Shown in pieces: positions 1 to 64,000 of a stretch of 64,000 nt of DNA. Every line of letters starts with the position of its first letter. Position 1 is the stretch's first letter. The notes below the pieces were generated by a model that was not told the origin of the DNA, searched no databases, and saw only the letters and a list, made by a program, of their open reading frames with translations. The stretch is from positions 1 to 64,000 of the forward strand of contig NZ_WHSB02000001.1 of NCBI RefSeq assembly GCF_010994755.1, read 5' to 3'. This DNA is from Shinella lacus (lineage in GTDB: Bacteria; Pseudomonadota; Alphaproteobacteria; Rhizobiales; Rhizobiaceae). The position numbers and the translations under genes are program-made.

Positions 1-124
1 AAATCTCGTCGAACGGGTTCATCGACATCTTCACATTCGAAAGCTCGACACCCGAGCCATCCGCCTTCACGCGAATTTTGACGTTGTAATCAACGACCCG
101 CTTTACAGGGACCAAGATCTTCAT
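1..124 (-). CDS. etfB: Electron transfer flavoprotein subunit beta, N-terminus only
   Basis: The minus strand from an ATG at 124 reads [20 protein letters not shown] and continues through a KMSMNPFDE segment, which is the recognisable start of EtfB. The gene runs off the left edge after about 41 codons. EtfB pairs with EtfA to carry electrons from acyl-CoA and other flavin dehydrogenases to ETF-quinone oxidoreductase. It lies on the same strand as the dehydratase pair at 215-1989, but 90 bases separate them, so co-transcription is only possible. Identity rests on the conserved N-terminus. Confidence 0.85.
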
Positions 125-214
125 GGCAATTTTCTCCGACTGGCGATGCAGGCGCGATGGCACGGCGCCGATCGTCGGCGTCCTGGCCATTCCTGTCATC
201 GATCGTTTCAGGGT

Positions 215-730
215 TTAGGCGCCGGCGGCGCGCCGTTCGGCGAGAATGCGCCTCGTATAGGCCTTTATGCCGCCCTCCTGCATCATGCGCAGGGATTCCG
301 GCGCCATTGGCGCAAGGCTCGCGTGATAGCCGGTAGCGAGGTTCCGCAGGCTGCTGATGTCGAGATCGATTTCCAGCTCGTCACCCTCGGTCACGTGCCG
401 GTCGATATCGGCGAGTGCCACGATCGGGATGCCGAAATTGATGCCGTTGCGCATGAAGAGCCGGCCGAAGCTGGGCGCCACAACGGCTGCGATGCCCGCC
501 TCGCGCATTGCGCCCGCGGCTTCCTCGCGGCTTGATCCGCAGCCAAAGTTCAAGCCGCCGACAATGATGTCGCCTGGGCGGACCTTCGATGCGAAGCCCT
601 CATCGATTCCCGCCATCAAATGGGAGGCCATTTCGCCCGGTTCATAGGCCGGCCGAAAATGAGGTTTCGGAAAGATCAGGTCGGTGTTCACGTTCACACC
701 AAAGGTCCAGGTTCTGCCGCGTATCTTCAT
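215..730 (-). CDS. LeuD-like dehydratase small subunit (aconitase family)
   Basis: A 171-residue swivel-domain protein of the aconitase superfamily. The substrate-loop signature GLNFGCGSSREEA lies near residues 59-71, and the length is normal for stand-alone LeuD-type small subunits. It should complex with the Fe-S large subunit encoded just upstream to hydrate or dehydrate a hydroxy-di/tricarboxylate. Its ATG overlaps the large-subunit stop as ATGA (727-730), implying translational coupling. Housekeeping leuCD is not normally found in such a cluster. The neighbours (lyase-family enzyme, flavoprotein, TTT transporter) suggest a catabolic substrate such as a 2,3-substituted malate or a citrate analogue, which is inference. 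Confidence 0.85.
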   Translation of the reverse strand: MKIRGRTWTFGVNVNTDLIFPKPHFRPAYEPGEMASHLMAGIDEGFASKVRPGDIIVGGLNFGCGSSREEAAGAMREAGIAAVVAPSFGRLFMRNGINFGIPIVALADIDRHVTEGDELEIDLDISSLRNLATGYHASLAPMAPESLRMMQEGGIKAYTRRILAERRAAGA

Positions 731-1989
731 TGCTTCACCAGAAATTCGCTCGGGGAGACCACGTGGCCGGCGATTGCGGACGCGGCCACCGTGGCGGGAG
801 AGGCCACGATGAGGCTGGAGTCCGGGCTACCCATGCGACCGCGGAAATTGCGGCTGGCGGAAGTAATGCCCATTTCACCAGCCGCCATCATGCCCTGGTG
901 ACAGCCTGTGCAGGGCCCGCATCCGGGCACGCCGATCACGGCACCTGCCTCCACCATGATCTGGATGAGACCTTCGCGCATGGCCTGCTGGAAAACGTCC
1001 GCCGAACCGGGATTGACCATCATCCGGCAATTGTCCGCGACGTGCCTACCGCGCATGATCTCCGCCGCCAGACGGAAGTCGTTGATCCTGCCGCCGGTGC
1101 AGGTTCCGAAGATGGCTTCGTCGACCTCGATATGGGCCGCCTCGCCTGCCGTCACGACATTGGAGAGGTCGTGCGGTAGCGCCACCAGCGAGTCCAACTC
1201 CGTCACGTCGATCTCGATGGTGCGGGCGTAATCCGCCTCCCCGTCCGTCTCGTAGACCGTCCAGCCGGATGTCACCTGACGCGACCGGAGATAGTCGAAC
1301 GTGATCTCGTCGGGCTGGATGTATCCGGCCTTCGCGCCGAAATCGATCACCATATTCGTCAAAACGAGGCGCTCGTCCATGCACAGCGAGCGGACGAGCG
1401 GGCCAGTGAACTCGACCGCCTGGTAGACGGCGGCGTCCTCGCCATAGTCCTGGGCGATTTTGAGCACGATGTCCTTTGCGGTCACCCATGGCTTCAGTTC
1501 GCCATGCAGCACGACACGCAGCACTTCGGGAACACGGAGCCAATTGTATCCGAGCGCCAGGCCCGAGGCGATGTCGGAATGCCCGAGTCCGGTCGAGAAG
1601 CAACCGAGGGCGCCATTTGTGACCGTATGGGAATCGGTCCCGAAAATGAGGCTACCGGGCCGCGCATACCCCTTCTCCGGGAAAAGCACGTGGCCAATGC
1701 CTTCTCCGGCATGGAATTTCGATATGGCCTGAGCCTTTGTCCAGACCCGCGTCACCTTCTGGGCCTCTGCATCCTGCGGGCGGATCGCGGGGTAATGGTG
1801 GTCGAAAACGACAACGACCCGTTCCGGGTCGAAAACCTTGTCGCCGCCCATTTCCGCAAGCAACGCACGGGCGCGTGCTGCGCCGCGATCGTTCAGCATG
1901 ATCAGGTCAGGCTCGACATTCACGATCTCTCCGACCTGAACGCTGTCCCGGCCCGCGTGGGCGGCAATTATCTTGGCAAGCGCATGCAT
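727..1989 (-). CDS. LeuC-like 4Fe-4S dehydratase large subunit (aconitase family)
   Basis: A 420-residue aconitase-superfamily catalytic subunit. Family motifs visible are FGTDSHTVTNGALG near residues 115-130, the first cluster cysteine in FGTCTGGRINDF, and a second cysteine group in PGCGPCTGCHQG near residues 355-370. These ligate the 4Fe-4S cluster that binds the substrate hydroxyl. It forms a coupled pair with the LeuD-like subunit. Relatives are annotated as 3-isopropylmalate dehydratase, homoaconitase or 2,3-dimethylmalate dehydratase; the lyase-family gene beside it makes a catabolic role more likely than leucine synthesis. An operator-like dyad at 2033-2047 lies 44 bases upstream of the start. 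Confidence 0.85.
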   Translation of the reverse strand: MHALAKIIAAHAGRDSVQVGEIVNVEPDLIMLNDRGAARARALLAEMGGDKVFDPERVVVVFDHHYPAIRPQDAEAQKVTRVWTKAQAISKFHAGEGIGHVLFPEKGYARPGSLIFGTDSHTVTNGALGCFSTGLGHSDIASGLALGYNWLRVPEVLRVVLHGELKPWVTAKDIVLKIAQDYGEDAAVYQAVEFTGPLVRSLCMDERLVLTNMVIDFGAKAGYIQPDEITFDYLRSRQVTSGWTVYETDGEADYARTIEIDVTELDSLVALPHDLSNVVTAGEAAHIEVDEAIFGTCTGGRINDFRLAAEIMRGRHVADNCRMMVNPGSADVFQQAMREGLIQIMVEAGAVIGVPGCGPCTGCHQGMMAAGEMGITSASRNFRGRMGSPDSSLIVASPATVAASAIAGHVVSPSEFLVKQ

Positions 1990-2032
1990 GGCAACCTTTC
2001 AGCCGTTGTCGGCTTCCGTTCGTCTCATTCTA

Positions 2033-2047
2033 TGAAACATCATTTCA
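2033..2047. promoter_or_regulatory. Operator-like dyad TGAAA-CATCA-TTTCA
   Basis: A perfect inverted repeat of TGAAA and TTTCA around a 5-base spacer, in the divergent region between the dehydratase pair (start 1989) and the lyase-family gene (start 2131). The same 15 bases recur exactly at 5733-5747, and a variant with another spacer is at 10010-10024. It is likely the binding site of the IclR-family protein at 3169-4065. Binding is inferred from recurrence and position. Confidence 0.65.
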
Positions 2048-2130
2048 TTTTATATTGCAAGATAAGTCTGTTTGGGAAATAGTGTCAACAGGCGTCATCG
2101 CCGTGCCATGAGAGAACAAAGGATCACCCC

Positions 2131-3123
2131 GTGCAGCAGGAAGACACCGGCGGAATGCCCGAAAACCGCGAAGACGAATCGAAGCGAGCCGAGACGGGCG
2201 CGCCTGCAGTGCGGCTGCGCCAGCTGATGGAGCAACAGGAACGCGTAGTTTCGGTCCTTCACCCGCCGAGCGCCCACCTAGCCCGCATCATGGAGAAAGC
2301 CGGGTGCGAGGTGGGCTTCGTCGGGACCGGAAGCGTCGTCGGTGCCTATACCGGGCTTGCCGATGTCGGCACGGCAACCATGATGGAATGCGTCACGATC
2401 TCCGGCTGGATCGCACAGTCGGTGAATTTTCCGATCATCATGGACGGCGACACCGGGCATGGCGGCATCATGGCCGTGCGCCGCATGGTGCGCGAATGCA
2501 TAAGGGCAGGAATCGCAGGAATCCGCATCGACGACCAGCCGATCGAGGGCAAGCGCAGGACGGGCGACGCCGGTATCGAAGTCGCGCCGCTCGACCAGGT
2601 CATCGCCCGCTATCGCGCCGCCGTCGACATGAAGAACGAGATCGATCCGAACTTCGTGGTGATGGCGCAATGCTATGCGCGCGACGCTGTTGGGTTCGAT
2701 CTTCCCAAGACACTCGACCGCCTGCGGGCCTACCGCGAAGAAGCCGGCGTCGACTGGGTACAGCTCGAATCACCGCACTCGGTCGATGAGATCCGCCATG
2801 CCCGCGCCGCGGTGAAAGGGCCATTTTCGTTCATGAAGGGCAAGCTGCCACGTTACCTGTCGCTCGACGAGCACAAGGACCTCGGTGTCAATCTCGCCTG
2901 GCTGCCGAGCTTCACGCATCATATTGCGTGGGCCGCCGTCTGGGACTTCATGCAGGAATTCCAGAGCGACGGCATCGCGGCCTGGGAACGTTTCGCCGAT
3001 AGCCGCAAGGCCAATCCCTATCCGATCCCCTTTGTCGGACCGGAGGGCGAAGGGGCCACACGCCAGCAGGCCCTTGAAGAGCGCTATTTTCGTGGAGTGC
3101 CTGCCGAAGGCCGCGACGGCTGA
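2131..3123 (+). CDS. Isocitrate lyase/PEP mutase superfamily enzyme, atypical active site
   Basis: A 330-residue TIM-barrel protein of the PEP mutase/isocitrate lyase superfamily. The GTG start has an AAAGGA ribosome site 7 bases upstream; an ATG at 2155 is the alternative. The metal-binding segment PIIMDGDTGHGG and the following IRIDDQ match methylisocitrate lyase. The flexible catalytic loop reads GKRRTGD where lyases carry K(K/R)CGH, so the catalytic cysteine is absent, and the MARTD motif is replaced by MAQCY. Cluster context suggests carbon-carbon cleavage of a hydroxy acid made by the adjacent dehydratase, but decarboxylase, hydrolase or mutase chemistry is possible. It is convergent with the IclR gene. 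Confidence 0.85.
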   Translation: MQQEDTGGMPENREDESKRAETGAPAVRLRQLMEQQERVVSVLHPPSAHLARIMEKAGCEVGFVGTGSVVGAYTGLADVGTATMMECVTISGWIAQSVNFPIIMDGDTGHGGIMAVRRMVRECIRAGIAGIRIDDQPIEGKRRTGDAGIEVAPLDQVIARYRAAVDMKNEIDPNFVVMAQCYARDAVGFDLPKTLDRLRAYREEAGVDWVQLESPHSVDEIRHARAAVKGPFSFMKGKLPRYLSLDEHKDLGVNLAWLPSFTHHIAWAAVWDFMQEFQSDGIAAWERFADSRKANPYPIPFVGPEGEGATRQQALEERYFRGVPAEGRDG

Positions 3124-3168
3124 GGCGGCCATGGCCCGCCGCACCGGGCGCTTGCTTGCCGGCGGAGT

Positions 3169-4065
3169 TCACGCCGGCGGCTTGTATCCCAGGCGCTCCG
3201 ATATCTGCCGCGCACCGTGCAGCATCAAGCCGATGCATCGCTCCCTGTGTTCGGGTGTGTAGCGATAGGCCGGCGTCAGCACGTCGATTGCCGCTACGGT
3301 GCGGCCTTCATAATTCTTAATAGGCACGGCGATCGCGCCGCCGCCTGCGATCAGCTCGCCGCGGCTTTCGGCATAGCCGAGCTCTCGGATAAGGGCGATT
3401 TCCTTGAGCAGGTCCTCCCGCCGCGTGATCGTATTTTCCTGGATCTGCTGTAGCTCGACGCGGGCGAGATAGTCTTCGATTTCTGCGTCATCCAGCCCGG
3501 CAAGAAGCACTTTGCTGGACGCACCGGCATAAAGCGGAGAATGCACGCCGAGATCGGCGCTGCGGCGCATCGGATGCAGCCCTTCGAGGGAATCGATGTG
3601 AACGCGCGTATCGCCAGAGCGCACGGAGAGCACGATGGTCTCGTTCAGTGCGTTACGGATGTCGCGCATGACGGGGGCGGCCAAGGCATGCAGGTTGGCC
3701 TGCCGGCGGCGAATGTCGGCAAGGCGCACGAGGGCGAAGCCCAGACTGTACTCGCCCGTGTTCGGGTCCATCTCGCAGAACTCGTGTTCGACGAGGGTGG
3801 AGAGGATGCGGAACACGGTGGATTTCGGCAGACCCGTCGCCTTGGAGATATCCTTGAGGCCTCGAGATGGCTGGCCCGAACTAAAGACACCCATGATCTC
3901 CACCGCCCGGTTCAAGACGGTGATGGAGTAGGCACCACCCTTCTTGGTGGCCTCTTCCGTGGCGGAAGCAGATGCTTCGTTTGTGTCCTCAGATGGGGTG
4001 GCCGCGTGTGATCCGCGGCCCCCTCTTCGACGTCCGGAAACTGTTTCGTCCATATGGGAACCCAT
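3169..4065 (-). CDS. IclR-family transcriptional regulator of the first catabolic cluster
   Basis: A 298-residue regulator with a charged N-terminal extension of about 45 residues. A winged helix follows (LKDISKATGLPKSTVFRILSTL, near residues 67-88), then an IclR effector-binding domain. IclR proteins bind small carboxylates and repress or activate adjacent catabolic genes. Its start overlaps an inverted ATTTCA/TGAAAT repeat (4064-4080), so autoregulation is plausible. A second start at 4053 (MDETVS) is possible. The best candidate operators are the TGAAA/TTTCA dyads at 2033, 5733 and 10010. It lies downstream of the flavoprotein gene on the same strand. Confidence 0.9.
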   Translation of the reverse strand: MGSHMDETVSGRRRGGRGSHAATPSEDTNEASASATEEATKKGGAYSITVLNRAVEIMGVFSSGQPSRGLKDISKATGLPKSTVFRILSTLVEHEFCEMDPNTGEYSLGFALVRLADIRRRQANLHALAAPVMRDIRNALNETIVLSVRSGDTRVHIDSLEGLHPMRRSADLGVHSPLYAGASSKVLLAGLDDAEIEDYLARVELQQIQENTITRREDLLKEIALIRELGYAESRGELIAGGGAIAVPIKNYEGRTVAAIDVLTPAYRYTPEHRERCIGLMLHGARQISERLGYKPPA

Positions 4066-4080
4066 TTCATATCGTGAAAT
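4055..4080. promoter_or_regulatory. Putative autoregulatory operator at the iclR start
   Basis: Two overlapping dyads cover the regulator's start codon. One is TGGGA-ACCCA-TTTCA (4055-4069), which resembles the cluster operator with a degenerate left half. The other is ATTTCA-TATCG-TGAAAT (4064-4080), a perfect repeat with half-sites in reversed order. Either could mediate autoregulation; this is inferred from similarity to the sites at 2033, 5733 and 10010. Confidence 0.45.
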
Positions 4081-4115
4081 GACACCGTAATGGCAAACCG
4101 TTTCAGCGTCCAGCC

Positions 4116-5642
4116 TCAGCCCGCAACGGCTTGTTCTGCCTGCTTGGCGGCCTTCGTGTTGACATAGGCGGCAGCACTTCGCCCCGCAATGCGCCCGAAA
4201 ACCGCACCCGCCATCAGGCCCGTGCTGCCGGGATAGTTGAAGTAGTAAAGCCCGCCCACCAGTTCACCGGCGGCAAAAACGCCGGAGAGTGGCTGATCTT
4301 CGATATCGAGAACCTGCGCCTCCGTATTGATCTTCAGGCCACCGAACGTGAACGTGATGCCGCAGCCGACCGAGTAGGCCTCGAATGGACCTTTCTCGAT
4401 CGTGTTGGCCCAATTCGACTTGGTGACCGCGAGCCCTACCGTCGACTTTCCATCCTTGATGTTCGGATCGAAGTCGACATCCTTCTTAATGGAGTCATTG
4501 TACTCACGGACGGTGTTGAGGAAGCCGTGATAGTCGACGTCCCCCATCTTGTCGGCCAGTTCCTCGAGGGTATCGGCCTTCACCTTGGTGGCGCCGCGCA
4601 TCTTGTATTCATCGCGAATGAGATGCGCGACCTGGGCATCGAACACCTGCCACGCATAGCTGCCGGGCTGCTGGAGCACGATCCTGCCATACTTGGCATA
4701 GGTGTAGTTGCGGAAGTCAGCCCCCTCGTCCAAGAAGCGTTTGCCCTCGGCATTGACCATGATGCTGTAGGGGTAGCTGTGGCGATAGCCCGCGGAATGC
4801 TGGCCATCGACATCGCCGAAATCGTTCGCATAACGCTCCCAGGAAACTGAGTGGCAGCCAGACCACTGGCCGTAGGACTGCGCGCCGAAGTCGAGCGCCA
4901 TCTTGATGCCGTCACCCGTATTGTAGCGGGTTCCGCGAACCTTGGCCATTTCCCAGCCCGGGCCGAGATAGCGGGCACGCCATTCGCGGTTGGCCTCGAA
5001 GCCGCCGCAAGCGAGAACCACGGCCGTGGCGTGGATGTCTTCCTCGATGCCATCCACGATGACCCGAACGCCGCCGACGGCTGCGCCGTTGCGCAGGAGC
5101 GAGACAGCTCGCGTGCCGTAGCGGATTTCGACGCCACGCTTCTCCGCGGCACGAATTTCGGCCTCGACGAGACCGGCACCACCGCCATTGGCATAGATGA
5201 CCACGCCACCGAAGAACTTGAACCGGCCGTTGTGGTTGAAGGCCTGGCGTCCGTAGTTCGGCACAAATTTCACGCCCTGCTGCATGAGCCAGTGAACAGT
5301 GTCGGTGCTGTTGTTGACGATGATGTCGGCGAGTTCCGGGTCGATGTGATATTGCGTAATGCGGCCCAGATCGTCGAAATAGTTCTCTGCGGTATATTCG
5401 CCGAAATCCGTTTTTGCGATGTCCTCGTCCGACAAGTCGGGAACGATCTTCTTGATGTCGGCAGCACCGTGGTGGACCATGCGGAAGCCGCCGCCCGTAA
5501 AGGCGGAATTGCCTCCGCGCTTGTGCTCCGGCGCGCGCTCGAGCACGAGAACGCTTGCTCCGCCTTCAACGGCCGAGAGTGCTGCGGACAGAGCCGCGTT
5601 TCCGCCGCCGACAACGATCACATCGTATTGCTTGCCACTCAT
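4116..5642 (-). CDS. FAD-dependent dehydrogenase, TcuA/fumarate reductase flavoprotein-like
   Basis: A 508-residue flavoprotein. The start at 5642 (MSGKQYDVIVVGGGNAALSA) is chosen because GGAGGAG lies about 10 bases upstream; an in-frame ATG at 5678 adds 12 unlikely residues. The N-terminal GxGxxA dinucleotide fold, the HKRGGNSAFTGGGFR segment and the C-terminal GELVGGLYYFNYPGSTGLM segment match the fumarate reductase/succinate dehydrogenase flavoprotein family, and the tricarballylate dehydrogenase TcuA in particular. No signal peptide is seen, so it is probably cytoplasmic. It may desaturate a saturated di- or tricarboxylate, feeding the LeuCD-like hydratase. An operator dyad at 5733 lies 91 bases upstream. 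Confidence 0.85.
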   Translation of the reverse strand: MSGKQYDVIVVGGGNAALSAALSAVEGGASVLVLERAPEHKRGGNSAFTGGGFRMVHHGAADIKKIVPDLSDEDIAKTDFGEYTAENYFDDLGRITQYHIDPELADIIVNNSTDTVHWLMQQGVKFVPNYGRQAFNHNGRFKFFGGVVIYANGGGAGLVEAEIRAAEKRGVEIRYGTRAVSLLRNGAAVGGVRVIVDGIEEDIHATAVVLACGGFEANREWRARYLGPGWEMAKVRGTRYNTGDGIKMALDFGAQSYGQWSGCHSVSWERYANDFGDVDGQHSAGYRHSYPYSIMVNAEGKRFLDEGADFRNYTYAKYGRIVLQQPGSYAWQVFDAQVAHLIRDEYKMRGATKVKADTLEELADKMGDVDYHGFLNTVREYNDSIKKDVDFDPNIKDGKSTVGLAVTKSNWANTIEKGPFEAYSVGCGITFTFGGLKINTEAQVLDIEDQPLSGVFAAGELVGGLYYFNYPGSTGLMAGAVFGRIAGRSAAAYVNTKAAKQAEQAVAG

Positions 5643-5732
5643 TGAAAATTCGCTCCTCCGGTTGAGACGCCGCTCCATCGTCGGACGGCTTTGAATGCAC
5701 CATGCCGACCCTAGCCAGCATTGTCAATATTA

Positions 5733-5747
5733 TGAAACATCATTTCA
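5733..5747. promoter_or_regulatory. Operator-like dyad TGAAA-CATCA-TTTCA
   Basis: Identical in all 15 bases to the site at 2033. It sits between the AbrB gene's stop (5760) and the flavoprotein start (5642). A TTGACA-type box on the minus strand (5722-5727) is immediately adjacent, suggesting an internal promoter. A partial repeat of the right part (CGAAACATCAATG) follows at 5753, inside the AbrB stop region. Confidence 0.6.
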
Positions 5748-5759
5748 TTGTACGAAACA

Positions 5760-6800
5760 TCAATGCGTCACTTTGCTGCCGAACAACCGCCGGACGACGA
5801 TCGGCCCGATGACGACGAGGCAACTCATGCGGATGATCTGTATCGTGGCAACGAAGCCCAGGCTGATATGAGCCGCGACGGCGAGCGCCGAAACCTCCGC
5901 GACGCCCCCGGGCGAAAACGCCAACAGCATCGCGTCGAAAGCCTCGCCGAGAAGATAAGAGACGCCCGCGGCAAAAGCTGCGACGAGAAGAAGCGCGGAG
6001 AGCGCCCATATGAGTGAGATCGCAAGCGTGCCGAAAACCTCGTTCAAGCGCACGCCCGCAAAGCGGACCCCGATGAATGTTCCCAGAACGGCCTGGGCGC
6101 CGGCCACCATGGCCGCAGGCGGGGCGCTCTGTGTCAACGGAATGGCGTGCACAATGATGCTGGCGATGAGCGGACCGATGAGGAACGGTGCTGGTATGCG
6201 CAGCAGTTTGCCTGCCAACGAGCCAACGATCGCGCATCCGACCAGAATGGCGAGGTCCAGCCATCCGGGCGGCAGTCCGGGCTTGGGCGTCAGGGCCACG
6301 ACCTCCAGGCCGAGAAGATAGCGAAGCGAGAGGGAAATGGCCGTGACCGTGACGGCAAGGCGCGCGGAGTGTACCAAGACGACCTTCTTCACATCCGCCC
6401 CGCAATCCTCCGCCAGAACGACGATTTCCGACAGATTGCCCGGCACGGCGGCAAAATAGCTCGTGACAGAATCAAAGCCAGCCCGCCGAAAAAAGAGCCA
6501 GCCGAGCCCCACCATGCTGGCGAGGTAGAGAACCACGAGGAGCGCCAGAACGACCAGCGCGCTGCCCGTCGGTATGCCCGAGACATCCAGCACGCTGCCG
6601 AACATGACGCCGAGAACGGTCGCTAAGCAGTTGCGCGCTAATTTCGGCATGGCGAGCGGCAGCTTGCAGAAACTGGCGATCGTTGTCGCCGTCATCGCGC
6701 CGAGCATGAAAGGGAGCGGCGTACCGATAAGGGAGAAAGCCATCCCGCCGGCGGCGCCTATCCCCACCGCCAGCAGGAATTTCAAAAGCTGCGCGACCAC
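5760..6800 (-). CDS. AbrB-family membrane protein
   Basis: A 346-residue polytopic membrane protein with about ten hydrophobic segments and the duplicated architecture of the AbrB/putative ammonia monooxygenase family (first half around PLPFMLGAMTATTIASF, second around PAPFLIGPLIASIIVHA). Members are predicted permeases found next to TTT transporters and organic-acid catabolic genes; the substrate is not known. Its start is 7 bases after the TctAB stop, so it belongs to the same operon. The function here is inferred only from family and neighbours. Confidence 0.8.
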   Translation of the reverse strand: MVAQLLKFLLAVGIGAAGGMAFSLIGTPLPFMLGAMTATTIASFCKLPLAMPKLARNCLATVLGVMFGSVLDVSGIPTGSALVVLALLVVLYLASMVGLGWLFFRRAGFDSVTSYFAAVPGNLSEIVVLAEDCGADVKKVVLVHSARLAVTVTAISLSLRYLLGLEVVALTPKPGLPPGWLDLAILVGCAIVGSLAGKLLRIPAPFLIGPLIASIIVHAIPLTQSAPPAAMVAGAQAVLGTFIGVRFAGVRLNEVFGTLAISLIWALSALLLVAAFAAGVSYLLGEAFDAMLLAFSPGGVAEVSALAVAAHISLGFVATIQIIRMSCLVVIGPIVVRRLFGSKVTH

Positions 6801-6807
6801 GCGCCGC

Positions 6808-8781
6808 TCACATCAGCCAGTCCGGGAAGTCCAGCCAGAGCGGGATTAGACCCTCCGGATAGTCGAGATAAAGCACATAGGCGAGCACCGCGAGGGTCAG
6901 GATCGTACACAGGGTGATGATCGCGTTTCGGCGCAAGGGACGACCGCACTCGACATAGAGGAAGGCAAAGACGAAGACCGCCGATGCCAGCGTAAAGCCC
7001 AAGACGTAGATAAGCCCGGCAAACAGCGCAAACCAGGCGAAGTAGACGTATTTGCTCGGCCGCTCGCTGAAGACGGTCCTATTCGTCTGGTCGATATCGC
7101 CGAGGACGGGATTTGCCAGAGGCGCGAAGGCTTGGTGTGCAATCACCATGCCGGTCAGGATAATCGTGATGACGCCCACAGAGGCGGGATAGAGATAAGT
7201 GAGATAGCTTTTGTCGCGGATCGCAAAGAGCGCCCATAGTGTCACAAGTGCCAGCGCGGCCGAGAATGCGATCTGGGGTACGCGCGATGTCACCGCGTCT
7301 CCTTCCGCATCCGCGGGATCATCCGGCGACGACTTCATCATGATGCGGATGCCGACGGCGAGCGAGGCGAGCACCATGAGCGCGATGGCAATGGACTGAG
7401 GCCGCTCGAGGAAGGACAGGCCATAGACCTGCGCCGTCTGATAGATATTGGCTTCGAGCGGGCGCGAAAGGACGAACCCGACGACCAACGCCGGACGCGG
7501 CCAGTCGAACCGCTTCATGTAGCAGCCGAAGACCGTCAGCGTCAGAAGAGTGACGATGTCGCCCCAGCTCTTCGTCGCCTGATAGGCGGTGAACACCATT
7601 ACGACAACGATCAGCGGCGCCATCAACGCGTAGCGAATGACAGTCAGGCGAGCAATCGGCCCGGCCAGCATGACGCAGAGGATGCCCGCGAAGACGTTTC
7701 CAAGCGCCAGCGACCAGATGATGACGAAGGTCAGGTGCAGGTCGGCGCCCACCATGCGCGCACCGGGCTCAAGCCCGATCAGAATGAACGCGCCAAGCAG
7801 CAGCGCCATAGACCCGGAACCCGGTATGCCAAAGAACAGGGTCGGCACGAGGTCACCACCGCGCACCGCATTGTTGGCGGCTTCGGGCGCGATCACGCCG
7901 CGAATGTCGCCCTTGCCAAATTTCGAACGGTCCCGCGAGGATTGCACGACATGGCCATAGGCAAGCCAGTCAGCAGTGGAGGCGCCGACACCCGGCAGGA
8001 TGCCGACGATCGCGCCCAACACCGAGACGCGAAGGACCAGCCACCAGTTGCGTATTGTGTCGAAGATGCCCTCCATGAAGCCGCTGCCGAGCCGCGCATC
8101 CTTGGCGATCGTCGAGCGCTGCCGCATCAAGTCGACGATCTCTGGAAAGGCGAATATGCCGAGCGCCAGCACGACGAGCGGAATGCCGTCGCTCAGATAG
8201 ACCGTGGAAAACGTGTAGCGCAGTTCACCGGTGGCCGGCGCACTGCCGATGCTGCCGAGCAGGAGGCCGACGGAACAGGCGGCAAGTCCCTTGAAGAGAC
8301 TGGCGCCCGTCAGCGAGCCCACCATCGATAAGGCGAGGAGGATCAGCAACAACTGTTCTCCCATGCCCACGCCGAGGATCAAAGGCTTGGCGATGAAGAC
8401 ACAGCCCGTCAGCACAACGGCGCCGAACAGACCCCCGATGAGCGAGGCGGAAAAGGATGCACTCAGCGCCCTCGCCGCATGGCCCTGACGCGCCAGCGGG
8501 AAGCCATCAAGCACGGTCGCGGAGGATGACCCACCGGGTATGCCCATGAGGATGGACGGAAAGGTGTCGCCTGTCGCCGTCGTTGCCAACATACCGATCA
8601 TCAGCGCAAGGGCGGAAGTCTGCTCCATGCCATAGACGAAGGGAAGAAGCAGCGCCATGCCGGCCACGCCACCCATGCCGGGCAGAACGCCGACCACCAT
8701 GCCCATGCCGACACCGATCAACAGATAGGCAAGGTGGTGCAGCGACAGCAGCTCCCCCAGCGACTGAACTATGACTTCCAT
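6808..8781 (-). CDS. TctA-TctB fusion, TTT transporter membrane subunit
   Basis: A 657-residue membrane protein. The first 500 or so residues are TctA, with the paired motifs VGVLPGMGGVAGMALLLPF and VGILPGVGASTADW plus FGIPGSGSMALLLGAF. After a charged linker (SSPDDPADAEGD), the last 140 residues form four hydrophobic segments typical of TctB, normally a separate protein. The start at 8781 (MEVIVQSLGEL) follows TGAGGAA; a TTG at 8793 is less likely. With the binding protein at 8865-9965 it should import a carboxylate using the membrane potential or ion gradient. The substrate is unknown, probably the acid metabolised by this cluster. Confidence 0.9.
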   Translation of the reverse strand: MEVIVQSLGELLSLHHLAYLLIGVGMGMVVGVLPGMGGVAGMALLLPFVYGMEQTSALALMIGMLATTATGDTFPSILMGIPGGSSSATVLDGFPLARQGHAARALSASFSASLIGGLFGAVVLTGCVFIAKPLILGVGMGEQLLLILLALSMVGSLTGASLFKGLAACSVGLLLGSIGSAPATGELRYTFSTVYLSDGIPLVVLALGIFAFPEIVDLMRQRSTIAKDARLGSGFMEGIFDTIRNWWLVLRVSVLGAIVGILPGVGASTADWLAYGHVVQSSRDRSKFGKGDIRGVIAPEAANNAVRGGDLVPTLFFGIPGSGSMALLLGAFILIGLEPGARMVGADLHLTFVIIWSLALGNVFAGILCVMLAGPIARLTVIRYALMAPLIVVVMVFTAYQATKSWGDIVTLLTLTVFGCYMKRFDWPRPALVVGFVLSRPLEANIYQTAQVYGLSFLERPQSIAIALMVLASLAVGIRIMMKSSPDDPADAEGDAVTSRVPQIAFSAALALVTLWALFAIRDKSYLTYLYPASVGVITIILTGMVIAHQAFAPLANPVLGDIDQTNRTVFSERPSKYVYFAWFALFAGLIYVLGFTLASAVFVFAFLYVECGRPLRRNAIITLCTILTLAVLAYVLYLDYPEGLIPLWLDFPDWLM

Positions 8782-8864
8782 GATATTCCTCAAATCGACG
8801 CGTCAGCTGCGCCCGCAAAAACAAGGATCGAAGACGTGGAGATCACGCCTTCGATCGCGCCAGA

Positions 8865-9965
8865 TTATAGAGACGCGTCAAAACGCTGCTTCAGCCAGGA
8901 CCGCAGCCAGCCGAGCGCTTCATCGTCGAAGACGACGGCGCTGCGAACGTTGCGGGTTGCCGCCTCCCCCGTCGCCTGAGGCTCTTCCCCAAGCAGGTCG
9001 GTTGCCTTCTTCTTGAGCGCCGGATCGGCTTCGAAGTCGGCAAGCAGCTTGCTCACAGCGCCTTCATAAGTCGTCACGACCTCATCCGGTGTGCCTTCCG
9101 GCAGCAGGATCGCCCTGGTCGCCATCACGTTGAGGTTGAACACGGAATCCCATGCCTTGCGCGCCGGGCCGGACAACGGCTCGCCCTTCAGCTTTTCGTA
9201 GACCTCCAGGAAATGCGGTAGATCCGGATTGGCGGGGTCGCGCACGACCTTCCCGTTGTCGTCCGCAAAACCGAGCGTGAAGAGCGGCACAACCTCCCCG
9301 CTGTCGACCAATGGCTTGGCGAGCTTCTGGTAGGCATTGTTGATCGCGAAATCGAGGTTGAGTTCACCGCGCTCGAAGGCCGGAAAAGCGTCGCCACGGT
9401 TGAGGCCGAAAACCGGACGCACTTTCACACCGAGAAGGTCCATTGCCATGAGAACGCGCATGTCGCCGCCGGTCGGATTGTTGGCGCCGAGCGTGACGTC
9501 CTTGCCTTCGAGCTGGGGCAGTTCGTCTGCCGTCTTGATGCCGAGGGCACTGCTCATATAGACTACGGTGCCCTGGGCGGAGCTGATAATCGGGATCCAT
9601 TTGTCGAGATTGTATTGCGCGCGCTGGTCCTTGAAGGTGAAGTTCAGCATCACGGACGCGCTGGCTGCGATGATATCCGTGCCGTCCTTCTTGGCGCGTT
9701 GCTCGAACTGGTTGCTGCCGGCAATCGCGCCTGCCCCTTCGACATTCTTGATCACTATCGTCGGCTGCCCGGGCAAGCGCTCGGCAATCAGCGGTGTCAG
9801 GAACCGCGCATAGAGATCCGCCCCACCGCCTGCCGCATAGGGCACGGTGACCGTGATCCTCTGACCGGCGAAGTCGGTTTCGGCCACAGCCGAACCGGCA
9901 AAGCCCGTACAGCAGACCAAGCCGGCTGTAACAAGCAGCGCATATTTCCACGTCTTAAAAAGCAT
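8865..9965 (-). CDS. TctC-family periplasmic binding protein (TTT transporter)
   Basis: A 366-residue tripartite tricarboxylate transporter receptor. It has a clear Sec signal peptide (hydrophobic run LLVTAGLVCCTGFAG, cleavage near AVAET), then the family N-terminus (RITVTVPYAAGGGADLYARF). GGAGGAGG precedes the ATG. It delivers the ligand to the TctAB fusion encoded 84 bases downstream and is first in the operon. The TGAAA/TTTCA dyad at 10010-10024 lies 45 bases upstream, so induction by the cluster's IclR protein is likely. Ligand identity cannot be read from sequence. Confidence 0.9.
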   Translation of the reverse strand: MLFKTWKYALLVTAGLVCCTGFAGSAVAETDFAGQRITVTVPYAAGGGADLYARFLTPLIAERLPGQPTIVIKNVEGAGAIAGSNQFEQRAKKDGTDIIAASASVMLNFTFKDQRAQYNLDKWIPIISSAQGTVVYMSSALGIKTADELPQLEGKDVTLGANNPTGGDMRVLMAMDLLGVKVRPVFGLNRGDAFPAFERGELNLDFAINNAYQKLAKPLVDSGEVVPLFTLGFADDNGKVVRDPANPDLPHFLEVYEKLKGEPLSGPARKAWDSVFNLNVMATRAILLPEGTPDEVVTTYEGAVSKLLADFEADPALKKKATDLLGEEPQATGEAATRNVRSAVVFDDEALGWLRSWLKQRFDASL

Positions 9966-10009
9966 GCGTATCCTCCTCCTGATCGCGCAATACCGTATGT
10001 CTCATCTAG

Positions 10010-10024
10010 TGAAACGGTATTTCA
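10010..10024. promoter_or_regulatory. Operator-like dyad TGAAA-CGGTA-TTTCA
   Basis: Same half-sites and spacing as at 2033 and 5733 but with a different spacer, located 45 bases upstream of the TctC start. Conservation of the arms and not the spacer supports a protein-binding dyad, most simply for the cluster's IclR protein. Confidence 0.6.
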
Positions 10025-10170
10025 TATATAAGCACAGAGTTCAGCGCCGTGCAAATGCTTTGCTCGGGCGAGCCGACGCTGAGCAAAATCGACACTGCGA
10101 TTGCACACGGAACGTCCTTGAGGCAGATCAGAGCCGCGCGGCATTCGACGCTTTGAGTGATGGGATACTG

Positions 10171-10353
10171 ATGGCGACAACTGAGCAGAAGATTGCTAGG
10201 CGACCGATTAAGAAGTCTTTTGGGGCCTATTTAGCTTCAAAAATGGCCGAAAACACCGCCGGCCTTATTGCAGAACAACGTCAATCGACCACCGAAAATA
10301 CGAAGGCACGTGCGAATATACTGCATTTTTTCCAAAAAAACCGCACGGGCTAG
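10171..10353 (+). CDS. Possible small lysine- and glutamine-rich protein
   Basis: A 60-codon frame starting MATTEQKIARRPIKKSFGAY and ending in a TAG. A GATGGGA stretch lies a few bases upstream. Amino-acid use looks protein-like (charged, amphipathic), unlike neighbouring frames. No family is recognised. It could be a small gene or the remnant of a larger one. Confidence 0.3.
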   Translation: MATTEQKIARRPIKKSFGAYLASKMAENTAGLIAEQRQSTTENTKARANILHFFQKNRTG

Positions 10354-10979
10354 AGTAAGAAGATAACGATCGATAATTTCGCGAGCGTATAATTTTCAGT
10401 CTTCAATGGGCTAACGACGCCTATCGCTGGAAACAAGCCAGAAAGCACCGCTCCGAATACTCATGTGGACGCCCACCCGCAGAATTCAATAGCGAACGAT
10501 TGCTTCGATATCCACGCTGTGAGACGACAATACACATTGGATATGCGGCGAAAGAACCGCCCCCCTTGTTTAAAGCCGTCGACAAACCAATGCCCGCTTT
10601 CTATTTCAGATGGAGGTCAAGGCATACTGAGAGAAAAAGACTTGCTGCTTCATGCAGAGCGATCGAGTGAAATTATAGAGTACGCGCATCTTTGGATGCG
10701 CGCAGTAGTCACGCTCAATTTGCAGATCTTTCAGAAATGACATTCGAGATCTGTCATTCACTCCTCGACTTCCCGCCCCGATAACCTTGTCGGACCTATG
10801 CCATCGCTTCCTTTCTTCACCTGGATATGGCTTGAGCCTCACTGGCGGAAAAATGGATGACCAAAGCGTCTTTCGAGAGACGCGGCAAAAAACAAACCGG
10901 TTTAAGCTACTATTCATTTCCTGTGAACAAGCCGCTACGATTGAGCGGACTATTGTAATACGTTATGGCGTCTCTCGCC

Positions 10980-11135
10980 TTAGCCATGCTTATAGAAGCC
11001 AATCTGTTGGCCTCCCAACTCAGACCCCTTGAGCAATAGCTCGTACATTTTTCTCCACTCGCGGATCAAGAGGTCTTCTAGCGGCGACGTAGGAGCCGAC
11101 TTCAGCTGGTCGTGTTCCTCGCGCCTGAGCCACAT
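10980..11135 (-). CDS. Possible small protein or gene remnant
   Basis: A 51-codon minus-strand frame, too short for routine calling. It begins MWLRREEHDQLKSAPTSPLE and continues with DLLIREWRKMYELL. The same frame stays open upstream for about 24 codons (QRWRVWAAAAPSYIRATN) before a stop. Codon use resembles real coding sequence, so it may be the tail of a decayed gene. No family is recognised. Confidence 0.3.
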   Translation of the reverse strand: MWLRREEHDQLKSAPTSPLEDLLIREWRKMYELLLKGSELGGQQIGFYKHG

Positions 11136-12475
11136 ATTAGTTGCCCGTATATAACTAGGTGCTGCGGCAGCCCAAACCCTCCATCTCTGGCCAACGTGAA
11201 ACGCCCTTGCACACTATCTCACTTCTTCTCTGAGACGAACAGAATGAGGTCTATCCTTCCGAGATCGAGCTAACCTCCGCTGCACATGATTCACTAATTT
11301 CCCCTCACGGTGAGGTGTCTAAATGCTTGGCCAAGATAAGTGCCCTATAAAGGAGAGGCGCGAACAATTTTGGGATGCGCCTCTAACACCCGGCTATGAC
11401 AAGCGCAAAATTCGCATGGAGACCGTACCAGTAAAAAGGAGCGTGTTGCCGATGTACCTACTGCCCTGCTATTTATCTGGGAAATACATTCTCAGAGCGG
11501 TATCTTTTTCACGCGTCTGTGATGCTAATCGATACCGTTAGATCCGGAGACCCCTCTTTTCGCGACGAAGAGCGAGTTTATTCGAGGCCGTCCAATTTGC
11601 GAAGACATAAACCAGTTAGAGCACGAATATTGCAAGTTCCGATCGGCTTAATTGATCGAACCGAGACCGGAGATCTTGATCTTCGCAACATGATGGCGAA
11701 TTGAAACGACGTATCTAGCCGGTTCTCTTGGCAGCCCTGTGACACAACAATGATGCGCGGCCGCTAACAGAAAGCGACTACATTGCATGCCGCGCTCATT
11801 TCCGGCGAGAATAGAATTTGTGGTCATTTTTATGCGATGGCGGGCACTCCCTGCTTCGACATGGCACTGTTAATACTTCACTACGTACGGAAGACCGAAC
11901 CTACGATGGCCAAATGTGCACTCAAAGGACGGCAGAAGTCATGGCGATGAAAAGGCCCAAATCTCAAAGGGCGCGGACGAGAAATAATTAAGCGCCGGCA
12001 TCACGCGCTAGCTTGAGTCGGAATGAGGTATAACCAACCGCGTTGAAGTCAAATTTTTGTCCCCATTCACGCTGTCTTCACTCAATCCCGTATCGCCGCG
12101 TGCTGTTTCTAACGATTGCAGTTTCCAACGCTCAGAACGCCACGACAGCCTTCCAAAAATTTAAATACGATCCGAGTGTGTTTAGATTTTTTGCGCCCTT
12201 TGTGACCGTGGTTTCTAGTTCGAGGCACGAATGCCCCACCTTTTATACTTTTGGGCAGCGAGACCTAGAAGTCGCCGGTGATCTTTAAAGTAATAGATCG
12301 TTCAGATCGCTCGAAGATCGAACGCCGTTTTAGAACATAGTGGTCTTGCGCACCTCCTCGTCCACCGATTTATCTCTCTGTATGCGATTGTAGTCGCGAG
12401 AACGCATCGCGAGATTTCACGTTGGGAAACGAGCGTGAACTATTTGTTTTCGACACCGCGAACCTGGCTTCAGAC

Positions 12476-12491
12476 CCTGACAGCTGTCAGG
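12476..12491. promoter_or_regulatory. Palindrome CCTGACA-GC-TGTCAGG, possible second parS
   Basis: A perfect 16-base palindrome, extended by one G-C pair on each side (12475-12492), and identical to the repB-proximal palindrome at 17654-17669 except for the two central bases. It is followed by seven T residues, so a plus-strand rho-independent terminator is the main alternative. No gene is recognised upstream that would need one. The shared 7-base arms favour a common DNA-binding protein, RepB being the obvious candidate. Confidence 0.5.
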
Positions 12492-13464
12492 GTTTTTTTC
12501 ACTGCTCAGAAAGCTCAAGGCTCGGCTTACCACCGCCGCCTTTTGCTGTTAGCGCCAAAAACAACACGCTCGATCAAGTAGGGACGGAATATTTTGCGCT
12601 TGCCGATCCAAAAATAGCGGTTCACGGCTGCGCATGAACTGCACAACTCCCGATGGCTGTAGAAGAGCCAAATTAGCTAAAGGGTCTTAGCCGGCTAATA
12701 AAATCTGATAACGTGCACATTGAGATACGCGCGGCCGAAATCATGGCCTTCGGAGTGGTGGCACAACAAATGCGCACGACATATTAGCATCACTTGAGTA
12801 TGAGCCCTAGAGTTGTCGAGGCTTCCACCCATGGACGTCGTCCACTCTCAAGTTGGCTCTACACGGCACAGCCGCGCACATTGCTTAAGCTCCTGTAAAG
12901 CAGATCTTTTCGAATTGGGATTCGCTGTGACAAGAAGATCATGAAAAATGACAAGAGGCAGAAAAATCGTCAAGAAGTTTCACCGATCTGACGCCAGACG
13001 CGCGGGGTGGATCATGAGCGTGAGGTAAGCGCTCAATAGGAGCAACGAAATCCTAGCAAGATAAAACGAACTGGCTCAAGGCCGACAGATCACGCGGCTA
13101 AGCCGTTAAAATGGCAAACAGATTGGCCATGGAGCGAACTATCCGGGAATACTGTGCGATATCGAACGGAATTTTTAAAGAGGTGGCTATCTGGATCATT
13201 CGGCCGAAGCATGATGAAGCCGCTCCGGCTTCTCGATCTCTTTATCTGCGAGTCGAATATGCAGCCCTGCTGGGTACCGTCGGCGCATTGAAATCTTCTT
13301 CTCCACCTCATAATGCAACGTTATCCATAAGATCATCGAGGCCGCGCCAGTGAATCCGCACTGAGGACGGTACAAAGCATTGTTGGACTTGCCGCGAGCC
13401 CAAATCCTGACCAAAGCAGTAAACGGGGAACAAGACCCACGACCCGAGCGATCGCCGCGAAAGC

Positions 13465-13494
13465 AGAGGCAGGGGCAGGGGCAGGGGCAGGGCT
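13465..13494 (+). repeat. Short tandem repeat of AGGGGC
   Basis: Three perfect AGGGGC hexamers (13471-13488), flanked by one imperfect unit on each side (AGAGGC and AGGGCT). It lies 40 bases left of the IS1-family element. No function is apparent. Confidence 0.8.
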
Positions 13495-13543
13495 GCGTAT
13501 GTTAACGCATGACGTATCTGCCCCCCTCAGGGGGCATTGATTA

Positions 13544-13921
13544 CTATCGACTGTTTCGGATGAGATGCCTGTTGAAGAACAGGTCGAGGGTGATGTCGAG
13601 CATCTGAATGGTTTTGGAATAGCGCTTGGATCGGCGATTGAGGCGGGCGAGGTTGTCGCGAATGGATGAATTTGCCGATTTAATCAAATGGGTCCGCGCC
13701 TTGGTCTGTTCGTGCCGCTCAGGCCCGCCATTCCGCTCGAAGGCTAGCTGATAGCAGGAGTTCGCATCGGTGAAGACCGTCGCGATGTCGCCAACAGCCA
13801 GCTTGATCAACGTGTAGAGGGCGAGAGCAATGGAGACGCCGTTGTCCCCGATGTGATAGGCCACGGCACGGCGCTGGTGCCGGCTATAAGCAGTCCAGAT
13901 GACCGCCCGGTGCTGTTTTTT
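13544..13921 (-). CDS. IS1-family transposase, -1 frame C-terminal part
   Basis: About 125 codons read in the -1 frame after a run of eight A residues (13916-13923). It carries the second part of the IS1 catalytic domain: AVAYHIGDNG, a TDANSCYQ segment with the second acidic residue, and SSIRDNLARLNRRSKRYSKTI, typical of InsB C-termini. It is expected as a fusion to the upstream frame by ribosomal slippage. Confidence 0.75.
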   Translation of the reverse strand, partial: KKQHRAVIWTAYSRHQRRAVAYHIGDNGVSIALALYTLIKLAVGDIATVFTDANSCYQLAFERNGGPERHEQTKARTHLIKSANSSIRDNLARLNRRSKRYSKTIQMLDITLDLFFNRHLIRNSR

Positions 13922-14244
13922 TTGACGAACGTGCAGATTTCGTCCATCTCGATGATGTCGGGTCCGGTGTCGTAGATCGGCGACAGCGCGTTCTTCGCCA
14001 CCATGGCGTCATGGGCTTTGCGGACCCAGGTGATAACGGGGGCAGCAGCACCGGTAAAGCGGGCGATCTTGCGGATGCCGACATTGTGGAGGTGCATGCC
14101 GAGGGCCAGCGCCTTGGTCGCGGCGCTGAAATTCGGCGTCCACTCGAGCGAATAACACTGGCAGGACCGGCAATGGAAGCGCTGCACGCCCCCATGCCTG
14201 CCGCTGCGACTGATGTCGCAACTCCCACAATGCCGACACACCAT
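13807..14244 (-). CDS. IS1-family transposase, zero-frame N-terminal part
   Basis: Starts at 14244 (MVCRHCGSCDISRSGRHGGV), 8 bases after AGGAGGG. The CxxC...CxxC zinc ribbon and helix-turn-helix (NVGIRKIARFTG) match InsA, and IEMDEI supplies the first catalytic aspartate of the InsB domain. The frame continues about 37 codons past an A AAA AAC heptamer in the correct phase for -1 slippage, giving a 145-residue product without frameshifting. In classical IS1 the heptamer lies at the end of insA, so here it is placed later. Confidence 0.75.
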   Translation of the reverse strand: MVCRHCGSCDISRSGRHGGVQRFHCRSCQCYSLEWTPNFSAATKALALGMHLHNVGIRKIARFTGAAAPVITWVRKAHDAMVAKNALSPIYDTGPDIIEMDEICTFVKKNSTGRSSGLLIAGTSAVPWPITSGTTASPLLSPSTR

Positions 14245-14342
14245 TTCAAAGCCCTCCTGAACGTGGAGCGCTATCATCACCCGTCAGCCTTTCCTGAACA
14301 TCGCCCTCCAGCCGCCAGTCCTCCTGCGCGGCTAGTCAATGC

Positions 14343-14982
14343 AAAGGGTCACCCACTCCGCGCGGCGTGGAATGGAATGGAATAGCCTTGCGCGCCTTTT
14401 CTCCGCGAATAATGGCACGGGATTTGGCTTGGTACACCAAACGCGATTGCGAACGTTTAATCAAAAGACCTCGTTCGGCATTTCGGAAAGTCTCGCAATG
14501 GGCAAATTCCCCAAAAAGCTGTGAAATGGATCAGAAGCCGGCAGTCACCTTTTTTTAAATAGCGCGCCGGTCCCCGGCTCAACATATCGCCGGTGGAGCG
14601 AGCTCGACTCGTCATCTAGAGCTCCCGGATGTCCCTTATTTTGTTGCTTCAAGCGGCGAGGGGCCGCGTCGCAAGCGACATTCAAGACGATGGGAGATGG
14701 TTTCGAGTTTCATGGCCATTCAATTGACGCTCCCCAATTTTTGAATTTGATAGGGGAATGTGTCTCATTAGGACATGTCTTCATACTGTATTGTAGAATA
14801 CTCTAATTCACTGAGCATGTGCTGGCTGGATACGTACTCTGTAACCCGAGCCCCAGAACTTCCCCAAAATTTTGGTAGAGTTCGCCGCGTCAAGCAGAAG
14901 GACGGAATAAACCGTGCACGGTTTACAGACGAGTAGATTGTCAAAATGACGAAGGGGCAGGAGAGCTTCAAGAGAACAGCCA
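14343..14982. other. Non-coding gap between two insertion sequences
   Basis: About 640 bases between the IS1-family and IS3-family elements. Short frames on both strands show no family resemblance and no coding bias. No structured repeat was noticed. It probably belongs to the same decayed segment as 9966-13533. Confidence 0.5.
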
Positions 14983-15015
14983 TGAATAGCCCCGAGTTTT
15001 GTAGACACCCTTGGG

Positions 15016-15912
15016 TTAGATTTTCTGCTGCCTTTCGAACTCAACGGGCGACAGCATTCTGTTTCTGACGTGCTTGCGTTTCGGGTTGTAGAACATCTCG
15101 ATGTAATCGAACACATCCTGGCGCGCTTCATCGCGTGAACGGTAAAGCCTGCGACGTATCCTTTCTCGCTTCAGAAGATTGAAGAAGCTCTCGGCCACCG
15201 CATTGTCGTGGCAGTTGCCGCGTCGGCTCATCGAGTGAACCAGATTGTGGTACCTGAGGAACGATGCCCAGTCCATGCTGGTGAACTGCGAACCCTGATC
15301 TGAATGGATCAGCACCTTGTCCTTCGGCTTTCGCCTCCACACCGCCATCAGTAGAGCCTGCAATACAACATCGGTGGTTTGGCGGCTCTGTAGTGCCCAA
15401 CCGATCACACGACGCGAATAGAGGTCGATGACAACGGCGAGATAGACGAAGCCCGCGCAGGTTCGAATGTAGGTGATGTCCGTCACCCAGGCAGTGTCTG
15501 GATCCGTCACGTCGAATTGCCGGTCGAGCGTATTATCGACGACGACAGACGGTCTGCCGCCATAGATGCCGGGACGGCGTTTGTAACCGATCTGCGCCTT
15601 GATCCCGGCGAGACGCGTCAGACGCGCGACCCGGTTCGGGCAGCACATCTCTCCCTGATCGAGAAGATCGTCGTGCAGCTTGCGATAACCGTAGACCTTG
15701 CCGCTCTCTTCCCATGCCTTCAGGAGTAGATCGGTCTGTCGCTTGTCCTCGCTGGCCCGCATGCTCAGCGGGCTCTTCAGCCAGGTGTAAAATCCGCTGG
15801 GATGAACCCGCAGAAGACGGCACATCGTCCGCACTGAAAACTGCAAGCGATGCAAGGCAATGAACGCGTACTTCACTTTGCATCCCTGGCGAAATACGCG
15901 GCCGCTTTTTTT
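15016..15912 (-). CDS. IS3-family transposase OrfB (integrase domain)
   Basis: An rve-type integrase with an N-terminal HTH_21 segment (GYRKLHDDLLDQG) and the DDE residues in DTAWVTDITYI, LIHSDQGSQF and DNAVAESFFNLLKRE, with the usual D-D-35-E spacing. It is translated mainly as an OrfAB fusion by -1 slippage on the A7 run at 15906-15912. The reading frame is intact to its stop. Confidence 0.9.
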   Translation of the reverse strand, partial: KKSGRVFRQGCKVKYAFIALHRLQFSVRTMCRLLRVHPSGFYTWLKSPLSMRASEDKRQTDLLLKAWEESGKVYGYRKLHDDLLDQGEMCCPNRVARLTRLAGIKAQIGYKRRPGIYGGRPSVVVDNTLDRQFDVTDPDTAWVTDITYIRTCAGFVYLAVVIDLYSRRVIGWALQSRQTTDVVLQALLMAVWRRKPKDKVLIHSDQGSQFTSMDWASFLRYHNLVHSMSRRGNCHDNAVAESFFNLLKRERIRRRLYRSRDEARQDVFDYIEMFYNPKRKHVRNRMLSPVEFERQQKI

Positions 15913-16142
15913 AGGATGTCTCGCTCCTCGGTGACGCGAGCCAGTTCCTTCTTCAACCGCCTGATCTCCTCGGCCTCGTCGTTGCCCTTGGCGTTCGACG
16001 ATGCAAACTTCTTCTTCCATTCGTAGAGGGAATGCTGGCTCACCCCGAGCCGCTGCGAAACCTCCGCAACCGGATAGCCTCGCTCCGTGATCTGGCGAAC
16101 AGCGTCACGCTTAAATTCTTCGCTGAAATTCGATTTGCTCAT
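15873..16142 (-). CDS. IS3-family OrfA (helix-turn-helix)
   Basis: An 89-residue OrfA with a transposase_8 HTH (AVRQITERGYPVAEVSQRLG) followed by a leucine-zipper coiled coil (EIRRLKKELARVTEERDILKK). It binds the element's ends and regulates transposition. The slippery run A AAA AAA G near its 3' end allows the -1 shift into orfB. Confidence 0.9.
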   Translation of the reverse strand: MSKSNFSEEFKRDAVRQITERGYPVAEVSQRLGVSQHSLYEWKKKFASSNAKGNDEAEEIRRLKKELARVTEERDILKKAAAYFARDAK

Positions 16143-16226
16143 GATGCTCTTCCTGCCTCAAAATTAGGAAAGAAGGCGTCTACAAATCTAGGGGCTATTC
16201 AACTTATTGTCTCGGAGGGAAGGGGA

Positions 16227-16247
16227 GGGCTCTCTTTTCGGGAGCCC
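16227..16247 (-). terminator. Hairpin downstream of repC
   Basis: GGGCTC and GAGCCC arms around a 9-base loop, 11 bases past the repC stop. No strong U tract follows on the minus strand, so termination is only plausible. Confidence 0.35.
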
Positions 16248-16257
16248 CTTCACACAT

Positions 16258-17472
16258 TCACCCAGCCTCCCGTGCGCCCTCACCGCCAGATCTCAACAGC
16301 GCCATCAAAACCGGGCCGAGTGAAAATTCTCCGCGGCGGGCGCGGGAGGTTAGGTTGCGCAGGTATCCGCCGGGTGAATTGATGTGGCCAGCTCGTTCGA
16401 GGATGCAGGCGAGGGTGACTGCGGCGTTTTCGGATCCCATGACCTCGCATGCTTCCTCGTAGGCCGACGGGCTTATTCCCAGCATCGAGCGGGCAACGAT
16501 CGCTGCAGACATCATGTCGCGCCAGTTGCCAATCGTGCCGGCGGGTCCGTATGCGCTGATCTCCTGACAGGCCTTTAAGACCAATCCCAAAGGGAAGGGG
16601 AGGGGTGGTTGTGCATTTGGCTTCAGGTTTTTGCTCGGGATCGCCCCCAGCTCGGTTTCTGAGCTTGGTTCAAGTTCACGTATGGATTCGGTTTTTGAAT
16701 TCTGTATATGCTGCCCACTTTGAGCGGCATTGCTGCTCGTCTTCTTCGAATTGTCGAAGTTTTCCAGCATGTTGACGACCTTCTCCTGCAGGAGCGTCAA
16801 TTCTGCGCTAATTTTGATCGCGTCCGCCATCGTCGGGGCACGGGAAATTTGGCTTATGAGGCTGATATAGATGTCTTCGATCGCCGCCCAGTCGCCTGGA
16901 GCCCCCTCCTCTATCGCGGCGCTAATCAACTTGCGTACGTCGCGGCGGCGGATGGTGAGCTCCTCCTTTGCGCGGCGGAAGGCGGCGCGCTCAGCGGCGA
17001 CCTTCTGTGCCATCTCCGCGAGTTCCTCGGCGCGCAGCAGGAGAGGGGATATATCGAAGCCAAAGGCGGATTCGATCGTCCCGCTCCTATCCTTGCGGGC
17101 GTAGCGCTTGCCGTTGGCGCTGTCCTTGCGGATGACCAGGCCTGACTCGACCAGAAAGGCAAGGTGCCTGCGCAGCGTTGCGCCCGCCATCCCGTGGGCG
17201 CGGATGCTCAGCTGTGCGTTCGATGGGAAGACGACGAGTTGCGCGTCCTGGCGCAGTTCGTTCTCCGGATAGAAGCTCAGCAAGGCGTCGAGTACGGCCA
17301 GGCTACGGTCTTGCAGCCCGAGAAGCACACGGGCTTCGGACGCGTCCCGAAAGACTTTCCATTTGTCAGCCCGCTTGCCCGCGGGGATCTCGGCCGTTGC
17401 GACTTGCTGCCTGACCAAGGCAAGCGAAATCGGCCGCCGCCCGAAGGGCGTCGTTACATTTCCACTCTGCAT
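16258..17472 (-). CDS. repC: Replication initiator RepC
   Basis: A 404-residue RepC of the repABC family, with the family N-terminus (TTPFGRRPISLALVRQQVA) and a DNA-binding N-terminal half. A low-complexity middle (SKKTSSNAAQSGQHIQNS) precedes the conserved C-terminus (GGYLRNLTSRARRGEFSLGP). RepC is the essential initiator, limited by RepAB autorepression and by an antisense RNA in the repB-repC gap. The known origin of such replicons lies within repC, where an AT-rich stretch is present (see 16680-16760). The length is normal and the gene is intact. Confidence 0.95.
   Translation of the reverse strand: MQSGNVTTPFGRRPISLALVRQQVATAEIPAGKRADKWKVFRDASEARVLLGLQDRSLAVLDALLSFYPENELRQDAQLVVFPSNAQLSIRAHGMAGATLRRHLAFLVESGLVIRKDSANGKRYARKDRSGTIESAFGFDISPLLLRAEELAEMAQKVAAERAAFRRAKEELTIRRRDVRKLISAAIEEGAPGDWAAIEDIYISLISQISRAPTMADAIKISAELTLLQEKVVNMLENFDNSKKTSSNAAQSGQHIQNSKTESIRELEPSSETELGAIPSKNLKPNAQPPLPFPLGLVLKACQEISAYGPAGTIGNWRDMMSAAIVARSMLGISPSAYEEACEVMGSENAAVTLACILERAGHINSPGGYLRNLTSRARRGEFSLGPVLMALLRSGGEGAREAG
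16680..16760. other. Probable replication origin inside repC
   Basis: The middle of repC contains a locally AT-rich stretch with the short dyad CTTCGA-ATTG-TCGAAG (16744-16759). In characterised repABC plasmids the origin maps to an AT-rich segment in the central part of repC. Placement here is by analogy. Confidence 0.4.
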
Positions 17473-17565
17473 TTTCTCTCACCTTCGACAAGGCAAAAGA
17501 AATCCGCTCACCAAAAACGGTGCCAAAGACGCTTGACTAAGATTCGTGGAAATGCGAGTCTCGAA

Positions 17566-17618
17566 GTGCTAAATCAGAGAGAGGCTTCCACGACGGCAAC
17601 GTTTGGGGGGCCTTTTTC
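17566..17618 (+). ncRNA. Candidate repABC antisense RNA (ctRNA/incA)
   Basis: The 198-base gap between repB and repC carries, antisense to the operon, a TTGACT box (17533-17538). About 50 bases later comes a stem of GGCTTCC with GGGGGCC (two G-U pairs) followed by TTTTTCTTTT (to about 17617). This is the position, orientation and size of the counter-transcribed RNAs that limit repC expression in repABC plasmids. The -10 element is weak and the 5' end is estimated. Confidence 0.55.
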
Positions 17619-17653
17619 TTTTGCGACGCTTCCTTTCTTCCATATCCGGGCAA

Positions 17654-17669
17654 CCTGACAAATGTCAGG
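17654..17669. promoter_or_regulatory. Candidate parS: palindrome CCTGACA-AA-TGTCAGG
   Basis: A perfect palindrome with a 2-base centre, one base beyond the repB stop codon. The same arms recur at 12476-12491. RepB (ParB) proteins bind 16-base palindromic centromeres near repABC operons, and their sequence differs between incompatibility groups. RepA and repB overlap here, leaving no repA-repB gap for parS. Not followed by T residues on the minus strand, so not an evident terminator. Confidence 0.55.
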
Positions 17670-17670
17670 A

Positions 17671-18699
17671 TTACCCCTTGTTCCGCTGACGGGAGAAACG
17701 CTCGGCAAGTGCCGGCAGCTCCTCCTGGATAAATTTCAAGAACGCGGCGCCCAGTTCGCCCTCGCCGGAAATCCGGACATCCTTGGCCGAGGCAATATAG
17801 GCGCCGAGCGCCTTGCCTTCGTTGTCGGAGAGGGTAACGGCGCCACCGCGCGGGCTTGGGCTCGACTTCACCGCATTCAACGCCTGCTGGAAGCGCTGGT
17901 CGGAGTTCTCGATGCGGTCGCTTGCCTTCGACAAAGCGCGGCGCACAGCTTCAAGGGCGCCAGAGCTGCCTGAAATCGTCTTGGCCAAATCCAGCCAGCG
18001 CGGCCTGCCGATTTTCGGCGCGCGGCCGATCGCTTCGATAACATCGCCCGGAACCGAGCGGTAGACGCTTCGCATGCGGGCGAGTTCGGCATCCTCGATC
18101 GAAAGCGCGGCATAGATATCGCGCGGCCGGATGCCGGCATCGTCCATGCGCGATGCAAACAGCGCACGCTCGATCCATGACAGGTCCTGCCGGCTGGCAT
18201 TCTCGATACCCTGGGCGACAACCAGGTCGTGATCGGTCATATCGACTTCGATCGCCCGAACCGGTTGGCCGAGCTCCAAGGCAGCACGCCATCTCCGGTG
18301 CCCATAGACGATCTGGTAGCGTCCGGCAGCCGAAGGGTGTTTTCGAACCTGCACGGGGACCTTCTGGCCTTCCGTCTCGATCGAGCGCTTCAGCGTCTGG
18401 AAATCGCTCGCGTCGTCGTCCGGCAATCGATCCGGAAAAGGGGAGGGGTCGATGATCTTGGGGTCGAGGTCGTGGATCGACGCTCCGCCCGCCTCGACGA
18501 TCGCCCGCAAGCGATCACGTTCCGCCCGGATGTCATCGATCGCCCGATGGGCCGCACCGATGACGCCGGCGGCGACGCGTGTCGTTGGGGCAGGGGAGGG
18601 CGCTGCCACAGGCTCGGGTGCCGCGGGCTCCTCGCTCTCCAGTTCAGCCGAAAGCAGGCCGAAGCTTGCAACGATGGATTTCCGTGGTGTCTTGCTCAT
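17671..18699 (-). CDS. repB: Partition protein RepB (ParB family)
   Basis: 342 residues from the ATG at 18699 (MSKTPRKSIVASFG), which overlaps the repA stop as ATGA. The ParB nuclease-like domain is present (VQVRKHPSAAGRYQIVYGHRRWRA split around residues 112-135, including the GHRR motif). A helix-turn-helix follows (QDLSWIERALFASRM and the next helix), then the RepB C-terminal domain. RepB binds the plasmid centromere and partitions the replicon with RepA; together they repress the operon. Candidate parS palindromes are at 17654 and 12476. Confidence 0.95.
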   Translation of the reverse strand: MSKTPRKSIVASFGLLSAELESEEPAAPEPVAAPSPAPTTRVAAGVIGAAHRAIDDIRAERDRLRAIVEAGGASIHDLDPKIIDPSPFPDRLPDDDASDFQTLKRSIETEGQKVPVQVRKHPSAAGRYQIVYGHRRWRAALELGQPVRAIEVDMTDHDLVVAQGIENASRQDLSWIERALFASRMDDAGIRPRDIYAALSIEDAELARMRSVYRSVPGDVIEAIGRAPKIGRPRWLDLAKTISGSSGALEAVRRALSKASDRIENSDQRFQQALNAVKSSPSPRGGAVTLSDNEGKALGAYIASAKDVRISGEGELGAAFLKFIQEELPALAERFSRQRNKG

Positions 18700-19919
18700 C
18701 CACGCCCCCAACTCGTGTTGATCAGGCGAACGATCGCCTCATTGACGGCGTCCACCGCCTCGCGGGCCCGCTTGTGCGTCTCGCGGCCGATCTGGCCCAT
18801 TTCGAGTTCGTACAGCGAGCGTTTGCCAAGCCCCGCCGCCTCGACGGCCGTGCTTTCCACCGCTGTCGGCAGCAGGACATCCGCCCCGAACAGATGGCGC
18901 AGCATCGCGACCACCTGCGACTGCGGCGCATCGTTCGGATCGTGCCGCGTCACAAGATAACGAATGAAATCCTGATCGAGCTGCGCGCCGCTGTCGGTCA
19001 AGACGCTGATAAGGTCGCCCATCATGAGAAGGAACTGGCTCATCGACGCGACGTCCAGCATGGCCGGATGCACGGTGATGATCATGCTCGTCGCCGCGTA
19101 GATCGCGCTCAGCGTCAGGAAGCCAAGCGAGGGAGGGGTGTCCAGGATGACGACATCGTAGTCGGCCTCCACCTCGGCGAGGCAGAGTTTCAGCCGCTCG
19201 AAGAAGATCGCGCCGGAACTCGACCTGTTGGCAAGGACCCGCGGGGTCTCATGCTCATACTCCATCACTTCCAGATTGCCGGGAATGAGGTCGATGCCGT
19301 CGAAATAGGTTTTGCGGATGATGTCGCGTATCGGCCGCCGTTCGGCATCGTCGTATCGAAGCGCCGCATAGATCGTCTCGTTGGCGCCGACATCGACCTC
19401 CGGCTGCGAACCGAACATCGCCGACAGCGACGCCTGCGGATCGAGGTCGAGCGCGAGAACGCGGTAGCCTTGCAGGGCGAGAAAATGCGCGAGATGAACG
19501 CAGGTCGTCGTCTTGGCGCTGCCGCCCTTGAAGTTGGCGATGGCGAGCACCTGGAGGTGTTCTCCCGGCCGGCGGCGCGGCAGGAACCGCAGGGCGTCCG
19601 CCGGCTTCTGCTTTGCGAACAGTTCCCGCAACTCGTTGATTTGCTGGAGCGTATAGACCCGATGATTGTTCTCCAGCCGGCTCGGCACGGGACCGCGGCC
19701 TTCGCTCGACATCAACTTCAGCGTCGAATCGGGTATCGATGTGAGCTTGGAGACTTCATTCGTCAAAAATTGCCGAAGAATCTTTTCCGACTTCGGCGGA
19801 TACATACGCGTTCTCAGCTGCTGGAGCTGTCCGGACAACAGCGTGGCATGGCGCGTGATCTTGCTTCCTGCATCTTCCTTGGAAGGAACCACTGTTTCTA
19901 CCTGTTGCGCTATCGCCAT
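18696..19919 (-). CDS. repA: Partition ATPase RepA (ParA family)
   Basis: 407 residues from the ATG at 19919 (MAIAQQVETVVPSKEDAG), preceded by AGAGGG; the open frame extends 27 codons further upstream without support. An N-terminal winged-helix/MerR-like region (YTLQQINELRELF) is followed by the deviant Walker A motif NFKGGSAKTTT and the Walker B region VVILDTPPSLG. RepA drives segregation with RepB and autoregulates repABC. First gene of the operon. Confidence 0.95.
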   Translation of the reverse strand: MAIAQQVETVVPSKEDAGSKITRHATLLSGQLQQLRTRMYPPKSEKILRQFLTNEVSKLTSIPDSTLKLMSSEGRGPVPSRLENNHRVYTLQQINELRELFAKQKPADALRFLPRRRPGEHLQVLAIANFKGGSAKTTTCVHLAHFLALQGYRVLALDLDPQASLSAMFGSQPEVDVGANETIYAALRYDDAERRPIRDIIRKTYFDGIDLIPGNLEVMEYEHETPRVLANRSSSGAIFFERLKLCLAEVEADYDVVILDTPPSLGFLTLSAIYAATSMIITVHPAMLDVASMSQFLLMMGDLISVLTDSGAQLDQDFIRYLVTRHDPNDAPQSQVVAMLRHLFGADVLLPTAVESTAVEAAGLGKRSLYELEMGQIGRETHKRAREAVDAVNEAIVRLINTSWGRG

Positions 19920-20614
19920 TTTTCCCTCTTGGCGGCCTATCGCCGGTTTACCGGCCGGCACTCGCCAAGAGATAGAACACGATTCTATAAGCCCGTCCAT
20001 GTGTTGGCGGTTGACAATCGAACCGAATGGGCGATCTTCGGTCGCGGATAGGTGTTAATCAACTGATATTATTGTCTTTCTCGCAAAAGTAGTGCGAGCT
20101 TCCGTTTGTAACTCTCCACACTTTTGACACAGGTAGTCCTGCCAGGTGGAGGCCTACGGGCTCAAATGCCGCCGCGCGAGAGAATCGGGAATCAGAATCA
20201 CCGGAACCTCCTGTCCGCGACAAGCCTGTTGAAATTGGCAAATCATCGTCGTTCCACGCAGGGGCAAATGACGCCCGCGGGTCGACTGCCAGTGCCGGCA
20301 ATGTCAGCGTGATAGCGGCACCGGACACCAGTCGCACCTGATCGCGGTTCGTCCGTTTCCATGACATTTCCCGATATGCCAGCTGTGTTCATCGTCATGC
20401 CGGCAAGCCTCGACGACCCAAGCCGCGATCAGCCGCAACTGGTGTCATGCACAACTGCTGGCCATGCTTGGGATTTTCTCGATCCGGCGCTGCCGAGATT
20501 CGAAAATATGCCACCGGCGTGATGTTCGACGACGGGAACTAATAGGAGAGGGCCGGAACACGTTATGTTCCGGCCCTCTAATAGCTTGAATTATAAAATG
20601 AACGTCCGGCCGCA
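19920..20614. other. Upstream region of repA
   Basis: About 700 bases without a convincing gene. It should contain the repABC promoter. A CTCGCA...TGCGAG dyad (20080-20098) lies about 160 bases upstream of the repA start and could be a RepA/RepB operator. A strong hairpin at 20547-20579 closes the CoA-transferase operon. The small minus-strand frame at 20059-20367 has no recognisable features. Confidence 0.5.
20547..20579. terminator. 14-base-pair hairpin after the CoA-transferase operon
   Basis: A perfect stem of AGAGGGCCGGAACA with its complement around the loop CGTTA, 36 bases beyond the pcaJ-like stop. Neither side has a long T run, so it may act as an RNA-stabilising or rho-assisted terminator and insulate repABC from the upstream operon. 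Confidence 0.55.
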
Positions 20615-21262
20615 CTACCCGCCGAGCGCGACGCGGAATTCCGCCTGCGTGCGGGCACGCAATTCGTCGACCGTCACGCCTGGCGCGAGCTCCACCAGGC
20701 GCATAGCCTCTTCGCCACGGATCGCCGGTTCGAAGACGGCGAGGTCGGTGATCAGCAGGTTGACGACGCGGCTTCCGGTCAGCGGGAGGTCGCAGCGCTT
20801 GAGAACCTTGGATTCGCCGCGCGCCTCGTGCTCCATGACGACCACGACCCGCTTGACGCCGGCGACGAGATCCATCGCGCCGCCCATGCCCTTGACCATC
20901 TTGCCGGGGATCATCCAGTTGGCAAGGTCGCCGTTTTCCGCCACCTGCATCGCGCCCAGAACGGAGAGGTCGATATGGCCGCCCCGGATCATCGCAAAGC
21001 TTTCAGCACTGGAAAAAAAGCTGCTGCCCGGCAGTTCACTGATCGTCTGCTTGCCGGCATTGATCAGGTCCGCATCTTCCTCGCCCTCGAAGGGGAAGGG
21101 ACCCATGCCCAGCATGCCGTTCTCGCTTTGCAGCGTGACGTGGATGCCGGCCGGGATGTAGTTTGCCACCAGCGTGGGAATGCCGATGCCCAGATTGACG
21201 TAAAAACCGTCCTGCAATTCCTTCGCGGCGCGCGCCGCCATGTCGTCCCGTGTCCAGGCCAT
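20615..21262 (-). CDS. 3-oxoacid CoA-transferase subunit B
   Basis: 215 residues of the CoA-transferase family I beta subunit. The catalytic glutamate is in [12 protein letters not shown] (near residues 50-61), preceded by [15 protein letters not shown]. With subunit A it moves CoA from succinyl-CoA (or acetyl-CoA) to a 3-oxoacid such as 3-oxoadipate or acetoacetate. Start and partner stop share one base at 21262. PcaJ, ScoB and AtoA cannot be told apart from sequence alone; no beta-ketoadipate genes are nearby. Confidence 0.9.
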
Positions 21263-21978
21263 CAGACTGCCTCCACCGACTGCCGCGGCGTAACCGTTCG
21301 TTTCTCGATCCGCTTTTCAGCGTTTGCTACCTCGATCATGCGCGAGACATAGATGCCTGGCGTATGTACGTGGTCGGGATCGATACTGCCCGGCTCGACG
21401 ATCTTCTCGACCTGCGCCACCGTCGTGTGCGCCGCCGTTGCCATGACCGGATTGAAGTTGCGCGCGGTCTTGCGATAGACGAGGTTTCCGTCCGTATCGC
21501 CGCGCCAGGCGTGCACGATGGCGAGGTCGGCGAAGAGCGCCGTCTCCATGAGATAGAGCTGCCCGTCGAATTCACGCACTTCCTTGCCTTCGCCGACCGC
21601 CGTACCGACGCCGGTGCGGGTGAAAAAGGCGGGAATGCCAGCGCCGCCGGCGCGGATGCGCTCGGCGAGCGTGCCCTGCGGGTTGAACTCGATCTCCAGT
21701 TCCTTCGCGAGATATTGCTGCGCGAAGAGCGCGTTCTCGCCGACATAGGACGAGATCATCTTGTCGATCTGGCGGGTTTCCAGCAGCCGGCCGAGGCCGA
21801 TACCATCGACGCCTGCATTGTTGGAAATGACCGTCAGGCCGCGCACGCCGGACTCACGAACCGCCTCGATCAGCGCTTCGGGAATGCCGCAAAGCCCGAA
21901 ACCGCCGGCCATGATGGTCATGCCGTCCTTGAGCAGCCCCGCCAGGGCCGCTGTCGCATCGTCGTGGATTTTCCGCAT
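21262..21978 (-). CDS. 3-oxoacid CoA-transferase subunit A
   Basis: 238 residues from the ATG at 21978 ([20 protein letters not shown]), preceded by GGGAGGA. The longer open frame reaches 22077 but would run into the divergent regulator. The family motif [16 protein letters not shown] lies near residues 24-39, and the C-terminal [10 protein letters not shown] is typical. It is translationally linked to subunit B. The 77-base gap to the divergent PAS-LuxR gene is probably their shared control region. Confidence 0.9.
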
Positions 21979-22019
21979 GGTTCCTCCCATAGAAAACGTT
22001 CCAGGCGAGACATTACGGC

Positions 22020-22055
22020 TTGAACGTCGGCAGGCGTTAGCCGTATTTATACGGC
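22020..22055 (+). promoter_or_regulatory. Promoter and palindromic operator of the PAS-LuxR gene, apparently leaderless
   Basis: TTGAAC (22020-22025), an 18-base spacer and TATTTA (22044-22049) form a promoter whose expected start is at or next to the ATG at 22056. The -10 lies inside the perfect palindrome GCCGTAT-TT-ATACGGC (22040-22055). No ribosome site precedes the ATG. Together these suggest a leaderless message controlled by a dimer bound over the -10. Confidence 0.5.
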
Positions 22056-22658
22056 ATGACGCGACGTGCCGGTTCAATCGAAGGCTTCGGCAGGGAAGGG
22101 GACCTACGCTTCTCCCTGAACGAAATTCCCGTGCCGATGGTCTACGCGACCCACCGTATCATCCGCGATTGCAACGACGCCTTCGCCGAACTCTTCGGCT
22201 ATGCCCGCCCGGACCTGATCGACCGGAGTTTCGCGGTGCTTTATCCGAAGATCGCCGACTTTATCCATACCGGAAAAATGTGGCTGGAACACCTGCCGGG
22301 GGGGCGCAGCTATTATGACGAGCGGATCATGATGTCGGTTACCGGGCAGCGTTTCTGGTGCCAGGTCACCGGCAAGAGCTTTCAGCACGACGACCCTTTC
22401 GCCCACGCGCTCTATTGTTTCCAGCGGCTCAACCGCCCGACGACCAGCCCGCAGCTTTCCCTGACGGAGCGCCAGCGCCAGATCCTGACGCTGGTGTCGC
22501 AGGGAAAAACCAATGCGCGCATCGCGGACGAACTGGACCTGTCGGTCCGCACCGTCGAATCCCACCGCGCCCGGCTGATGAAGATCACCGGCTGCACCAA
22601 TTCCGCCCAACTGACCTCCTGGTTCGCCCACGCGCCAGGCCCGGATGGGGCAGGGTAG
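22056..22658 (+). CDS. PAS domain LuxR-type transcriptional regulator
   Basis: A 200-residue protein with an N-terminal PAS domain (VYATHRIIRDCNDAFAELFGY near residues 28-48) and a C-terminal LuxR helix-turn-helix (LTERQRQILTLVSQGKTNAR and VRTVESHRARLM). It is transcribed divergently from the CoA-transferase genes across 77 bases and probably controls them in response to a small ligand sensed by the PAS domain. The start lacks a Shine-Dalgarno site; see the promoter entry. Confidence 0.85.
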   Translation: MTRRAGSIEGFGREGDLRFSLNEIPVPMVYATHRIIRDCNDAFAELFGYARPDLIDRSFAVLYPKIADFIHTGKMWLEHLPGGRSYYDERIMMSVTGQRFWCQVTGKSFQHDDPFAHALYCFQRLNRPTTSPQLSLTERQRQILTLVSQGKTNARIADELDLSVRTVESHRARLMKITGCTNSAQLTSWFAHAPGPDGAG

Positions 22659-22712
22659 GGGGCAAGTTGGGGCGGCGCCATCATGGCCAATCGGGTTGCC
22701 TTTCGCTTCCGT

Positions 22713-23927
22713 TTATCGAGCCGCCTCGACGGGTGATACATCGCCGCCTTGCGCCACTTGCGCCAGAATGAGCGAGCTGACGCCGGCGAGAAAGAAGCCT
22801 GCGGACAAATTGATAGTCGTGCCGTCATACAAACTGCCCATGCCGACAGCGAACAGAGTTGCAACGAGGCTCGATCCGGAGGCCAGCAACGAGGCGCCCA
22901 AACCGGCAACCTGGCCAAGAGAGCGCATGACCATGGCATTCAGGTTGCCGAAGAGGATGCCGATGGCGAAGAAGGCTGCAAACCCGAATGCCATGAAAGC
23001 GGCAAGCGGCAGGCGGCCTCCGCACGGCGTGGATGCAACCAGCATCAGAAAGCCGGTCGACGCCAATCCCAGGAAGGCGGCGCGCGCCATTCTATCCATG
23101 CCGAACCGCTGCACGAGCCTGGCATTGGTGAATGACGCAAGCCCCACCGCCGTGGCCAGCGCCGCAAAATAGAAGGGAAAGGTTTCCCGGATTGCATAGG
23201 CGTCAAAGAACAGATCGGCCGCCGTGCTGAGGTATAGGAGCTGTGCACCGAAAACGAGCCCGGTCGCCACGATCAGCAACGTCACACGACGGTTGGAAAG
23301 GATGCGGCGGCCATTCAGGAGCAGCAGGCCTAGCCGAAACGGAATGCGGTTTTCTGCGGGCAAAGTTTCCGGTTGGCGAACCAGCAGCCACAGGCCAAGA
23401 AGACCCGCAATGACCAGATAAGCCACAAAGACGCTGCGCCAGCCGGCAAGGGCGATCAGGCCCTGCGCGAGAGCCGGCGCCAGCATCGGCACGAGAATGA
23501 ACAGGGAGAACATGAAGGACATGACGCGGGCCATCGCATCGCCCTCGAATTGGTCGCGGATCATGGCCCGTGTCGCGATCTTCGGCCCGGAGACGCCGAC
23601 GCCCTGAAGGAACCGGCCAAGGATCACCATCTCCAGCGTTCCCGCGAGCGTGGCGATGACGGTTCCGGCGGCATAGACACACAGACCCAGTACAAGCGCC
23701 TTCTTCCGTCCGATCGCATCGGACAGCGGACCGAGCAGCAGTTCACCGAACGCCATGCCGAAGATGAAAAGCGATATGACGTGCTGGGTCGAAAGCGGCG
23801 GCGCGACACCGACATCCGCGCCAATCTCCCGCAACCCCGGCAACAGCGCATCGATGCTGAGGGATGTCAGTGAGGTCAGAAGCGCATAGAGCGCGATGCG
23901 TTCGCGAAAACTGATCGAGGATGTCAT
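22713..23927 (-). CDS. MFS multidrug efflux transporter, Bcr/CflA family
   Basis: 404 residues from the ATG at 23927 (MTSSISFRERIALYALLTSL), with 12 predicted membrane segments. The Bcr/CflA signature is present: SIDALLPGLREIG in helix 1 and FGMAFGELLLGPLSDAIGRK (helix 2-3 motif A). Such proton antiporters export bicyclomycin, chloramphenicol or sulfonamides; the substrate here is unknown. It is isolated between two plus-strand units, and 273 bases separate it from ogt. Confidence 0.9.
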   Translation of the reverse strand: MTSSISFRERIALYALLTSLTSLSIDALLPGLREIGADVGVAPPLSTQHVISLFIFGMAFGELLLGPLSDAIGRKKALVLGLCVYAAGTVIATLAGTLEMVILGRFLQGVGVSGPKIATRAMIRDQFEGDAMARVMSFMFSLFILVPMLAPALAQGLIALAGWRSVFVAYLVIAGLLGLWLLVRQPETLPAENRIPFRLGLLLLNGRRILSNRRVTLLIVATGLVFGAQLLYLSTAADLFFDAYAIRETFPFYFAALATAVGLASFTNARLVQRFGMDRMARAAFLGLASTGFLMLVASTPCGGRLPLAAFMAFGFAAFFAIGILFGNLNAMVMRSLGQVAGLGASLLASGSSLVATLFAVGMGSLYDGTTINLSAGFFLAGVSSLILAQVAQGGDVSPVEAAR

Positions 23928-24200
23928 GCGTCGTGTGTGAAACGTATTTGCCGCAGCCTCAAGTGCCTGAGAGCGTGAAATCAATTAGTTCCATAAGATA
24001 GATTACACGATTTCTGTCTGTATCAGGGTATGCCCTATTCTCAGCGCGGCATATGAGATGCAACAGCCTATCTATACCCGGCCTGCCCAACGCTTCGCCA
24101 CACGTTGGCGGAATTTCTCAATTTGACAGCAAGGATCGGAGTTTGGTGCGGCATCGTGCGGCCTAGTGTCGATCTCCAAGACAAACAAGGAGTTACGACG

Positions 24201-24755
24201 ATGAACCTTATGATCGCCAACAAGGCGTTACGGGCCGCACCAAGGGTGAAGACGGCCGACATTCTTTCCTTCGCCGTCGCCGATTGCACGCTCGGCAAGG
24301 TTTTGCTGGCGCAGAGCAACAAGGGCGTTTGCGCGATCCTCATCGGCGACAGTACCGAAGACCTGATGGCGGATCTCGCCCGTCGCTTCCCGCAGGCGAC
24401 GCTTGTCCCGGGCGAAGCTGCGGTGAAAGAGGCCATGGAGGCGGCGCTGCGTTTCATCGCGGAGCCTGCTGTGGGTCTCCCTCTCGCGCTCGACATGCGC
24501 GGGACGCCGTTTCAGCGGCGTGTGTGGGAAAGGCTGCGGACGATTCCCGTCGGCCGTACGGTGAGCTATCGGGAGCTGGCCGGCTGGATCAGCCCGCTCG
24601 CAAGCCCGCGGGCCGTCGGCGCTGCCTGCGCCGCCAATCCGATTGCGCTCGCCATTCCGTGCCACCGGGTCCTGCGTGCAAACGGCGAACTCGCCGGCTA
24701 CCGCTGGGGCATCGAGCGCAAGCGCGAACTCCTCCGGAAGGAGGCCATGGCATGA
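24201..24755 (+). CDS. ogt: Methylated-DNA-protein cysteine methyltransferase
   Basis: 184 residues from the ATG at 24201, with AAGGAG upstream. It carries the methyltransferase domain with the acceptor cysteine in AIPCHRVL and the preceding DNA-binding helix (GTPFQRRVWERLRTIPVGRT). This form, with a long N-terminal ribonuclease-like domain, resembles the C-terminal half of Ada without the Ada zinc domain. It repairs O6-methylguanine by suicide transfer. The stop overlaps the start of the 2OG oxygenase gene (ATGA), so the two are coupled. Confidence 0.9.
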   Translation: MNLMIANKALRAAPRVKTADILSFAVADCTLGKVLLAQSNKGVCAILIGDSTEDLMADLARRFPQATLVPGEAAVKEAMEAALRFIAEPAVGLPLALDMRGTPFQRRVWERLRTIPVGRTVSYRELAGWISPLASPRAVGAACAANPIALAIPCHRVLRANGELAGYRWGIERKRELLRKEAMA

Positions 24756-25471
24756 GTGTCGCGACGTCTGCCGAAGCACGGGTCGCCGCCTATGATTGGA
24801 AAGCGCTTGCCGGCGAGCTGGATGGTTTCGGCTGTGCGGTCCTTCCAAAGCTGCTGACACTGGAGGAGTGCCGCGGGATTGCGGCGCTCTATCCCGATGA
24901 AAGCCATTTCCGCAGCCACATCGTCATGGCGCGGCACGGTTTCGGCAAGGGCGAATACCGCTATTTCAAATATCCCCTGCCCGACCTTCTCGGCAGCCTG
25001 CGCACGGCGCTCTATCCCCACCTTGCGAGCGTCGCCAATGTCTGGAACGAGCGCATGGGGATCGCGGAGCGTTATCCCGGCGAGCACGCACCGTTCCTTC
25101 AACAGTGCCATGACGCCGGCCAGGTGCGGCCGACGCCGTTGCTGCTGCAATATGTGCCGGGTGATTTCAACTGCCTGCACCAGGATCTCTACGGCGATCT
25201 CGCTTTTCCGATCCAGGTGGCGATCCTGCTTTCGGAGCCCGGCAGCGACTTTACCGGCGGCGAATTCGCGCTGACCGAACAGCGACCGCGCATGCAGAGC
25301 CGGGTGGAGGTCGTGCCGCTGCGCCAGGGCGACGCGGTGGCCTTTGCGGTGCATAACCGCCCGGTGCAGGGAACGAAGGGGAATTACCGCGTCAATCTCC
25401 GGCACGGCGTCAGCCGCGTGCGTTCCGGCAAACGCCACACCCTCGGCATCATCTTCCACGACGCCCGTTGA
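24752..25471 (+). CDS. 2-oxoglutarate/Fe(II) dioxygenase paired with Ogt
   Basis: A 239-residue double-stranded beta-helix dioxygenase. The iron-binding HxD is in NCLHQDLYGD (near residues 146-155), and the distal histidine and 2OG arginine are probably in YRVNLRHGVSRVR near residues 213-225. Relatives occur next to or fused with alkylation-repair proteins. AlkB-like oxidative dealkylation is attractive but unproven. The 4-base overlap with ogt indicates one operon. Confidence 0.8.
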   Translation: MSVATSAEARVAAYDWKALAGELDGFGCAVLPKLLTLEECRGIAALYPDESHFRSHIVMARHGFGKGEYRYFKYPLPDLLGSLRTALYPHLASVANVWNERMGIAERYPGEHAPFLQQCHDAGQVRPTPLLLQYVPGDFNCLHQDLYGDLAFPIQVAILLSEPGSDFTGGEFALTEQRPRMQSRVEVVPLRQGDAVAFAVHNRPVQGTKGNYRVNLRHGVSRVRSGKRHTLGIIFHDAR

Positions 25472-25581
25472 CGGCAGTCCGCCGCCCTGCCCGCCGAACT
25501 GTGGAGCGAGGATTGAGCAATCGGCAATTCTTTGCCACAGTCGGCGCCGGGGAAACAGGGGGCGGCAACGACCGACCAAAG

Positions 25582-26286
25582 ATGCCGCTCGAGGACATAG
25601 GCGCGATCGCGTTTTTCTTGCTGGTCTGGGTCTCCCTGGAGCCGTGGCTGGAATATACCAAGCGCAAGAACAGCATTCCGCGCAACATGGAGGCGATCCG
25701 GCGGGCCTGGATGCGGGAGGTGCTGACCCGCGATACCAACTTCATCGGGGATGCCGCCATCCTCGGGCACACGATCAACTCGGCCTCCTTCTTTGCCTCG
25801 GCCAACCTGCTGGTCATCATGGCGGTGGTGGGCTCGTTGTCTATCGATCCCGCATCGTTCAGCAAGACGGGATTGATCGCGACCTTTGCGGGCGACACGC
25901 CGGCCTGGCTTCTCCAGACGAAAATCCTGCTGGTGTTCGGGACGCTGCTGCGCGGGCTTTCGGATTTCGTCTGGGCCGTCCGCCAGTTGAATTACTGCCT
26001 GGCGGCAATCGGCAGCAGCCCGTCCAAGAACGAAGACCGCGACCTCGATGCGTGGACGGATGCGCTGACCTCCGTCGTCAATCCGGCGCTGCGGACGTTT
26101 TCCAAAGGCGTGCGGTCCTATTATTTCACCTTCGCCGCCATCCTCTGGTTCCTGGGGCCGTGGGTGTTCTGCGTGGGCACGCTGTTATCTGCATCCCTCA
26201 TGGTATGGCGGCATACGTCCTCCCGCACCGCCCATGGCCTGAGCCGCATCCACGATCTCATCGAGGCGCAGAAAGGCAAATCCTGA
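25582..26286 (+). CDS. DUF599 family membrane protein
   Basis: About 234 residues from MPLEDIGAIAFFLLVWVSLE, with four hydrophobic segments. The DUF599 hallmark RRAWMREVLTRDTNFIGDAA lies near residues 35-54. An open frame extends back to 25468, but its first 38 residues look non-coding; no start has a strong ribosome site. Family function is unknown. Confidence 0.75.
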   Translation: MPLEDIGAIAFFLLVWVSLEPWLEYTKRKNSIPRNMEAIRRAWMREVLTRDTNFIGDAAILGHTINSASFFASANLLVIMAVVGSLSIDPASFSKTGLIATFAGDTPAWLLQTKILLVFGTLLRGLSDFVWAVRQLNYCLAAIGSSPSKNEDRDLDAWTDALTSVVNPALRTFSKGVRSYYFTFAAILWFLGPWVFCVGTLLSASLMVWRHTSSRTAHGLSRIHDLIEAQKGKS

Positions 26287-26296
26287 CCGCTTGGCA

Positions 26297-27238
26297 TTAT
26301 GCCGGGACAAACCGGTAGGCCTGCCCGGCAGGCTCGGCAAATCCGACGCCCGGATAAGTCCAATGATAGCCCAGCATCTTCACCTTTTCCGAAGATGCGC
26401 GGTCGAGCAACATCTGCCTGCTCTTCAAGGCGATGTCCGGCTCGGTGTCGAAACCGAAATGCCAGTCAGGCCGCTCGAAGAAGATGGTATCGCTGGTGCA
26501 GGCATCGCCCGTGACCAGCAGGTTTCCGTCGCCGGCGATCTCCACCGACATATGGCCGGGCGTATGGCCCGGCGTCGATACCATGGCCATGCCGGACAGG
26601 ATTTCATCGCCCGGCTTCACCCGCGTCAGGCGATCTTCAACGGCGGAAAGGTCGCGCCTTGCACCCTTCGCAAATCCATGAAGCGCCGATGGCTGGCGGG
26701 CTTCGAAATCGTCGGCCATCCAGAAGGCCCATTCCGCCTCGCTGACATAATAGTGCGCGTTCGGAAAAAGCACCTTGCCATCGGCCGTGGTCGTCGCGCC
26801 GGAATGATCGGGATGCACATGGGTGAACACGACTTTAGTGATCTGCTCCGGCAGCACGCCGAGTGTCTTCAGGTTTTCCGCCAGGCGTCCCGCGCTCGGC
26901 TGGAAATTGGTTCCCGAACCAGTGTCGATCAGGATGAGATCCTGCCCGTGCCGAATCAGCGGAATATTCGCCTGCACCGCGGCGCCCTTCGCGTCGCCGC
27001 CGAGACGCTTCAGGAAATCGGCGCGCTCCCCGGCCGACGCGTCAGGCAGGAGAACCTCGGGCGGCAGGATGATGAAGCCGTCGCTGACGACCGAGATGTC
27101 GAATGCGCCGTGCGAGAATGTATGGACCGGAGCGGCAAGGACATTCCGCGGCAGGGCGAGCGAAACGCTCGCTGCTGCCGCGCCGGCGAGCACCTGCCTG
27201 CGGGTGGCCTGGATATTTCCAAACTCGAAGGCGGACAT
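26297..27238 (-). CDS. Metallo-beta-lactamase-fold hydrolase, Tat-exported
   Basis: 313 residues with a twin-arginine signal (ATRRQVLAGAAAASVSLAL, residues 11-29). The MBL metal site HVHPDHSG lies near residues 139-146, with further ligands in STPGHTPGH and VTGDACTSD. It is probably a periplasmic lactonase- or quorum-quenching-type enzyme, but the substrate is unknown. It is the last member of a same-strand run with the SDR, chloroperoxidase-like hydrolase and DJ-1-like genes. Confidence 0.85.
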   Translation of the reverse strand: MSAFEFGNIQATRRQVLAGAAAASVSLALPRNVLAAPVHTFSHGAFDISVVSDGFIILPPEVLLPDASAGERADFLKRLGGDAKGAAVQANIPLIRHGQDLILIDTGSGTNFQPSAGRLAENLKTLGVLPEQITKVVFTHVHPDHSGATTTADGKVLFPNAHYYVSEAEWAFWMADDFEARQPSALHGFAKGARRDLSAVEDRLTRVKPGDEILSGMAMVSTPGHTPGHMSVEIAGDGNLLVTGDACTSDTIFFERPDWHFGFDTEPDIALKSRQMLLDRASSEKVKMLGYHWTYPGVGFAEPAGQAYRFVPA

Positions 27239-27281
27239 GACAAATCTCCTTTGAAAAATCGTCGTGATCCGTTCCGCTACG

Positions 27282-28082
27282 TCAAACCGCTTCGGCAGGG
27301 ATGCCGTATCGCGGCGCCGCGTGTTTCAACGACAGGTGCGGGCCGAGCACATGGCGGGCAGTTTCCAAAGCCTGCCAGAGCCCATCATCGGCGAGCGACG
27401 GGATGGTGATGAGTTCTCCCCGATCGAAACCCGCCAATGCGGCATCCACCATCTCTTCCGCCCCCATGATCATGTCGGCGGGGATGACGTTGATGTCGAT
27501 GCCAGCGCGCTCGAAGATTTCCGTGCGCGTGAAACCGGGCAGCACCGCCTGGATCTGCGTGCCCTGCCCTTTCAGTTCCTCGGCCATCGCCTGGGTAAAG
27601 GCGAGCACGAAGGCCTTGCTGGCAACATAGGTCGCGTTGAACCGCTCGGGCATCAGCGCCACGACCGAGGCAATGTTGATGATCGCCCCCTCGCCGCGCG
27701 CCGCAAAAGCCTTCGCCGCCTCCACCGTCAGGGCATGCAGAACATCGACATTGAGATGAACCATGGCGGCAAGGCCCGTGGCGTCGGATTGCAGCACCGG
27801 GCCTTTCGGGCCGCTCCCCGCACAGTTGACGAGCATGGTGATCCCCGCATCTTCCCGAAGTTTCGCAAGCACCGGCTCCAGCCCTTCGCGCCCGGAAAGG
27901 TCCGCCGGAAGCGGCGACACCTGAACGCCATGGCTTGCGGCAAGGCGCGCCGCTTGCTCCTCCAGACGACCGCGGTCGCGGGCGACGGTCAACAGGTCGA
28001 AGCCACGCCCGGCGAGGCGATCGGCATAGATGGCGCCGATCCCCGAGGAGGCTCCGGTCACCATTGCGGTTTTCCTTGGCAT
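27282..28082 (-). CDS. Short-chain dehydrogenase/reductase
   Basis: 266 residues from the ATG at 28082 (MPRKTAMVTGASSGIGAIYA), preceded by GGAGAT. The Rossmann motif TGASSGIG, the NCAGSG segment and catalytic Tyr/Lys in YVASK (near residues 154-158) define a classical SDR. The C-terminal segment RTEIFERAGID resembles the DltE/YqjQ-like group. The substrate is unknown. Confidence 0.85.
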   Translation of the reverse strand: MPRKTAMVTGASSGIGAIYADRLAGRGFDLLTVARDRGRLEEQAARLAASHGVQVSPLPADLSGREGLEPVLAKLREDAGITMLVNCAGSGPKGPVLQSDATGLAAMVHLNVDVLHALTVEAAKAFAARGEGAIINIASVVALMPERFNATYVASKAFVLAFTQAMAEELKGQGTQIQAVLPGFTRTEIFERAGIDINVIPADMIMGAEEMVDAALAGFDRGELITIPSLADDGLWQALETARHVLGPHLSLKHAAPRYGIPAEAV

Positions 28083-28114
28083 TCGAAATCTCCTCTTCCT
28101 TGTATTGTTGGAAA

Positions 28115-28145
28115 GTGCACGCCGGACCGATGGCCCGGCGTGCAC
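28115..28145 (-). terminator. Hairpin downstream of the chloroperoxidase-like gene
   Basis: An 11-base-pair stem (GTGCACGCCGG with its complement) and 9-base loop between two same-strand genes. On the minus strand it is followed by TTTC, so it may end or attenuate the upstream transcript. Confidence 0.5.
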
Positions 28146-28159
28146 GGCAGCCGGTCGGA

Positions 28160-29140
28160 CTAGCTCTTGATGAATGCCAGCAGATCGGGATTGATGATCT
28201 CCGGATGGGTCGTGCACATGCCGTGCGGCAGGTCCTTGTAGGTCTTGAGCGTGCTGTTCTTCAGCAGTTTTGCTGAGAGCGGCGCGGAGTCGGCAATCGG
28301 CACGATCTGGTCATCCTCGCCGTGCATGACGAGTACGGGCAGGTCGATCGCTTTGAGATCCTCCGTGAAATCGGTCTCGGAGAATGCCTTTATGCAATCG
28401 TAATGGGCCTTGGCGCCGCCCATCATGCCCTGCCGCCACCAATTGTTGATGACGCCCTCGGAGACCTTTGCGCCGGGCCGGTTGAAGCCGTAGAACGGGC
28501 CGGAGGGTACATCCAGGAAGAACTGGGCGCGGTTGGCGACGAGTGCGGCGCGAAAACCGTCGAAAACCTCGATCGGCAGCCCGCCCGGATTCGTCTCGGA
28601 CTTCACCATGATCGGCGGAACCGCGCCGATGATGACCGCCTTGGCGACGCGTCCCTTCTTAGCGCGGGCGACATAGTGCACGACTTCGCCGCCGCCCGTC
28701 GAATGGCCGACATGGATGGCGTCCTTGAGGTCGAGTGCATCGGTGAGCGCCGCAACGTCGGCGGCGTAGGTATCCATCTCGTTGCCGGTCCAGGTCTGGC
28801 TGGAGCGGCCATGGCCCCGGCGGTCATGGGCAATGACGCGGTAGCCGTTTTCGAGGAAGAACATCATCTGGTTGTCCCAGTCGTCCGCCGAAAGCGGCCA
28901 GCCGTGATGGAAGACCACGGGCTGCGCGTCCTTCGGACCCCAGTCCTTGTAATAGATTTCGACGTCGTCGGCGATTTTGATGAAAGGCATGGCGGTGTCC
29001 TTCGTTTCGTCCTGATTGGTGTTCGATGTCTGCGCGTCGGCATATGTCGGAAGTGCAAGCGCCGCGATGGTGGCTGCGGCTCCAAGAAGAAGGTCGCGGC
29101 GCGTGGCTGCGACCGGAAAGGTGGTGGCCCATTCATTCAT
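28160..29140 (-). CDS. Alpha/beta hydrolase, non-heme chloroperoxidase-like
   Basis: 326 residues with a Tat-type signal ([20 protein letters not shown], residues 11-30). The hydrolase core has the oxyanion segment [15 protein letters not shown], the nucleophile elbow GHSTGGGE, the acid in [10 protein letters not shown] and the histidine in LPHGMCTTH. This combination is typical of cofactor-free haloperoxidases/esterases. A shorter cytoplasmic start (MPFIKIADD, residue 51) exists. Adjacent hydrolases and a regulator suggest a detoxification unit. Confidence 0.85.
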
Positions 29141-29284
29141 GGCTTCCCTCCTGTGCGGACTTTGCCCGCGTCTCGTTGACGAAAATCAAGGTGACGCAGA
29201 CGAAGCCGCAACACGAGTAAAGCGTCGTAAATCGATGCAAAGGCGACGTGCAGTAAGCGCAGTCTAGCGTCGTTCCCGGCTTCC

Positions 29285-29827
29285 TTAAAGCCGTTGAATG
29301 TCAGGGGCGGCGTGCATCTCGCAGACCAGATGGACCAGGGCGCGCGCTGCATGGAGCGGCGAGGCCTCGCTATCGCCGAGTATCAGCAGCCCGGCGCCCG
29401 CACCTTCGGGCGTGACCATTGCGTATTTGCCGGGAACGAGGGCAACCGGCTTTCCCGCGGACAGGAAGGCACGCACGAAAGCGGAAACCGCGCCGTCTAC
29501 CTCCCAGATCTGACCCGAAAAGCCGAGGCAAAAGGCCGCGTCGAAGTCTTCCACGACGATCTGGTCGAGGCTCAGCGTGTCGGCAAGTTCGTCGCGGGCG
29601 TTCCTGTCCGCCTTGAACCGCTCCACCGCGAAACTTTCGTCTGCCGTCGCCCGCAGGGTCGTGAGGATCGGCGGACCGCCGAGCAGTGTGGCGATGGCCA
29701 CCTCGACGCCCATGTCCCGGAAGGCATAATAGGCCGGCGCAATCCACGGCAGGCCGACATCCGGCCGCTCTTCCTCATCCTCCACGATCAGGATCACAAA
29801 ACGCGGGATGAAGGGCATTTCGGTCAT
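29285..29827 (-). CDS. DJ-1/PfpI-like protein lacking the nucleophile cysteine
   Basis: 180 residues from the ATG at 29827 (MTEMPFIPRFVILIVEDEEE), preceded by GGGAGAG; longer starts reach 29902. The Hsp31/PfpI pattern is recognisable: DAAFCLGFSGQIWEVDG in place of the usual D.I...GG.G..WD, and GKPVALVPGKYAM where active members have GKPV..VCHGP. The nucleophile cysteine is thus replaced by proline, so glyoxalase or protease activity is unlikely. A sensing or binding role is possible. Confidence 0.65.
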   Translation of the reverse strand: MTEMPFIPRFVILIVEDEEERPDVGLPWIAPAYYAFRDMGVEVAIATLLGGPPILTTLRATADESFAVERFKADRNARDELADTLSLDQIVVEDFDAAFCLGFSGQIWEVDGAVSAFVRAFLSAGKPVALVPGKYAMVTPEGAGAGLLILGDSEASPLHAARALVHLVCEMHAAPDIQRL

Positions 29828-29908
29828 TCCACTCTCCCATTCTCGCCGCATCATCGCGACTTCACGGCGGGAGAACGAGTTGAGAGTTGTAAATCGGTGC
29901 AAATCCGC

Positions 29909-32656
29909 TCAGTCGCCGATGGCGGCGTGGAGCGCACGCCGATCCCGATCGATGCGGTGCGTCCAGGCGACCGCATCGTCCTCGCTGGCCGTGGCTGCGG
30001 CGAGGTCGAGAATTTCCGTGGCACGGGCAAGCGCCCCTTCCCCACCCGCAGCAAACACAACGCGCGCCTTCACCCGGAAAAGCTCCGGCAGGCACCAGCG
30101 CTCGCCGGACCGGCGGCAATGTTCGAGCGCCGTCTCCACAAGCCGCACGGCTTCCGCATACTGGGCCTGTTCACTCAAGGCCAGGGCGGCAACGGACTGG
30201 AAGTAGGTCTGGAACAGGGTAAAGCCTGCACCTTCAAGGGTTGCCATCGCGGCGCGAAGCTGTCGGCTGCTCTCCTCCGCCTGCCCTGCCCGCAGCACGA
30301 GTTCCGCCTCGAAACAATCGGCATAGGCGTGCCATACATCCAGCGACAGCGCCTTGGTGTGCTCCCGCAACGACGCGATGTAACCGACCGCGAGATCGTC
30401 CCTGCCCGACAGCAGCGCGAGCGGGCATGCCGCTTCTGCCAGCACGTTGGAAAGCGAGAGCGTGTGGCGGATCTCGCTGGCGTAGTCGACGGTCTCCTGC
30501 ACCTCCCGCAGCGCGCCGTCCTCGTTTCCCAGCAGCCACATCGCCCGGGCGAGGATGATGCGAGCGGTGACACGCTGGTCGAACTGGAAGCGGATCGAAT
30601 GTTGACCTGCCCGTAGGCTCGTATAGTCGCGCAGCATCTGCCGCAGTTCGTCGCGGGATTCCTGGTGGCGGCCCAGCCAGTGGAGCGTAGCGCCACGCAT
30701 CCGCTTGCCGATGATCGCGTCCATCGGATCTGCCGATGCGTGGGCGAGCACGCCGAATTTCTCGGCAAACGTCATCCCGAGCCGCGGTTCGGCGCGGTTG
30801 ATAGCATCGACCCATAGTGCCCAGGTCGCCCGCAACTGATGGTCGGCGTCGCCGATCTCCTCGGCGATCCTGAGCGTCGTCGACCAGGCCGCGATGCCGT
30901 GCTCGGGCGCATCGGTGGCGCGCATCTGCGGCCAGCCGAGCGCCGCATAGAGCTTCATGCGGCTGCGCTCGTCCAGGCCGGGCCGGTCTTCGAGATAAGC
31001 GATCGCCCGCGTGACGGCCACCAGGCATTCATCGAGCAGCGACAGGCGGAAGAACAGCGGCAGGCTCGCCACCGTCAGCCGCACGCCGAGCAGCGGATCG
31101 CCGGCCGGCGAAAAAGCCCAGTCGAGTGCGGCGCGCAGGTTCGCCATCTGCGACGCGAAATCCTCCGACCACTCCGCCACGGCGGCAGAATACAGCTCCT
31201 GCTCGGCCCGCTCGAAACGCCTCTGAAGATAGGCCGCGAGCCGCGCCATCGCCGCGTCCGTCCCGTTGCCAGCAGCGAGCTTCTCGGCGGCATAGATGCG
31301 CGTCGTGTCGAGCAGGCGATAGCGCGTGCCCATTGCCTGGGTATCTGCGGCCACGAGAGACTTGGCCACGAGGGAGGCCAGGTCATCCTCCGCCTCGGTT
31401 CCCGAAAGCACGGCCATGCCGGCATCGCCGCTAAACCAGCCGCGTAGGACCGAGAGTTCCGTCAGCGCCGTCTTTTCCTGCGCCGACAGGATGGTGTAGC
31501 TCCAGTCGAGCGTGGCCCGCAGCGTCTGGTGCCGCGGCAAAGCGGTGCGCCGGCCACGCGTCAGCACGCGAAAACAGTCGGAGAGGGACGACGCGAGGCC
31601 CGGAATGCTGATCGTCTCCAGCCGCCCGGCCGCAAGCTCGATCGCCAACGCGATGCCATCGAGCCTCGCGCAGATATCAACGACATGGGGCGCGTCCGCG
31701 TCGGACAATTCGTAGCTGCCGAGGCAGGCATCGGCACGCTCGACGAACAATTGCACCGCCGGCGAAATCATCGCGTCCCGCGCGCGGCCAGCCGTCGAAG
31801 GTAGCTCGAGCGCCGGCAGCCGATGCACGCGTTCGCCATCCGCCCGCAGCGGCTCGCGGCTCGTCGCCAGCATGCGGGTGGCCGGCGCGCCGCGCAAAAT
31901 GGCCTCCGCAAGGGCAGCAGTGCCGTCGACCACCTGCTCGCAGCTATCGAGCACCAGCAGGATATCGCGCTCGGCGAGGTGGCGCGCGATATCCCCGGCA
32001 AGATCCTCCGTCCGCGAGAGGGTTCCAAGCGCCGAGGCAATCGAAGTCGCGACCAGCCCGGACTGTGCGACCTCGGAAAGATCGACCCACAAGACCTCTC
32101 CCGCCAGTCCCTCGCCCGCCGCCACGGCCCGGGCGACGGTGGACTTACCGATGCCGCCCGGCCCGACGATCGTCAGCAGGCGGGACCGCACGAGCTGCGA
32201 TGAGATCAGGGCAATCGACTGTTCGCGGCCAAAGATGCGCGGCCCGGCGGGAAGGCCTGCCGGCACAGGCGCGGGTTTTGGCGGTGGCGAGGTGGGCGAA
32301 GCCAGATCGGCGATGAACGTATACCCCCGCCCCGGCACATTCGTGATGAACTTCGGTTCCTTTTGGGTATCATCCAGCGCCTTGCGGAGTGCGGAAATAT
32401 GGACCCTAAGATTGGCCTCCTCGACAAACGTGTTCGGCCAGACGTGCCGCACGATCTCCGCATTGGTCTTCAGTTCACCCGGATGGGAGGCGAGGAAGAT
32501 GAGAATATCGGCGGCACGGCTGCCGAGCGGCACGAGCTTTCCATCCCGCAGCAGCGCCCGCCGGCCCGGCGCGATCGTGAACGGTCCGAATTGCATGTCG
32601 CTCACGGCATTGATCACTTCCCACCATCCGTCCGCATACCGGAAACACGACGCCAT
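29909..32656 (-). CDS. Large regulator: winged helix, NTPase and TPR-like domains
   Basis: About 915 residues from the ATG at 32656 (MASCFRYADG); starts at 32716 and 32596 are alternatives. An OmpR/CadC-type winged helix (EANLRVHISALRKALDDTQ then VPGRGYTFIADL) is followed by an NB-ARC/STAND ATPase. Its Walker A is IVGPGGIGKSTVARA, about 165 residues in, and its Walker B DILLVLDSCEQV. About 500 helical residues follow, probably TPR-like. Such proteins integrate a signal and activate neighbouring genes. The same-strand hydrolase group downstream is the likely target, by position only. Confidence 0.8.
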   Translation of the reverse strand: MASCFRYADGWWEVINAVSDMQFGPFTIAPGRRALLRDGKLVPLGSRAADILIFLASHPGELKTNAEIVRHVWPNTFVEEANLRVHISALRKALDDTQKEPKFITNVPGRGYTFIADLASPTSPPPKPAPVPAGLPAGPRIFGREQSIALISSQLVRSRLLTIVGPGGIGKSTVARAVAAGEGLAGEVLWVDLSEVAQSGLVATSIASALGTLSRTEDLAGDIARHLAERDILLVLDSCEQVVDGTAALAEAILRGAPATRMLATSREPLRADGERVHRLPALELPSTAGRARDAMISPAVQLFVERADACLGSYELSDADAPHVVDICARLDGIALAIELAAGRLETISIPGLASSLSDCFRVLTRGRRTALPRHQTLRATLDWSYTILSAQEKTALTELSVLRGWFSGDAGMAVLSGTEAEDDLASLVAKSLVAADTQAMGTRYRLLDTTRIYAAEKLAAGNGTDAAMARLAAYLQRRFERAEQELYSAAVAEWSEDFASQMANLRAALDWAFSPAGDPLLGVRLTVASLPLFFRLSLLDECLVAVTRAIAYLEDRPGLDERSRMKLYAALGWPQMRATDAPEHGIAAWSTTLRIAEEIGDADHQLRATWALWVDAINRAEPRLGMTFAEKFGVLAHASADPMDAIIGKRMRGATLHWLGRHQESRDELRQMLRDYTSLRAGQHSIRFQFDQRVTARIILARAMWLLGNEDGALREVQETVDYASEIRHTLSLSNVLAEAACPLALLSGRDDLAVGYIASLREHTKALSLDVWHAYADCFEAELVLRAGQAEESSRQLRAAMATLEGAGFTLFQTYFQSVAALALSEQAQYAEAVRLVETALEHCRRSGERWCLPELFRVKARVVFAAGGEGALARATEILDLAAATASEDDAVAWTHRIDRDRRALHAAIGD

Positions 32657-32789
32657 GCCACCGCCTGCGTCATGGCTTCGGATGCGGAACTTGAGCGAAG
32701 GCCGGCAAAAACGCAAGCCGGTTGCAACCGCCTTCGCGTCGGCCTCTCATGGTGGTATTAGCCTCACGTCTTCGCACTGCCGGCCAGCG

Positions 32790-33815
32790 CTAAAGCCGCC
32801 AGGCCGAGTGGATCGTCACATGCACGACGTCGCCGACCTGTGGCCGGTGCCGACTGAAGGTGCGCAGGATCTGGCCGTCTTCGAGTTCCAGGATCAGGCT
32901 GTAGCGCTCGCCTTCGTAAAGCGAGGAGCGCACCCGCGTCGCGATGCCCTCCCCCGAAAGCGCAATATCCTCCGGCCGCACGAGGATATCCGCGGTCGAT
33001 CCAAGCGCCGGGGAAGCGAGCACTGGACGCAGCTCTTCCCATGTGAGCTTTCGCGGCAGGCCGCCCGGCAGATTGAGCGAGAGCACCGAGCCCCGGCCGA
33101 TCAGGCTGCCGACGAGGCGGCCTTCGGGGCGGGCGTAAATCTCTTCCGGCGGCGCCACCTGCAGCAGCTTTCCCTGCGACATGACGGCGACGTCCGTCGC
33201 CAGCGCCATGGCTTCGCTCTGGTCGTGCGTGACATAGACCATCGTGGCGCCGGAGCGCTGGTGGAACTCGCGAAAAGTTTCCTCCATCTCCTGGCGCAGA
33301 TGCCGGTCGAGATTGGCGAGCGGCTCGTCGAGCAGCACGACATCCGGCTCGGTGACGAGGCAACGCGCCAGCGCCACCCGCTGCCGCTGGCCGCCGGAAA
33401 GTTCTGCCGGCCGGCGTTCCGCATGGTCGGCGAGCCGCACCGTATCCAGCGCCTCGCGGATGCGGTTGCGGTAGGTCTCCCGCGAGACACCGCGCACCTT
33501 CAGCGGATAACCGACATTGTCGGCGACGCTCATATGTGGCCAGAGCGCGTAGGACTGGAAGACCATCGCCATATTGCGCCGTTCCGGCGGCAGGGATTGC
33601 GCCGCATTCGCAAGCAAGCGCTCGCCAAGGAAGATCGCCCCGTCGCTCGGTGCCTCGAAGCCGGCGATCATGCGCAGCACCGTTGTCTTGCCGCAGCCGG
33701 ACGGGCCGAGCAGCGCGAGAAAGCCGCCCTCGCGCACATCAAGCGACAGGCCGGCCACAGCAGGCCGCCCGGTGCCGAACTGCTTGCTGACGTGGTTGAG
33801 GATCAGCTTCGCCAC
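32790..33815 (-). CDS. ABC transporter ATP-binding protein (iron/phosphonate type)
   Basis: 341 residues from a GTG at 33815 (reading VAKLILNHVSKQFG), chosen because GGGAGTGG precedes it and it overlaps the permease stop by only 13 bases; an ATG at 33851 is the alternative. Walker A GPSGCGKTT, signature ELSGGQRQRVALAR and Walker B VVLLDEPLANLD are intact, followed by a TOBE domain. The closest families are FbpC/PotA-like ATPases importing ferric iron, 2-aminoethylphosphonate or polyamines. Confidence 0.9.
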   Translation of the reverse strand: MAKLILNHVSKQFGTGRPAVAGLSLDVREGGFLALLGPSGCGKTTVLRMIAGFEAPSDGAIFLGERLLANAAQSLPPERRNMAMVFQSYALWPHMSVADNVGYPLKVRGVSRETYRNRIREALDTVRLADHAERRPAELSGGQRQRVALARCLVTEPDVVLLDEPLANLDRHLRQEMEETFREFHQRSGATMVYVTHDQSEAMALATDVAVMSQGKLLQVAPPEEIYARPEGRLVGSLIGRGSVLSLNLPGGLPRKLTWEELRPVLASPALGSTADILVRPEDIALSGEGIATRVRSSLYEGERYSLILELEDGQILRTFSRHRPQVGDVVHVTIHSAWRL

Positions 33816-35497
33816 GGCACCACTCCCTTCGGCAGGCGCTTCGCCAGCCATTCCAAGAGCAGCATCATGACGACGACCATAAGGACGACGAGCACGGAGA
33901 GCGCCGAAGCGAGATCGGACCCGCCGCTGTCATCGAGATTGTAGATGACGACGCCAAGCGTCTGAGTGCCGGCCGACCAGAGAAGGGCGGAGACGGTGAG
34001 TTCGTTGCAGGCGATGAGGAAGACCAGGATGACGGAGGCGCCAGCGGCGGGCGCCACGAGCGGCACGAGAATATCCTTGAGACGCCGGAAGAAGCCGGCG
34101 CCAGCAAGCCGCGCCGCCTCTTCCAGCGCGGGGTCGAGTTGGCGGTAGGCGCTCACCACAGGTTTCAGGCTGACGGCGAAGAAGCTTGCGAAATAGGCGA
34201 GCAGAATGATCCAGATCGTGCCGTAAAGCGTGACGTTGAAAACCGGCAGCGGTGCCGCGAAGACGAGGATGAAGGCGACGGCGACGATGATGCCCGGCAA
34301 CGCATAGGGGATTTCGATGAGGCTCGCGACGATGCGGGCAAAAACATCCCGCCGCCGCGTCAGTACGTAGCCGGCGAGCACCGAGAGGCAGAGTAGGCCG
34401 ACTGCGGTGACGGTGGCGAGGAAGAGCGAATTGGCAAAGGCCGTGCGCGTCACCGTCTGGCGCAACAGGACCTCTTGGAAGGCGTTGAACGACATGGTCT
34501 CGAGCGTCAGCGGCACGCCATAGGCCGGCACCAGCGCACCCGCCAGCAGCGCGAAGAACGGTGCTACGAGCATGAAGAAGAGGACGATCAGCAGCACTGG
34601 CACGAACAAGAACCTCCACCAGCCGACCTGAAAACTCGTCGCAGCGCCCGCCTGTCCGAGAATGCGGTAGTCGCGGCCGCCGAGGGCACGCTCCTGCACC
34701 GCCAGCCCCGCCACGGAGATGAGCGCGATGACGCCGGAGAGTACGGCGACCTCGCCAAACGTGCGGTCGGTGAAGGCGGCGAACTTGGTGAAAATCAGTG
34801 TCGCGAGCGTGTAGATAGAGGCCGGTATGCCGAGGATCGCTGGAATGCCGAAATTGCCGATGCATGACACGAAGGCGATGGCCGCACCCGCGATCATGCC
34901 GGGCAGCGCCAGCGGCAGAACGATATCGCGGAACGTGCGCAAGGCCGGGGCGCCGGAGAGCCGCGCCGCCTCGATGCCGTCGCGCGGCACGCCGAGCAGC
35001 CCGGCCCTGAGCGCAAGATAGACGAGCGGCGCATGCTGCACGCCATAAAGCAGTGCGATACCGCCCAGCGAATAAAGCGGCTGTGGCGAGCCGAGCGGCG
35101 GGGCGATGCCAAGCGCTTTCAAGAGCGGGCTGGAGGGGCCGGACATCTGCACCCAGGCAAGCGCCGTCACCTGCGGCGGGATCATCATCGGCAGCACGAA
35201 GAGGAAGCTGAGCGGCCCCTTGGCCGGTATGTCGGTGAGCGTCAGCAGGAAGGCGAAGAGCGAGCCGATCAGGACCGAGATGAGGGTTCCGAGAACGGCG
35301 GTCACCAGCGTGTAATAGGTCGCCTGCCAGAGCGCGCGATCCGTCAGCACCGCGACGGCCCCGCCATCGGCGAAGGCCGTAATACCGGTCACGGCAAGGC
35401 GGGCGAGCGGCAGCACGCTGAGGACGACAACCACGCTGACGATGAAAGGAAACAGCCAGGCTGGCTGGCTGTTTCCCGGGCGAACGTAACCGTGCAT
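33803..35497 (-). CDS. ABC transporter permease, double-length
   Basis: A 564-residue permease with two BPD_transp_1 domains in tandem. EAA-type loops lie in EAARLSGAPALRTFRDIVLPLALPG and EEAARLAGAGFFRRLKDILVPLVAP. This duplicated layout is typical of FbpB-type ferric iron and of PhnV/U-type phosphonate systems. It sits between the binding-protein gene and the ATPase gene on one strand with near-zero spacing, so the three form an operon. Confidence 0.9.
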   Translation of the reverse strand: MHGYVRPGNSQPAWLFPFIVSVVVVLSVLPLARLAVTGITAFADGGAVAVLTDRALWQATYYTLVTAVLGTLISVLIGSLFAFLLTLTDIPAKGPLSFLFVLPMMIPPQVTALAWVQMSGPSSPLLKALGIAPPLGSPQPLYSLGGIALLYGVQHAPLVYLALRAGLLGVPRDGIEAARLSGAPALRTFRDIVLPLALPGMIAGAAIAFVSCIGNFGIPAILGIPASIYTLATLIFTKFAAFTDRTFGEVAVLSGVIALISVAGLAVQERALGGRDYRILGQAGAATSFQVGWWRFLFVPVLLIVLFFMLVAPFFALLAGALVPAYGVPLTLETMSFNAFQEVLLRQTVTRTAFANSLFLATVTAVGLLCLSVLAGYVLTRRRDVFARIVASLIEIPYALPGIIVAVAFILVFAAPLPVFNVTLYGTIWIILLAYFASFFAVSLKPVVSAYRQLDPALEEAARLAGAGFFRRLKDILVPLVAPAAGASVILVFLIACNELTVSALLWSAGTQTLGVVIYNLDDSGGSDLASALSVLVVLMVVVMMLLLEWLAKRLPKGVVPWRS

Positions 35498-35516
35498 GTT
35501 AAGGCCGCTTCGAGCC

Positions 35517-36494
35517 TTAATTGGAGCTGAAATAACCGGAGAAGGTCTTCAGGTCGGCATCGGTGTTCTTCAGCGCCGTGGCGGCATCGAGCGGCAGCAC
35601 GCGGATGGTGTCGCGCGCCGGAAAACCTTCCGGCATGGCAACGCCGTTGCGGGCCGGGATATAGCCGAGCTTGACGAAGCCTTCCTGGCCCTCGACCGAC
35701 AGAACGTAGTCGACGAACTTCTGGGCGGCCTCGACGTTCTTCGAAGAAGCGAGAATGCCGACCGGCTCGGTGACGGCGGAAACGCCTTCGCTCGGGAAGA
35801 CGAACTCGACCGGCGCGCCCTTCGCCTTCTCGCGGATCGGCATGTAATCGACGACCATGCCATAGGCCTTTTCGCCCGAGGCGACGGCCTTGAGGATCGC
35901 GCCGTTGCCGCCGGCCGCCGTCGTGCCGTTTTCGGCGAGCGCCTTGTAGTAGTCCCAGCCGAGGCCGTCGACGGCCGTCAGCGTCTGGGCGTGGATGAGG
36001 GCGGCGCCAGAGGTCAGCGGGCTCGGCATGGTGACGAGGCCCTTGGCTTCCGGCTTGGCAAGGTCCTGCCAGCTGGCGGGCTTGAGGCCGGCCGACGTGT
36101 TGTAGACGATGCCGGTGGTGATCAGCTTGGTCGAATAGTAGTGGCCGTCCTTGTCGTAGAGGGCGGCGTCATAGTTCGCGGCTTCCGGCGACTTGTAGGC
36201 GAGCAGCTTGCCGTCCTGCTTGAGGCGCTCGAGCGTGACGGTGTCGGCGATCAGCAGCACGTCGGCAACCGGGTTGCCGGCCGCGATCTCGGCCTGGAGT
36301 TTAGCCATGATCTTCGGCGTGCCGTCGCGCACCCAATCCACCTTGATGTCGGGATTGGCAGCCATGAAGCCGTCGACGGTCGCCTGCGCGTCCTCGTTCG
36401 GCTGGCTGGTATAGAGCACGAGGTTTGCGGCAGAGGCCGGGAGGGCGGCAAAGCCAGCTGCGAGGAGGGCGACGGCGGAAACGAGATTTTTCAT
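35517..36494 (-). CDS. ABC substrate-binding protein (iron- or aminoethylphosphonate-type)
   Basis: 325 residues with a Sec signal (NLVSAVALLAAGFAALPASA) and a type-2 periplasmic binding fold (LVLYTSQPNEDAQATVDGFM and a GVSAVTEPVGILASS segment). It resembles FbpA ferric-binding proteins and 2-aminoethylphosphonate-binding proteins. The paired tyrosines of FbpA are not clearly present, though GHYYST occurs near residue 117. The ligand is undecided. First gene of the three-gene importer operon. Confidence 0.85.
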   Translation of the reverse strand: MKNLVSAVALLAAGFAALPASAANLVLYTSQPNEDAQATVDGFMAANPDIKVDWVRDGTPKIMAKLQAEIAAGNPVADVLLIADTVTLERLKQDGKLLAYKSPEAANYDAALYDKDGHYYSTKLITTGIVYNTSAGLKPASWQDLAKPEAKGLVTMPSPLTSGAALIHAQTLTAVDGLGWDYYKALAENGTTAAGGNGAILKAVASGEKAYGMVVDYMPIREKAKGAPVEFVFPSEGVSAVTEPVGILASSKNVEAAQKFVDYVLSVEGQEGFVKLGYIPARNGVAMPEGFPARDTIRVLPLDAATALKNTDADLKTFSGYFSSN

Positions 36495-36558
36495 GGGAGC
36501 ATCCTTCCGGGAAAGTCATCGCTCCCTACCCCCCTCGCTTGACACCTGTGTGACACTC

Positions 36559-37524
36559 CTACAGCCACTTGGCGCGCTTGAACCGCCAGTAGAGCCCCAC
36601 GCAGAAGACGGTGATGACCCCGAGCACGACAAAATAGCCGTATTCGGTCTTCAGCTCCGGCATATTGTCGAAATTCATGCCGTAGAGACCCGCGATCGCC
36701 GTCGGCACGGCGAGGATCGCGGCCCAGGAGGCGAGCTGGCGGGTAATCACGCCCTGGCGCTGCTGTTCCAGAAGATTGCTCGCCTCGAAGACCGAGGTGA
36801 TGACGTCGCGCAGGCCGCCCACCATCTGCTCGACGCGGTGCATGTGTTGCAGCGCGTCGCGGAAATAGGGTTTCGCCTCGACATCCAGGCACGGCAGATC
36901 AAGATGAACGAGCTTGCCGCAGAGATCCAGCATGGCATCCAGCACCCGCTGGAACAGAATGACCTCGCGGCGCAGCCGGAAGATGCGCTTGATCTGGGCG
37001 CGGTCGAGGAAGGAATCCAGCATCTTGCGTTCCATGTCGAGCACGGAATCCTCGATCGTGCGCACGATCGGCAGGTAGCCGTCGACGACGAAATCGATGA
37101 TGGCATGCAGGATATAGTCGGTGCCGTGGCGCAGCGTGTGCGGCGAGGTCTCCAGCCGGCCGCGCAACTCGCCATGCCCGCGCTCCGAGCCGTGGCGCAC
37201 GGTGATGATGTAGCGGTCACCGACGAAGATCGCCGTGCGGCCATAGGTGATGCGGTCGCTGTCGAGCTTCGCGGTCTGGGTCAGCACGAAGATCTGGTCG
37301 TCATAGGCGCTGAGCTTCGGGGTCTGCAACGGGTTCAGCGCGTCGCTGACCGAGAGTTCGTGCAAGCCGAACCGTTCCTTCAGCACGGAGAGTTCCTCGA
37401 CCGTCGGCTCATGCAGACCGATCCAGATGAAATCGGTCTTCTCGGTCGGTATCGCGACGGTTTCGAGCGGGACTTCCTGCAGGCGCCGTCCGTCGCGGTA
37501 GAGATAGGAGGCAACGACGGTCAT
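36559..37524 (-). CDS. corA: CorA-family magnesium/cobalt channel
   Basis: 321 residues with a large cytoplasmic N-terminal domain and two C-terminal membrane helices. The pore signature GMN is in AGLYGMNFDNMPELK, followed by a helix ending FKRAKWL. CorA homopentamers import Mg2+ and Co2+. It lies 33 bases downstream of the CYTH-CHAD gene on the same strand; both Mg2+ supply and phosphate compounds are relevant to that neighbour. Confidence 0.93.
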   Translation of the reverse strand: MTVVASYLYRDGRRLQEVPLETVAIPTEKTDFIWIGLHEPTVEELSVLKERFGLHELSVSDALNPLQTPKLSAYDDQIFVLTQTAKLDSDRITYGRTAIFVGDRYIITVRHGSERGHGELRGRLETSPHTLRHGTDYILHAIIDFVVDGYLPIVRTIEDSVLDMERKMLDSFLDRAQIKRIFRLRREVILFQRVLDAMLDLCGKLVHLDLPCLDVEAKPYFRDALQHMHRVEQMVGGLRDVITSVFEASNLLEQQRQGVITRQLASWAAILAVPTAIAGLYGMNFDNMPELKTEYGYFVVLGVITVFCVGLYWRFKRAKWL

Positions 37525-37556
37525 GGGGGCTCCTTGCGGGCAGAAAGACTGCGGCT

Positions 37557-39011
37557 TTAGCGCCAGAAACGCTTGGTGTCGATGAGCGCGTCATGCGCAT
37601 CCGCCGCCTTGATCACGGCCTGCCTGTTCTCGATGGCATTGGAGGGAAAAAACGTCGCCGCATCGCCGTCGAAGCCGAGCCGTGCCAGCACCTCCGGCAT
37701 CGCGGCCGCGTCGTTCAGCGTGCCGAGCTGGTCTTGAAGTCCTTCCAGCGCAGCAAGGAAACGGCCATGGCGGCGCTTCTGGCGCTTGCGGTCGAACAGC
37801 GAGGCGAAGAACTCTGTGGCATAACGCAATTTCTTGGCGTCCTTGCGCACCTCATGGCGGGCCTCATCGTCGAGATCGACGAGATCGCGGCCGCCCTTCT
37901 TGACCTTCCGGCGCAACCTGTCGAGTGCGCCTGCCGCAAAATCGCCGACCGGCCGCTCGCGGATTTCACGGGTGTGGGCAAGGCTGAGCCAATCGCCGCA
38001 GGCAAGCCAGTAGGAAAAATCGAGCATCAGTTTTCGCGCACGCTCGGAGGCGAGCGCTGCCATCGCCTCGTCGAAGGCGCGTTGGCGGGCCTGTACCAGT
38101 CTTTCGCCGAGCGCGTCGTCCTTGCAGCGGGCAATCAGCACGTCGATATCCCGCACCTCGCCGAGAAGGCCGGCGAGCCATTTTAGCTCGTCCTTCAGCT
38201 GCGGAAAGGCGTCATCCCCCAGAACCGCCTTGAACACCGAAAGCGCCGAGCGCAGCCGGCGCAGCGCGATACGCGCCTGATGCACGGCCTCCTCGCCGCG
38301 GATATCGAGCAGCATCTCGTTCAAGCGGAATTGGCGCAGGCACGCATCGGCAATCACCCGGAAGATGCCGGGAACGGTCATATCGACGGTGAGCGCAATG
38401 GGCTGCGACTTGACGGCACGCGCCGCCGGGGCGAGCAGCCGGTAGCCGCGCTCCGCCTTGCTCAGCACGCCGAGCCGGACAGGGGCGACGGCATCAAGCT
38501 TGCGGGCGAAGGAAAACAGCGCTTCCGGCGTGCCTTCCACCAGTTCCAGCTCGATTTCGCTGATCGGCGTGCGGCGGTCGCCGGCAATGATATCACCACG
38601 GTCCAGCGCCACCTCGATGCGGGCATCCTCCCACTCCACCGACCAGAGGCGCCGCTCGACGGCGACCTCGAAGGCCGGCTCCAGCGCATCGATGCGCCGG
38701 CCGAGGAAGGCGCGGATCGGTGTCGTGTCGTCGAGCACGGGTTGATCACCCTCGACCTTCTGCTCCCATTTCGGGCGGGCAAAGAGGCTGGCCGCACTGG
38801 CGCCGACCGCCTTGACGATCTGCACGCGCCCTTCGGCGTCGTTGCGAATGCGCAGGGAAAAGCCGGCGGCGCGCAGGTCATCGCCCGGTGTATCGAAATA
38901 GACGGCGCGCTGCTCGATCAACAACGGTTCGCCAGGCAGAAGCCCGGATGCCAGAAAATCATCCGCCGCGTCCGACGCAAGATCGAGCTTCAGTTCGATT
39001 TCCTGTCCCAA
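37557..39011 (-). CDS. CYTH and CHAD domain protein, probable inorganic triphosphatase
   Basis: 484 residues. The N-terminal CYTH domain begins with the ExExK motif (GQEIELKLDL), and the tunnel arginines and lysines fit triphosphate tunnel enzymes that hydrolyse tripolyphosphate or related molecules. The C-terminal CHAD domain (from about residue 215) is an alpha-helical, histidine/arginine-rich domain known to bind polyphosphate. The two-domain layout equals YgiF-like proteins. It stands among CorA, Na/Pi cotransporter and PstS genes. Confidence 0.92.
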   Translation of the reverse strand: MGQEIELKLDLASDAADDFLASGLLPGEPLLIEQRAVYFDTPGDDLRAAGFSLRIRNDAEGRVQIVKAVGASAASLFARPKWEQKVEGDQPVLDDTTPIRAFLGRRIDALEPAFEVAVERRLWSVEWEDARIEVALDRGDIIAGDRRTPISEIELELVEGTPEALFSFARKLDAVAPVRLGVLSKAERGYRLLAPAARAVKSQPIALTVDMTVPGIFRVIADACLRQFRLNEMLLDIRGEEAVHQARIALRRLRSALSVFKAVLGDDAFPQLKDELKWLAGLLGEVRDIDVLIARCKDDALGERLVQARQRAFDEAMAALASERARKLMLDFSYWLACGDWLSLAHTREIRERPVGDFAAGALDRLRRKVKKGGRDLVDLDDEARHEVRKDAKKLRYATEFFASLFDRKRQKRRHGRFLAALEGLQDQLGTLNDAAAMPEVLARLGFDGDAATFFPSNAIENRQAVIKAADAHDALIDTKRFWR

Positions 39012-39130
39012 ATGCCGTTCTCCAGACTAAACCGGCCGACGCAAGAGCTACCGCACCCGTGGACAAGATCAACCCGGAAGCCATGCAAGACAAGAGGCGC
39101 CGCGACCGAGCCGCGGCGCCTCCTCATAAA

Positions 39131-40861
39131 TCACTCGGCGGGAACCGGGCTGAAGCCGCCCGAGCCCATCGACTGGTCGCGGGCTTCCTTGCGAACGGAC
39201 GCACGGGCCAGCACGCTCTGCCGGTTGACCGACTTGCGTTCGGCATCGATGCGCTGGATCAGGATTTCCGCACGCTCGATGGAGCCGAGGAGAGCGAGGA
39301 TCGTACCCCGTTCGGCGGCACCCGCATTCGGACCGAGCGAGAGGGTGCGCGCACGCAACTCCTCGACGGCCGGATGGTTGACGTGGCCTGCCGGCATCTG
39401 CGGATCGGCCAGACCGTAATCCGGCATGATGCTGCGCAGCGTCGCGTCGAGCTTGTTGAGCGCGGCATCGACGATCGGCTGGGCTTCGGCGCCGAACTTT
39501 TCACGTCTGACGCGACGGGCGACCTGATGCATCGATTCCGTCAGCGCGGCGGTGAAGTCGGCCTCCTCGATCAGGCTCGCGATAAGGTCGAGCTGGTCAT
39601 AGGGCAAGTCTTCCTTCATCAGGTTCGACGTGTAGAGGCGGATGTCGCGGCTGAGGATATCGGTCGCGAGATAGTGCTCGCCCGGATCGGACGGTGCCTT
39701 CTTGTCGCCGCGGGCGATGTTGAGGAACATCGCACCCGCCTGGAGGTGGCGCGCGGTTTCCTTCTGGATCGCCGGCACGGCCTGGGCGAAGTCGTTGGCG
39801 AGCTTGCGATCGAGGAAGCGCGGGGTCGAATAGTCCTCGATGTCCTCCTCGTCGGTGCGGCCGACGCGCGACAGCACGCGCTCGAACACGCCGATGAAGG
39901 GGAAGAGGAGAAGCGTGTTGAAGACGTTGAAGAAGGTCGAGTAGAGGCCGACGGCCACCGGCACGAGCGGGAAGGTTTCCTTGCCGTCGACCAGCACCGG
40001 AACGGCCGGGTCGCCGCCGAACCACTGCATGGCCCATTCCAGGATGCCGATGGAGACGAAGAACAAGGGAACGGTGATGCAGACGCCGATGATGTTGAAG
40101 GAGATGTGGGCGTAGGCGGCGCGCTTGGCATTCTTGGAGAGGTTGAGCGAAGCCATCCACGAGGTGATCGTGGTGCCGAGGTCGGCGCCGAGCGAGAAGG
40201 CGACGGCGGTCGTCCAGTCGAGGATGCCGGCAGCACCAAGGCCCATGACGATACCGATCGTCGCAGACGACGAGTGGATCATTGCGGTCACGCCAGCGGC
40301 GATCAGCACGCACTTGATGAGGTTGAAATAGGAGTCGGCCTTCAGCGTCTGCAGGAGTTCCATGACCTCCGGCAGGTTGCGCAGCGGACGCAGGCCGCCG
40401 GTCATCAGGTTGAGGCCGTAGAAGATCAGCGCGAAGCCCATGCAGGCGAGCGCGATGTTGCGCACCTTCTCGTTCTTCGCGAAGCAATAGATTAACGCGA
40501 AGATACCGCCGAGGATCAGGCCGAGCGGGCCGAGCGGCAGCGCGATGAGGCCGTTGCCGAGTGTCGTGCCGATATTGGCGCCCATGATGACGCTGATGGC
40601 GGGCCGCAAGCCCACGACCCCGGCATTGACGAGGCCGACCACCATGACGGTCATCGCGGTTGACGACTGGATGACGCCGGTGATGAAGGTGCCGGCGAGC
40701 ACGCCCTTGACCGGCGTGCCGGCCGCTTTGGCGAGGAATTCGCGCATTTTATTGACGGAGAGGGCCTGAATGCCGTTGGCCATGAATTCCAGGCCGAGCA
40801 TGAAGATGCCCAACCCGCCGATGACCGGCACCAGAACGTCCTTGAAGATATCTATTTCCAT
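39131..40861 (-). CDS. Na/Pi cotransporter family protein with PhoU-like tail
   Basis: 576 residues. The NptA/PNaS repeat signature occurs twice (GVIQSSTAMTVMVVGLVNAG near residues 61-80, and MIHSSSATIGIVMGL about 110 residues later), followed by more membrane segments. A cytoplasmic helical C-terminus of about 200 residues resembles PhoU. It should move phosphate with sodium. It ends the unit begun by the PstS-like gene 44 bases upstream. Confidence 0.9.
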   Translation of the reverse strand: MEIDIFKDVLVPVIGGLGIFMLGLEFMANGIQALSVNKMREFLAKAAGTPVKGVLAGTFITGVIQSSTAMTVMVVGLVNAGVVGLRPAISVIMGANIGTTLGNGLIALPLGPLGLILGGIFALIYCFAKNEKVRNIALACMGFALIFYGLNLMTGGLRPLRNLPEVMELLQTLKADSYFNLIKCVLIAAGVTAMIHSSSATIGIVMGLGAAGILDWTTAVAFSLGADLGTTITSWMASLNLSKNAKRAAYAHISFNIIGVCITVPLFFVSIGILEWAMQWFGGDPAVPVLVDGKETFPLVPVAVGLYSTFFNVFNTLLLFPFIGVFERVLSRVGRTDEEDIEDYSTPRFLDRKLANDFAQAVPAIQKETARHLQAGAMFLNIARGDKKAPSDPGEHYLATDILSRDIRLYTSNLMKEDLPYDQLDLIASLIEEADFTAALTESMHQVARRVRREKFGAEAQPIVDAALNKLDATLRSIMPDYGLADPQMPAGHVNHPAVEELRARTLSLGPNAGAAERGTILALLGSIERAEILIQRIDAERKSVNRQSVLARASVRKEARDQSMGSGGFSPVPAE

Positions 40862-40904
40862 GGGAATACTCGTTTCTATTGGAGCAAATACGGCGTGCCG
40901 AGGC

Positions 40905-42044
40905 CTAGTTGTTCACGGCGCCCAGGTTCGCGGTCCAGTACGCTTCGATCTGGCCGGCCAGCGCTGACGGCACGGGGATGTAGCCGAGCGCGCTCGCCTC
41001 GTCCGCACCGCGGCTGAAGGCGACGCGGAAGAGATCGAGCACCCGGTTGATGCGTCCCTCGCCGCGATCCTTCGACACGACCGCATAGGTCACCACCGCC
41101 ATCGGATAGGCTTTTTCACCCGCGAGATTGGTCGTGTCGGCCGAAAAGCCTTTCGCACCATCCCAGGCGACCGTCGCAAGGCCTGCCTCGAAGGCTTCCG
41201 GTGCCGGGCGGATGAAGGCGCCGGACTGGTTCTGGAGGGCTGCGAAGGGAAGACCGAGCCGGACGACCTGGCCATATTCGAGATAGGAGATGCTGTTCTT
41301 GGTCGCCGTGGTCAGGCTTGCCAGACCGCCGGTGCCCTTTTCGCCACGGCCCATCGGCCATTTGACAAGCGTGTCGGCGCCGACCTTTTCCTTCCATTCC
41401 GGGCTGACCTTGGACAGGAAGCTCGTGAAGGTGAAGGTGGAGCCGGAACCGTCCTCGCGGCGCAGCACCTCGATCGTCGCATCGGGAAGCGCAAGATCGG
41501 GATTGATCGCCTTGATGGCCGGATCGGACCATTTGGTGACCTTGCCGAGATAGATATCGGCGATGACCGGACCGGTGAGGCGCAGTTCCCCTGCCCCGAC
41601 ATTGTCCAGGTTTGCGACGACGACGATGCCGCCCATGACGACCGGGAACTGCGCGAGCCCCCGCTTCGCCAGTTCCTCCGTCGTCAAGGGTGCATCGGTC
41701 GCGGCAAAATCCGTCTCCGGCTGGTCGAGGCGCATGACGCCCGCAAGCGAGCCGACCGGCTCGTAATCGACGCGCCAGTCCGGCGAGGTGAACTCGCCGC
41801 CATCCGTGCGGAGTGCCTCATAGTCGCGCGACCAGAGATGGATGATCGGTGCTGCAAAGGTGGAGCCGGCGCCGCGGATCGGTTCGGCTTGGGCGTTTGC
41901 GGAGAAAAGTGTGAAGGCGCCGAGCACCAAAGCTATTCCAGCAAAAGTGCGAAGCGGTTTTGCGTTCGGAATTGCGTCTAAACAAAACTCCAATCCGACC
42001 CTGCACCAGGCATTGCAGGCGGGAGGCCTGAGAAAATTCATCAT
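40905..42044 (-). CDS. PstS-family phosphate-binding protein
   Basis: 379 residues from the ATG at 42044 (MMNFLRPPACNAW), with GAGGGG upstream. A long n-region precedes a hydrophobic signal (AGIALVLGAFTLFSANAQA). The mature start GAGSTFAAPIIHLW and the segment REDGSGSTFTFTSFL are the phosphate-contacting motifs of PstS. No pstCAB is in the window, so it may serve a distant permease or act with the Na/Pi cotransporter downstream. A PHO-box-like repeat lies at 42191-42209. Confidence 0.88.
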   Translation of the reverse strand: MMNFLRPPACNAWCRVGLEFCLDAIPNAKPLRTFAGIALVLGAFTLFSANAQAEPIRGAGSTFAAPIIHLWSRDYEALRTDGGEFTSPDWRVDYEPVGSLAGVMRLDQPETDFAATDAPLTTEELAKRGLAQFPVVMGGIVVVANLDNVGAGELRLTGPVIADIYLGKVTKWSDPAIKAINPDLALPDATIEVLRREDGSGSTFTFTSFLSKVSPEWKEKVGADTLVKWPMGRGEKGTGGLASLTTATKNSISYLEYGQVVRLGLPFAALQNQSGAFIRPAPEAFEAGLATVAWDGAKGFSADTTNLAGEKAYPMAVVTYAVVSKDRGEGRINRVLDLFRVAFSRGADEASALGYIPVPSALAGQIEAYWTANLGAVNN

Positions 42045-42190
42045 GAATCGCCCCTCATGAATACGCACTACCAAGACAAAGCGTTGCTGCCCCGGCGCGT
42101 CCTTGCAGACTGCCGGGCGCGGAAACGCGCTAAAGATCAAGACGTCAAATTATCGTCGGCGTATTCGACATTTCTTTACTAGTAACCTTG

Positions 42191-42209
42191 CTTGACGCGC
42201 GGATGACAA
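42191..42209 (-). promoter_or_regulatory. PHO-box-like direct repeat
   Basis: On the minus strand TTGTCAT-CCGC-GCGTCAAG, two GTCA-centred units 11 bases apart as in PhoB boxes (consensus CTGTCAT-N4-CTGTCAT). A TACTAG element follows 6 bases downstream, so the box would sit near -35 of a promoter for the PstS-like gene, with a leader of about 130 bases. Confidence 0.55.
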
Positions 42210-42337
42210 TATTGGCGGCATTGGGAAATCTCCGTCACAATTGCCGAAAAACCCGCTGTCATCTCAGTGAAATGTCGGTGTGATCCAAAACCACGCAGCA
42301 AGAGCGGACCTGCTCCCACGCGACGATGGAGAACCCG

Positions 42338-43144
42338 ATGAACGACGCGACACAGCCGAAAGCCCTCGACACCCGAACCGCCATCGTCACCGGCTCCACG
42401 AGCGGCATCGGGCTTGCCATCGCCCGCCGCTTTGCCGCAGCCGGCGCCAATGTCGTCATCAACGGGCTCGGCGATGTGGCGGCGATCGAGACGGAACGCG
42501 CGGCGATCGAAGCGGACTTTGGCGTGCGCTGCGTCTATTCCCCGGCCAACATGCTCTCCGGCGCCGAAATTGCCGAAATGGTCGCGCTGGCGCTCGAAAC
42601 CTTCGGCAGCTGCGACATCCTCGTCAACAATGCGGGCATCCAGCACGTCGCCCCCATCGAGGACTTTCCGGACGAGAAGTGGCAGGCGATCATCCAGATC
42701 AACCTGATCGCCGCCTTCCACTCGATCAAGGCAGCGCTTCCGGCAATGAAAGAGCGCGGCTACGGCCGCATCATCAACATCGCCTCCGCCCATGCGCTCG
42801 TCGCCTCGCCCTACAAATCCGCCTATGTCGCGGCCAAACACGGCATTGCCGGCCTCACCAAGACCGTGGCGCTCGAAGCCGCCACCAAGGGCGTCACCGT
42901 CAACGCCATCTGCCCCGGTTACGTCTGGACGCCGCTGGTCGAAAAGCAGATCCCCGACACGATGGCGGCGCGCGGCCTCACCAAGGAGCAGGTCATCCAC
43001 GACGTGCTGCTCGAAGCGCAGCCGACGAAGGAGTTCGTCACGGTCGAGCAGGTTGCTGGCCTCGCACTGTTCCTGACGAGCGCCGAGGCGGCCTCGATGA
43101 CCGGCGCGATCCTTTCCCTCGATGGCGGCTGGACGGCGCATTGA
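42338..43144 (+). CDS. bdhA: 3-hydroxybutyrate dehydrogenase
   Basis: 268 residues from the ATG at 42338 ([20 protein letters not shown]), which has GGAGAA just upstream; an ATG at 42326 is in frame. An SDR with [16 protein letters not shown] and catalytic YVAAK. The sequence [20 protein letters not shown] matches bacterial D-3-hydroxybutyrate dehydrogenases, which oxidise 3-hydroxybutyrate to acetoacetate with NAD. First gene of an operon with acetoacetate decarboxylase and a patatin. Confidence 0.92.
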
Positions 43145-43187
43145 TACGACCGGCAAGCCGGATTTCTCACGATCAGGAACGGAAAAG

Positions 43188-43931
43188 ATGAAAGCCGAAG
43201 ACGTTCGCAACGCCTATGCCATGCCGCTGACCAACCCCGCCTATCCGCCGGGGCCTTACCGCTTCATCGACCGGGAATATGTCATCATCAGCTACCGCAC
43301 GGACCCGGAAGCGCTGCGCGCCGTCGTGCCAGAGCCGCTGGAAATCGTCGATCCGATCGTCAAATACGAGTTCATCAAGATGCCGGACTCGACCGGTTTC
43401 GGCGACTATACGGAATCCGGACAGGTGATCCCCGTCCGCTTTGAAGGCGAAGAGGGCGTCTATGTGCACGCCATGTATCTCGACGACGACGCGCCGATTG
43501 CCGGCGGTCGCGAGATCTGGGGTTTTCCGAAGAAGCTCGCTTTTCCGAAGCTCGTACATGAGGGCGAGGTGATCGTCGGCACCCTGCATTACGGCTCGGT
43601 GCTCTGCGCCAGCGCGTCCATGGGCTACAAGCACCGCTCGGTGGATGCCGGCGAGATCGCCCATTCGCTTGCCAAGCCGAATTTCCTCGTCAAGATCATC
43701 CCGCATGTCGACGCGAGCCCACGCATCTGCGAGCTGGTGCGCTATCATCTCGAAGACATAACCGTGAAGGGTGCATGGACCGGCCCGGCCGACCTGCAGC
43801 TCTTCCGCCACGTCATTGCCGATGTCGCCCGCCTGCCGGTGCTGGAGATCGTCTCGGCCGTGCATTTTGTCGCCGACCTCACGCTGGGGCTTGGCGAGGT
43901 GGTGCATGATTACATGGGCGAACCGGAGTGA
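43188..43931 (+). CDS. adc: Acetoacetate decarboxylase
   Basis: 247 residues from the ATG at 43188. The Schiff-base lysine lies in [13 protein letters not shown] near residues 107-119, and GFPKK is the family hallmark. It would convert acetoacetate from BdhA into acetone and CO2; some homologues in the ADC superfamily have other activities. It sits 43 bases after bdhA and 11 bases before the patatin gene. Confidence 0.9.
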
Positions 43932-43942
43932 AGGACAGGATC

Positions 43943-45115
43943 ATGGACGAACAGGTCAGGTTGCAGCCCAAGCGCAAATCCGAAACGCCGGATATCGCCG
44001 ACATCGTCGGCGGCTATCCGGCGGTCGGCCTCGTCTTCCAGGGCGGCGGCGCGCTCGGTGCCTACCAGGCTGGCGTGTTCCAGGCGCTCGACGAGGCCGG
44101 CATCGAGGCGAACTGGCTGTCCGGCGTCTCGATCGGCGCCGTGAATGCCGCGATCATCGCCGGCAACACCAAGGGCAATAGGCTCGACCGGCTGCGCGAC
44201 TTCTGGGAGACGATCTCCGCCCGCAAGGTCTGGCATTTCACGCCGGAAGGCGACGTCTTCCGCAAGCTGCGCAACCAGGCAAGCGCCATGATGACGATGA
44301 CATCGGGCCTGCCCGGCTTCTTCGCGCCGCACCGCATCAATCCCTGGTTCCAGCCGCCCGGCGCCTCCACGGCCACCAGCTTCTACGATACGGCAGAACT
44401 CAAGTCGACGCTCGACCGCCTGATCAACTGGGATGTGCTGAACGACCGCCGCCAGCGGCTCAGCGTCGGCGCGGTCAATGTGCAGACCGGCAACTACCGC
44501 TATTTCGACAGCCATATCGAGGTGCTCGGGGCCGAGCACGTCATGGCCTCGGGCGCGCTGCCGCCCGCCTTCCCCGCGGTCCTCATCGAGAACGAGTATT
44601 ACTGGGACGGCGGCATCGTCTCCAACACGCCGCTGCAATACCTGCTCGAACAGGAGGACGTGCGCGACACGCTGGTCTTCCAGGTCGACCTGTTCAGTGC
44701 ACGCGGCATCCTGCCCCGCGACATGGCGGATGTGCTCGCCCGGCACAAGGACATCATGTATTCCAGCCGCACCCGCAACAACACCGACACGTTCCGGCGC
44801 ATCCACAATCTGCGCCTGAAACTGCACCAGGCGCTGCTGCGCGCGCCGCCGGAAGCGCTGACGGATGCAGACCGGGAATTCCTCGCCGCCATGGAAGACG
44901 TGCCGCAGATCAACATCGTACACCTGATCTACCAGCAGAAGATCTACGAGAGCGATGCCAAGGACTACGAATTCTCCGGCACCTCGATGCGCGAACACTG
45001 GGATTCCGGCTACCAGGACACGCGCAAGACGCTGAAACACCGCCGCTGGCTGGAAAAACCACCGGAATCCGTCGGCATGACCGTGCATGATGTGCATCGG
45101 GACGACCCAAGCTGA
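43943..45115 (+). CDS. Patatin-like phospholipase with DUF3734-type C-terminus
   Basis: 390 residues from the ATG at 43943; a GTG at 43928 is in frame. The patatin oxyanion loop GGGALGAYQAG, nucleophile GVSIGAVNAA (GxSxG) and catalytic DGG in YYWDGGIVS are all present, so the Ser-Asp dyad is intact. The C-terminal third resembles DUF3734. Placement after bdhA and adc suggests release of 3-hydroxybutyrate or lipid mobilisation linked to polyhydroxybutyrate use; this is inference. Confidence 0.9.
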   Translation: MDEQVRLQPKRKSETPDIADIVGGYPAVGLVFQGGGALGAYQAGVFQALDEAGIEANWLSGVSIGAVNAAIIAGNTKGNRLDRLRDFWETISARKVWHFTPEGDVFRKLRNQASAMMTMTSGLPGFFAPHRINPWFQPPGASTATSFYDTAELKSTLDRLINWDVLNDRRQRLSVGAVNVQTGNYRYFDSHIEVLGAEHVMASGALPPAFPAVLIENEYYWDGGIVSNTPLQYLLEQEDVRDTLVFQVDLFSARGILPRDMADVLARHKDIMYSSRTRNNTDTFRRIHNLRLKLHQALLRAPPEALTDADREFLAAMEDVPQINIVHLIYQQKIYESDAKDYEFSGTSMREHWDSGYQDTRKTLKHRRWLEKPPESVGMTVHDVHRDDPS

Positions 45116-45248
45116 TCTATACGGGAAATACTATTGCGCTAAAATAAAACACAAGATTTCACTGTCATAGACTTAATATTATACGGTCATCACGGCATTA
45201 CAATTTCACGTTTCTATGAAGAGGCCAACTCTTAAACAGGAGAGAGAC

Positions 45249-45530
45249 ATGGAAGCCAACCGTGAAATCGAGAAGGATTATTCGCTGATGGAGTTCGTCG
45301 CAGAACTCCGCCGGCTGGCAGACACGCTGGAATCGAACGAGCGTTTCTCGATCCAGATCGACGAAGAAGAAGTCCTCGTTCCCGAGCACGCCATTGCCTC
45401 GATCGCCTTCGAGATCGAAGACGGCCGCGCCGAAATCGAATTCCAGCTGACCTGGGAAGCCGGTGAAGCCGAAGGCGAAGACGACGAGCAGGACGACGCC
45501 GAAGAAAAAGAAGAAGAAGCCGCCGCTTAA
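45249..45530 (+). CDS. Amphi-Trp domain protein
   Basis: 93 residues from the ATG at 45249, with ACAGGAGAG upstream. The amphi-Trp domain is visible (EFVAELRRLADTLESNERFS, then VLVPEHAIASIAFEIEDG and EIEFQLTW), ending in a very acidic tail of Glu/Asp/Ala. The family function is unknown. It stands alone, followed by a strong hairpin (45573-45597) before a convergent SDR gene. Confidence 0.85.
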   Translation: MEANREIEKDYSLMEFVAELRRLADTLESNERFSIQIDEEEVLVPEHAIASIAFEIEDGRAEIEFQLTWEAGEAEGEDDEQDDAEEKEEEAAA

Positions 45531-45572
45531 ACCGCATCGGCCGGCACAGGGGTAGCCTTGGGGCTGCCGGGT

Positions 45573-45597
45573 TCTGCGGCGAAGCCTCCGCCGCAGA
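45573..45597. terminator. Hairpin between convergent genes
   Basis: A 9-base-pair stem (TCTGCGGCG/CGCCGCAGA) with a 7-base loop in the 93-base gap between the amphi-Trp gene and the convergent SDR gene. No T run follows, so it may serve either direction inefficiently. Confidence 0.45.
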
Positions 45598-45623
45598 GCT
45601 TCTGCCCGCGAAGCCGACCGGCT

Positions 45624-46397
45624 TCACACCGCCCGGTTCTGCACCGGCGCCCGCCCACCACCGTCCGCCACCAGCACGGCGCCGGTGACGAAGGAAGCCT
45701 CGTCGGAGGCCAGGAACAGGCAGCAGACGGCGATTTCCGCCGGCTCGGCGACGCGCCTCAGTGCGATGCGGCCGGTTAGCGCGGCAAATTCCGCCTCTGC
45801 CGTCGTGCCGTTCAGCCGTGCCGCCTCCCGCATTTCCTCTTCGCTCATCGGCGTGCGCACCCAGCCCGGCGCGACCGCGTTCGCGCGGATGCCGTCCGGC
45901 CCGTGCGCATAGGCGAGGCTGCGGGTGTAAGAAACCAGCGCGGCCTTGCTCGCCGAATAGGCGGCGTTCTGGCCGCCGGCGTTGAAGGCACCGACGGAGG
46001 CGATGTTGACGATTGCGCCGCCTTGCCGTTTCAAGAGCGGCAACGCCGCCCGGCAGGCCATCATCGCGCCTGTCACATTGATCGCGAAGGTCTTTTGCCA
46101 CACCTCGTCAGTGAGACTCTCCGGCTCATCGGGAATGAGGATGCCGGCGGCGTTGACGAGAATGTCGAGCCGGTCGCCGCAAGCCGCAATCGCGGCCGCA
46201 ATATCCCCGGCATCGGTAACGTCGCCATGCACCGCCACGCCGCCGCAAGCCTCGGCTGCCGCGTCGAGTGCGGCACCGCCGAGACCGAACAGCACAACGT
46301 TCGCGCCCTCGCGGGAAAATCGCTCAGCCGTAGCGCGGCCCATGCCGGTCGCGGCGCCTGTCACCAGCGCCTTGCGGCCTTGCAGCCGGCCGCTCAT
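45624..46397 (-). CDS. SDR family oxidoreductase
   Basis: 257 residues with TGAATGMG, NAAGIL and YSASK motifs of classical SDRs and the usual C-terminal GAVLVADGG. Its ATG overlaps the stop of the second SDR gene as ATGA (46394-46397), so the two genes are coupled and form the tail of an operon headed by the class-III aminotransferase at 48558. The substrate is probably a hydroxy or oxo compound arising from that pathway. Confidence 0.88.
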   Translation of the reverse strand: MSGRLQGRKALVTGAATGMGRATAERFSREGANVVLFGLGGAALDAAAEACGGVAVHGDVTDAGDIAAAIAACGDRLDILVNAAGILIPDEPESLTDEVWQKTFAINVTGAMMACRAALPLLKRQGGAIVNIASVGAFNAGGQNAAYSASKAALVSYTRSLAYAHGPDGIRANAVAPGWVRTPMSEEEMREAARLNGTTAEAEFAALTGRIALRRVAEPAEIAVCCLFLASDEASFVTGAVLVADGGGRAPVQNRAV

Positions 46398-47191
46398 TCG
46401 AGCCCCCAGTGTCGTTCGACGGCGAAGCCGGTTTCCGGCAGGCTTGAGCCGCCATCGACGACGATCGTCTGGCCGGTCACATATTTCGCTTGTTCGGAAG
46501 CGAGGTAAAGCATGGCGCAGGCAATGTCGTCGGCCTCGCCATAGCGGCCCATGGGGATGAAGCGGCTTACCTTCCTCATCGTCTCGGGCTGGCTCATCGT
46601 GCCGCGTCCCGGCTTCTCTATGAAGCCGGGCTCGACACCGTTGACGGTGATGCCGTCACGCGCCAGCTCGAAGGCAGCCCCACGGATAAAGGCATTCACC
46701 CCAGCCTTCGCCGCCGAATAATGCGCGCCCCCGGCCATGGCCATTCGCGCCGAGACGGACGAGGTGACGAGGATGCGGCCGAAACCGTTGGCGCGCATGA
46801 CGGGTGCCGCCGCCTGCGCCAGCCAGAAGCAGGCCTTCAGGTTGAGCGACAGTGCCGCTTCCAGCTTGTCTTCGTCGAGATCCGCGATATTGGCCCAAGG
46901 GCAGCCGCCGGCATTGTGCACGACGATATCGAGGCGGCCCGCCTCCTCCGCCGTCTCGGTGATTAGTCGGGCAACACCGCTCCGGCCGATATCTCCGAGC
47001 GGCACGGCGCTAGCCGCAAGCCCGCGTGCCAAGAGATCGGCCGCAAGCGCCTTTCCCGCCTCGACCGTGCGATTGGCAATGACGACCTTGGCGCCAGCTT
47101 CGGCGAGCCGCGTGACGATCGCCGCGCCGATGCCGCGCCCGCCGCCGGTGATGAGCGCCACCCTGCCCGAGAGATCGAAGGGCCGCCCCAT
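46394..47191 (-). CDS. SDR family oxidoreductase
   Basis: 265 residues from the ATG at 47191 (MGRPFDLSGRVALITGGGRG); the open frame further upstream lies inside the aminotransferase gene. Motifs are TGGGRGIG, HNAGG, YSAAK and TGQTIVVDGG. It starts 2 bases after the aminotransferase stop. Two adjacent SDRs of different sequence suggest successive or stereospecific oxidations. Confidence 0.88.
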   Translation of the reverse strand: MGRPFDLSGRVALITGGGRGIGAAIVTRLAEAGAKVVIANRTVEAGKALAADLLARGLAASAVPLGDIGRSGVARLITETAEEAGRLDIVVHNAGGCPWANIADLDEDKLEAALSLNLKACFWLAQAAAPVMRANGFGRILVTSSVSARMAMAGGAHYSAAKAGVNAFIRGAAFELARDGITVNGVEPGFIEKPGRGTMSQPETMRKVSRFIPMGRYGEADDIACAMLYLASEQAKYVTGQTIVVDGGSSLPETGFAVERHWGLE

Positions 47192-47193
47192 GG

Positions 47194-48558
47194 TCAAACC
47201 ACCCCCGCTTCGCGCAGCAGCGCCACGAAGCGGCCGAACACCGCGGTGTGGCGGTCGACATCCTCGGTGGTCGTTGGCGGGCACATCAGGAACATCGTGT
47301 GGAAGGGCGTCACCAGGATGCCCTCGTTCATGTAGAAGGCGTGCAGCAGCGTCTCCAGATCGCCGCGCCGGGCGGCGATGACGTCTGCGCCGTTGCGTGG
47401 CGGCTCGGGCATGAACATGATTTCCACCCGCGCGCCGATCTGCGTGACGTGCCAGGGCAGACGGTTTTCCGCGATGATGGCGCGGGCACCCTCCGCCAGC
47501 CGCGAGGCATTGGCGATCATCCGCTCGAAATTCTCCGGCGTCAGCACCTCTTCCAGCACCGCGCGCATGGTGGCGATGGCGAGCGCATTGCCGGCCAGCG
47601 TGCCGCCGATGCCGAGATGGGCGGACTGGCGCACGCGCGGGTCGACCTTCGGCACGATCACCCAGAGCCGCTCGGCGATCTCCTGCGAGACGCCGAAAAT
47701 GCCCGCCGGTATGCCGCCGGCAATCGCCTTGCCCGCCACCAGCATGTCCGGCTCCAGGCCGTTGAGGCGCGCATAGCCGCCGGGACCGCTGGAAATCGTG
47801 TGCGTCTCGTCGATGATCAGCACCGTGCCGGTGCGCCGGGTAAGGTCCCGCAAAGCCTCAAGAAACCCGTCCGCAACCGGAATCATGCCGAAATTCGTCA
47901 TCAGCGGTTCGGTCAACACGCAGGCGACGTCGTGGTCCGAAAGCGCGCGTTCCAGCGCCTCCACGTCGTTGAACTCCACCACCTTCGAAACGGCGGAATG
48001 ATCGACGCCGTTCGGGTGGATCATGTTGCGCATACCGACGCGGCCGTCGCGAAGTTCGACATGCGCCTCCTCCACGCCGCCATGATAACAGCCGGAAAAG
48101 ACAAGCACCTTCGGCCGGCCGGTGATCATGCGGGCGATGCGGATGGCGCCGCGGTTCGCGTCGGTGGCCGAGGTGGTCAGCGTCCAGTACGGCAGGCCGA
48201 AGCGGCGGGTCAGTTCCGCGCCGACCCACAGGCTGTCTTCCGTCGGCAGCATCGTGGTGACGCCGCGGCGAAGCTGGCGCATGGCGGCATTCGTCACCGC
48301 CTCCGGCGCGTGGCCGCACATGCCGCCGGTATCGCCGAGGCAGAAATCGACATAGTCTCGGCCGTCGACATCGCGGATATGGGCGCCGCTCGCCTCATCG
48401 ACGTAAATGGGAAATCCGCCGGCCCAACGGCGCATCCAGTGGGACGGCCCGCCGTAGAGGAAATGGCGCTGCCCCTCCTGCCAATCGGCGAAGGAACGCG
48501 GATGCTCACGCTTGAAGCGGTCCTGCTCGCGGTCGAGCAATCGGTCGATCACCGTCAT
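47194..48558 (-). CDS. Class-III aminotransferase, glutamate-semialdehyde-aminomutase-like
   Basis: 454 residues of fold type I PLP enzymes. The cofactor aspartate is in VLIIDETHTISSGPGG and the lysine in MLVAGKAIAGGIPAG. The N-terminal part (YVDEASGAHIRDVDGRDYVD) is typical of GSA-aminomutase-like transaminases; the housekeeping hemL is usually elsewhere and shorter. First gene of the operon continuing through the two SDR genes. Its upstream region carries the duplicated operator pair described at 48601 and 48665, shared with the divergent IclR gene. Confidence 0.88.
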   Translation of the reverse strand: MTVIDRLLDREQDRFKREHPRSFADWQEGQRHFLYGGPSHWMRRWAGGFPIYVDEASGAHIRDVDGRDYVDFCLGDTGGMCGHAPEAVTNAAMRQLRRGVTTMLPTEDSLWVGAELTRRFGLPYWTLTTSATDANRGAIRIARMITGRPKVLVFSGCYHGGVEEAHVELRDGRVGMRNMIHPNGVDHSAVSKVVEFNDVEALERALSDHDVACVLTEPLMTNFGMIPVADGFLEALRDLTRRTGTVLIIDETHTISSGPGGYARLNGLEPDMLVAGKAIAGGIPAGIFGVSQEIAERLWVIVPKVDPRVRQSAHLGIGGTLAGNALAIATMRAVLEEVLTPENFERMIANASRLAEGARAIIAENRLPWHVTQIGARVEIMFMPEPPRNGADVIAARRGDLETLLHAFYMNEGILVTPFHTMFLMCPPTTTEDVDRHTAVFGRFVALLREAGVV

Positions 48559-48600
48559 GGCCGATCTCCTCCTGTCAGCGGTTGAAAGTCGCCTCCAGAT

Positions 48601-48626
48601 GGTTCATTATATGAACCATCATTTTG
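48601..48626. promoter_or_regulatory. Operator GGTTCA-N5-TGAACC followed by ATCATTTTG
   Basis: A perfect inverted repeat (48601-48617) plus a conserved right extension. The same arrangement recurs at 54060-54085, before the TctC/Tm-1-like divergent pair. It also shares ATGAA(A/C)CATCATTT with the first cluster's operators at 2033 and 5733. Likely target of the adjacent IclR protein. Confidence 0.65.
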
Positions 48627-48664
48627 TATATAAAACCAGATTGCCGGGCTGGACCCGAGCTGTC

Positions 48665-48690
48665 AAGATACTTCACATGCGAACTATCTT
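48665..48690. promoter_or_regulatory. 26-base dyad with TTCACATGCGAA core
   Basis: AAGATA and TATCTT flank a TTCACATGCGAA core (48672-48683). A minus-strand TTGACA box (complement of 48661-48666) overlaps its left edge. The related core TTCACATGTGAA appears at 54126-54137 in the same relation to the GGTTCA operator. Located 24 bases upstream of the IclR start. Confidence 0.6.
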
Positions 48691-48713
48691 GTCGATGCCA
48701 GAGAGGATGCCGC

Positions 48714-49487
48714 ATGAGCACTGTTGGAAAAGCCGCGTCGCTGCTGGAGCTTTTCAGCATGGCCGAGCCGGAAATCGGCCTGTCCGAGCTCGCCCGCCGC
48801 GCAAACCTCAACAAGGCGACGACGCGACGCCTGCTGGTGGCGCTCGCCGAGCACCGGCTGGTCGAGCAGGCGGCCGGCACCCGCCACTATCGGCTCGGCG
48901 CCGGTCTCTCGCGGCTCGCCCGCATCCGCGATGCGAATTTCCCCTTCGCGCGCATCGCCACGCCGGTTCTGCAGGACCTCGCTGCGGCGACCGGCGAGAC
49001 CGTGCATCTGTCCGAATTCAGCGGCGGCGCACTGTTCACCGTCGGTGTCGAGCTTTCCGCGCAGGCGAACCGCGTCAATGTCGATGCCGGCCAGATCCTG
49101 CCGCTGCACGGCACCGCCTCGGGCATCGCCTTCCTCGCCTTCACGACGCCGGATTTCGTTGCGGCCTATCTGGCAAAACGCCTGGAGGCATTCACCCCCC
49201 ACACGCTCACAGCGCGGGAAAAAGTCGCCGAACAGGTGCGGCTTGCCGCGGAACGCGGCTATTCCGTCAGCGCGCAGGGCTATTCCGAGGGCGTGCACAG
49301 CATTGCCGCGCCGGTGCTCGGCCCGGATGGTCATGCGGTGGGGGCGCTGTCGGTCGCGGCACCGCTGTCGCGGGTCGACGATACGGTCGCAGCCGCCCAG
49401 GGCGAGGCGGTTATGCGGGCGGCATGCGAGATCGCGGCGCGTCTCAATGGCGAGCCCCTCACCCGAGCGAGATCCAGGCCGTCTTGA
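48714..49487 (+). CDS. IclR-family regulator of the second catabolic cluster
   Basis: 257 residues from the ATG at 48714 (MSTVGKAASLLELFSMAEPE), with AGAGGA upstream. The winged helix (LSELARRANLNKATTRRLLV) and the IclR effector domain are complete. It is divergent from the aminotransferase operon and convergent with the aldehyde dehydrogenase gene, whose 3' end it overlaps by 29 bases. Duplicated operators at 48601 and 54060 suggest it controls both divergent regions of this cluster. Confidence 0.9.
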   Translation: MSTVGKAASLLELFSMAEPEIGLSELARRANLNKATTRRLLVALAEHRLVEQAAGTRHYRLGAGLSRLARIRDANFPFARIATPVLQDLAAATGETVHLSEFSGGALFTVGVELSAQANRVNVDAGQILPLHGTASGIAFLAFTTPDFVAAYLAKRLEAFTPHTLTAREKVAEQVRLAAERGYSVSAQGYSEGVHSIAAPVLGPDGHAVGALSVAAPLSRVDDTVAAAQGEAVMRAACEIAARLNGEPLTRARSRPS

Positions 49488-50946
49488 GATCGGTATATTT
49501 GTCGAAGGCATGCAGGGACTTGTCGCGGCCGAAGCCGGACTGGCCGAAGCCGCCGAGCGGCACGGTGATATCGGCTCCGCCATAGGTGTTGACATGCACG
49601 ACGCCGGCGCGGACCGCGCGCACCATGCGGTGGGCGGTTGCGAGGTTCGTCGTCCACACCGCCGACGCCAGACCGTAGACGGTGGCATTGGCAAGCCGGA
49701 CCGCCTCCGCCTCGTCCTCGAAGCGCGAGACGGCGAGCACGGGGCCGAACACCTCCTCGCGCGCAAGCCGCATCGCCGGCGTCACTTCGTCGAAAATGGT
49801 CGGCGCCATGTAGTAGCCGCCGGTCTCCTCCCTCACTCGCTTGCCGCCGGTGACAAGTCGCGCGCCGTCTTCTTCCGCAGCCCTGACATGGCCGAGATTT
49901 TTGGCAAGCTGTTCGGCGCTGCTGACGGCCCCGGCATCCGAGGCGAGGTCGAGCGGGTCGCCGACCCTCATGCCGCGTGTCACCGCCACCAGCCTCTCGA
50001 TGAACCGGTCATAGACCGAGGCCTGCACCAGGAGACGCGAGCCCGCGACGCAGACCTGGCCGGAATTGCGGAAGATGCCGAAGGCCGAGATTTTTGCCGC
50101 CTGGTCGAGATCCGGCGCATCGGCGAAGACGATGTTCGGCGACTTGCCGCCGAGTTCGAGATGCACGCGCTTGAGGTTCGAGCGGGCGGAATATTCGAGC
50201 AGCCGGCGCCCGACACCGCCCGAACCGGTAAAAGCAATAGCATCGACATCCATATGCAGGCCGAGCGCCTCGCCGGTGACGCTGCCCCGCCCGGTGACCA
50301 CGTTGAACACGCCCTCCGGAAGGCCGGCTTCCGCCGCAAGCTCCCCGAGGCGAAGGAGCGTCAACGACGCCACCTCGGCTGGCTTCAGCACGACCGAATT
50401 GCCGGCGGCGAGTGCCGGCGCCACCTTCCAGGCGCCGATCATCATCGGGAAATTCCACGGCACGATGGCCGCGACCACGCCGAGCGGCTCGCGGTGGATG
50501 AGCCCCAGCACGTCGGCCTGCGTGGGGGCGATCTCGCCATAGACCTTGTCGATCGCCTCCGCATAATAGCGGAAGGTGCCGGCGGCCGAGAGCGGCTCCG
50601 CCTTGTAGGCCATGGAAATCTCGGTGCCGTTGTCGCGCACGCCGAGCACCGCGAGTTCCAGCGCATGCGCCTCGATGAGGTCGGCGAGTTTCAAGAGCAC
50701 TTTCTTGCGCCCGGCCGGCGCCATGCGCGACCAAGAACCCCTTTTGAAGGCGATGCGGGCGGCGCGGACGGCGCGGTCGACATCCTCGGGACCAGCGTCG
50801 GCGATGGTGGTGAGCACCGTGCCGTCGATCGGCGAGAGCACGTCGAGATGCCCGCCGCTCAACGGCTCCGTCCAGGCTCCGGCGATAAACAGGCCCTGCG
50901 GGGCGACGGGTCTGCCGCGCAGCGCATCGATCTCGGCTTGGTTCAT
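49459..50946 (-). CDS. NAD(P)-dependent aldehyde dehydrogenase
   Basis: 495 residues. The catalytic glutamate is in VHLELGGKSPN and the nucleophilic cysteine in RNSGQVCVAGSRL; cofactor-binding VVPWNFPMM is present. The closest types are betaine/aminoaldehyde or gamma-glutamyl-aldehyde dehydrogenases. It starts 10 bases after the TctA stop, so it ends the TctC-TctB-TctA operon and probably oxidises an aldehyde made by the aminotransferases of the cluster. Confidence 0.9.
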   Translation of the reverse strand: MNQAEIDALRGRPVAPQGLFIAGAWTEPLSGGHLDVLSPIDGTVLTTIADAGPEDVDRAVRAARIAFKRGSWSRMAPAGRKKVLLKLADLIEAHALELAVLGVRDNGTEISMAYKAEPLSAAGTFRYYAEAIDKVYGEIAPTQADVLGLIHREPLGVVAAIVPWNFPMMIGAWKVAPALAAGNSVVLKPAEVASLTLLRLGELAAEAGLPEGVFNVVTGRGSVTGEALGLHMDVDAIAFTGSGGVGRRLLEYSARSNLKRVHLELGGKSPNIVFADAPDLDQAAKISAFGIFRNSGQVCVAGSRLLVQASVYDRFIERLVAVTRGMRVGDPLDLASDAGAVSSAEQLAKNLGHVRAAEEDGARLVTGGKRVREETGGYYMAPTIFDEVTPAMRLAREEVFGPVLAVSRFEDEAEAVRLANATVYGLASAVWTTNLATAHRMVRAVRAGVVHVNTYGGADITVPLGGFGQSGFGRDKSLHAFDKYTDLKTAWISLG

Positions 50947-50956
50947 GGGTCTTGTC

Positions 50957-52459
50957 CTATGGATTGGCGGGCGCGGCAGCCACCACGGGGCGCGCGCGCC
51001 ACAGGCCGATGGCGAAGATGGTGAGGCCGAGCAGTGAGATGACGAGCAGCACAGCGGCGATCGGGCGGGTGATGAAGATGCTCAGGTCCCCGTTGGACAG
51101 CGCCAGCGACTGCATCATGCGGTTTTCGAACAGCGGGCCGAGAACGAGGCCGATGACGAGGGGAAAGCCCGGAATGTCGTTGCGCAGCATGATCTTGCCG
51201 ACGATGGCGAAGAAGACGGCGATCAGCGCGTCCGAGATGCGGTAGTTCTGCGTGTAGCAGCCGACCAGCGAGAGCACGAGAACGGTCATGCCGATGAAAC
51301 GCGGCTCGATGCGCGCGAGCTTCATGATCGGTTTCGTCGCGAAGAGCAGGATGCCCAGGATGACGATATTGAGCAATAACAGCGAGATATAGAGGCCGGA
51401 GATGAATTCCGGATGCTGGGCGAACAGTTGCGGACCCGGAATGTAATTGTGGATCATGAAGACCGAGAGGATCATCGCCATCAGCGGATCGACCGGGATG
51501 CCGAGCGCCAGCAGCGGCACCAGCGTTGTGGAGGTGCAGGCGCTGATCGAGGCTTCGGACGCGATCAGCCCTTCGGGAGAGCCCTTGCCGAACTGTTCAG
51601 GCGTCTTCGAGGCGCGCTTGGCCAGCGAATAGGAGAGGAACTGCGCGCCGAACTCGCCCACACCGGGCAGCAGGCCCATCGTGACGCCGAGCCCGGCGGA
51701 GCGCCCCAGCGTGCGCGGATAGCGCAATGCTTCGAGCAGGCCGCGAAACCGGTTGTGATAGACGGCGGAGGACGCCGCCCGCTTGTAGCCCGGCGTGCGT
51801 AGCAGCACGAAGGCCTGCGACATGGCGAAGAGCCCGATCACTGCCGGCACAAGGGGAATACCGCCCATCAGGAACGGTTCGCCGAAGGTGAAGCGCTGTG
51901 TGTTGAAGAAGCGCTCGAAGCCGACCGTACCGAGCAGGATGCCGAAGCCGAGCGAGATGACCGCCATAAGCCCCTGCGACTGGTGCGCCAAGAGCACCGA
52001 GACGATCGCGACGAGCGCCACCATGGCATATTCAACGGCGCCGAAATGGGTGGCGATGGTAGCGAGGTAAGGCGCCAGTACCACCAGCGCCAGCACGCTG
52101 ATCGTGCCGCCGATGAAGGAGGAGGAATAAGCGAGCGACAGCGCGCGGTGCGCCTCGCCGCGCTGCGCCATGGGGTAGCCGTCATAGGTCGTCAGCACGT
52201 TGACAGGCGTTCCGGGCACCTTGATCAGGATGGCCGGTATCGCACCGCCATACCACGCGCCGCCATAGGTGCCGAGCAGCAGGGTGACGCCGGCAAGCGG
52301 CTCCATGCCGAGCGTGAAGGGCAGCAGGATCGCCATGGCGCCGGCAGGCTCCAGGCCGGGGACCGCGCCGATCAGGATGCCGATGAAGGCGCCCGCGACC
52401 AGCGCCAGGAGGACGTTGAAATGCGCGATGTTCTCGAAGCCGAGAATGATGGAGTCCAT
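50957..52459 (-). CDS. TctA-family TTT transporter large membrane subunit
   Basis: 500 residues, with about 11-12 membrane segments and the TctA motifs GAVPGLEPAGAMAILLPFT near the N-terminus and LLPGVGEFGAQFLSYSLAKR in the second half. Unlike the first cluster's protein, it is not fused to TctB. It works with TctB (52472-53029) and TctC (53074-54012). The substrate is unknown and need not be a tricarboxylate. Confidence 0.92.
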   Translation of the reverse strand: MDSIILGFENIAHFNVLLALVAGAFIGILIGAVPGLEPAGAMAILLPFTLGMEPLAGVTLLLGTYGGAWYGGAIPAILIKVPGTPVNVLTTYDGYPMAQRGEAHRALSLAYSSSFIGGTISVLALVVLAPYLATIATHFGAVEYAMVALVAIVSVLLAHQSQGLMAVISLGFGILLGTVGFERFFNTQRFTFGEPFLMGGIPLVPAVIGLFAMSQAFVLLRTPGYKRAASSAVYHNRFRGLLEALRYPRTLGRSAGLGVTMGLLPGVGEFGAQFLSYSLAKRASKTPEQFGKGSPEGLIASEASISACTSTTLVPLLALGIPVDPLMAMILSVFMIHNYIPGPQLFAQHPEFISGLYISLLLLNIVILGILLFATKPIMKLARIEPRFIGMTVLVLSLVGCYTQNYRISDALIAVFFAIVGKIMLRNDIPGFPLVIGLVLGPLFENRMMQSLALSNGDLSIFITRPIAAVLLVISLLGLTIFAIGLWRARPVVAAAPANP

Positions 52460-52471
52460 GGCGGCGGGTTC

Positions 52472-53029
52472 CTACAAATAGGGGCCGATGAGGTTGCCGA
52501 TGCCGCCCGGAAGCCAGGTGAAGATCGACGCGTGAGGGAACCACAGGCCCATGACGCCGCGCAGCAGCACCACGATCACCACGGTGAAGGCGAGGTTCCA
52601 CGCCATCCAGCGCCGGCTGCGAAGGCCGGAGGCCCATAGGCAGGCTTGGCCGAACAGCAGGGTGGAGATCGCAAAACCGAGGATCGGGATCGCCGCCATG
52701 TAGAGGCAGAATAGAGCGGTGTAGCCGAAGGCCGGCAGCAGATCGCCGAACGCCGAGCGCGCGCGGCCGAGATAGGCATGCGGATCGGGCGAAAGCCGCC
52801 AGCCGCGCAGGAGCCGCTGCGTCAGCACCAGCCCCGGCAGGCCGATCATGGCGATACCGAGGATGGGAATGTTGCGCGGCGAAAGGAACCAGGCCTTGTC
52901 GGCCGGCTGCACATGGGTGGCGAAGGGCAGAAGGAGCACAAGCCCCACGGCGATGACGAGGCAGGCAAGCCCCACCGCCGCCACCGCTTCGCCCGGCGGA
53001 AATTCCTGGTTCTGGCCCTGCTCGTCCAT
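52472..53029 (-). CDS. TctB-family TTT transporter small membrane subunit
   Basis: 185 residues with four hydrophobic segments, the normal TctB layout, and the typical C-terminal stretch (VVIVVLLRGVMGLWFP). It lies 12 bases before tctA and 44 after tctC in one operon. Confidence 0.85.
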   Translation of the reverse strand: MDEQGQNQEFPPGEAVAAVGLACLVIAVGLVLLLPFATHVQPADKAWFLSPRNIPILGIAMIGLPGLVLTQRLLRGWRLSPDPHAYLGRARSAFGDLLPAFGYTALFCLYMAAIPILGFAISTLLFGQACLWASGLRSRRWMAWNLAFTVVIVVLLRGVMGLWFPHASIFTWLPGGIGNLIGPYL

Positions 53030-53073
53030 GGTCGTTGTCCCCCGCGCTTTTCAGATGGATTGGAAGGGCCGGC

Positions 53074-54012
53074 CTACTTCTTCAGATCCTTCACCAGTTC
53101 TTCGGCGGCGGCATAGTCCTTGTCGATGCGCGCGGCGGCATCCGCCGCATTCATCCAGTAGACGCCGGCGCCCGTGGCCTCGGAGACGGCCTTGGCCCGG
53201 TCGCTCTTCATCGCCTCTTCGGCGATGGTCGCGATCTTGTCCTTGATCTCCTGCGGCGTGCCCTTCGGCACGAAAAGGCCGTTCCACAGCGTGATATTCA
53301 GGCCCGGCACCTGCTCGGACAGCAGTTTCGCCTCCGGCTTGATGGAGAGCGGCGCGTCCGTATAGGTCGCCAGCACCTTGACGTCGTCGAGGCAGGACAG
53401 CACCGTCGCCATGGTCGTGTTCATCACGTCGGCGTCACCATTGGCGAGTGTCGAGCAATCGAGCGAGTTGAACGACGCGTCGGCGCCGAAGGTGAAACCG
53501 AGCTTCTTGGCGGCTGCGAAGGTCGCCATGGTGGGGATCAGGTCGTAGCCGAAATGGCCGAGCTTGATCGGGTTCGCCTTGGCATAGGCGGCAAGGCCGG
53601 CAAGATCGTCATAGGGCGCATCCTTTTTGGCGACGAGCGCGAAGGGATAGGTCAGGAAGATGCCGACCGGCTCGAAGGCGTCGCGGCCATAGGGCGCGTT
53701 GCCCTGGATGACATGCATGGTCGGCACGTCGATGACCAGCGAGCCAACCGTGTAACCATCCGGATCCGACTGGGCGACGGCCGTCGCGCCTTCGACCGCA
53801 CCGCCGCCCGGCCGGTTGACAACCTTGGCCGGCGCGCCGGCACTGGCGGTAAACGTGTCGGCGATGATGCGGGTCAACTGATCTTCCAGGTCGCCCGGAG
53901 GCCAGGGAACGATGAAGGTGACCGGGCGCTCGGGATATTCCGCGTACGCCGGCATTGCCAGGGCGGCGGCGAGTGTCGTCGTGGCGAGTGCGAGGGTGAG
54001 AAATCGAGTCAT
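53074..54012 (-). CDS. TctC-family periplasmic binding protein
   Basis: 312 residues from the ATG at 54012 (MTRFLTLALATTTLAAALAM), with a Sec signal cleaved near AYAEYP and the family segment RPVTFIVPWPPGDLEDQLTR. In most TctC proteins the corresponding loop reads PxxPGGxxD, so the ligand loop here is slightly unusual (PPGDLED). GGGAG precedes the start. First gene of the transporter-aldehyde dehydrogenase operon, divergent from the Tm-1-like gene. Confidence 0.9.
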   Translation of the reverse strand: MTRFLTLALATTTLAAALAMPAYAEYPERPVTFIVPWPPGDLEDQLTRIIADTFTASAGAPAKVVNRPGGGAVEGATAVAQSDPDGYTVGSLVIDVPTMHVIQGNAPYGRDAFEPVGIFLTYPFALVAKKDAPYDDLAGLAAYAKANPIKLGHFGYDLIPTMATFAAAKKLGFTFGADASFNSLDCSTLANGDADVMNTTMATVLSCLDDVKVLATYTDAPLSIKPEAKLLSEQVPGLNITLWNGLFVPKGTPQEIKDKIATIAEEAMKSDRAKAVSEATGAGVYWMNAADAAARIDKDYAAAEELVKDLKK

Positions 54013-54059
54013 GCTGCTTTTCTCCCATACAGTGCGGACAGGATATCCGCGTTCCCATC

Positions 54060-54085
54060 GGTTCATTTATTGAACCATCATTTTG
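54060..54085. promoter_or_regulatory. Operator GGTTCA-N5-TGAACC followed by ATCATTTTG
   Basis: The second copy of the element at 48601, with the same arms, spacing and right extension; only the spacer differs (TTTAT against TTATA). It lies 48 bases upstream of the TctC start and between divergent genes. Confidence 0.65.
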
Positions 54086-54113
54086 ACTATAGACTTGCAA
54101 ACGAACCGGCTTG

Positions 54114-54140
54114 CTGTCAAGTTAATTCACATGTGAAGTA
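54114..54140. promoter_or_regulatory. Dyad with perfect TTCACATGTGAA core
   Basis: The core at 54126-54137 is a perfect 12-base palindrome. The preceding CTGTCAAG matches the sequence before the dyad at 48665; on the minus strand it gives a TTGACA box for the TctC operon. The outer arms are less symmetric than in the first copy. Confidence 0.6.
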
Positions 54141-54166
54141 AGTGGCGCCTTGGAGGAGGCATCGGC

Positions 54167-55420
54167 ATGGTCAGAGAGGGACGTCCACGCATCCTGGTGA
54201 TCGGCACCGGAGACACCAAGGCCGACGAATTGACCTTCATGCGCGAGCGCATCGAAGCCGTCGACGGCCGCGCGGTCATGATGGATGTCAGCGTGCTCGG
54301 CGACCCGCCCTACCGGCCCGAACATGACCGTCATGCCGTCGCAGAAGCCGCCGGCACGACCATCGATGCCATTGCCAAGAGCGGCGACGAGAACAGCGCC
54401 ATGACGCTGATGGCGCTCGGCGCTTCGCAGCTCGCCCGCAGCCTATACGACCGCGGCGAGATCGACGGCATCATCGCGCTCGGCGGCACGATGGGCACCG
54501 ATCTCGCCCTTGACGTGGCGCTGGCCCTGCCGCTCGGCGTGCCGAAATTCGTCGTCTCGACCATCGCCTACTCCCATCTGGTGCCGCCTGACCGCATCGC
54601 GACCGACCTGATGATGATCCTGTGGGCGGGCGGCCTTTACGGCCTGAACAGCACATGCAAGGCCGTGCTCTCGCAGGCCTGCGGCGCGGTGGTTGGCGCC
54701 GCAAGGGCCGTGGTACGTCCGCAGGCGGAGCGGCCGATCGTCGGCATGAGTTCGCTCGGCAAAAGCTGCCTGAAATACATGGTGACGCTGAAGCCGGCGC
54801 TGGAGCGGCGCGGCTATGAGGTCGTCGTGTTCCACACCACTGGCATGGGCGGCCGAGCTTTAGAGGCGATCGCCGCACAACGCGGCTTTGCCGCGGTGCT
54901 CGATTTCTCCCTGCAGGAAGTCGCCAACCAGCATATGGGCTCGGTGGTGAATTCCGGCCCCGACCGCCTGGAAAATGCCGGCCGCAGCGGCATTCCGCAG
55001 ATCGTCGCGCCCGGTGCCATCGACATGGTGGACTTCCCGACCTGGCAGCCGGTGCCGGCGCGTTTCGCCGAGCGTCCATACCACGCGCACAACCGCCTGC
55101 TCGCCTCGGTCACCTCAGACGGCGAGACACGCCGGGAAATCGCCCGCGCCATCGCCGGCAAGCTGGCGACCGCGAGCGGCGCCACCGCCTTCATCCTGCC
55201 TGCCGGCGGCCTCCAGCAATGGGACCAGGAGGGCGAACCGCTGCACGAGCCCGACGCGCTCGCCGCCTTTATCGAGGAGATGCGCGAAACCATGCCCGAG
55301 AGCGTCGAGCTGCACGAGATCGCCGGCCACATCAATGACGATGCCTTCTGCGCCAAGGCGCTGGAAATCTTCGACTGCTGGGTGGCCGAGGGCATTATTC
55401 GTCCGGGGGTAGCCGGATGA
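54167..55420 (+). CDS. Tm-1-like ATP-binding domain protein (UPF0261)
   Basis: 417 residues from the ATG at 54167, preceded by GGAGGAGG. The UPF0261/Tm-1 N-domain pattern is clear (PRILVIGTGDTKADELTFMR, then IIALGGTMGTDLALDVALAL and a late HINDDAFC). The plant Tm-1 protein carries this domain and binds ATP; bacterial members are uncharacterised. They often accompany a TIM-barrel partner of the PEP hydrolase/mutase type, not seen next to this one. The stop overlaps the next start as ATGA. First gene of a three-gene unit with a HAD protein and an aminotransferase. Confidence 0.85.
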   Translation: MVREGRPRILVIGTGDTKADELTFMRERIEAVDGRAVMMDVSVLGDPPYRPEHDRHAVAEAAGTTIDAIAKSGDENSAMTLMALGASQLARSLYDRGEIDGIIALGGTMGTDLALDVALALPLGVPKFVVSTIAYSHLVPPDRIATDLMMILWAGGLYGLNSTCKAVLSQACGAVVGAARAVVRPQAERPIVGMSSLGKSCLKYMVTLKPALERRGYEVVVFHTTGMGGRALEAIAAQRGFAAVLDFSLQEVANQHMGSVVNSGPDRLENAGRSGIPQIVAPGAIDMVDFPTWQPVPARFAERPYHAHNRLLASVTSDGETRREIARAIAGKLATASGATAFILPAGGLQQWDQEGEPLHEPDALAAFIEEMRETMPESVELHEIAGHINDDAFCAKALEIFDCWVAEGIIRPGVAG

Positions 55421-56097
55421 CGAAACCGGCCGCACTGGTGCTCGATTTCGGCGGCGTCGTCACCAAGACGCTGTTCGAGACACATTCGCTCAGCGAACAG
55501 GCGCTTGGCCTGCCGCCCGGCACGCTCGCCTGGCGCGGACCGTTCGATCCGGCATCCGATCCGCTCTGGCGCGCCATGCAGGCCGACGAGATCAGCGAGC
55601 GCGACTATTGGAAGACCCGCACAAACGAGGTCGGCCGGCTGGTCGGCGAGGACTGGAACGACATGTCGACCTTCGTGCGCCGCGCCCGCGGTGCCGATCC
55701 TGAGGCCGTCATACGCCCGGAGGCCGTGCAGGCCATCCGCACGGCACACGAAAACGGCATCCGCCTCGCCATCCTCTCCAACGAACTCGACCTGTTCTAC
55801 GGCGAGGATTTCCGGCAACGCCTGCCGCTGCTCTCGTTGTTCGAAACCATCGTCGATGCCACCTATACCGGCATCCTCAAGCCGGACCCGCGCGCCTATG
55901 CCGCCGTCTGCGAGACACTAGACCTCCCCGCCGAAGCCTGCGTCTTCGTCGACGACCAGAAGCGCAATGTGGACGGCGCTGTCGCCGCCGGCATGCGCAC
56001 GGTATGGTTCGACGTCGCAGAGCCCGCCCGTTCCTATGCCGCAGCGCTCGCCCCGTTCGGCCTGCCTTCACCCGAAATCCGCCACGAGAGTATCTGA
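55417..56097 (+). CDS. HAD-superfamily hydrolase, subfamily IA
   Basis: 226 residues. Motif I is LVLDFGGVVTK: the nucleophile aspartate is present but the second aspartate is glycine, as in YihX-like and epoxide-hydrolase-type HADs. Motif II is ILSNE, the lysine is in GILKPDPRAY and motif III is VFVDDQKRNVDGA. It is coupled to the Tm-1-like gene by a 4-base overlap. The substrate, perhaps a phosphorylated intermediate made by the ATP-binding neighbour, is unknown. Confidence 0.87.
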   Translation: MTKPAALVLDFGGVVTKTLFETHSLSEQALGLPPGTLAWRGPFDPASDPLWRAMQADEISERDYWKTRTNEVGRLVGEDWNDMSTFVRRARGADPEAVIRPEAVQAIRTAHENGIRLAILSNELDLFYGEDFRQRLPLLSLFETIVDATYTGILKPDPRAYAAVCETLDLPAEACVFVDDQKRNVDGAVAAGMRTVWFDVAEPARSYAAALAPFGLPSPEIRHESI

Positions 56098-56100
56098 GCC

Positions 56101-57453
56101 ATGCGCGACATCAATTTCCTCAGCGAGAACAATGCAAAGCCGATCTGGCACCCGATGGCACATCCGGCAGAAATGCGCGCTTCGCCGCCGCGCGTCATCA
56201 TGCAGGGCGAAGGCGCGATGGTGACGGATATCGACGGCCGCACCGTGCTCGATGCCGTCGGCGGCCTGTGGAACGTCAATCTCGGCTATAGCTGCGACCC
56301 CATCAAGCAGGCGATCGCAAGGCAGCTCGACGCCCTGCCCTATTATTCCGGCTTCCGCGGCACCTCCACCGGCCCTTCCATCGAGCTCGCCTACGAACTG
56401 GCGCAATGGTTCGAGCCGGAGGGCATGGTGCGCAGCTTCTTCACGTCGGGCGGCTCGGATTCGGTGGAGACGGCGCTGCGCCTCGCGCGGCAATATTGGA
56501 AGATCCGCGGCCAGGCCGACCGCACCAAATTCCTCGCGTTGAAGAAGGGCTATCACGGCACGCATTTCGGCGGCGCCTCGGTCAACGGCAATGCCAATTT
56601 CCGCCGCAACTACGAGCCCTTGATGCCCGGCGTTTTCCACACGCCCGCCCCCTGGACCTACCGCAATCCCTTTGACGAAACGGACCCGGCAAAACTCGCG
56701 GCCCTTTGCGCCCGCGCCATCGAGGAAGAGATCGCCTTCCAGGGCGCCGACACCATCGCCGCCTTCATCATGGAGCCCATCCTCGGCGCGGGCGGCGTCA
56801 TCGTCCCGCATGAGGGCTTCATGCCGTTGGTGCGCGACATATGCGACCGCCACGAGATCCTGCTGATCGCCGACGAGGTGGTGACCGGGTTCGGGCGTAC
56901 CGGCGCCTGGTCGGGTTCGCGGCTGACGGGCGTCAAGCCGGATTTCATGACCATCGCCAAGGCCATCACGTCGGGCTATTTCCCGCTCGGCGCCACGCTG
57001 ATCTCCGCCAAGGTGGCCGAGGTCTTCGAGGCCGACAAGACCAGCTTTGGCGCGATCGGCCACGGCTACACCTATTCCGGCCACCCCGTCGGCTGCGCCG
57101 CTGGCCTCGCCGCGCTCGCTGAAACCAAGCGCCTCGCACTGAACGAAAACGCCGCCGCGCGTGGCGCGGAACTGGCGACGGCACTGGAAGCCCTCAAGAC
57201 GAAACACGCGGCTGTCGGCGACGTGCGCGGCAAAGGGCTGATGGCGGCGCTCGAAATCGTCGCCGACCGCGCGACGAAAAGGCCGGTCGACAAGAAGACC
57301 ATGGCAAGGATCGCCGATGCCGCCTACGACGCCGGCGTCATGCTGCGCGTGTCCGGCAACATGATCATCCTCTCCCCGCCGCTGATCGTGACGGCGAAGG
57401 ACATCGCCACAATCGCCGAGGGGCTGGATGCGGGGCTGGCGGCGGCGGGCTAA
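56101..57453 (+). CDS. Class-III aminotransferase (omega-amino acid:pyruvate type)
   Basis: 450 residues, 3 bases after the HAD gene. Motifs are FTSGGSDSVETALRLAR for the phosphate site, LLIADEVVTGFGRTGAW with the cofactor aspartate, and TIAKAITSGYFPLGA with the PLP lysine. The closest types are beta-alanine:pyruvate and other omega-aminotransferases. It is the second class-III aminotransferase of the cluster and differs in sequence from the one at 47194-48558. Probable products are an aldehyde or oxo acid passed to the aldehyde dehydrogenase or SDRs. Confidence 0.9.
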   Translation: MRDINFLSENNAKPIWHPMAHPAEMRASPPRVIMQGEGAMVTDIDGRTVLDAVGGLWNVNLGYSCDPIKQAIARQLDALPYYSGFRGTSTGPSIELAYELAQWFEPEGMVRSFFTSGGSDSVETALRLARQYWKIRGQADRTKFLALKKGYHGTHFGGASVNGNANFRRNYEPLMPGVFHTPAPWTYRNPFDETDPAKLAALCARAIEEEIAFQGADTIAAFIMEPILGAGGVIVPHEGFMPLVRDICDRHEILLIADEVVTGFGRTGAWSGSRLTGVKPDFMTIAKAITSGYFPLGATLISAKVAEVFEADKTSFGAIGHGYTYSGHPVGCAAGLAALAETKRLALNENAAARGAELATALEALKTKHAAVGDVRGKGLMAALEIVADRATKRPVDKKTMARIADAAYDAGVMLRVSGNMIILSPPLIVTAKDIATIAEGLDAGLAAAG

Positions 57454-57462
57454 GTCCTGCCG

Positions 57463-57954
57463 TCAGAGATCGCTGGCGTTGACGTAAATAGCGGCAAGCG
57501 CCTCGAAGCCAGCCTGGTCTTCCTCTGTGAAGCGGCCCGGCAGCGGGCTGTCGAGATCGAGCACGCCAAAAACCCGACCGTCCCGGGCGAGCGGCACGAC
57601 GAGTTCGGCGCGCGAGGCGGCATCGCAGGCGATGTGGCCGGGGAAGGCGTGCACGTCCGGCACGAGCTGGCTGCGCCCCTCGGCGACCGCGCTGCCGCAC
57701 ACACCCTTGCCGACCGGGATGCGCACGCAGGCGACCTTGCCCTGGAAGGGGCCGAGCACCAGTTCGTCGGCGGATTTCAGGAAATAGAAGCCGGCCCAGT
57801 TGAGGTTTGCGACCGCATCGTAGATCAGCGCGGAAAGGTTCGCCGCATTGGCGATGGCGTCGCGTTCGCCATGCAGCAGGCCCTCGGCCTGGGCGATGAG
57901 GTCGCGGTAGAAGCTCGGCTTGTCCGTCGCCTCGATTTTCCGGATATCGTGCAT
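57463..57954 (-). CDS. msrC: Free methionine-(R)-sulfoxide reductase, GAF domain
   Basis: A 163-residue stand-alone GAF domain. The three conserved cysteines of fRMsr are visible in VACVRIPVGKGVCGSAVAEG and GHIACDAASRAE. The enzyme reduces free methionine-R-sulfoxide with thioredoxin. Convergent with the aminotransferase gene, 9 bases away, and not obviously part of either neighbouring unit. Confidence 0.9.
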   Translation of the reverse strand: MHDIRKIEATDKPSFYRDLIAQAEGLLHGERDAIANAANLSALIYDAVANLNWAGFYFLKSADELVLGPFQGKVACVRIPVGKGVCGSAVAEGRSQLVPDVHAFPGHIACDAASRAELVVPLARDGRVFGVLDLDSPLPGRFTEEDQAGFEALAAIYVNASDL

Positions 57955-58024
57955 GGCAGGTCCTCGGCTGGGTACGAGCTATCGTCGATAGACCCGGGAA
58001 CCGCGGCTGGCAAGCATGCTTCGT

Positions 58025-58795
58025 TCAGCCGCGCGGCGCGCAGACGAGCGCCTCGCTGCCTTCGACCCGGCCGATCACCACGTCGATGCCGTAGATGTCT
58101 TTCAGGGTCTGCGGCGTCAGCGTGTCGGCCGGGGCGCCAAGCGCCATCAACGTGCCGTCCTTCAAGAGCGCCACGCGGTCGGCGACCTGCAAGGCGTGGT
58201 CCGGATTGTGCGTGGAGAGCACGATGGCGAGGCCCTGGCCGGCGAGCGTGCGGATATGGGCGAGCAGCCGCATCTGGTTGCCGTAGTCGAGATTGGCCGT
58301 CGGCTCGTCCATCACGATGATGCGCGCCTGCTGCGCGAGCGCCCGGGCGATGAGGGCCAATTGCCGCTCGCCGCCGCTGATCTCGGTGCAGGGCGTGTCG
58401 GCGAGCCCGGTTATGCCGAGGCTTTCGAGGGCGGCATCCGCAATCGCGCGGTCCCGCTCCCCGGGCATTGCAAAGGCCCTGAGATGCGCGGCGCGGCCCA
58501 TCAGCACAACATCGCGGACCGTGAACGGAAAGGGTGCGGCATGGGCCTGCGGCACATAGGCGATGCGCAGCGCCCGCTCGCGCCGCGACCAAGCGGAGAG
58601 CGGCTTGCCATCGAGCATGACCTCGCCGGCCTTCACCGGCAGGAGACCAAGCATGCTCCTGAACAGCGTGGTCTTGCCGGCGCCGTTCGCGCCGAGAAGC
58701 GCCAGCACCTCGCCCTCGGCCAGCGACAGGCTGACGGCGTGGCCGATCTCCCGATCCCGGTAACCGAAGGCGAGCGATTTCAGCGCGAGCGTCAT
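58025..58795 (-). CDS. FecE/MolC-type ABC transporter ATP-binding protein
   Basis: 256 residues from the ATG at 58795, which overlaps the permease stop as ATGA; the much longer open frame upstream is the antisense or shifted reading of the permease gene. Walker A is GANGAGKTTL, signature EISGGERQLALIARAL, Walker B IIVMDEPTANLD. It is typical of siderophore, cobalamin and molybdate (MolC) importers of the BtuCD type. Third gene of the importer. Confidence 0.92.
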   Translation of the reverse strand: MTLALKSLAFGYRDREIGHAVSLSLAEGEVLALLGANGAGKTTLFRSMLGLLPVKAGEVMLDGKPLSAWSRRERALRIAYVPQAHAAPFPFTVRDVVLMGRAAHLRAFAMPGERDRAIADAALESLGITGLADTPCTEISGGERQLALIARALAQQARIIVMDEPTANLDYGNQMRLLAHIRTLAGQGLAIVLSTHNPDHALQVADRVALLKDGTLMALGAPADTLTPQTLKDIYGIDVVIGRVEGSEALVCAPRG

Positions 58796-59820
58796 GACCA
58801 GCCCCGCTTTCCGGCAATCAGCAGCCAGAGGAAAAACGGCGCGCCCACCACTGCCGTCAGGATGCCGAGCGGCACCTCGATCGTCGCGATCGAGCGCGCT
58901 AGCATGTCGACGATAAGGAGATAGGCAGCGCCGAGCAGCATGGCGGCCGGCAGCAGGCGGCGGAAATCCGGGCCGACCAGCATGCGTGCGACATGCGGGA
59001 TGATAAGCCCGATCCAGCCGACGATGCCGGTGACGGAGACCGTCGCCGCCGTCACCAGCGTGGCGCCGGCAATAAGGGCGATGCGCGTCTTCAGCGTGTC
59101 GATGCCGAGCGTCTGCGCCTCCTCCTCGCCGAGCGTCATGACATTCATGCGCCAGCGCAAGAGCACGAGCGGCACGAGGCCGAGCACGACGGCCGGCAGG
59201 ATCGACAGCACGTCGAACCGCGTGATCGCCGTCATGCTGCCGAGCAGCCAATAGGTGATCGCCGGCAGCTGGTCGTAGGGATCGGCGAGCACCTTGATCA
59301 GCGAGATGCCTGCGCCGATCAACGCCTGGATGGCGATGCCGGCCAGCACCAAAGTCAGCACCGGATCGCGCTCGCGCACCAGCGCGCCGATCGCCGAGAC
59401 CGCGAGCACGGCGACAAGCCCGCCGGCGAAGGCGGCAAGCTGGATGGCAAGCACGGGCAGCGACAGGAAGATGCCCAGCGCCGCGCCAAGGCTGGCGCCG
59501 ACCGACACGCCGAGCAGGTCCGGCGAGACCAGCGGGTTGCGAAACAGCCCCTGATAGGTCGCCCCCGCGGCCGCAAGCGAAGCGCCGACGATCACCGCTG
59601 CCACGACGCGCGGCAGGCGCACATTCCACAGAACCGTCGAGAGAACATGGTCCGCGCCATCGCCCGTAACAAGCTGCCGCAGCGCATCAAACACGGGCCC
59701 CGGCCCGCTGCCATATTTGCCGACCATCATGGAGAGGGCGGCGAGCAGCAGCACGGCAATCAGACCCGCGCCGATGAAGAGCCTGCCCTGCCCTTTCGGC
59801 AGGGCGGCCTTGTCGCGCAT
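58792..59820 (-). CDS. FecCD/BtuC-type ABC transporter permease
   Basis: 342 residues with about ten membrane helices and FecCD landmarks (RLPRVVAAVIVGASLAAAGA near residues 68-87, and GWIGLIIPHVARMLVGPDFR in the second half). The ATG is immediately after the binding-protein stop. It forms the channel for the importer at 58025-60858; the substrate is discussed at the binding-protein entry. Confidence 0.92.
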   Translation of the reverse strand: MRDKAALPKGQGRLFIGAGLIAVLLLAALSMMVGKYGSGPGPVFDALRQLVTGDGADHVLSTVLWNVRLPRVVAAVIVGASLAAAGATYQGLFRNPLVSPDLLGVSVGASLGAALGIFLSLPVLAIQLAAFAGGLVAVLAVSAIGALVRERDPVLTLVLAGIAIQALIGAGISLIKVLADPYDQLPAITYWLLGSMTAITRFDVLSILPAVVLGLVPLVLLRWRMNVMTLGEEEAQTLGIDTLKTRIALIAGATLVTAATVSVTGIVGWIGLIIPHVARMLVGPDFRRLLPAAMLLGAAYLLIVDMLARSIATIEVPLGILTAVVGAPFFLWLLIAGKRGWS

Positions 59821-60858
59821 CTACTTCGCAGCCGCCTTGCCAGGCCCCAGCAAGGTCTCAAGCTGGGTGCCGTCCAGCTCGACCTGGTAGAACAGCTTGA
59901 AGAAGTCCCGCACTTCCTGATCGAGCGCGCCCGGGAAAGCCTCGGGATAGAGCGTGTGTTCGAGCCACGCGATGCCGATCAGGCGGTTGATGCCGGGCGG
60001 GGAATCGATCCAGCCGAAAGGCAGGCTGGGCGTGACATGGATGCGCGCCGCCTTGACCGCATCGAGCTCGGCCCAGAGCGGGTCGCTCTTCACGCTTGCG
60101 GCAAATTTCGGCGAGGCGGCGAGAATGACATCCGGCTTCCACGACAGGACCTGTTCGAGCGACACCTGGGTGAGACCGCCCTTGCCGGCGGCGGCCGCGA
60201 CATTCCTGGCGCCGGCCGCTTCGAGGATCTCCATGTTGATCGAGCCGGCGAGGCCCGTTTCCAGCCCCTCCGCGCCGCGGCCATAATAGACCGCCGGGCG
60301 CTTGTCCTCGGGAATTCCGGCGAGCCCCTTTTTCAGCGCAGCGAGCCTGGCTTCGGCATAGGCCGCAAGGGTCTCCGCCCGCTCAGAGACGCCGAGGATG
60401 GCGCCGGTTTCCCGCAGCGTTTCGGCACTCTTCGCAAAGGCGCCGTCGATCAGGATATAGGGGATGCCGGTTTGTGCCTGCACCTTGTCGGCAAGCGAGG
60501 CATAGGTCGGGTTGACGGTGCCGACATCGATGATGATGTCGGGCTTGGCCGCCAGCACCGCCTCCATGTTCGCCGTGCCGCCCTTGCCCGTCAGTTGCCC
60601 GAAGGTCGCAAGATCGCGGACGGAGGGCAGCAGGAAGGCCTTCTCCTCGCCCTTCGGCTCGCGCACCCAGCCGGCGAGCTTTTCCGGTGCGAGCACATAG
60701 ACGAGCACCGAGGCCGGCGGACCGGCCGCCAGCACCCGCTCGATCTTGTCCGGCACCTCGACAGTCCGCCCGGCCGCATCGGTGATCGTGCGCGCCGCGG
60801 CCGGCAGGACCGATGCAAGGAAGACGACGAAGACAAAAAGGCAGCGCAAGACCGGCAT
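59821..60858 (-). CDS. TroA-fold ABC substrate-binding protein (iron- or oxyanion-type)
   Basis: 345 residues from the ATG at 60858 (MPVLRCLFVFVVFLASVLPA), with GGGAGAGAG upstream and a signal peptide ending near AAA-RT. A TroA/FecB fold follows: RTITDAAGRTVEVPDKIERV, an AAKPDIIIDVG segment and a C-terminal WLEHTLYPEAF. Close relatives are annotated as iron-siderophore binding proteins; this family also includes MolA, which binds molybdate. The ModE-like palindrome at 60951-60974, 93 bases upstream, supports molybdate or tungstate. First gene of the importer operon. Confidence 0.85.
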   Translation of the reverse strand: MPVLRCLFVFVVFLASVLPAAARTITDAAGRTVEVPDKIERVLAAGPPASVLVYVLAPEKLAGWVREPKGEEKAFLLPSVRDLATFGQLTGKGGTANMEAVLAAKPDIIIDVGTVNPTYASLADKVQAQTGIPYILIDGAFAKSAETLRETGAILGVSERAETLAAYAEARLAALKKGLAGIPEDKRPAVYYGRGAEGLETGLAGSINMEILEAAGARNVAAAAGKGGLTQVSLEQVLSWKPDVILAASPKFAASVKSDPLWAELDAVKAARIHVTPSLPFGWIDSPPGINRLIGIAWLEHTLYPEAFPGALDQEVRDFFKLFYQVELDGTQLETLLGPGKAAAK

Positions 60859-60950
60859 GGACTCTCTCCCGCGATATAGTGAGGCAAATATATCGTCGGT
60901 TCCTGATAGCAAGGCAACACCCGCCGTCCTCTCCGTGCGCTCTTCCAAAA

Positions 60951-60974
60951 CGTTATGTTTTATGAAATATAACG
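60951..60974. promoter_or_regulatory. ModE-box-like palindrome CGTTAT-N12-ATAACG
   Basis: A perfect 6-base inverted repeat with a 12-base centre, partly symmetric itself, in the 140-base divergent gap between the FecBCDE-type importer and the Nudix gene. The ends and spacing resemble known ModE (molybdate repressor) boxes. No modE gene is in the window. Confidence 0.5.
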
Positions 60975-60998
60975 AAGGTAGGATTTGCCGAGGAACCC

Positions 60999-61469
60999 AT
61001 GCAAGCAGAAATCCGGATCGCCGCCGCACTCGTCCTTCGGGAGAACGGCGAAACGCTGCTGGTCCGCAAGCGCGGCACGGGCGCCTTCGTGCAGCCCGGC
61101 GGAAAGATCGAGCCCGGGGAAACGCCGAAGGCGGCACTGGCGCGCGAATTGCGCGAGGAGATCGGCCTCGACATTGCGCCGTCGCGCATGGCGCCGTTCG
61201 GCCGCTTCGAGGCGGCGGCGGCCAACGAGCCGGATCACATCGTCATCGCCGATGTCTTCCAGGTCGAGCTTCGGCGCGAGGCCGTCACGCCGGTTGCGGA
61301 AATCGAGGAGGCGGTCTGGGTGCCGGTCGATGCGGCGGGCGATCTGCCGCTCGCCCCGCTGACGCGCGATCACATCCTGCCGCTGTTCTGCCAGATGCAG
61401 TTTTCGACGGAGCTGCATTACGGCCAAAGCCGAAGTGCCGAAACACCAACCCTGTCCCTGTCAGAATAG
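60999..61469 (+). CDS. Nudix hydrolase
   Basis: 156 residues from the ATG at 60999, with GAGGAA upstream. The Nudix box is complete (GGKIEPGETPKAALARELRE then EIGL, near residues 33-56). It hydrolyses a nucleoside diphosphate linked to another moiety; the substrate is unknown. Divergent from the importer genes across the ModE-like palindrome and 15 bases before the DUF2325 gene. Confidence 0.9.
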   Translation: MQAEIRIAAALVLRENGETLLVRKRGTGAFVQPGGKIEPGETPKAALARELREEIGLDIAPSRMAPFGRFEAAAANEPDHIVIADVFQVELRREAVTPVAEIEEAVWVPVDAAGDLPLAPLTRDHILPLFCQMQFSTELHYGQSRSAETPTLSLSE

Positions 61470-61484
61470 CCGATCGGACATCCC

Positions 61485-62717
61485 ATGCCGACCTTGCCGC
61501 GCCCGCACTCCCTCTCCTCCCCCAGGCTGCTGCTTCCCGTCGAAGCTGCGCCGGAAGAGGTTGCCGTGAAGGCGGGGTCGCAGCGCCTGAAGACCTGGGA
61601 CATCCCCTCGACCTTCCACTGCTCGATCGTCGGAACCTGCCTGACAACGGGCGAGCTTCGCCAGCTTCTCGCCAAAGCCGGGCAGGAGGATGCGCGTAGC
61701 GCCACGGACCACACGCTGCACGGCCGCGGCGTGCGCACCGCCGGACAGCGGGATTTTGCCGCAAAACTCCTCAACAAGGCGCTCGACAAGCGCCATGAGG
61801 TGAGCATCAAGCGTATTCCGTTGCAGGCCGACGAGCAGGAATTGCGCCGGATCTGGCGGGAGAGTTTTGATCGCGGCGATATTGCCGGCCCCTACTGGGC
61901 CTTGATGAGCCATCCGGCGAGCCCGCCGGCGCTGATCCGCGACATTTTCGGCGAAGTCCATATGCTGTCGCATCTCGTCGGCAGCGCGAGCCGGCTCGAT
62001 CTCGCCCGGCTGACGCGGCTGGAAAAGGAACTGGAACAGGAGAAGGACAAAGGCGAGCGCCAGGAAAAGCGGCTTGCCGTCGCCGCCGACGAGCGCGTCG
62101 CGCTCCGCCAGCGCATCCGGCAGCTCGAAGAGCGGATCGTGCAGGCGGAAGCGACCGCCGCACCCTTCGGCCAGCGGGTACGCGCGGAAGAAGGCAGCCC
62201 TGCCGAACGCGCGGACACCGAGGCCGCACGCGCCAACGCTCTCTCCCAGCGGCTCGCCGAGGCCGAGGAAAGGTGCCGCGCCTTGCAGCGTGACCTCGAA
62301 CAGTTGCAGGACCATAGCCATTCGATCCTCCGGGAGAACGAGGCGCTCGAAGCGGCCGTGACCGCGCAGCTCCAGGCCGGCGGCAGCCAGGCGAGCCCGC
62401 AGCCGGCAGGCCCCGTGCTCTATGTCGGCGGCCGGCGTAATCTTTTTGATCACCTGCGCGCCTATGCTGAAAGCCGCAATGTCGACCTCCTGCTGCATGA
62501 TGGCGGCATGGAGGACAGCACGACGCTGCTGCCGGCACTTGTCGGACAGGCATCGACGATCCTGTTTCCGGTCGATCACATCAGCCACAGCGCCGTCGGC
62601 CTGGTAAAACGCCTGTGCCGCGCGCAGGGAAAACCCTACCTCCCACTGCGCTCCGCCGGCCTCGCGAGCTTCCTCGCCGCCATTACAGGAGCCGGTGGCG
62701 CCTACGGCCGGCTGTAG
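61485..62717 (+). CDS. DUF2325 domain protein with central coiled coil
   Basis: 410 residues. An N-terminal domain (ending around residue 165) is followed by a long charged coiled coil (about residues 172-300, rich in Glu, Arg and Ala). The C-terminal DUF2325 domain contains VLYVGGRRNLFDHLRAYAES and FPVDHISHSAVGLVKRLCRA. The conserved Asp, His and Cys of the last segment could bind a metal. Function unknown. It lies next to a putative metal or oxyanion importer and follows the Nudix gene by 15 bases. Confidence 0.85.
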   Translation: MPTLPRPHSLSSPRLLLPVEAAPEEVAVKAGSQRLKTWDIPSTFHCSIVGTCLTTGELRQLLAKAGQEDARSATDHTLHGRGVRTAGQRDFAAKLLNKALDKRHEVSIKRIPLQADEQELRRIWRESFDRGDIAGPYWALMSHPASPPALIRDIFGEVHMLSHLVGSASRLDLARLTRLEKELEQEKDKGERQEKRLAVAADERVALRQRIRQLEERIVQAEATAAPFGQRVRAEEGSPAERADTEAARANALSQRLAEAEERCRALQRDLEQLQDHSHSILRENEALEAAVTAQLQAGGSQASPQPAGPVLYVGGRRNLFDHLRAYAESRNVDLLLHDGGMEDSTTLLPALVGQASTILFPVDHISHSAVGLVKRLCRAQGKPYLPLRSAGLASFLAAITGAGGAYGRL

Positions 62718-62742
62718 CCGCTTCTTCCCTCTCTACCTCTGA

Positions 62743-62768
62743 TTTTGCCTGCCAGCTGGCAGGCAAAA
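62743..62768. repeat. Perfect 26-base palindrome
   Basis: Each arm reads TTTTGCCTGCCAG, with no loop, 25 bases after the DUF2325 stop. The T run precedes and the A run follows the GC stem on either strand, the reverse of a bidirectional terminator. It could still form a hairpin in RNA or be a protein-binding dyad. Confidence 0.7.
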
Positions 62769-62841
62769 GCGCACCGCGCCGCCCATCGGTCGCCAGCCGA
62801 TGAGCGGCATTTGTCGTTTTCGCATTCCTTCAAAGAGGTCG

Positions 62842-62869
62842 TTGACAGTAAATATTCAGATGATATCTT
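62842..62869 (+). promoter_or_regulatory. Probable promoter of the GntR gene
   Basis: TTGACA (62842-62847), a 16-base spacer and TATCTT (62864-62869). The expected start is only about 7 bases before the ATG at 62883, and there is no ribosome site, so the leader would be very short. AT-rich ATATTCA and TGAAAATAT arms overlap the -10 and could be an autoregulatory operator. Confidence 0.5.
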
Positions 62870-62882
62870 GAAAATATATTTT

Positions 62883-63590
62883 ATGGAGCGACCCAAAGTG
62901 CAGCCTCTCTCCACCAAGAAAATGCGCCTGAGCGACGTCGCCTATCACGGGCTGCGCACCGCCATCATCAAGGCGGAACTGCTGCCGGGCTCGCCGATCG
63001 ACGAGAAGGAATGCATGGAGCGGCTGGCGGTCGGCCGCACGCCGCTGCGCGAGGCGCTGCAAAGGCTGGCGCAGGAAGACCTGTTGCTGGCGGTGCCGCA
63101 GCGCGGTTATTTCGTCTCCTCCACCTCGGCCACCGATTTCTTTCAGCTCCAGGAATTTCGCCTCCAGGCCGAGCTCTGGGCCGCGCGGCTTGCCGCCACC
63201 CGCATCAGCGACGCGCAGCTCGATCGCCTGGCCGCGCTGATCGAGGAAGCGCGCGCCGGCGTCGAGGCCAAGCGCATGGAGATCGAATGGCATCTCGGCA
63301 TCGACGAGGAGATGCACAAGCTGATCGCCGAGGCCTCCGGGAACACTTACCTGATGCAGGCGCTGACGCGGCTCTATGCGCTATCGGTGCGCAGCCTCTA
63401 TGTCTCGCGCATGCCCGTCGCGCTTCTCTTTGAAGACCTGAACGACATGGTGGTGATCCACGAGGCGCTTGCCAGCCGCGATCCCGACAGGGCGGAGGCG
63501 GCAATGCGGGGGCACCTCTCGGTCAGCGCGACGAACCTCATCCGCCCCGTCGAGCCCTCCCGCCAGACGCGCATGGAGACACGGAAATGA
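62883..63590 (+). CDS. GntR-family regulator, FCD type
   Basis: 235 residues from the ATG at 62883 (MERPKVQPLSTKKMRLSDVA). The GntR winged helix (DEKECMERLAVGRTPLREAL, followed by YFVSS) and an FCD ligand domain with metal-binding histidines (HLGIDEEMHKLIAEAS, VIHEALASRD) are complete. The stop overlaps the start of the ABC permease as ATGA, so it probably regulates its own transport operon. Confidence 0.9.
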   Translation: MERPKVQPLSTKKMRLSDVAYHGLRTAIIKAELLPGSPIDEKECMERLAVGRTPLREALQRLAQEDLLLAVPQRGYFVSSTSATDFFQLQEFRLQAELWAARLAATRISDAQLDRLAALIEEARAGVEAKRMEIEWHLGIDEEMHKLIAEASGNTYLMQALTRLYALSVRSLYVSRMPVALLFEDLNDMVVIHEALASRDPDRAEAAMRGHLSVSATNLIRPVEPSRQTRMETRK

Positions 63591-64000
63591 TCGCCGCGCG
63601 CCGAGGCAATCTCGTGACACTGGCGCTCCTCGCCCCGTCCCTCCTCAGCGCCATCCTCCTGCTGGTCATCCCGATCCTCATCGTCATCGCCTTTTCCTTC
63701 GCCGAGCAGGACACCTATGGCGGTGCGAAATTCGGCTTCACGCTGGCGAGCTACCGCGAGCTCTTCCAGGCCATCTACCTGCCGATCTTCCTGAATTCGC
63801 TCCAGCTTGCCGCTGTCTCCACCATCGTTTGCCTGCTGGTCGGCTATCCGATCGCCTATTTCATCGCGTTGCGCGCCGGGCGCCATGCCGGGTTGCTGCT
63901 GGCGCTGCTGCTCATTCCCTTCTGGATCGATTTCATCGTGCGCATGTCGGCCTGGATGGTGCTGCTCGGCCGCAACGGCACGATCAACAGCGCGCTCCTC
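63587..64000 (+). CDS. ABC transporter permease, PotB-type, partial
   Basis: The first 138 codons of a permease that runs off the right edge. Hydrophobic segments LLAPSLLSAILLLVIPILIV and LAAVSTIVCLLVGYPIAYFI, plus IPFWIDFIVRMSAWMVLLG, match the spermidine/putrescine (PotB) branch. It is coupled to the GntR gene by a 4-base overlap. Confidence 0.88.
   Translation, partial: MIAARRGNLVTLALLAPSLLSAILLLVIPILIVIAFSFAEQDTYGGAKFGFTLASYRELFQAIYLPIFLNSLQLAAVSTIVCLLVGYPIAYFIALRAGRHAGLLLALLLIPFWIDFIVRMSAWMVLLGRNGTINSALL

Follow-up and report, generated by a model that had tools for sequence, protein, structure and literature searches.

Where does the RepB protein of the Shinella lacus repABC replicon find its centromere? 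The repABC parS consensus quoted in the accessible part of PMC9040568, GTTNNCNGCNGNNAAC, has no match near repABC in the window (the whole 64,000-nucleotide stretch analysed here), even with one mismatch allowed. The initial annotation had proposed a two-site centromere built from two perfect 16-base palindromes of the form CCTGACA-NN-TGTCAGG. The features that bear on this proposal are as follows.

10000..13500, no strand: AT-richer, gene-poor stretch carrying the distal site, GC 0.48-0.54
12472..12499, + strand: terminator-like hairpin of 10 pairs, then a T run, overlapping the distal site
12474..12493, no strand: putative distal parS site, 20-bp palindrome ACCCTGACAGCTGTCAGGGT, core 12476-12491 = CCTGACAGCTGTCAGG
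13544..14280, - strand: broken IS1-like transposase ORFs, PF03400 E 5.9e-5 for one ORF
14983..16201, - strand: IS3-type insertion sequence, 27-nt inverted ends (89% complementary), rve and HTH_Tnp_1 domains
16258..17472, - strand: repC, replication initiator, NF040974 E 3.3e-163
17470..17538, - strand: S-element, repC leader structure, Rfam RF00490, 78.1 bits
17578..17624, + strand: ctRNA gene, Rfam RF00489 ctRNA_p42d, 71.5 bits
17654..17669, no strand: putative proximal parS site, CCTGACAAATGTCAGG, atypical AA/TT centre
17671..18699, - strand: repB, ParB-type partition protein of 342 aa, TIGR03454 E 3.3e-95
18696..20000, - strand: repA, ParA-type ATPase, longest ORF, TIGR03453 E 2.9e-179 for 18696-19949; an alternative start may lie at 19949

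The palindromes and their genomic background

The positions of the two copies and their shared 7-base arms are as originally described, but perfection holds only at the distal copy, which is self-complementary throughout its 20 bp (9-base arms, GC centre). The proximal copy has 7-base arms around an AA centre, which is therefore not self-complementary, and it is a 16-bp palindrome beside the repABC operon by its arms only. A single base separates it from the repB stop codon, and repA and repB share bases 18696-18699, leaving no intergenic space for a parS site between them, both as first proposed. By eye, the flanks beyond the two palindromes are unlike each other. Two scans detected no tandem repeats.

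In the 7,043,451-base genome, CCTGACA-NN-TGTCAGG occurs exactly twice, 5.2 kb apart and both times at repABC, and the reversed control pattern does not occur. A scan allowing up to 3 mismatches added only two weak matches in the window (chance mean 1.79); together with the genome-wide search, this bears out the earlier impression that there is no third full copy. The pair is far beyond chance, since the reversed pattern is found in one place among 394 genomes of the family. The five other repB-like loci in the same genome have different arms or none that could be recognised, under a filter that asked for perfect arms, C and G in the core and, in addition, either a second copy, a CAGCTG core, or GTT combined with a C.GC.G core.

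RepB itself scored 319 bits against TIGR03454 (cut-off 201.5) and likewise exceeded the cut-offs of PF07506 and PF02195, and fold comparison returned, among rows with Z >= 8, the ParB, Noc, KorB and SopB structures expected. An AlphaFold2 model places its recognition helix at residues 203-215, and E202 and D203 are putative specificity residues.

The surroundings of the distal copy are AT-richer and gene-poor: GC is 0.48-0.54 across 10.0-13.5 kb versus mostly 0.57-0.66 on the repABC side, and Pfam gave no match for three ORFs of that stretch. The IS3-type and IS1-like elements do lie between the sites, the latter with one ORF just under the curated PF03400 cut-off and another without a match, but their role as the cause of the separation is doubtful. 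In the RepBs nearest to ours in the tree, where the window's own place is weakly supported, downstream copies lie 1.7-6.7 kb past repC, and on the annotated plasmid L214 the stretch from repC to the two sites includes no annotated transposase; that pair lies where the annotation shows no genes. A history of insertion-driven separation is superfluous.

Occurrence, placement and co-variation in relatives

As the initial annotation had suggested, we searched for the same arms at loci with a similar RepB. Exact copies were present at 38 of 61 such loci over the entire available stretch (two or more at 28 of them), and at 37 of 61 within -4/+6 kb of repB. The remaining 23 have no exact copy, and several show other arms; seven loci had no site on the available stretch when a short list of arm types was considered. 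Across the 394 family genomes the pattern was found in 16, at 32 places (reversed control, 1 place). It occurs in 11 of 12 genomes with a RepB at E<=1e-120, versus 5 of 382 others, with at most 5 RepB candidates scored per genome (Fisher p 7e-17, kinship ignored). On eight complete plasmids, two of which (W01 and W02) have a region in common and so are not independent, none of the 14 exact sites is more than 3.5 kb from repB; W05, the one plasmid without an exact site, carries CCTGTCAGCTGACAGG twice. The genomes with copies but no close RepB are G205, G311, G368, G375 and G398. The G205 copy is 78 kb away from a repB of 51% identity. In G368 the two AA-centred copies occupy the gap between divergent genes and resemble operators for a different regulator; matching the pattern therefore does not by itself prove a parS. 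The AA centre of the G368 copies is also that of the window's proximal copy.

Placement is conserved. With one-mismatch copies and the window's own sites included, and for a short list of arm types, 38 sites lie at the repB end, 28 of them with the TGA of CCTGACA serving as the repB stop codon; 14 lie 11-35 bp past repC and another 37 further downstream. The typical relative combines a copy at the stop codon of repB with another downstream of repC, where three Shinella relatives have theirs 18-19 bp beyond the repC stop (one with a mismatch). Pairs or triplets occur about 2-9 kb past repB. Extended palindromes like the window's distal one are also seen at relatives' copies downstream of repC; many copies, whether close to repC or distant from it, carry a symmetrical AAAACCC...GGGTTTT extension, and flanked palindromes of a similar kind occur at the repB stop, within the operon.

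The arms also change with the protein. Residue 202, at the start of the recognition helix, ranked first of 342 RepB columns against arm base 5, with 94 and with 102 rows. In the C-first clade the residue-202/base-5 rule fits 84 of 84 rows, where L036 was assigned by majority (D202, with one CCTGACA proximal and two CCTGTCA distal sites) and G034 from a half-matching site; besides these two lenient rows, four further sites miss the rule by a single mismatch. Among copies downstream of repC, 85 of 87 obey it. Outside the clade the rule is looser: over all 102 rows we found D202-A once, E202-C three times, H202-T once, H202-A nine times and S202-A once. On a FastTree phylogeny of the C-first clade built without the DNA-binding columns, all four base-5 and residue-202 changes fall on the same branches, the base 1 change from C to G shares one branch with D203A, and the base 2 change from C to G shares one with D203H. 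Residue 203 is the top column for base 1, only in a subset chosen partly by residue 203.

The 77-row scan subset and the 84-row tree, the latter including 7 extra plasmid rows, were chosen by residue 203 (D, H or A) and residue 196 (Y, K or R); the choice of rows does not select on residue 202. L063, with a broken repB, was left out of both tree and column scan. The scan further omitted L189 and L199, which have another core, L195, whose arms resemble chance matches, and every row in which no site was identified; 8 held-out rows were added to it, L164 and L166 never.

Two rules, linking residue 196 to base 2 and predicting T at base 5, were written down before the held-out genomes were scored with a pattern that demanded C at base 1. 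The pairing of K196 with T at base 2 did not hold for five genomes from a single clade, which have C there, and was dropped; residue 196 is nonetheless the top column for base 2 in the column scan. T at base 5 was clean in 7 of 10 held-out genomes. G034 was half-matching, G136 and G348 had no site abutting repB, and an eleventh genome, G294, had no site on the predicted contig. Overall, the arms co-vary and co-occur with their cognate RepB, with partial failures in the held-out test and at the rule-breaking sites.

Known partition systems and competing explanations

Genome-wide rarity, conserved placement, co-occurrence with close RepBs and co-variation with the recognition helix together favour the two-site centromere first proposed. 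On this sequence evidence, both palindromes are very probably parS sites of the large Shinella repABC replicon, and are best read together as a RepB centromere with two sites, belonging to a C-first class that departs from the GTT consensus. RepB, a ParB-family protein, would bind both palindromes through its helix-turn-helix, and RepA, of the ParA family, would move the resulting RepB-DNA complexes, giving both daughter cells the replicon; segregation and incompatibility would both act through the two sites. The distal copy, with its GC centre and 20-bp palindrome, would be the stronger loading site. By analogy with the repB-repC site of pAMI4, the proximal copy, with its odd TT centre and the ctRNA gene as its neighbour, may be a weak site or serve chiefly in regulation.

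The closest precedent is CCTGTCAGCTGACAGG, a functional parS by incompatibility on the Sinorhizobium (S. meliloti) plasmid pSmeLPU88b, according to the available text of PMC10194956. Like the Shinella sites it is an off-consensus 16-bp palindrome with outer CC/GG, and like the distal copy it lies downstream of repC. Its arm base 5 is T rather than A, matching D202 rather than E202, as judged from the RepB of S. meliloti Rm41 accessoryA standing in for that of pSmeLPU88b (69% identical to ours, with D202, and with CCTGTCAGCTGACAGG twice after repC). Paracoccus aminophilus pAMI4 has parSBC and 3parS, tested by EMSA and stability assay (PMC9040568). It resembles the Shinella locus in having a site after repB and further sites at a distance, in a long AT-rich non-coding stretch, and its sites share the inner core TGACAGCTGTCA with our distal copy. 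It differs in its outer bases (GT..AC versus CC..GG) and in its distal sites, which number three and lie 11.5 kb beyond repC; Shinella has a single distal copy, 3.8 kb beyond repC, in a stretch that is AT-rich and gene-poor.

Set against GTTNNCNGCNGNNAAC, the Shinella sites are likewise 16-bp palindromes near repABC and the distal copy keeps the inner C.GC.G, but they start with CC instead of GT and the proximal copy lacks the GC centre; we make no claim that they belong to the GTT class. The consensus describes one class, because the functional pSmeLPU88b parS departs from it too (PMC10194956, available text). The survey in PMC9040568, as far as its accessible part describes it, selected palindromes matching GTTNNNNGCNNNNAAC, so a C-first class would escape it. 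In the ParB-parS/Noc-NBS specificity switch, ParB R173 contacts parS (PMC7383237, available portion). Residue 203 of RepB aligns with a Noc glutamine (GKGQS) that we take to be position 173 of that study; in both systems, changes in the arms follow residues where the recognition helix begins, although the RepB case is one of natural co-variation alone and its tightest pair is residue 202 with base 5.

That the distal copy is both a RepB loading site and a terminator is an unlikely but serious variant. It combines all the parS evidence with a GC-rich hairpin (-15.5 kcal/mol, z -3.58) followed by a T run, and the downstream copies of the three Shinella relatives, so close to the repC stop, fit it; against it, the T run reads as part of the symmetrical extension seen near and far from repC. 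It is rather improbable that the proximal copy is an operator of another regulator, or of ctRNA/repC control, instead of a centromere site. An AA/TT centre is found in just 1 of 81 exact CCTGACA sites, the G368 pair shares it in a genome without a close RepB, and PMC9040568 suggests that the site between repB and repC on pAMI4 acts in regulation. Nevertheless, the copy sits where relatives keep parS (the 38 sites at the repB end, the window's included) and its arms are exactly those of the distal copy.

The initial annotation had also allowed that the distal copy is just a terminator. The terminator-like fold with its T run is indeed there, and a terminator scan flagged the copy; among relatives' copies near the repC stop, long A/T-flanked stems are found, with arms of at least 11 in 12 of 14. 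The scan is weak, however, with 18 sites in 12 kb versus 12.8 expected, and no recognisable gene ends just before the copy (ORF 12043-12288, + strand, before 12476, matched no family). Terminators conserve structure rather than sequence, yet these copies conserve their sequence, and when it switches it does so along with the recognition helix. The CCTGACA arms and similar flanked palindromes recur, moreover, at the stop codon of repB, where a terminator would leave repC untranscribed, and pairs or triplets lie about 2-9 kb past repB. A terminator, perhaps bidirectional, with no tie to partition is therefore unlikely in the extreme and was rejected, because the downstream copies co-vary with RepB and the T run fits the symmetrical extension. 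Chance, or a common remnant of mobile DNA to which the intervening insertion sequences might point, is barely credible given two copies in 7.04 Mb, both at repABC, versus none for the control (32 places versus 1 in 394 genomes), differing flanks and the same layout in many relatives.

A possible C-first parS lineage

We tentatively extend the two-site reading, at somewhat below even confidence, to a large rhizobial lineage of C-first parS sites that consensus surveys have missed, covering the arms CCTGACA, CCTGTCA, CTTGTCA, CTTGGCA and CGTGACA. The main centromere would be the group of sites beyond repC, often two or more of them some 2-9 kb past repB, and incompatibility type would be switched largely by residue 202 (with base 5) and residue 203 (with base 1).

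Symbiosis, virulence and catabolic genes reside on large rhizobial plasmids, whose coexistence depends on parS and RepB. Sites of the C-first class lie at the stop codon of repB and beyond repC, and the pairing of bases with residues makes a RepB specificity code directly testable by single-residue swaps. If the wider reading is true, plasmid compatibility could be predicted from RepB sequence.

Two candidate parS sites beside repABC

Two copies of CCTGACA-NN-TGTCAGG, with arms of 7 bases in common, had been reported in the initial annotation, and both were located as claimed.

12476–12491: distal site, the core of a 20-bp perfect palindrome
17578–17624: ctRNA_p42d antisense RNA, in the repB-repC gap
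17654–17669: proximal site, 7-base arms as in the distal site, centre AA on the plus strand

The description of both as perfect palindromes holds for the distal site; the proximal site, given its AA centre, is not one. A third full copy was said to be absent, and the window indeed contains no further good match. The whole genome (7,043,451 bases) has exactly 2 matches, both in the window, which belongs to a contig of 981,422 bases. The repA, repB and repC genes are all on the minus strand, and each matches its curated profile. The proximal site is flanked by the ctRNA on one side and the repB stop on the other; the repB-repC gap also contains an S-element, and both RNAs are expected there. Gene-poor, AT-richer DNA 3,766 bp downstream of the repC stop holds the distal site, and the insertion sequences proposed to separate the sites are present as an IS3-type element together with disrupted IS1-like ORFs. 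A short GGGGCA repeat (13470–13495), spotted by eye, adjoins the IS1-like remnant. At 20547–20579, a strong terminator-like hairpin of 15 pairs separates the region upstream of repA from CoA-transferase-like genes identified by eye.

Distribution and layout among RepB relatives

The pattern occurs at 32 places in 16 of 394 family genomes, and a reversed control pattern at 1 place. It was present in 11 of the 12 genomes with a RepB at E≤1e-120, versus 5 of the remaining 382; the sole close-RepB genome lacking it, G365, has a CTTGTCAGCTGACAAG pair instead. G368, a genome with no close RepB, carries two CCTGACAAATGTCAGG copies (locus L140, 5176 and 5310) flanked by divergently oriented APH-family and 3-hydroxyacyl-CoA dehydrogenase genes. 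The first has 22 bases in common with the window's proximal site, and the copies are probably operators of a different regulator. Shinella lacus itself has five more repB-like loci (30–39% identity; a sixth match, at 32%, is weak), with palindromes of GTTTGCA, CTTAACA (two copies) and one-mismatch GTTAACA types; at two of the five no clear palindrome was found.

Looking for the arms near similar RepBs, as had been suggested, we found an exact copy in 38 of 61 RepB-relative loci over the whole stretch analysed (37 within −4/+6 kb of repB), and at least two in 28. The 23 loci with no exact copy include arm types CGTGACA, CTTGTCA, CCTGTCA, GTTGACA and near-variants; no site was located in 7 of them, some represented by short stretches. 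Among 8 complete plasmids, two of which (W01 and W02) have this region in common, every one of the 14 exact sites is at most 3.5 kb from repB, and the only plasmid with no exact site has CCTGTCAGCTGACAGG twice downstream of repC.

Counting the window's sites and one-mismatch copies, sites occupy three positions: 38 at the repB end, 14 at 11–35 bp beyond the stop codon of repC, and 37 farther downstream, many of these paired at a spacing of some 130–145 bp. In 28 of the 38 repB-end sites, repB ends with the TGA contained in CCTGACA.

Other arrangements were also seen. L139 (G393:C37, 470–1139) is a four-site cluster of exact CCTGACAGCTGTCAGG copies, spaced 208–235 bp apart on a 3.3-kb contig, in a genome encoding a RepB of the CCTGACA class. 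L047 has eight CTTGTCA-type sites, some one-mismatch, over 2.4 kb downstream of repC, 4.1–6.5 kb past repB. Replicons of the CTTGTCA/CTTGGCA/CCTGTCA class often have one parS-like site directly after repB and another within its coding region, about 256–274 bp before the stop (L151, L152, L154, L156, L158–L161, L163). Multiple imperfect CCTGTCA-like sites are dispersed on the repB contig or another contig in G205, G136, G262, G348 and G034, in contrast to the tight clusters of other genomes.

Co-variation of arm bases with RepB residues

A set of 94 RepB rows with assigned arms (about 51 weighted) was used to scan all 342 RepB columns against each arm base. The column that best accounts for base 5 is residue 202, and for base 2 it is residue 196. 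Residue 203 holds rank 2 to 3 for base 1 over all rows, and comes first in a subset chosen partly by residue 203. In an AlphaFold2 model (mean pLDDT 77; 85–93 in blocks around the recognition helix), residue 202 is the N-cap and 203 the first residue of recognition helix 203–215. In the alignment with Noc, residue 203 falls on the GKGQS glutamine, presumably position 173 of PMC7383237, a study in which R173 of ParB is described as contacting parS. The alignment to solved ParB ends short of the recognition helix.

In the clade whose arms start with C, all 84 rows pair E or A at residue 202 with A at base 5, and D with T or G, with lenient arm assignment for two rows (L036, G034). On a FastTree tree built with DNA-binding columns left out, residue and base switch together on four branches, including two single-row tips (L047, L208). 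By site, the rule is obeyed at 85 of 87 downstream sites and at 59 of 62 located at or within the end of repB. It is loose outside the clade: the full set of 102 rows includes D202 with A once, E202 with C three times, H202 with A nine times and T once, and S202 with A once.

For held-out genomes, base predictions were set down before looking. Base 5 as T was clean in 7 of 10 and half-matching in one; no site abutting repB was found in the other two, and in an eleventh (G294) the predicted contig had no site. All five genomes of one clade contradicted the base-2 rule. The search pattern fixed base 1 as C. Thirteen later plasmid loci (L204, L206–L217), partly non-independent in that L214 duplicates G365 and several others are near kin of earlier rows, agree with the base-5 rule at their main sites; L206 additionally has one downstream site with a base-5 mismatch.

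Terminators and known parS systems

The T run of the distal copy is part of a symmetrical AAAACCC...GGGTTTT extension, common at downstream copies and partly retained at the repB end. The distal copy can form a terminator-like hairpin, and a dual role as RepB site and terminator is possible, at a rather low probability. That the distal copy is a terminator alone is very improbable, as this would leave unexplained the conservation of arm sequence, the copies within the operon and the co-variation of arms with RepB.

A similar arrangement, parS after repB plus distal 3parS loci, is reported in the pAMI4 study (PMC9040568); the survey described there selected palindromes that match GTTNNNNGCNNNNAAC, and therefore excluded the C-first class. 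In other work, CCTGTCAGCTGACAGG was shown to be a parS by incompatibility (PMC10194956), two Rhodobacteraceae compatibility groups differ by one symmetric base change (PMC5613091), and PMC4492784, PMC2783167 and PMC13274422 provide background only. CCTGACAGCTGTCAGG, CCTGACAGTTGTCAGG and the 18-mer were in none of the main texts of openly accessible papers searched, and literature searches, judged by titles and abstract beginnings, found no paper on the C-first class. Koper et al. 2016 reportedly dealt with RepB discrimination of parS.

As far as these searches go, the class, the site layout and the residue-base pairing are new. The two-site centromere first suggested is confirmed as to its sites, and both palindromes, as candidate RepB-binding sites, very probably act as parS sites of the window's repABC.
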